Below are positions 1 to 12,018 of a stretch of 12,018 nt of DNA, piece by piece (the stretch's first letter is position 1; the number at the start of each line of letters is the position of its first letter). A model generated the notes under the pieces. The model was given only the letters and a program-made list of their open reading frames with translations. It ran no database searches and had not been told where the DNA came from. Both the position numbers and the translations under genes were made by a program. The DNA comes from Prevotella sp. UBA4376 (lineage in GTDB: Bacteria; Bacteroidota; Bacteroidia; Bacteroidales; Bacteroidaceae). The DNA is taken from NCBI GenBank assembly GCA_002391185.1, contig DGRY01000092.1:13953-25970 (forward strand), read 5' to 3'.

Positions 1-1752
1 AAGATAGAAAAAGAAAAAGTACACACCACAAGCGACTATTTTGTTGCCTACGATGGTGTGGTGAAATATTTGCAGTCGGTAATGGAAAACGACGATTCAT
101 CCAATGGTAAGAAATGGGCTGACCAGTTCCTTGCCACAGTAGAATGTCCAGAATGCCACGGCCGGCGCCTTAACAAAGAAGCACTCTCCTATCGAATATG
201 GGACAAGAATATCTCTGATGTTGCATCTATGGACATTAACGACCTCTACGAATGGCTTTCTCATGTTGAAGAACACATGAATTCACAGCAGAAAGTTATT
301 GCCAAGGAGATTGTTAAGGAACTAAAAAAACGTGTGGAATTTCTGTTGCAGGTAGGCCTCGACTATCTTTCACTCAATCGTCAAAGTGCAACTCTTTCTG
401 GTGGTGAAAGTCAACGAATCCGCTTGGCAACACAAATTGGATCACAACTTGTTAATGTACTATACATTCTCGATGAGCCATCAATAGGCCTTCACCAACG
501 CGACAACGAGCGACTAATAAACTCCCTTAAAGAGCTGCGCGACCTTGGCAATACCGTTATTGTTGTGGAACACGATGAAGACATGATGCGAGCAGCCGAC
601 TGGATAATAGATATCGGTCCGAAAGCAGGACGAAAAGGTGGCGAAGTTGTCTTCATGGGCACGCCACAGGAGATGCTCGGCACACACACACTCACAGCTC
701 AGTACCTTAATGGCGAAACCGCCATAGAGATACCCAAAAAGCGCAGAAAAGGCAACGGAAAAAGCATCATTCTCCGAGGCTGCACAGGAAACAATCTCAA
801 GAATGTTGATGTCGAGTTCCCCCTTGGGCAACTCATTGTTGTCACCGGAGTTTCTGGCTCAGGAAAATCAACTCTGATTAATGAAACCCTTCAGCCCATA
901 CTCTCGCAGCATTTCTACCGCTCACTCAAAGCACCAATGCCATACAAAAGCATCGAAGGCATTGAAAACATTGATAAGATTGTAAACGTTGACCAGAGCC
1001 CTATTGGACGCACACCTCGTTCAAACCCAGCAACATATACTGGTGTGTTTAGCGATATCCGCTCCCTGTTTGTCAACCTACCAGAAGCCAAGATTCGTGG
1101 ATACAAGCCTGGCCGTTTCTCTTTCAATGTCAAAGGCGGACGCTGCGAAACATGTGGTGGCAATGGCTATAAAACCATAGTCATGAACTTCCTGCCTGAT
1201 GTGATGGTGCCATGTGAAGTATGTCATGGCAAACGCTACAATCGCGAAACACTCGAAGTACGCTTCAAGGGAAAATCAATAGCCGATGTTCTCGATATGA
1301 CCGTCAATATGGCTGTTGAATTTTTCGAAAATGTACCATCTATTCTGCCACGCATCAAAGCATTACAGGATGTTGGTTTGGGGTACATAAAACTTGGACA
1401 ATCGTCAACAACACTTTCTGGCGGAGAAAGTCAGCGTGTGAAACTTGCAACCGAACTTGCCAAGCGCGACACAGGGAAAACACTCTATATTCTTGACGAA
1501 CCCACAACAGGTCTTCACTTTGAAGATATCCGTGTGCTTATGGGTGTTCTACAAAAACTCGTTGACAAGGGAAATACTGTTATCATCATTGAGCACAACC
1601 TCGATGTAATTAAACTTGCCGACACAATCATCGACATAGGTCCTGAAGGCGGTCGTGGAGGCGGAAATGTGCTCATTGCAGCCACACCCGAGGAAGTAGC
1701 TAAGAGTAAAAAGGGATACACATATAAGTATCTTTCTTTGCACAATGCATAG
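1..1752 (+). CDS. uvrA: UvrA, excinuclease ABC subunit A (3' part; 5' end outside window)
   Basis: UvrA is the ATPase that recognises DNA damage and loads UvrB in nucleotide excision repair. The frame is open from base 1, so the GTG at 58 is internal; 583 residues are present out of roughly 940 in the family. Numbering from the window edge, a CPEC pair lies near residue 50. The first ABC signature LSGGESQR is near 132, followed by Walker [12 protein letters not shown] near 154. The second Walker [10 protein letters not shown] is near 284. A zinc module has Cys pairs at 382/385 and 405/408. The second LSGGESQR is near 472 and its Walker [12 protein letters not shown] near 495. All motifs are intact, so the gene looks functional. 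The missing part holds the first Walker A and the UvrB-binding domain, so the canonical copy cannot be strictly separated from a UvrA paralogue. The zinc module and spacing favour canonical UvrA. Confidence 0.97.
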
Positions 1753-1783
1753 CAGGCGCTTCGCTATTATCTCCTTCGTCTTA

Positions 1784-1813
1784 TGCTTGCACCGGCTTTG
1801 CCGACAGCAAGCA
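1784..1813. terminator. Stem-loop downstream of uvrA, possible terminator without T-tract
   Basis: Outer arms TGCTTGC (1784-1790) and GCAAGCA (1807-1813) pair perfectly. Inside them CGGC (1793-1796) pairs with GCCG (1800-1803) around a TTT loop, leaving small internal bulges. It lies 31 bp after the uvrA stop, a sensible place for a 3' hairpin, but no T-run follows on either strand. Intrinsic termination is therefore uncertain; it may only protect a 3' end. Confidence 0.4.
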
Positions 1814-1922
1814 CTCTGTCGATGACCTTCGGTTGAAGATTGAATATTATCATAAAGTTCAAAAAAACTCCTTCAAGGAAAGATGGCATCCGTTAATTAG
1901 TCGTTAATAAACTTCACAGCAA

Positions 1923-1992
1923 TAAACGGTAAACTATAAACAGTAAATAGTAATCATAAAGTTCAAAATTAAAACCTCAAAGTTCAAAGGTT
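1923..1992 (+). repeat. Degenerate heptad array (ten 7-bp units) abutting the next start codon
   Basis: From 1923 the sequence parses without gaps into ten 7-mers, mostly of the form T/A-AA-A-NNN: TAAACGG, TAAACTA, TAAACAG, TAAATAG, TAATCAT, AAAGTTC, AAAATTA, AAACCTC, AAAGTTC, AAAGGTT. It ends 5 bp before the ATG at 1998. Part of it (ATCATAAAGTTCAAAA, 1953-1968) is an exact direct repeat of 1849-1864. I see no TAnnTTTG promoter in 1753-1997, so this array occupies the space where a leader or promoter would be expected. Confidence 0.7.
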
Positions 1993-1997
1993 AATAA

Positions 1998-2774
1998 ATG
2001 ATAAAGAATTTATTATTTTCTCTGTTCCTCGCAATCGTCTTTCCTCTACTTTTAGAGGCACAGACACAACAACGCCCAGCTGTTATAGTATGCCCTGGCG
2101 GCAGCTATTGCTGGCTATCAAAGAAAACAGAAGGTTCAGAAGTTGCCTCTTGGCTACACTCTTTGGGCATGGATGCTTATGTATTACACTACCCCACAGC
2201 AGGTTGGGCAGGCTTTGCGTGGCACACACGATTTATTCTTCCAGGCAACCAATATCCCGACCAGCTTAATGCCTTTAGAAAACTATATCGCGAGCTACGC
2301 AAAAAAGGCTACAACAAAATTGGCGCAATGGGATTCTCGGCTGGCGGTCATCTTGTTCTTAATGCAGCCGAAGAAGATCTGCTTCCAGAAACACAAAATG
2401 ACAGCCTTTGGTTCTGTGCTCCAATATATCCTGTTGTCACTCTTCGTGAGAGCTGTGTCCATCACCGTTCACGCAGAGGACTTCTTGGCGAATACCGCTG
2501 GCGCAAACAACAATGGCGCGACTCGCTTTCCATGGAACTTCATGCCAACAGAGTCACATGTCCTGTGTTCATGATTAACTGTCAGGACGACCCAATTGTT
2601 GATTATCATAATTCACTACTGATGGACTCTGCACTTACAGCAAACTATAAGCCACATTTCTACAAACTCTTTCGTACAGGAGGTCATGGCTTTGGTACAG
2701 ATGCAAGCAAAACATCAAAAGAGGCAATAGAATGGAAAAAATTATTCTCTAACTGGATAAATAAGCTTTTATGA
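1998..2774 (+). CDS. Exported alpha/beta hydrolase (esterase-like)
   Basis: A 258-aa protein. Residues 1-21 form a signal peptide: Lys at position 3, a long Leu/Ile/Phe core, and a likely cut after EA at about 21. The mature part is an alpha/beta-hydrolase fold of the acetyl-esterase/BD-FAE type. PGG at 33-35 is the oxyanion-hole segment. GFSAGG places the nucleophile at Ser114. QDDPIVD gives the acid, probably Asp198, and GGHGFG gives His230. The triad is complete and the length is normal for a single-domain esterase. It probably acts in the periplasm or at the outer membrane on ester groups such as carbohydrate acetyl or feruloyl esters; the substrate is inferred from family resemblance only. 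The stop overlaps the start of the following acyltransferase gene (ATGA), so the two are probably translated together. No promoter is visible upstream; a heptad repeat array occupies the leader. Confidence 0.88.
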   Translation: MIKNLLFSLFLAIVFPLLLEAQTQQRPAVIVCPGGSYCWLSKKTEGSEVASWLHSLGMDAYVLHYPTAGWAGFAWHTRFILPGNQYPDQLNAFRKLYRELRKKGYNKIGAMGFSAGGHLVLNAAEEDLLPETQNDSLWFCAPIYPVVTLRESCVHHRSRRGLLGEYRWRKQQWRDSLSMELHANRVTCPVFMINCQDDPIVDYHNSLLMDSALTANYKPHFYKLFRTGGHGFGTDASKTSKEAIEWKKLFSNWINKLL

Positions 2775-3916
2775 TAGAAAACTTCGACGATATACGCCCC
2801 TATACTGATCAAGAAATACCTGCAGCAATGAAACGCATCACAGAATGTGATGCCTTCCCTCTTATTGCTTCATGGGTATTTCCAGACAGGGATATCAAAG
2901 AGGTGCGCGAGATGATGCTTAGTTTCCGCACCGTTCACGATTTCCAACTCGGAGTGATGATTCCTGTTAACCAACAGATCATCAATCGCACCATAACCAG
3001 CTTCACTTATAGTGGGTTCTCGCAACTTGTTCCTAACAAGCGCTATCTCTTTGTGAGTAACCATCGTGACATCATGCTCGATGCCTCTCTGCTACAATAT
3101 CTTCTTGTAAAACATGAACTTGACACAACAGAGATAACCTTTGGTGCCAATCTCATGAGCCCTGGACTGGTAACAGATATAGGAAAATCAAACAAGATGT
3201 TTAGAGTAGAACGAGGAGGTCGAATGCGTGATTTCTATATGTCATCACAGCACCTTAGCAACTACATCCGTCACACAATACAAAACAAGCGTCAAAGTGT
3301 CTGGATTGCTCAACGAAATGGTAGAACAAAAGACGGCAACGACCGTACAGATCAGGGAATTATCAAGATGTTCTGCATGAGTGAGCCGCATGACAAAATC
3401 AAAGCACTTGCCGACCTTCATATCATTCCTGTAAGCATAAGCTACGAGCGTGAAAGCTGCGACATACTTAAAGCTATAGAACTTTACGAGAGCCGATATC
3501 AGAAATATATCAAGAAACCAGGTGAAGATTTAAACTCTATCCTTACAGGTATTCTTGGACAGAAAGGACACGTAAACATAACCCTTTGCAAAGAGATAAC
3601 AGAATCAGATCTGCATGAGTATGATGCAAGTACAAGCAACGAATATCACAAGCAGATAGCTCAACTCATCGACAAACGAATAAACGAAGCCTATCAGCTG
3701 TCGTGTCTCAATTATATTGCTTACGACTTGCGATATGGTTGCACAACCTATAACGACAAATATACCGAGGAACAGCGCCAGCAGTTCATAAACTACATGA
3801 CGCGCCTCGACAACTACGATGTTGCCGAACCAGATGTACTTAAAGACATTTTCCTCAGCATATATTCAAACCCTGCTAAAAAAAGGTCCGGTGCTAAACT
3901 GCAAATCACCCAATAA
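2771..3916 (+). CDS. PlsC-like glycerol-phosphate/lipid acyltransferase
   Basis: A 381-aa protein resembling the Bacteroidota family labelled 1-acyl-sn-glycerol-3-phosphate acyltransferase, which transfers acyl chains to lipid precursors at the inner face of the cytoplasmic membrane. The acyltransferase core covers roughly residues 85-240. SNHRDIMLD holds the presumed catalytic His98 and an Asp at 104 (H-x5-D, with another Asp at 100). FRVERGG near 144-150 matches the substrate-binding block. WIAQRNGRTKDGNDRTDQG near 178-196 stands where PlsC enzymes have their EGTRS block. The C-terminal about 140 residues, outside the core, are mostly polar and of unknown role. No signal peptide and no strong transmembrane segment are evident. 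The start is fixed by the 4-bp overlap with the hydrolase stop. The acceptor lipid cannot be read from sequence. Confidence 0.85.
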   Translation: MIENFDDIRPYTDQEIPAAMKRITECDAFPLIASWVFPDRDIKEVREMMLSFRTVHDFQLGVMIPVNQQIINRTITSFTYSGFSQLVPNKRYLFVSNHRDIMLDASLLQYLLVKHELDTTEITFGANLMSPGLVTDIGKSNKMFRVERGGRMRDFYMSSQHLSNYIRHTIQNKRQSVWIAQRNGRTKDGNDRTDQGIIKMFCMSEPHDKIKALADLHIIPVSISYERESCDILKAIELYESRYQKYIKKPGEDLNSILTGILGQKGHVNITLCKEITESDLHEYDASTSNEYHKQIAQLIDKRINEAYQLSCLNYIAYDLRYGCTTYNDKYTEEQRQQFINYMTRLDNYDVAEPDVLKDIFLSIYSNPAKKRSGAKLQITQ

Positions 3917-3961
3917 ACATTACTGGTTATACCATAGAAGCAAGTAATAATATCTAACATG

Positions 3962-4205
3962 AATAAACCCACCTGTTTGCCTTATCAGTGGCAGCACCTC
4001 ATTGGTTATCCATGTTTAAACTCTCTTGCTTGTGGCAACTTCGAAGAAAGGATAAGCGAATAGAGTCCCGACTCGTTGATGATTACGACATTAGTTTTGT
4101 AGTTAGAACCAGTGCACTGAATCGGTGCAGTGGTTTTATCTTCATCATCAACATGATTTGCAATAGCATTTTTTGGTGCACAATAGCCCAAAGCCTTTGC
4201 CCCCC
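3962..4205 (-). pseudogene. Phage antirepressor (BRO-N domain) remnant, frameshifted and truncated
   Basis: Read leftwards from about 4205, the minus strand encodes AKALGYCAPKNAIANHVDDE, then DKTTAPIQ and INESGLYSLILSSKLPQA, ending in REFKH. These are the conserved blocks of the BRO-N domain found in phage antirepressors. At 4010-4013 one base has been lost from a His-Trp pair (CATGG instead of CATTGG). The original frame then hits a stop after one residue, while the shifted frame continues as WITNEVLPLIRQTGGFI, exactly the next conserved block of the family. Upstream of AKALGY the reading is disturbed at a run of six G (minus strand), and no start or earlier N-terminal residues can be followed. 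Downstream of GGFI the resemblance stops. What remains is about 80 codons of a domain usually near 100 residues in proteins of 200 or more. It is a dead relic of a prophage or integrated element. Assignment is from my knowledge of the family, not a search. Confidence 0.85.
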
Positions 4206-4236
4206 ACTTGCCCCTCTGGAAGTTTTACTGTCCTGA

Positions 4237-4252
4237 CCTCTCCGAAGAGAGG
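4237..4252 (-). other. Hairpin with C(UUCG)G tetraloop on the minus strand
   Basis: CCTCTC (4237-4242) pairs with GAGAGG (4247-4252). Read on the minus strand the loop is UUCG closed by C-G, an exceptionally stable tetraloop. A second small palindrome, GATTTT-G-AAAATC (4252-4264), adjoins it. No T-run follows, and no intact gene lies upstream on that strand, so the role is unknown. Confidence 0.5.
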
Positions 4253-4392
4253 ATTTTGAAAATCTTAATTTCTGTCATTGACTTAAAAATAAAAGAGTAA
4301 GGGGGTACCCACTTATGCACTTACCCACTTTGGACTTTGGACATTGGACATTTAGACATTTGGATTGGTTGTTTAGTCGTTTAGGTCTTCCC

Positions 4393-4440
4393 AATCTACT
4401 AATCCCCCAATCTCCTAATTTACTAATCTACCAAATCGTT
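4393..4440 (+). repeat. Degenerate octad array
   Basis: Six consecutive 8-mers beginning with AA: AATCTACT, AATCCCCC, AATCTCCT, AATTTACT, AATCTACC, AAATCGTT. The period is strictly 8 while the last bases of each unit vary. It sits inside the 25-bp inverted repeat and follows heptads at 4329-4349. No coding or promoter signal is seen in it. Confidence 0.65.
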
Positions 4441-4451
4441 ACTTAAATATT

Positions 4452-4493
4452 TTTATTATAATATATAATATAAATATTATATATTATAATAAA
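4452..4493. repeat. Perfect 20-bp AT-only palindrome with AA centre
   Basis: Bases 4452-4471 and 4474-4493 are perfect reverse complements separated by two A's, and all 42 bases are A or T. A transcript of either strand would form a 20-bp A-U hairpin with a minimal loop, and the DNA could extrude as a cruciform. It sits between convergent genes, so it may act as a transcription sink or a supercoiling relief point; neither is shown by the sequence. Confidence 0.8.
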
Positions 4494-4618
4494 GCATTTA
4501 TAATTTCAATTTTTCAGTTAGTATTGAAAAACACAGATGTCCAATGTCCAAAGTCCAAAGTTGATGAAACCAGGCGTGTGGATGGCTTGCATTTATTTGA
4601 AAAAAACATTGAAAATAT

Positions 4619-4662
4619 TTGCATAAACGAAATGTATTTCGTATCTATGCAACATAGTTGCA
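4619..4662. other. Two overlapping, mutually exclusive stem-loops
   Basis: Stem A is TTGCATA (4619-4625) with TATGCAA (4646-4652), continuing inward as ACGAAAT (4627-4633) with ATTTCGT (4636-4642) around a GT loop. Stem B is TGCAAC (4648-4653) with GTTGCA (4657-4662) around ATA. They share 4648-4652 and cannot form together. A further TGCAAC follows at about 4674. No gene is placed downstream to be controlled. Confidence 0.5.
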
Positions 4663-4705
4663 AGACAGATGAAATGCAACGAAATTTGCGGCCCTACTAA
4701 AGAAA

Positions 4706-4745
4706 AATTTTTTCTTAGTGCACGAGTAATTTTTTCTTAGTACAC
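4706..4745 (+). repeat. Two tandem copies of a 22-bp unit
   Basis: AATTTTTTCTTAGTGCAC at 4706-4723 recurs as AATTTTTTCTTAGTACAC at 4728-4745, one mismatch over 18 bases, period 22. The first copy together with the preceding CTAAAGAAAAA forms a near-palindrome. Nothing coding is nearby. Confidence 0.6.
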
Positions 4746-4899
4746 CCGCAGAAAAGCACGACAAAGGAAAAGGTTTTAAGGATGTGATAATTGTTTACAA
4801 CTTAAAAATTTTCATTTATCACCTCTCGCCGCTTTAGCGGACAGTAATAAAAAAATAAAGACATAGAATAAATACACATGATTCCTATGAAACAAAATT

Positions 4900-4942
4900 C
4901 CCCCTGACAGGATAATCTAACTATGAATATCTTCTCAGGGGG
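4900..4942 (-). terminator. Probable intrinsic terminator of the 4967-6301 gene
   Basis: CCCCCTGA (4900-4907) pairs perfectly with TCAGGGGG (4935-4942) around a 27-nt loop. On the minus strand the stem comes about 25 nt after the stop codon and is followed by AATTTTGTTTC, a fair T-rich tail. The G side is part of a run of ten G (4938-4947), so the stem can slide in register. The large loop makes this a moderate rather than strong terminator call. Confidence 0.6.
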
Positions 4943-4966
4943 GGGGGAAATAAGTTGTATATATGT

Positions 4967-6301
4967 TTAAAGCGATTCTAACGTTTCGGTAAATGCCTGA
5001 TGATACAAATGGAAAAGCAACAGGATTTCCTGACGGGTTTCTACAGGTTTATCCCATAATGACTCGATGCCCTGCTGGTGAGCCGCAATGCTCCTGGCAG
5101 AACGAAGAATCTTTCGTTTGTTGTTACGCTCACGAATCTTGTCTCCCTGGATATCATCCTGAGTCATGTAACTGAGCATACGAAGTTTCTTCATGAAACT
5201 TTCATAACGATTGAACAATAATGCCTGCTGCATCATCTTTTCGGGATTACTATCCAAATCTGACATATCGAGCATTCCTTCCATATTTTCGTGGCTCCAG
5301 TCTGCCTCGTTCAACCAATACCATTGGAAAAACATTTTCGTCTCAAGTGTGATAAGGTTGTTTGCCAAAGTTTCCTCGCCATCGGCATCAATATCAATAA
5401 ACTTTTCGAAGGCAAAACGAGCCAAAGCAACAGCATTACACTCGGGCATTCCCTCTACATCAAAGGTGTTGTCGGTGAGTGAAACCGTCTGTCGCATATT
5501 GCGGAACTTTATGAAAACTGTGCGTGCTCCCTGCATAAGCTGACGAAGACTACCTTCGGAAGGTATCTCGCCGACAACAGCCAGGTGATCGTGCTGATTA
5601 CGAACTGTGAGCAGTCCATCTTCGCGCCAGATACAGATATAGTTTAATCGATCATTATCAAGCACTATTGAAAAACGGTCTTTATCAGGAGTTCCAACAA
5701 AAGAATAGCTCCAGTTTTCTGCCTTTTTAGCATCAATATCCACATCATCACAAACACGAACTCCATTCTCGTCAAGAAGTTGGAAACCTGTGAATGGTAT
5801 CTGAATATGCAAAGAGAAAGGCTCACCATCATCTGGAGTTAGTATCATTTCTACAGTCTTACCATCCTCAAACTCGCTACGGTTTATCACGTAGAGGTCA
5901 TTATCTGATGAAATAGCCTTAGGAACATTTACATCACCATCAGGCCAATAAATATTAAATGTAAGCGTTTTATCGTCCTCGCTTTCAAGAGAGAGCAGCT
6001 CCTTTGCACCGAGATCAAGATAATATACTTCGACAGGTTCAACTTCCTCATCACCATCGCCAAGCACCTGCATGCGAATATGTCCAAGCATAGGATCGTC
6101 TTCCCAGTCATCCGCTGTACCATCAAGGGTGTTGAAAACGGCAAAGCTTAGGCGCGATTCAACACGTTCACCATTTGTACGACATAATATATATCGCACT
6201 TCCTTGGGCTCAAAAATAGGTTCTACTATGAATGGATTTTTACTTGTTACGGGGTATTCAATTTCTGTCCACGAAGTGGCATGAAGTTTGTTATCTGACA
6301 T
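4967..6301 (-). CDS. Acidic cytoplasmic protein of unknown function
   Basis: A 444-aa protein that I do not recognise. It has no signal peptide, no transmembrane segment, no nucleotide-binding loop and no clear catalytic motif. The first roughly 300 residues are strongly acidic and alternate in a way that suggests beta structure, with segments such as EDDKTLTFNIYWPDGDVN and DKDRFSIVLDNDRLNYICIW. The last roughly 130 residues look helical and include a basic stretch, DKIRERNNKRKILRSARS. Codon use looks like its neighbours. The ATG at 6301 is chosen because a good -7 box lies 22 bp upstream and leaves room for a short leader. It diverges from a metallochaperone GTPase gene across 134 bp, so shared control is possible, but that does not assign a function. 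It is probably a lineage-specific conserved protein. Confidence 0.85.
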   Translation of the reverse strand: MSDNKLHATSWTEIEYPVTSKNPFIVEPIFEPKEVRYILCRTNGERVESRLSFAVFNTLDGTADDWEDDPMLGHIRMQVLGDGDEEVEPVEVYYLDLGAKELLSLESEDDKTLTFNIYWPDGDVNVPKAISSDNDLYVINRSEFEDGKTVEMILTPDDGEPFSLHIQIPFTGFQLLDENGVRVCDDVDIDAKKAENWSYSFVGTPDKDRFSIVLDNDRLNYICIWREDGLLTVRNQHDHLAVVGEIPSEGSLRQLMQGARTVFIKFRNMRQTVSLTDNTFDVEGMPECNAVALARFAFEKFIDIDADGEETLANNLITLETKMFFQWYWLNEADWSHENMEGMLDMSDLDSNPEKMMQQALLFNRYESFMKKLRMLSYMTQDDIQGDKIRERNNKRKILRSARSIAAHQQGIESLWDKPVETRQEILLLFHLYHQAFTETLESL

Positions 6302-6323
6302 ATAATCTTTTAATTTGGGAGTG

Positions 6324-6355
6324 CAAAATTAATAAAAAAAAAGGGTAAAACGAAA
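6324..6355 (-). promoter_or_regulatory. Bacteroidota promoter for the acidic protein
   Basis: On the minus strand TAATTTTG (6331 to 6324) matches the TAnnTTTG -7 consensus exactly. TTTC (6355 to 6352, followed by G) lies 20 nt upstream in the -33 position. The predicted transcript starts near 6318, giving a leader of roughly 17 nt. Confidence 0.65.
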
Positions 6356-6369
6356 TTGTTTCGAAAATG

Positions 6370-6401
6370 TTTCGCAGTTTGGCACAATGTTTGTACCTTT
6401 A
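6370..6401 (+). promoter_or_regulatory. Bacteroidota promoter for the metallochaperone GTPase
   Basis: TTTC (6370-6373, followed by G) and TACCTTTA (6394-6401) are separated by exactly 20 nt. The -7 box deviates from TAnnTTTG only at the last base. The predicted start is near 6406, inside the palindrome at 6402-6419, about 30 nt before the ATG at 6436. A weaker than consensus -7 would suit a regulated gene. Confidence 0.55.
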
Positions 6402-6419
6402 CATTGTAATTGTACAATG
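6384..6419. promoter_or_regulatory. Candidate operator: three CATTGTA half-sites
   Basis: CATTGTAATTGTACAATG (6402-6419) is a perfect 7-bp inverted repeat with a 4-base centre. A third half-site in reverse orientation, ACAATGT (6384-6390), pairs with ACATTGT (6401-6407). The half-sites lie across the -7 box and predicted transcription start of the GTPase gene, where a repressor would block initiation. Because COG0523 GTPases are often controlled by zinc-responsive Fur-family repressors, Zur is one candidate regulator; the motif itself does not prove this. Confidence 0.5.
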
Positions 6420-6435
6420 ATTATATGTTATATTT

Positions 6436-7623
6436 ATGAATAATTCAGTAACTCCTGTGTTGCTGCTCACAGGTTATTTAGGCAGCGGTAAGACAACTTT
6501 GGTAAACAGAATCCTTAAAAATGAGAAAGGAATAAAGTTTGCCGTTATAGTGAACGATATTGGTGAAGTGAACATTGATGCCGACCTTATAGAAGAAGGT
6601 GGTATCGTGGGACAGCAGGACGATTCATTGGTAGCTCTACAAAACGGCTGTATATGTTGCACACTCAAAATGGATCTTGTGCAACAGCTATCAGACATTG
6701 TTAATACTAAAAAATTCGATTACATAGTGATTGAGGCAAGCGGTATATGCGAACCAGCACCTATTGCACAGACTATCAGCGTGTATCCAACAATGTATCC
6801 AAACATGGCAGAAAAGGGCTATGCTAAGCTCGACTCTATTGTTACCGTGGTTGATGCTCTCCGCATTCGTGATGAGTTTGGCCTCGGTGAAGACCTACTT
6901 AAAAAAGATATTGGCGAAGAAGACCTTGCAAGTTTGGTCATACAGCAAATAGAGTTCTGCAACATTATTGTATTAAATAAGGTTGACGAGGTTAGTGCCG
7001 AAGAACTTGAGAAAGTGAAGCTCGTCATTCGCAAGATTCAGCCAAAGGCACAAATCATGGAATGTAACTATGGTGATATTGAACTGAGTAAGATTCTAAA
7101 CACCGATATGTTTGATTTTGACAAGGTGGCAACATCGGCTGCATGGATTGCAGCTATGGAAGAAGATGATGATGAGGAGGAACATGAACACGAAGAACAT
7201 GAGCATCATCACCACCACCATCACGGACTTGAAAACGAAGAAAGTGGTGAGGCTTTAGAGTATGGTATTGGCACATTCGTATATAAGGCTCGTCGCCCTC
7301 TTGACCTGAGTCTTTTTGATGAGTTTGTTGCCCGCAAATGGCCAAAGAGTGTTATACGATGCAAGGGTATCTGCTATTTCCAAGATGAGCGCGATACATG
7401 CTATGTGTTTGAACAAGCAGGCAAACAAATGAACATTCGCAACGCAGGACAATGGTATGCCACAATGCCAAAAGACGAACTTGAAGCATTTAAGCAGAAA
7501 AATCCTGGTTTGCAACGTGATTGGGATGACACATACGGCGACCGCATGCAAAAACTTGTGTTCATAGGCAAGGACATGGATCGAGACGAGATATGCAAAC
7601 AACTCGACGGATGCTTATGTTAA
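6436..7623 (+). CDS. CobW/COG0523-family metallochaperone GTPase with His-rich loop
   Basis: A 395-aa G3E GTPase of the CobW/YciC/ZigA type, proteins that use GTP hydrolysis to deliver metal, mainly zinc, to client enzymes in the cytoplasm. Walker A GYLGSGKT is at 13-20. The family metal site GCICC is at 71-75 (Cys72, 74, 75). The EASGICEP segment is at 100-107 and the guanine-specificity motif NKVD at 181-184. Residues 244-268 form an acidic, His-rich linker with ten His between 250 and 263, a probable metal-binding or sensing loop. The CobW C-terminal domain runs from about 278 to 395 and ends DGCLC. Length and motif order are typical of YciC-like members. It has its own promoter with an operator-like palindrome, which fits metal-regulated expression. 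The actual metal and client are not readable from the sequence; zinc is the likeliest. Confidence 0.93.
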   Translation: MNNSVTPVLLLTGYLGSGKTTLVNRILKNEKGIKFAVIVNDIGEVNIDADLIEEGGIVGQQDDSLVALQNGCICCTLKMDLVQQLSDIVNTKKFDYIVIEASGICEPAPIAQTISVYPTMYPNMAEKGYAKLDSIVTVVDALRIRDEFGLGEDLLKKDIGEEDLASLVIQQIEFCNIIVLNKVDEVSAEELEKVKLVIRKIQPKAQIMECNYGDIELSKILNTDMFDFDKVATSAAWIAAMEEDDDEEEHEHEEHEHHHHHHHGLENEESGEALEYGIGTFVYKARRPLDLSLFDEFVARKWPKSVIRCKGICYFQDERDTCYVFEQAGKQMNIRNAGQWYATMPKDELEAFKQKNPGLQRDWDDTYGDRMQKLVFIGKDMDRDEICKQLDGCLC

Positions 7624-7632
7624 GCATCCGTC
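7606..7632 (+). terminator. Perfect 12-bp hairpin spanning the stop codon of the GTPase gene
   Basis: GACGGATGCTTA (7606-7617) is the exact reverse complement of TAAGCATCCGTC (7621-7632), with a TGT loop at 7618-7620. The stem covers the last four or five codons, and the second arm begins with the TAA stop. No T-run follows (next bases ACCTTCG), so it may end the mRNA with help, block 3' exonucleases, or affect termination of translation. Confidence 0.6.
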
Positions 7633-7648
7633 ACCTTCGTAAGTGGAG

Positions 7649-7686
7649 AAAAAAAACGGCTGTCAACAAATAATTGCCGACAGCCG
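7649..7686 (-). terminator. Strong intrinsic terminator on the minus strand
   Basis: CGGCTGTC (7657-7664) and GACAGCCG (7679-7686) form a perfect 8-bp GC-rich stem with a 14-nt loop. On the minus strand the stem is followed at once by eight T (7656 to 7649). On the plus strand only a weak GTTTTC follows several bases later, so the orientation is clear. No annotated minus-strand gene lies upstream, which implies a transcript not otherwise accounted for. Confidence 0.8.
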
Positions 7687-7831
7687 AATCATGTTTTCTG
7701 CGGATAAATTATAAGATTCAACCAATATACTTAGATTCAATCACGAATCATCGTATGCAAATCAATCATTGTTGACTCAATAATGCTGAAATGATATTTA
7801 ATGGTTTAAATGTCGTTAACTACTTTTAACG
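7649..7831 (-). ncRNA. Candidate small RNA of about 183 nt, promoter to terminator
   Basis: On the minus strand an exact promoter (7867 to 7836) is followed after about 5 nt by a series of stem-loops and then an intrinsic terminator ending in eight T (7656 to 7649). Hairpins, in transcript order: CGTTAA-AAGTAG-TTAACG (7831 to 7814); ATTTAA-ACCA-TTAAAT (7811 to 7796); CATTATTG with CAACAATG, one mismatch (about 7784 to 7766); GATTC-GTGATT-GAATC (about 7750 to 7735); and the terminator (7686 to 7657). The only ORF inside worth mention is 10 codons long (7769 to 7737, MIDLHTMIRD) with no ribosome-binding signal. It lies between two plus-strand genes and is antisense to neither. I do not recognise the fold as 6S RNA, SRP RNA, tmRNA or a known riboswitch; a trans-acting sRNA or a leader-peptide RNA are the main options. 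Confidence 0.65.
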
Positions 7832-7835
7832 GCCA

Positions 7836-7867
7836 CAAAGGTATAGAATTATTTTGAATATCCCAAA
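7836..7867 (-). promoter_or_regulatory. Consensus Bacteroidota promoter of the candidate small RNA
   Basis: Minus strand: TTTG at 7867 to 7864, exactly 20 nt, then TACCTTTG at 7843 to 7836. Both boxes match the consensus perfectly, making this the best-matching promoter in the window. It points away from the plus-strand hydrolase gene, whose own promoter lies at 7903-7934. Confidence 0.75.
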
Positions 7868-7902
7868 TATATATGCAAAAAATTTTTAAACAATATGCCA
7901 TA

Positions 7903-7934
7903 TTGGTGTAAATAGAAAAAAAGTTATACCCTTG
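7903..7934 (+). promoter_or_regulatory. Promoter of the cytoplasmic hydrolase gene
   Basis: TTGG (7903-7906) and TACCCTTG (7927-7934) are 20 nt apart; each differs from consensus by one base. The box ends four bases before the ATG at 7939, so a transcript starting 4-6 nt after the box would have almost no leader. Confidence 0.55.
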
Positions 7935-7938
7935 CAAC

Positions 7939-8643
7939 ATGACAGATAAAATTCAATTACACTTGCCAAACGGAGAAGAGCGCGAATGCTCTATTAGCGC
8001 AGACGAAAATCCGCAAGCTATTCTTATTCAATTAGTTGAACGTAAAGAAGTGTCCCAACTTGAAGACGAGTTAGAGTTGATTCACAATGCATCAAAGAAA
8101 AAAATCATCATTGCCAACATAAAAATTATTGACTGGTGTAAAGAACTAATGCCATGGAACGACGAAGCTGTTGATAGACGACCAGAATCAGGTACTCTTG
8201 CAACAGGAATTCTCAATATGATTGAACTGCAGCTTATACCTACGCTGCACGCTAAATACGGCAAGCTGCCATGCATCATCGGTGGCTATTCGCTTGGTGC
8301 TCTCTTTTCGCTATGGGCAGCAACACAAAGCACTGTCTTCTACGGCGTAGCAGCAGCATCACCATCGGTGTGGATAAAAGACTGGATGAAGTTTGCTGCT
8401 GATAATCCAATAAAAGCACAGAAAGTGTATATGAGCCTTGGCGATAGTGAGCATCACACAAAAAACAAATACATAAAGCAGGTGGCAAACAACATAAGAG
8501 AATTCCACCAGATGCTTGTAAAACAGCTATCAAAAGACAACACCATTCTTGAATGGAATCAAGGAGGTCATTTTCAGGATTTTGCTCAACGCACAGCAAG
8601 AGCGTTTTCCTGGGTAACCTTCAACGCTCTCTTAAAGAAATAA
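7939..8643 (+). CDS. Cytoplasmic alpha/beta hydrolase (putative esterase)
   Basis: A 234-aa protein with no signal peptide or membrane segment, probably cytoplasmic. GGYSLGALFSLW puts the nucleophile at Ser118 in a G-x-S-x-G elbow. SPSVW at 141-145 is typical of the putative-esterase (Esterase D/Fes-like) branch. GDSEHH offers the acid at Asp169 and NQGGHFQD the base at His211, so the triad is complete. The first 60 residues, before the core, are rich in charged residues and lack a recognised domain. The ATG lies only four bases from its -7 box; no alternative start is better placed, and the next Met (residue 71) would remove part of the fold. Its last 58 bp overlap, on the opposite strand, the 3' end of the MATE gene. 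The substrate is unknown. Confidence 0.85.
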   Translation: MTDKIQLHLPNGEERECSISADENPQAILIQLVERKEVSQLEDELELIHNASKKKIIIANIKIIDWCKELMPWNDEAVDRRPESGTLATGILNMIELQLIPTLHAKYGKLPCIIGGYSLGALFSLWAATQSTVFYGVAAASPSVWIKDWMKFAADNPIKAQKVYMSLGDSEHHTKNKYIKQVANNIREFHQMLVKQLSKDNTILEWNQGGHFQDFAQRTARAFSWVTFNALLKK

Positions 8644-9944
8644 TAATATAATGCACCTGCTACTGAAAGCCCTATAGGAAAAGAACACCACACACCAAGG
8701 AGGCCACCTTTGAAAGTTATTCCAAAGAGATAAGCCAGTGGCAACGATGTGACAAAATACGACAAGAAAGCCACAAGAACCAAAGGCTTCACATTTGACA
8801 ACCCACGAAGTGAGTTGGAAAACACACATTGCAAACCATCAGGAATCTGATAAACTATCAACGGAATGATAACGGTGGCAACAATAGCTGACACCTCTGC
8901 TGAATCCGAGAACAACCACCCTATTTGGTTGCGCAAGAGAAATACTGGTACAGCTACTATAAAGGCAGTTATCATGCTTAGATGAAAACCAGCCCATGCT
9001 GTAGGCACAATTTTTTCATATTGTCGAGTGCCGTTAAACATGCTGATACGTATGCTAACTGCAGCTGCAATGGCATAATACACCTGGAAAAACAAATTAC
9101 TCACCGATAGCATAATTTGATGACCAGCAAGCTCGCTTGCACCTATCCATCCAACAATGATACTTGCCAATGACCATGCCCCCGACTCCATACCCATTTG
9201 CATAGCCAACGGCCAACAAATCCTATTTATACGTAACTGTGCAGCCTTTGTTATCTTTGCTTTGAGAAAAGCCTCTTTTATATGCGAATATCTACGAGTA
9301 AAGAAAAATACCGCTATTATAGTCACGCACATAAATATGCGTGAAAGAAGTGTTGCAACACCAGCACCCAAAAGGCCTAACTCTGGCATCCCGCAAGCAC
9401 CATAAATCAACAACCAATTACCGAATATATTGATCACGTTTCCGGAGAGAAGAATCCACATTGGCGTTCTGGTATCTGTGGTTCCATCAGCAGTTTGCTT
9501 AAATACGTTAAACCAACACACGAACGGGATAGAAAGCCAGTTAACAATATAATACGGACGCATAATAGGGATTATCTCCTTGGGCTGCCCCATTTTGTCA
9601 AGGAAGAAATAAAGCACACCATACACAAACGTAAGAAGTATGGCAACACCTGTATTGGAAAACAGAGCATTACGCAAGATATCACCTATTTCTCCAAAAT
9701 TATTTCTTCCATAACTGTTACCCACAAAAGGAGTAATACCATAAGAAAACCCCATAGCAACAAGTATTCCAAGCATAAATATCTGTCCCACGAAAGCTGC
9801 TGCCGCCAGCTCCGTAACAGAATGATGACCAATCATGATGGTGTCGGCAAAGCTAAGTATAATAGTACCTATCTGACCTACAACCATGGGTATGCCAAGA
9901 GAAATTATCGGTTTATATTGCGATTCGTATATCCTAAAATCCAT
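8586..9944 (-). CDS. MATE-family multidrug/cation antiporter
   Basis: A 452-aa inner-membrane protein with about 12 hydrophobic segments, the size usual for MATE exporters, which expel organic cations or drugs in exchange for Na+ or H+. TM1 is near 15-39, with the conserved Asp34 in ADTIMIG. The repeated MATE motifs appear as NIFGNWLLIYG near 172-182 and GLLGAGVATLLSR near 190-202. It resembles the NorM/DinF-like members common in Bacteroidota. The ATG at 9944 lies inside the last 40 bp of the symporter gene, so the two are probably transcribed together and translationally coupled; no separate promoter is visible. Its final 19 codons are antisense to the end of the convergent hydrolase gene. 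Which compounds it exports cannot be inferred. Confidence 0.92.
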   Translation of the reverse strand: MDFRIYESQYKPIISLGIPMVVGQIGTIILSFADTIMIGHHSVTELAAAAFVGQIFMLGILVAMGFSYGITPFVGNSYGRNNFGEIGDILRNALFSNTGVAILLTFVYGVLYFFLDKMGQPKEIIPIMRPYYIVNWLSIPFVCWFNVFKQTADGTTDTRTPMWILLSGNVINIFGNWLLIYGACGMPELGLLGAGVATLLSRIFMCVTIIAVFFFTRRYSHIKEAFLKAKITKAAQLRINRICWPLAMQMGMESGAWSLASIIVGWIGASELAGHQIMLSVSNLFFQVYYAIAAAVSIRISMFNGTRQYEKIVPTAWAGFHLSMITAFIVAVPVFLLRNQIGWLFSDSAEVSAIVATVIIPLIVYQIPDGLQCVFSNSLRGLSNVKPLVLVAFLSYFVTSLPLAYLFGITFKGGLLGVWCSFPIGLSVAGALYYYFFKRALKVTQENALAVR

Positions 9945-11338
9945 AATTCAGCAAAAGTAATAAAGCCGTTAAGCATCAGTAATTCATAACCAAAATTATA
10001 GTTCCATAATAGCTGTGCAGAGATATCAAGCACAAAACACAACACAGGAGAGGCAACACACACATAAGGCACAAACCTGTCGGGGGTATTCCGTTTGGTT
10101 AGAAGTCCATAGGCAAACAAGCCAAGCAGCGGACCGTAGGTGTAGCCACATAATATATATATGGCATCTATAATGCTGGTAGAATTTATAACCTTGAAAG
10201 CAAGGATAAACACCACAAACACTAATGCAACAGCAAAGTGAACTCTTTTCCTGAGCCGTTCGTCGTTCTCTCTGTTCATAATATCAACACAGAAACTTGT
10301 TGTTAGGGCAGTCATAGCCGAGTCGGCCGACGAGAATGACGCAGCCACAACACCAATTGTGAACAGCACAACAACAATGTTACCCAACTCGCCCGTAGCA
10401 GCAAACATACACAACAGGTCGTCGCTTTTCTCAGGAAGCGCCACTCCTTGCTGCCGGGCAAGCATCATGAGTAACACACCCAACGACAGAAAAAGCAGAT
10501 TTACAGGAACAAACGCAAATCCATAAGTGCACATGTCCTTTTGAGCATCTCTTAATGTTTTACATGTGAGATTCTTTTGCATCATATCCTGATCAAGCCC
10601 CGTCATTACCAATACAACAAAGATTCCACTAAGGAACTGTTTAAGAAAATGTTGTTTTGAACGCCAGTCACCAAACTCAAATATCCTGCTGTGACTGTCG
10701 GCACAAATAGCAGAAACAGCCTCAGAAGAATTCATCCCCAGAGTTTCTACCACATGATAGATTATCAACACAAGAGCCATGATCATACACAGAGTCTGAA
10801 AAGTATCGGTCCACACAAGTGTTTTTATGCCTCCTCTTCTGGTGTATAGCCATATTAGCATAACCATAACTACCACCGTGAGAACAAAGGGAACACCTAA
10901 TGGGGCAAGCACAAATGTGTGCAAGATGAAACACACAACATAAAACCTGACAGCAGCACCAATGGTTTTTGAAAGCAAAAAGAAAAATGCTCCAGTCTTG
11001 TAAGCCCTCTCCCCTATTCGCTGTCGAAGATAACTGTATATTGTTGTGAGATTAAGTCGATAATAAACAGGTAACAACACAAAGGCTATGAGGAAATAGC
11101 CTAAAATGAAACCTATACACATCTGTATATAAGTCATATCGGTTGCCATCACAAGTCCAGGCACCGACACAAACGTGATACCCGATATAGAAGCACCCAC
11201 CATACCAAAAGCCACCATATACCATGGAGAATTACGATTACCACGATAAAAAACATCATTGCTGGATCTGCGGGCAGTAAGTCGGCTTATCAAGAATAGG
11301 AAGCCGAAATAGGCCAATATAGTTATAAGAATTATCAT
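9905..11338 (-). CDS. Sodium:solute symporter (SSF family)
   Basis: A 477-aa inner-membrane protein of the SSF family, which couples solute uptake to Na+ entry. About 13 hydrophobic segments are present. GGIKTLVWTDTFQ near 169-181 is the family signature, and ASFSSADSAMTALTTSF near 333-349 contains the Ser/Thr residues expected at the Na2 sodium site. SSNDVFYRGNRNSPWY near 25-40 is the usual cytoplasmic loop after TM1. I place the start at the ATG at 11338. The frame stays open up to a GTG at 11368, but a perfect -7 box (11353 to 11346) lies between, so the upstream codons would be promoter DNA. The solute is unknown; Bacteroidota relatives are variously linked to sugars, sialic acid or amino acids. 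The MATE gene follows with a 40-bp overlap. Confidence 0.92.
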   Translation of the reverse strand: MIILITILAYFGFLFLISRLTARRSSNDVFYRGNRNSPWYMVAFGMVGASISGITFVSVPGLVMATDMTYIQMCIGFILGYFLIAFVLLPVYYRLNLTTIYSYLRQRIGERAYKTGAFFFLLSKTIGAAVRFYVVCFILHTFVLAPLGVPFVLTVVVMVMLIWLYTRRGGIKTLVWTDTFQTLCMIMALVLIIYHVVETLGMNSSEAVSAICADSHSRIFEFGDWRSKQHFLKQFLSGIFVVLVMTGLDQDMMQKNLTCKTLRDAQKDMCTYGFAFVPVNLLFLSLGVLLMMLARQQGVALPEKSDDLLCMFAATGELGNIVVVLFTIGVVAASFSSADSAMTALTTSFCVDIMNRENDERLRKRVHFAVALVFVVFILAFKVINSTSIIDAIYILCGYTYGPLLGLFAYGLLTKRNTPDRFVPYVCVASPVLCFVLDISAQLLWNYNFGYELLMLNGFITFAELWILGYTNRNINR

Positions 11339-11345
11339 AAGGCTG

Positions 11346-11353
11346 CAAAAATA
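11346..11353 (-). promoter_or_regulatory. -7 box of the symporter gene, decides its start
   Basis: TATTTTTG on the minus strand (11353 to 11346) matches TAnnTTTG exactly and stops 7 nt before the ATG at 11338. The -33 position 20 nt upstream reads TATT, a poor match. The leader would be only a few bases long. This rules out the upstream GTG at 11368. Confidence 0.6.
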
Positions 11354-11363
11354 CAAAAAAACT

Positions 11364-11388
11364 TGCACACGCTAATATGGTGTGTGCA
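11364..11388. promoter_or_regulatory. TGCACAC inverted repeat with T-tracts on both sides
   Basis: TGCACAC (11364-11370) pairs with GTGTGCA (11382-11388) over an 11-nt centre, and a third TGCACA lies at 11394-11399. Six T follow on the plus strand and seven T, after AG, on the minus strand, so in form it is a bidirectional terminator. It sits between divergent genes and one arm lies within the symporter promoter, so an operator reading is equally possible. Confidence 0.45.
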
Positions 11389-11435
11389 TTTTTTGCACAT
11401 TTACATCTAAAATTCGTTAATAAATACTTATACCT

Positions 11436-11467
11436 TTTCGCAATAACATTGTGTTTTTCTACCTTTG
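11436..11467 (+). promoter_or_regulatory. Promoter of the TPR/2-oxoacid oxidoreductase operon
   Basis: TTTC (11436-11439, followed by G), a 20-nt spacer and a perfect TACCTTTG (11460-11467). The ATG at 11477 follows nine bases later. A TTG at 11465 that opens the same reading frame lies inside the -7 box and cannot be the start. Confidence 0.7.
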
Positions 11468-11476
11468 TTCTTAACT

Positions 11477-11656
11477 ATGACAAGCGAAGAATGGTACCAA
11501 AGAGGTAACGACTATAGCAGGAAACAAGATTTCCAGAAAGCACTTCAATGCTATATGGAGGCAATAGCTCTTGATCCTGAAAGTCCAGCAGTAGAAGCCA
11601 AAGAGATGCTCGACAACATCTACAGCTTTTATTGCAGAGATATGTATAATCCATAA
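11477..11656 (+). CDS. Small TPR protein heading the oxidoreductase operon
   Basis: A 59-aa protein that is little more than one tetratricopeptide repeat. Residues about 5-34 (W6, G10, Y13, F19, A22, Y26, A29 and DP at 33-34) fit the TPR helix-turn-helix spacing, and residues 37-55 start a second helix pair that stops short. It is soluble, with no signal peptide. TPR units bind other proteins, so it may help assemble or stabilise the complex encoded after it. It shares a promoter with the ferredoxin-type subunit 80 bp downstream, and no terminator separates them. The start is fixed by the promoter box just upstream. Its function is inferred from position only. Confidence 0.8.
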   Translation: MTSEEWYQRGNDYSRKQDFQKALQCYMEAIALDPESPAVEAKEMLDNIYSFYCRDMYNP

Positions 11657-11736
11657 AAGCCTCTCACATAATATAAGGAAAGGCTAACATGCTTGAACCA
11701 AAACGAGAAAAAAAAATTAGTTTTAAAACCTAAAAT

Positions 11737-11973
11737 ATGGCAAGAATGAAAGGGGCTATCGTAGTGAACACTGACCGATGCAAGGGCTGTAGCCTATGTG
11801 TTGTGGCATGTCCTAAGCAGTGTATCTCGTTAGCCAACAAGAAAGTAAACGTACACGGATATCCCTATGTAGAACCAAACGCGCAAAGCGATGCATGCAC
11901 AGGCTGCACCTCGTGTGCTATTGTGTGTCCAGATGGTTGTATCACCGTTTACCGTAAAAAAGTAGAAGAATAA
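11737..11973 (+). CDS. 2[4Fe-4S] ferredoxin-type (delta) subunit of 2-oxoacid:ferredoxin oxidoreductase
   Basis: A 78-aa protein with two complete cluster motifs, CKGCSLCVVACP at about 15-26 and CTGCTSCAIVCP at about 54-65. Each is C-x2-C-x2-C-x3-C-P and binds one [4Fe-4S] cluster. The arrangement, the N-terminal MKGAIVVNTDRC and the small size match the delta subunit of KorABCD/VorABCD-type enzymes, which oxidatively decarboxylate 2-oxoacids (2-oxoglutarate or branched-chain 2-oxoacids) to acyl-CoA and pass electrons to ferredoxin. Such oxygen-sensitive enzymes indicate an anaerobe. The alpha-subunit gene begins 3 bp after the stop, confirming an operon. A 2-oxoglutarate (Kor) role rather than branched-chain (Vor) cannot be excluded. 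Confidence 0.93.
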   Translation: MARMKGAIVVNTDRCKGCSLCVVACPKQCISLANKKVNVHGYPYVEPNAQSDACTGCTSCAIVCPDGCITVYRKKVEE

Positions 11974-11976
11974 CCC

Positions 11977-12018
11977 ATGGATCAGGAAGTAAAATTGATG
12001 AAAGGCAACGAGGCTATT
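11977..12018 (+). CDS. vorB: 2-oxoacid:ferredoxin oxidoreductase alpha subunit, VorB/KorA type (5' end only)
   Basis: Only the first 14 codons are present, running off the window: MDQEVKLMKGNEAI. The block LMKGNEAI is the characteristic N-terminus of the subunit that carries the pyrimidine-binding half of the thiamine-diphosphate site, annotated VorB or KorA in Bacteroidota. The ATG is 3 bp after the ferredoxin-subunit stop. The symbol is the usual label for this family; substrate preference is unproven. Confidence 0.7.
   Translation, partial: MDQEVKLMKGNEAI

Follow-up and report, generated by a model that had tools for sequence, protein, structure and literature searches.

A probable intergenic small RNA gene on the minus strand between cobW and an esterase-like gene in Prevotella

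Bacteria of the genus Prevotella are common in the rumen and gut. In the 12,018-nt stretch of Prevotella sp. UBA4376 analysed here (the window, G000:C121:13953-25970 of a metagenome assembly), an intergenic stretch of 315 nt lies between cobW and an esterase-like gene, both on the plus strand, and carries promoter-like and terminator-like signals on the minus strand. The question raised by this locus is whether these signals belong to an RNA gene of their own, as proposed by an earlier sequence-only reading. The features of the locus are collected in Table 1. The list of open reading frames of the window returned no minus-strand frame of at least 60 amino acids across 7649-7867. Beyond the terminator, the minus strand runs antisense to cobW, and the next minus-strand gene with support from a sister species starts at 6301. 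With no same-strand gene immediately beyond the terminator, a leader or attenuator was considered unlikely. The CobW GTPase is His-rich and probably handles zinc; a functional link of the RNA to this metal GTPase was not supported, the two being simply adjacent.

Table 1. Coordinates of the predicted RNA, its signals and the neighbouring genes, numbered from the first base of the window.
Feature	Positions	Strand	Remarks
cobW, CobW/COG0523-type GTPase gene	6436-7623	+	flanking gene; PF02492 and PF07683
Esterase-like gene	7939-8643	+	flanking gene; PF00756, 26 bits against a cut-off of 22
MATE transporter gene	8586-9944	-	PF01554; upstream on the strand of the RNA; overlaps the 3' end of the esterase-like gene
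Predicted noncoding transcript, about 185 nt	7649-7833	-	start deduced from promoter spacing; 149/181 aligned bases identical in the sister copy
-33 element TTTG, sigma-ABfr type promoter	7864-7867	-	pattern match; kept in the sister copy
-7 element TACCTTTG (TATCTTTG in the sister copy)	7836-7843	-	pattern match and sister alignment
4-pair helix, 5' side	7753-7756	-	partner 7727-7730; base-pair probabilities in both species
4-pair helix, 3' side	7727-7730	-	one pair changed from A-U to G-C in the sister copy
Most conserved stretch, directly upstream of the terminator	7687-7721	-	34/35 identical in the sister copy; candidate functional or pairing segment
Terminator stem-loop	7657-7686	-	13 pairs (7 G-C, 2 G-U), 4-nt loop
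Terminator T tract	7649-7656	-	eight T; six in the sister copy

On the minus strand, TTTG and TACCTTTG are separated by a spacer of 20 nt (7867-7836), as the earlier reading had stated, and this arrangement fits a Bacteroidota housekeeping promoter. The Bacteroides consensus consists of TTTG at about -33 and TAnnTTTG at -7, according to the available text of PMC7366714. The exact pattern TTTG-N19..21-TANNTTTG matched the window at this promoter alone, with 0.31 matches expected by chance; since 52/200 shuffled windows held at least one exact match, the promoter taken alone is weak and not decisive. In the genome of the organism itself, the exact pattern was found 281 times against 42 times in the reversed control, and most exact matches there are therefore likely to be real. 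A general sigma-70 scan of the window, whose consensus differs from the Bacteroidota type, returned three promoters against 6.8 expected, with no excess. The transcript was expected to end in an 8-bp GC stem followed by eight T; the terminator turned out to be real and stronger than claimed (Table 1), and an intrinsic terminator also characterizes the sRNA class defined in PMC7366714.

The two signals were then scored jointly. A unit had to combine an exact promoter with a perfect stem of eight or more pairs (at least four of them G-C) and a T run, placed 40-400 nt beyond the promoter. None of 400 shuffled windows contained such a unit. The 80 cobW loci of related DNA (794,493 bases) contained four, against none in the reversed sequences, corresponding to the sister copy of the element, a tRNA-Met gene (L043), a tRNA-Val gene (L056) and a leader-like unit (L050). 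Six more were returned when the same rule was applied to further fetched loci, which give no rate because they had been partly picked by promoter: a tRNA-Met gene (L015), two tRNA-Ser genes (L101), the sister copy again (L176) and the units of L166 and L168. The L166 unit shows tRNA-like ends around a masked middle and received no ARAGORN call, while that of L168 is false, its promoter match falling inside a 338-codon open reading frame; it represents one of the five further events outside this locus. Five of the eight distinct outside units are thus tRNA genes and one is a leader; the other two are either not confirmed as RNA (the masked tRNA-like unit of L166) or false (the coding match of L168). 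The element at 7649-7867 is intergenic, unlike the false L168 match. Judged from these sequences, the combination of promoter and terminator appears to mark mostly known RNA units elsewhere in related DNA. An exact promoter with a strong terminator within 400 nt may then serve as a cheap test, as it is rare (4 in 794 kb) and, outside coding genes, coincided with tRNA genes or a leader wherever this could be checked.

Some related units were recorded in passing. The L050 unit (10838-11010, in a related genome) is composed of a promoter, a short frame with four histidines, a terminator and then the start of the next gene; we take it to be a probable his operon leader, the gene after the terminator being presumably hisG-like. 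Inspection by eye of L012 (1501-1535) and L018 (1501-1526) showed, about 150 nt or less beyond each promoter match, a terminator-like hairpin with a T run and no obvious gene between the signals, possibly further small RNAs, which the strict rule did not score. A tRNA-type promoter class was considered and set aside: a tRNA was present in 5/17 loci recovered by blast, yet the exact spacer gave one in 1/5 other loci (L186, which coincides with L010). A complete tRNA was found in 0/30 promoter loci of the own genome (L166 being masked), and the class remains a hint.

A second copy of the element was available in an uncultured Prevotella from sheep (L019), the sister species, whose cobW, esterase and MATE are 92%, 75% and 85% identical to those of the window. 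L019 is the only one of the 80 cobW loci with the esterase and MATE neighbours, several loci ending soon after cobW. Its minus strand retains TTTG-N20-TATCTTTG and a terminator with six T. The 20-nt spacing, whose conservation in relatives had been named as a check on the proposal, was recovered both by pattern and by MAFFT, while the global alignment places a gap at the -33 TTTG. The two G-U pairs of the terminator stem are A-U pairs in L019, and pairing is thus preserved. The predicted promoter and terminator and the absence of a long open reading frame are all retained in the sister species.

Along the transcript, 82% of the aligned positions were identical, as compared with 333/712 (47%) at the fourfold-degenerate sites of five neighbouring genes, a strong conservation against this background, with binomial probabilities of 5.6e-23 at p = 0.468 and 8.6e-11 at p = 0.6. 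Upstream of the RNA promoter, just 24/71 positions aligned with L019 in the global alignment. Two control intergenic regions compared between these two species showed 104/123 (6302-6435) and 253/291 identical positions, the latter being C121:15705-16006 (window 1753-2054, with 57 coding bases included), a region that presumably separates a UvrA-like gene from the next hydrolase-like gene. The longest near-perfect run, with at most one mismatch, measured 51 in this second control and 47 at the element. Further control rows were left out as long and probably holding uncalled genes (676/811 and 910/1095) or as tiny (10/13), and all agree with the controls. As the control intergenic regions are equally conserved, conservation was dropped as proof of an RNA and denotes constraint on the region, not specially on an RNA.

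The element has a G+C content of 0.32, and its length with no long open reading frame falls within the 30-500 nt noncoding range of the class described in PMC7366714. Its minimum-energy fold reached -49.6 kcal/mol over 196 nt, largely due to the terminator, a value below the limit of -0.05 per nt given in the same source. Compared with shuffles, the folding z-score was -3.96 for the whole element (-4.94 in L019) and dropped to the shuffle level, -0.15 (-0.63 in L019), once the terminator was removed, and the whole-element score therefore stems from the terminator. The three or more hairpins described in the sequence-only reading do occur in the minimum-energy fold, while a specific multi-hairpin structure did not hold up, as the fold without the terminator resembles shuffles. 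Base-pair probabilities above 0.15 in both species were confined to the terminator, two adjoining pairs and one 4-bp helix. A multi-branch fold produced by RNAalifold showed 100% pairing and was rejected, being derived from the same two sequences. The two-sequence consensus contained two doubly changed pairs, a value reached by 129/500 shuffles; compensatory changes in the stems, which would have strengthened the proposal, were thus not in excess in this comparison of two sequences. The direct repeats at 7734-7742 and 7715-7723 had been put forward as pairing sites, a role that was not supported, as only the copy at 7715-7723 is kept in the sister species.

Relatives of the element were searched by several routes. 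Rfam returned no family at the gathering score, with a best weak match of E 1.3, and ARAGORN found no tRNA or tmRNA gene. Blast yielded short pieces only, nearly all promoter-like, in 40 relatives and in 398 genus genomes. In the 398 genus genomes, the element with its promoter matched 17 genomes, the own included; 16/17 outside matches (one in another family) span positions 1-58 of the query only, which is the promoter plus no more than 13 bases of the transcript, and 1/17 (L017) covers transcript positions. This L017 stretch (1501-1533) matches window 7742-7772 over 33 bases at 88%, beside a promoter-like TATCTTTG, perhaps by chance.

A covariance model built from the window and L019 was run on two overlapping draws of genus genomes (398 and 368, with stricter filters), on 241 family genomes and on the 80 cobW loci. 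Among all these, strong matches were limited to the window and L019, with no second place in the own genome (G000) or in the sister genome (G414). A 33-bit match in L019 was discarded as the same palindrome read on the other strand, and a weak match in L131 read as a terminator-like hairpin. Five of the six weak matches inspected as alignments match chiefly through the terminator hairpin. L187 gave a weak full-length match, and the exact promoter occurs nowhere in its locus; no promoter-terminator unit was present in the weak-match loci L131-L137, L139, L173 and L174. The plasmid and phage collections held no copy, nor did the viral contigs, which were searched with one exact 26-base pattern. 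Under a looser terminator rule applied to the 450 nt after cobW, a minus-strand terminator was detected in 11/79 other loci and a promoter match in one (L066); the two occurred together in 0/79, several of these loci ending early (e.g. L022, L085). Since the draws did not exhaust the genomes of the genus, more relatives may exist. The search of Rfam and related genomes advised by the earlier reading thus returned no known family, and conservation so far in one sister species. Its central proposal, a separate, lineage-specific RNA gene on the minus strand, is well supported by sequence: the signals are kept in L019, their combination elsewhere in related DNA marks mostly known RNA units, and no relative was found in Rfam or the genomes searched.

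On this basis, the reading that we favour with some confidence is a stand-alone intergenic sRNA gene of about 185 nt, probably acting by base-pairing in trans. Transcription by RNA polymerase carrying the housekeeping sigma factor of Bacteroidota would begin near 7833 on the minus strand and end at the intrinsic terminator. The predicted noncoding RNA has a stable hairpin at its 3' end and an A+T-rich body that folds only loosely. Pairing in trans with mRNAs would most likely involve 7687-7721 or further sections of the body that have little structure. We infer both the transcription of the element and its pairing in trans.

The main rival is a cis-antisense RNA that would pair or interfere with a cobW-esterase read-through mRNA, tuning the expression of the esterase or of cobW. 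We regard it as unlikely, and it owes its place to the terminator scan, which scored no plus-strand terminator between the two genes. The little room left in L019 from the RNA promoter to the esterase start points the same way, and antisense control is known in Bacteroides for DonS, as described in the accessible portions of PMC7366714. However, the RNA stops short of both the esterase start codon and the cobW coding region, the esterase owns a near-consensus -7 element (TACCCTTG at window positions 7927-7934), and the cobW-esterase order recurs in L019 only among the 80 cobW loci, not all of which extend far enough beyond cobW. A broader version, in which a lineage-specific antisense or trans RNA that arose in one small Prevotella clade would tie the expression of the CobW GTPase to the adjacent esterase and transporter, e.g. 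through occlusion of a cobW-esterase read-through mRNA, is rather improbable.

The transcript might instead be translated into a very small protein, for instance from a minus-strand frame of about 20 codons ending in the terminator stem. Both species retain the frame LVESYNLSAENMIRLS with an identical stop, and by eye the lone change within 7687-7721 is synonymous for this frame; however, no ATG is shared near the frame start (TTG is the start common to both), the two species differ in the C-terminal residues, six frames offer many chances, and the frame MIDLHTMIRD is not kept in L019, so that we consider a coding role quite doubtful. We attach little likelihood to the view that the terminator belongs to a longer antisense RNA coming from the MATE gene and that the promoter match is accidental. 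This gene lies upstream on the same strand with no other minus-strand terminator from 8586 to 7687, and exact promoter matches can indeed be accidental, as in L168, but L019 keeps the promoter core and its spacing, and intergenic promoter-terminator combinations are rare and mostly RNA units. Read-through from the MATE gene and an own sRNA promoter can both hold. Very little likelihood is left to a hairpin acting as a two-way terminator or 3' stabiliser of the cobW mRNA with no minus-strand gene: the inverted repeat of this hairpin does follow the cobW stop on the plus strand, preceded by eight A and with TTTT a few bases after, but the plus-strand T run begins 7 nt past the stem, the scan scored no plus-strand terminator there, and the conserved minus-strand promoter would be left unexplained. 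A diverged member of a known RNA family, e.g. 6S RNA, seems extremely unlikely. The length of 6S RNA is similar to that of the element, yet the Rfam search returned no family at its cut-off. RF00013 itself had no match in the own genome and was also silent on the Bacteroides control, so the Bacteroidota 6S RNA cannot be judged by this model.

A stand-alone sRNA would fit, by analogy, with the promoter-plus-terminator intergenic sRNAs of Bacteroides thetaiotaomicron, of which 49 with high confidence, having a start site and a terminator, are reported in the available part of PMC7366714, 27 of them strain-specific. The element resembles members of this group such as GibS, as far as that text describes them, in promoter type, intrinsic terminator, intergenic position and low G+C content; unlike them, it is known from sequence alone, and no sequence relation is known, the comparison having been made through Rfam only. 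MasB of the same species is likewise intergenic and narrowly conserved, whereas it measures about 100 nt and has a known regulator and target, a likeness drawn by description only from the accessible part of PMC10994844. Like the DonS cis-antisense RNAs of Bacteroides, the element is encoded against the strand of its neighbours, but in the portions of PMC7366714 at hand the DonS RNAs are 78-128 nt long and divergent to susC homologues, while the element lies between cobW and esterase genes. No Prevotella small-RNA map was found in a narrow literature search, and the available parts of PMC7160235 and PMC10861873 contain no Prevotella counterpart of the element. The element is an ordinary case, a probable small RNA common to two species, and would probably add to the known class of intergenic sRNAs, so far in one species and one sister.

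Finally, a few observations concern the surroundings of the element. Window positions 3917-4966 correspond to a break in gene order with respect to the sister species, the preceding DNA being collinear with G414:C5 and the later genes with G414:C24. A 13-pair hairpin without a strong T run spans the cobW stop codon (7605-7633) and is lost in L019. A perfect 7-1-7 inverted repeat, CAATATG-C-CATATTG, occupies 7891-7905, in the gap separating the promoter of the RNA from the esterase start; it overlaps the likely -33 region of the esterase, and its stretch is absent from L019. The geometry of this repeat resembles, in our estimation, that of a Fur-family operator.
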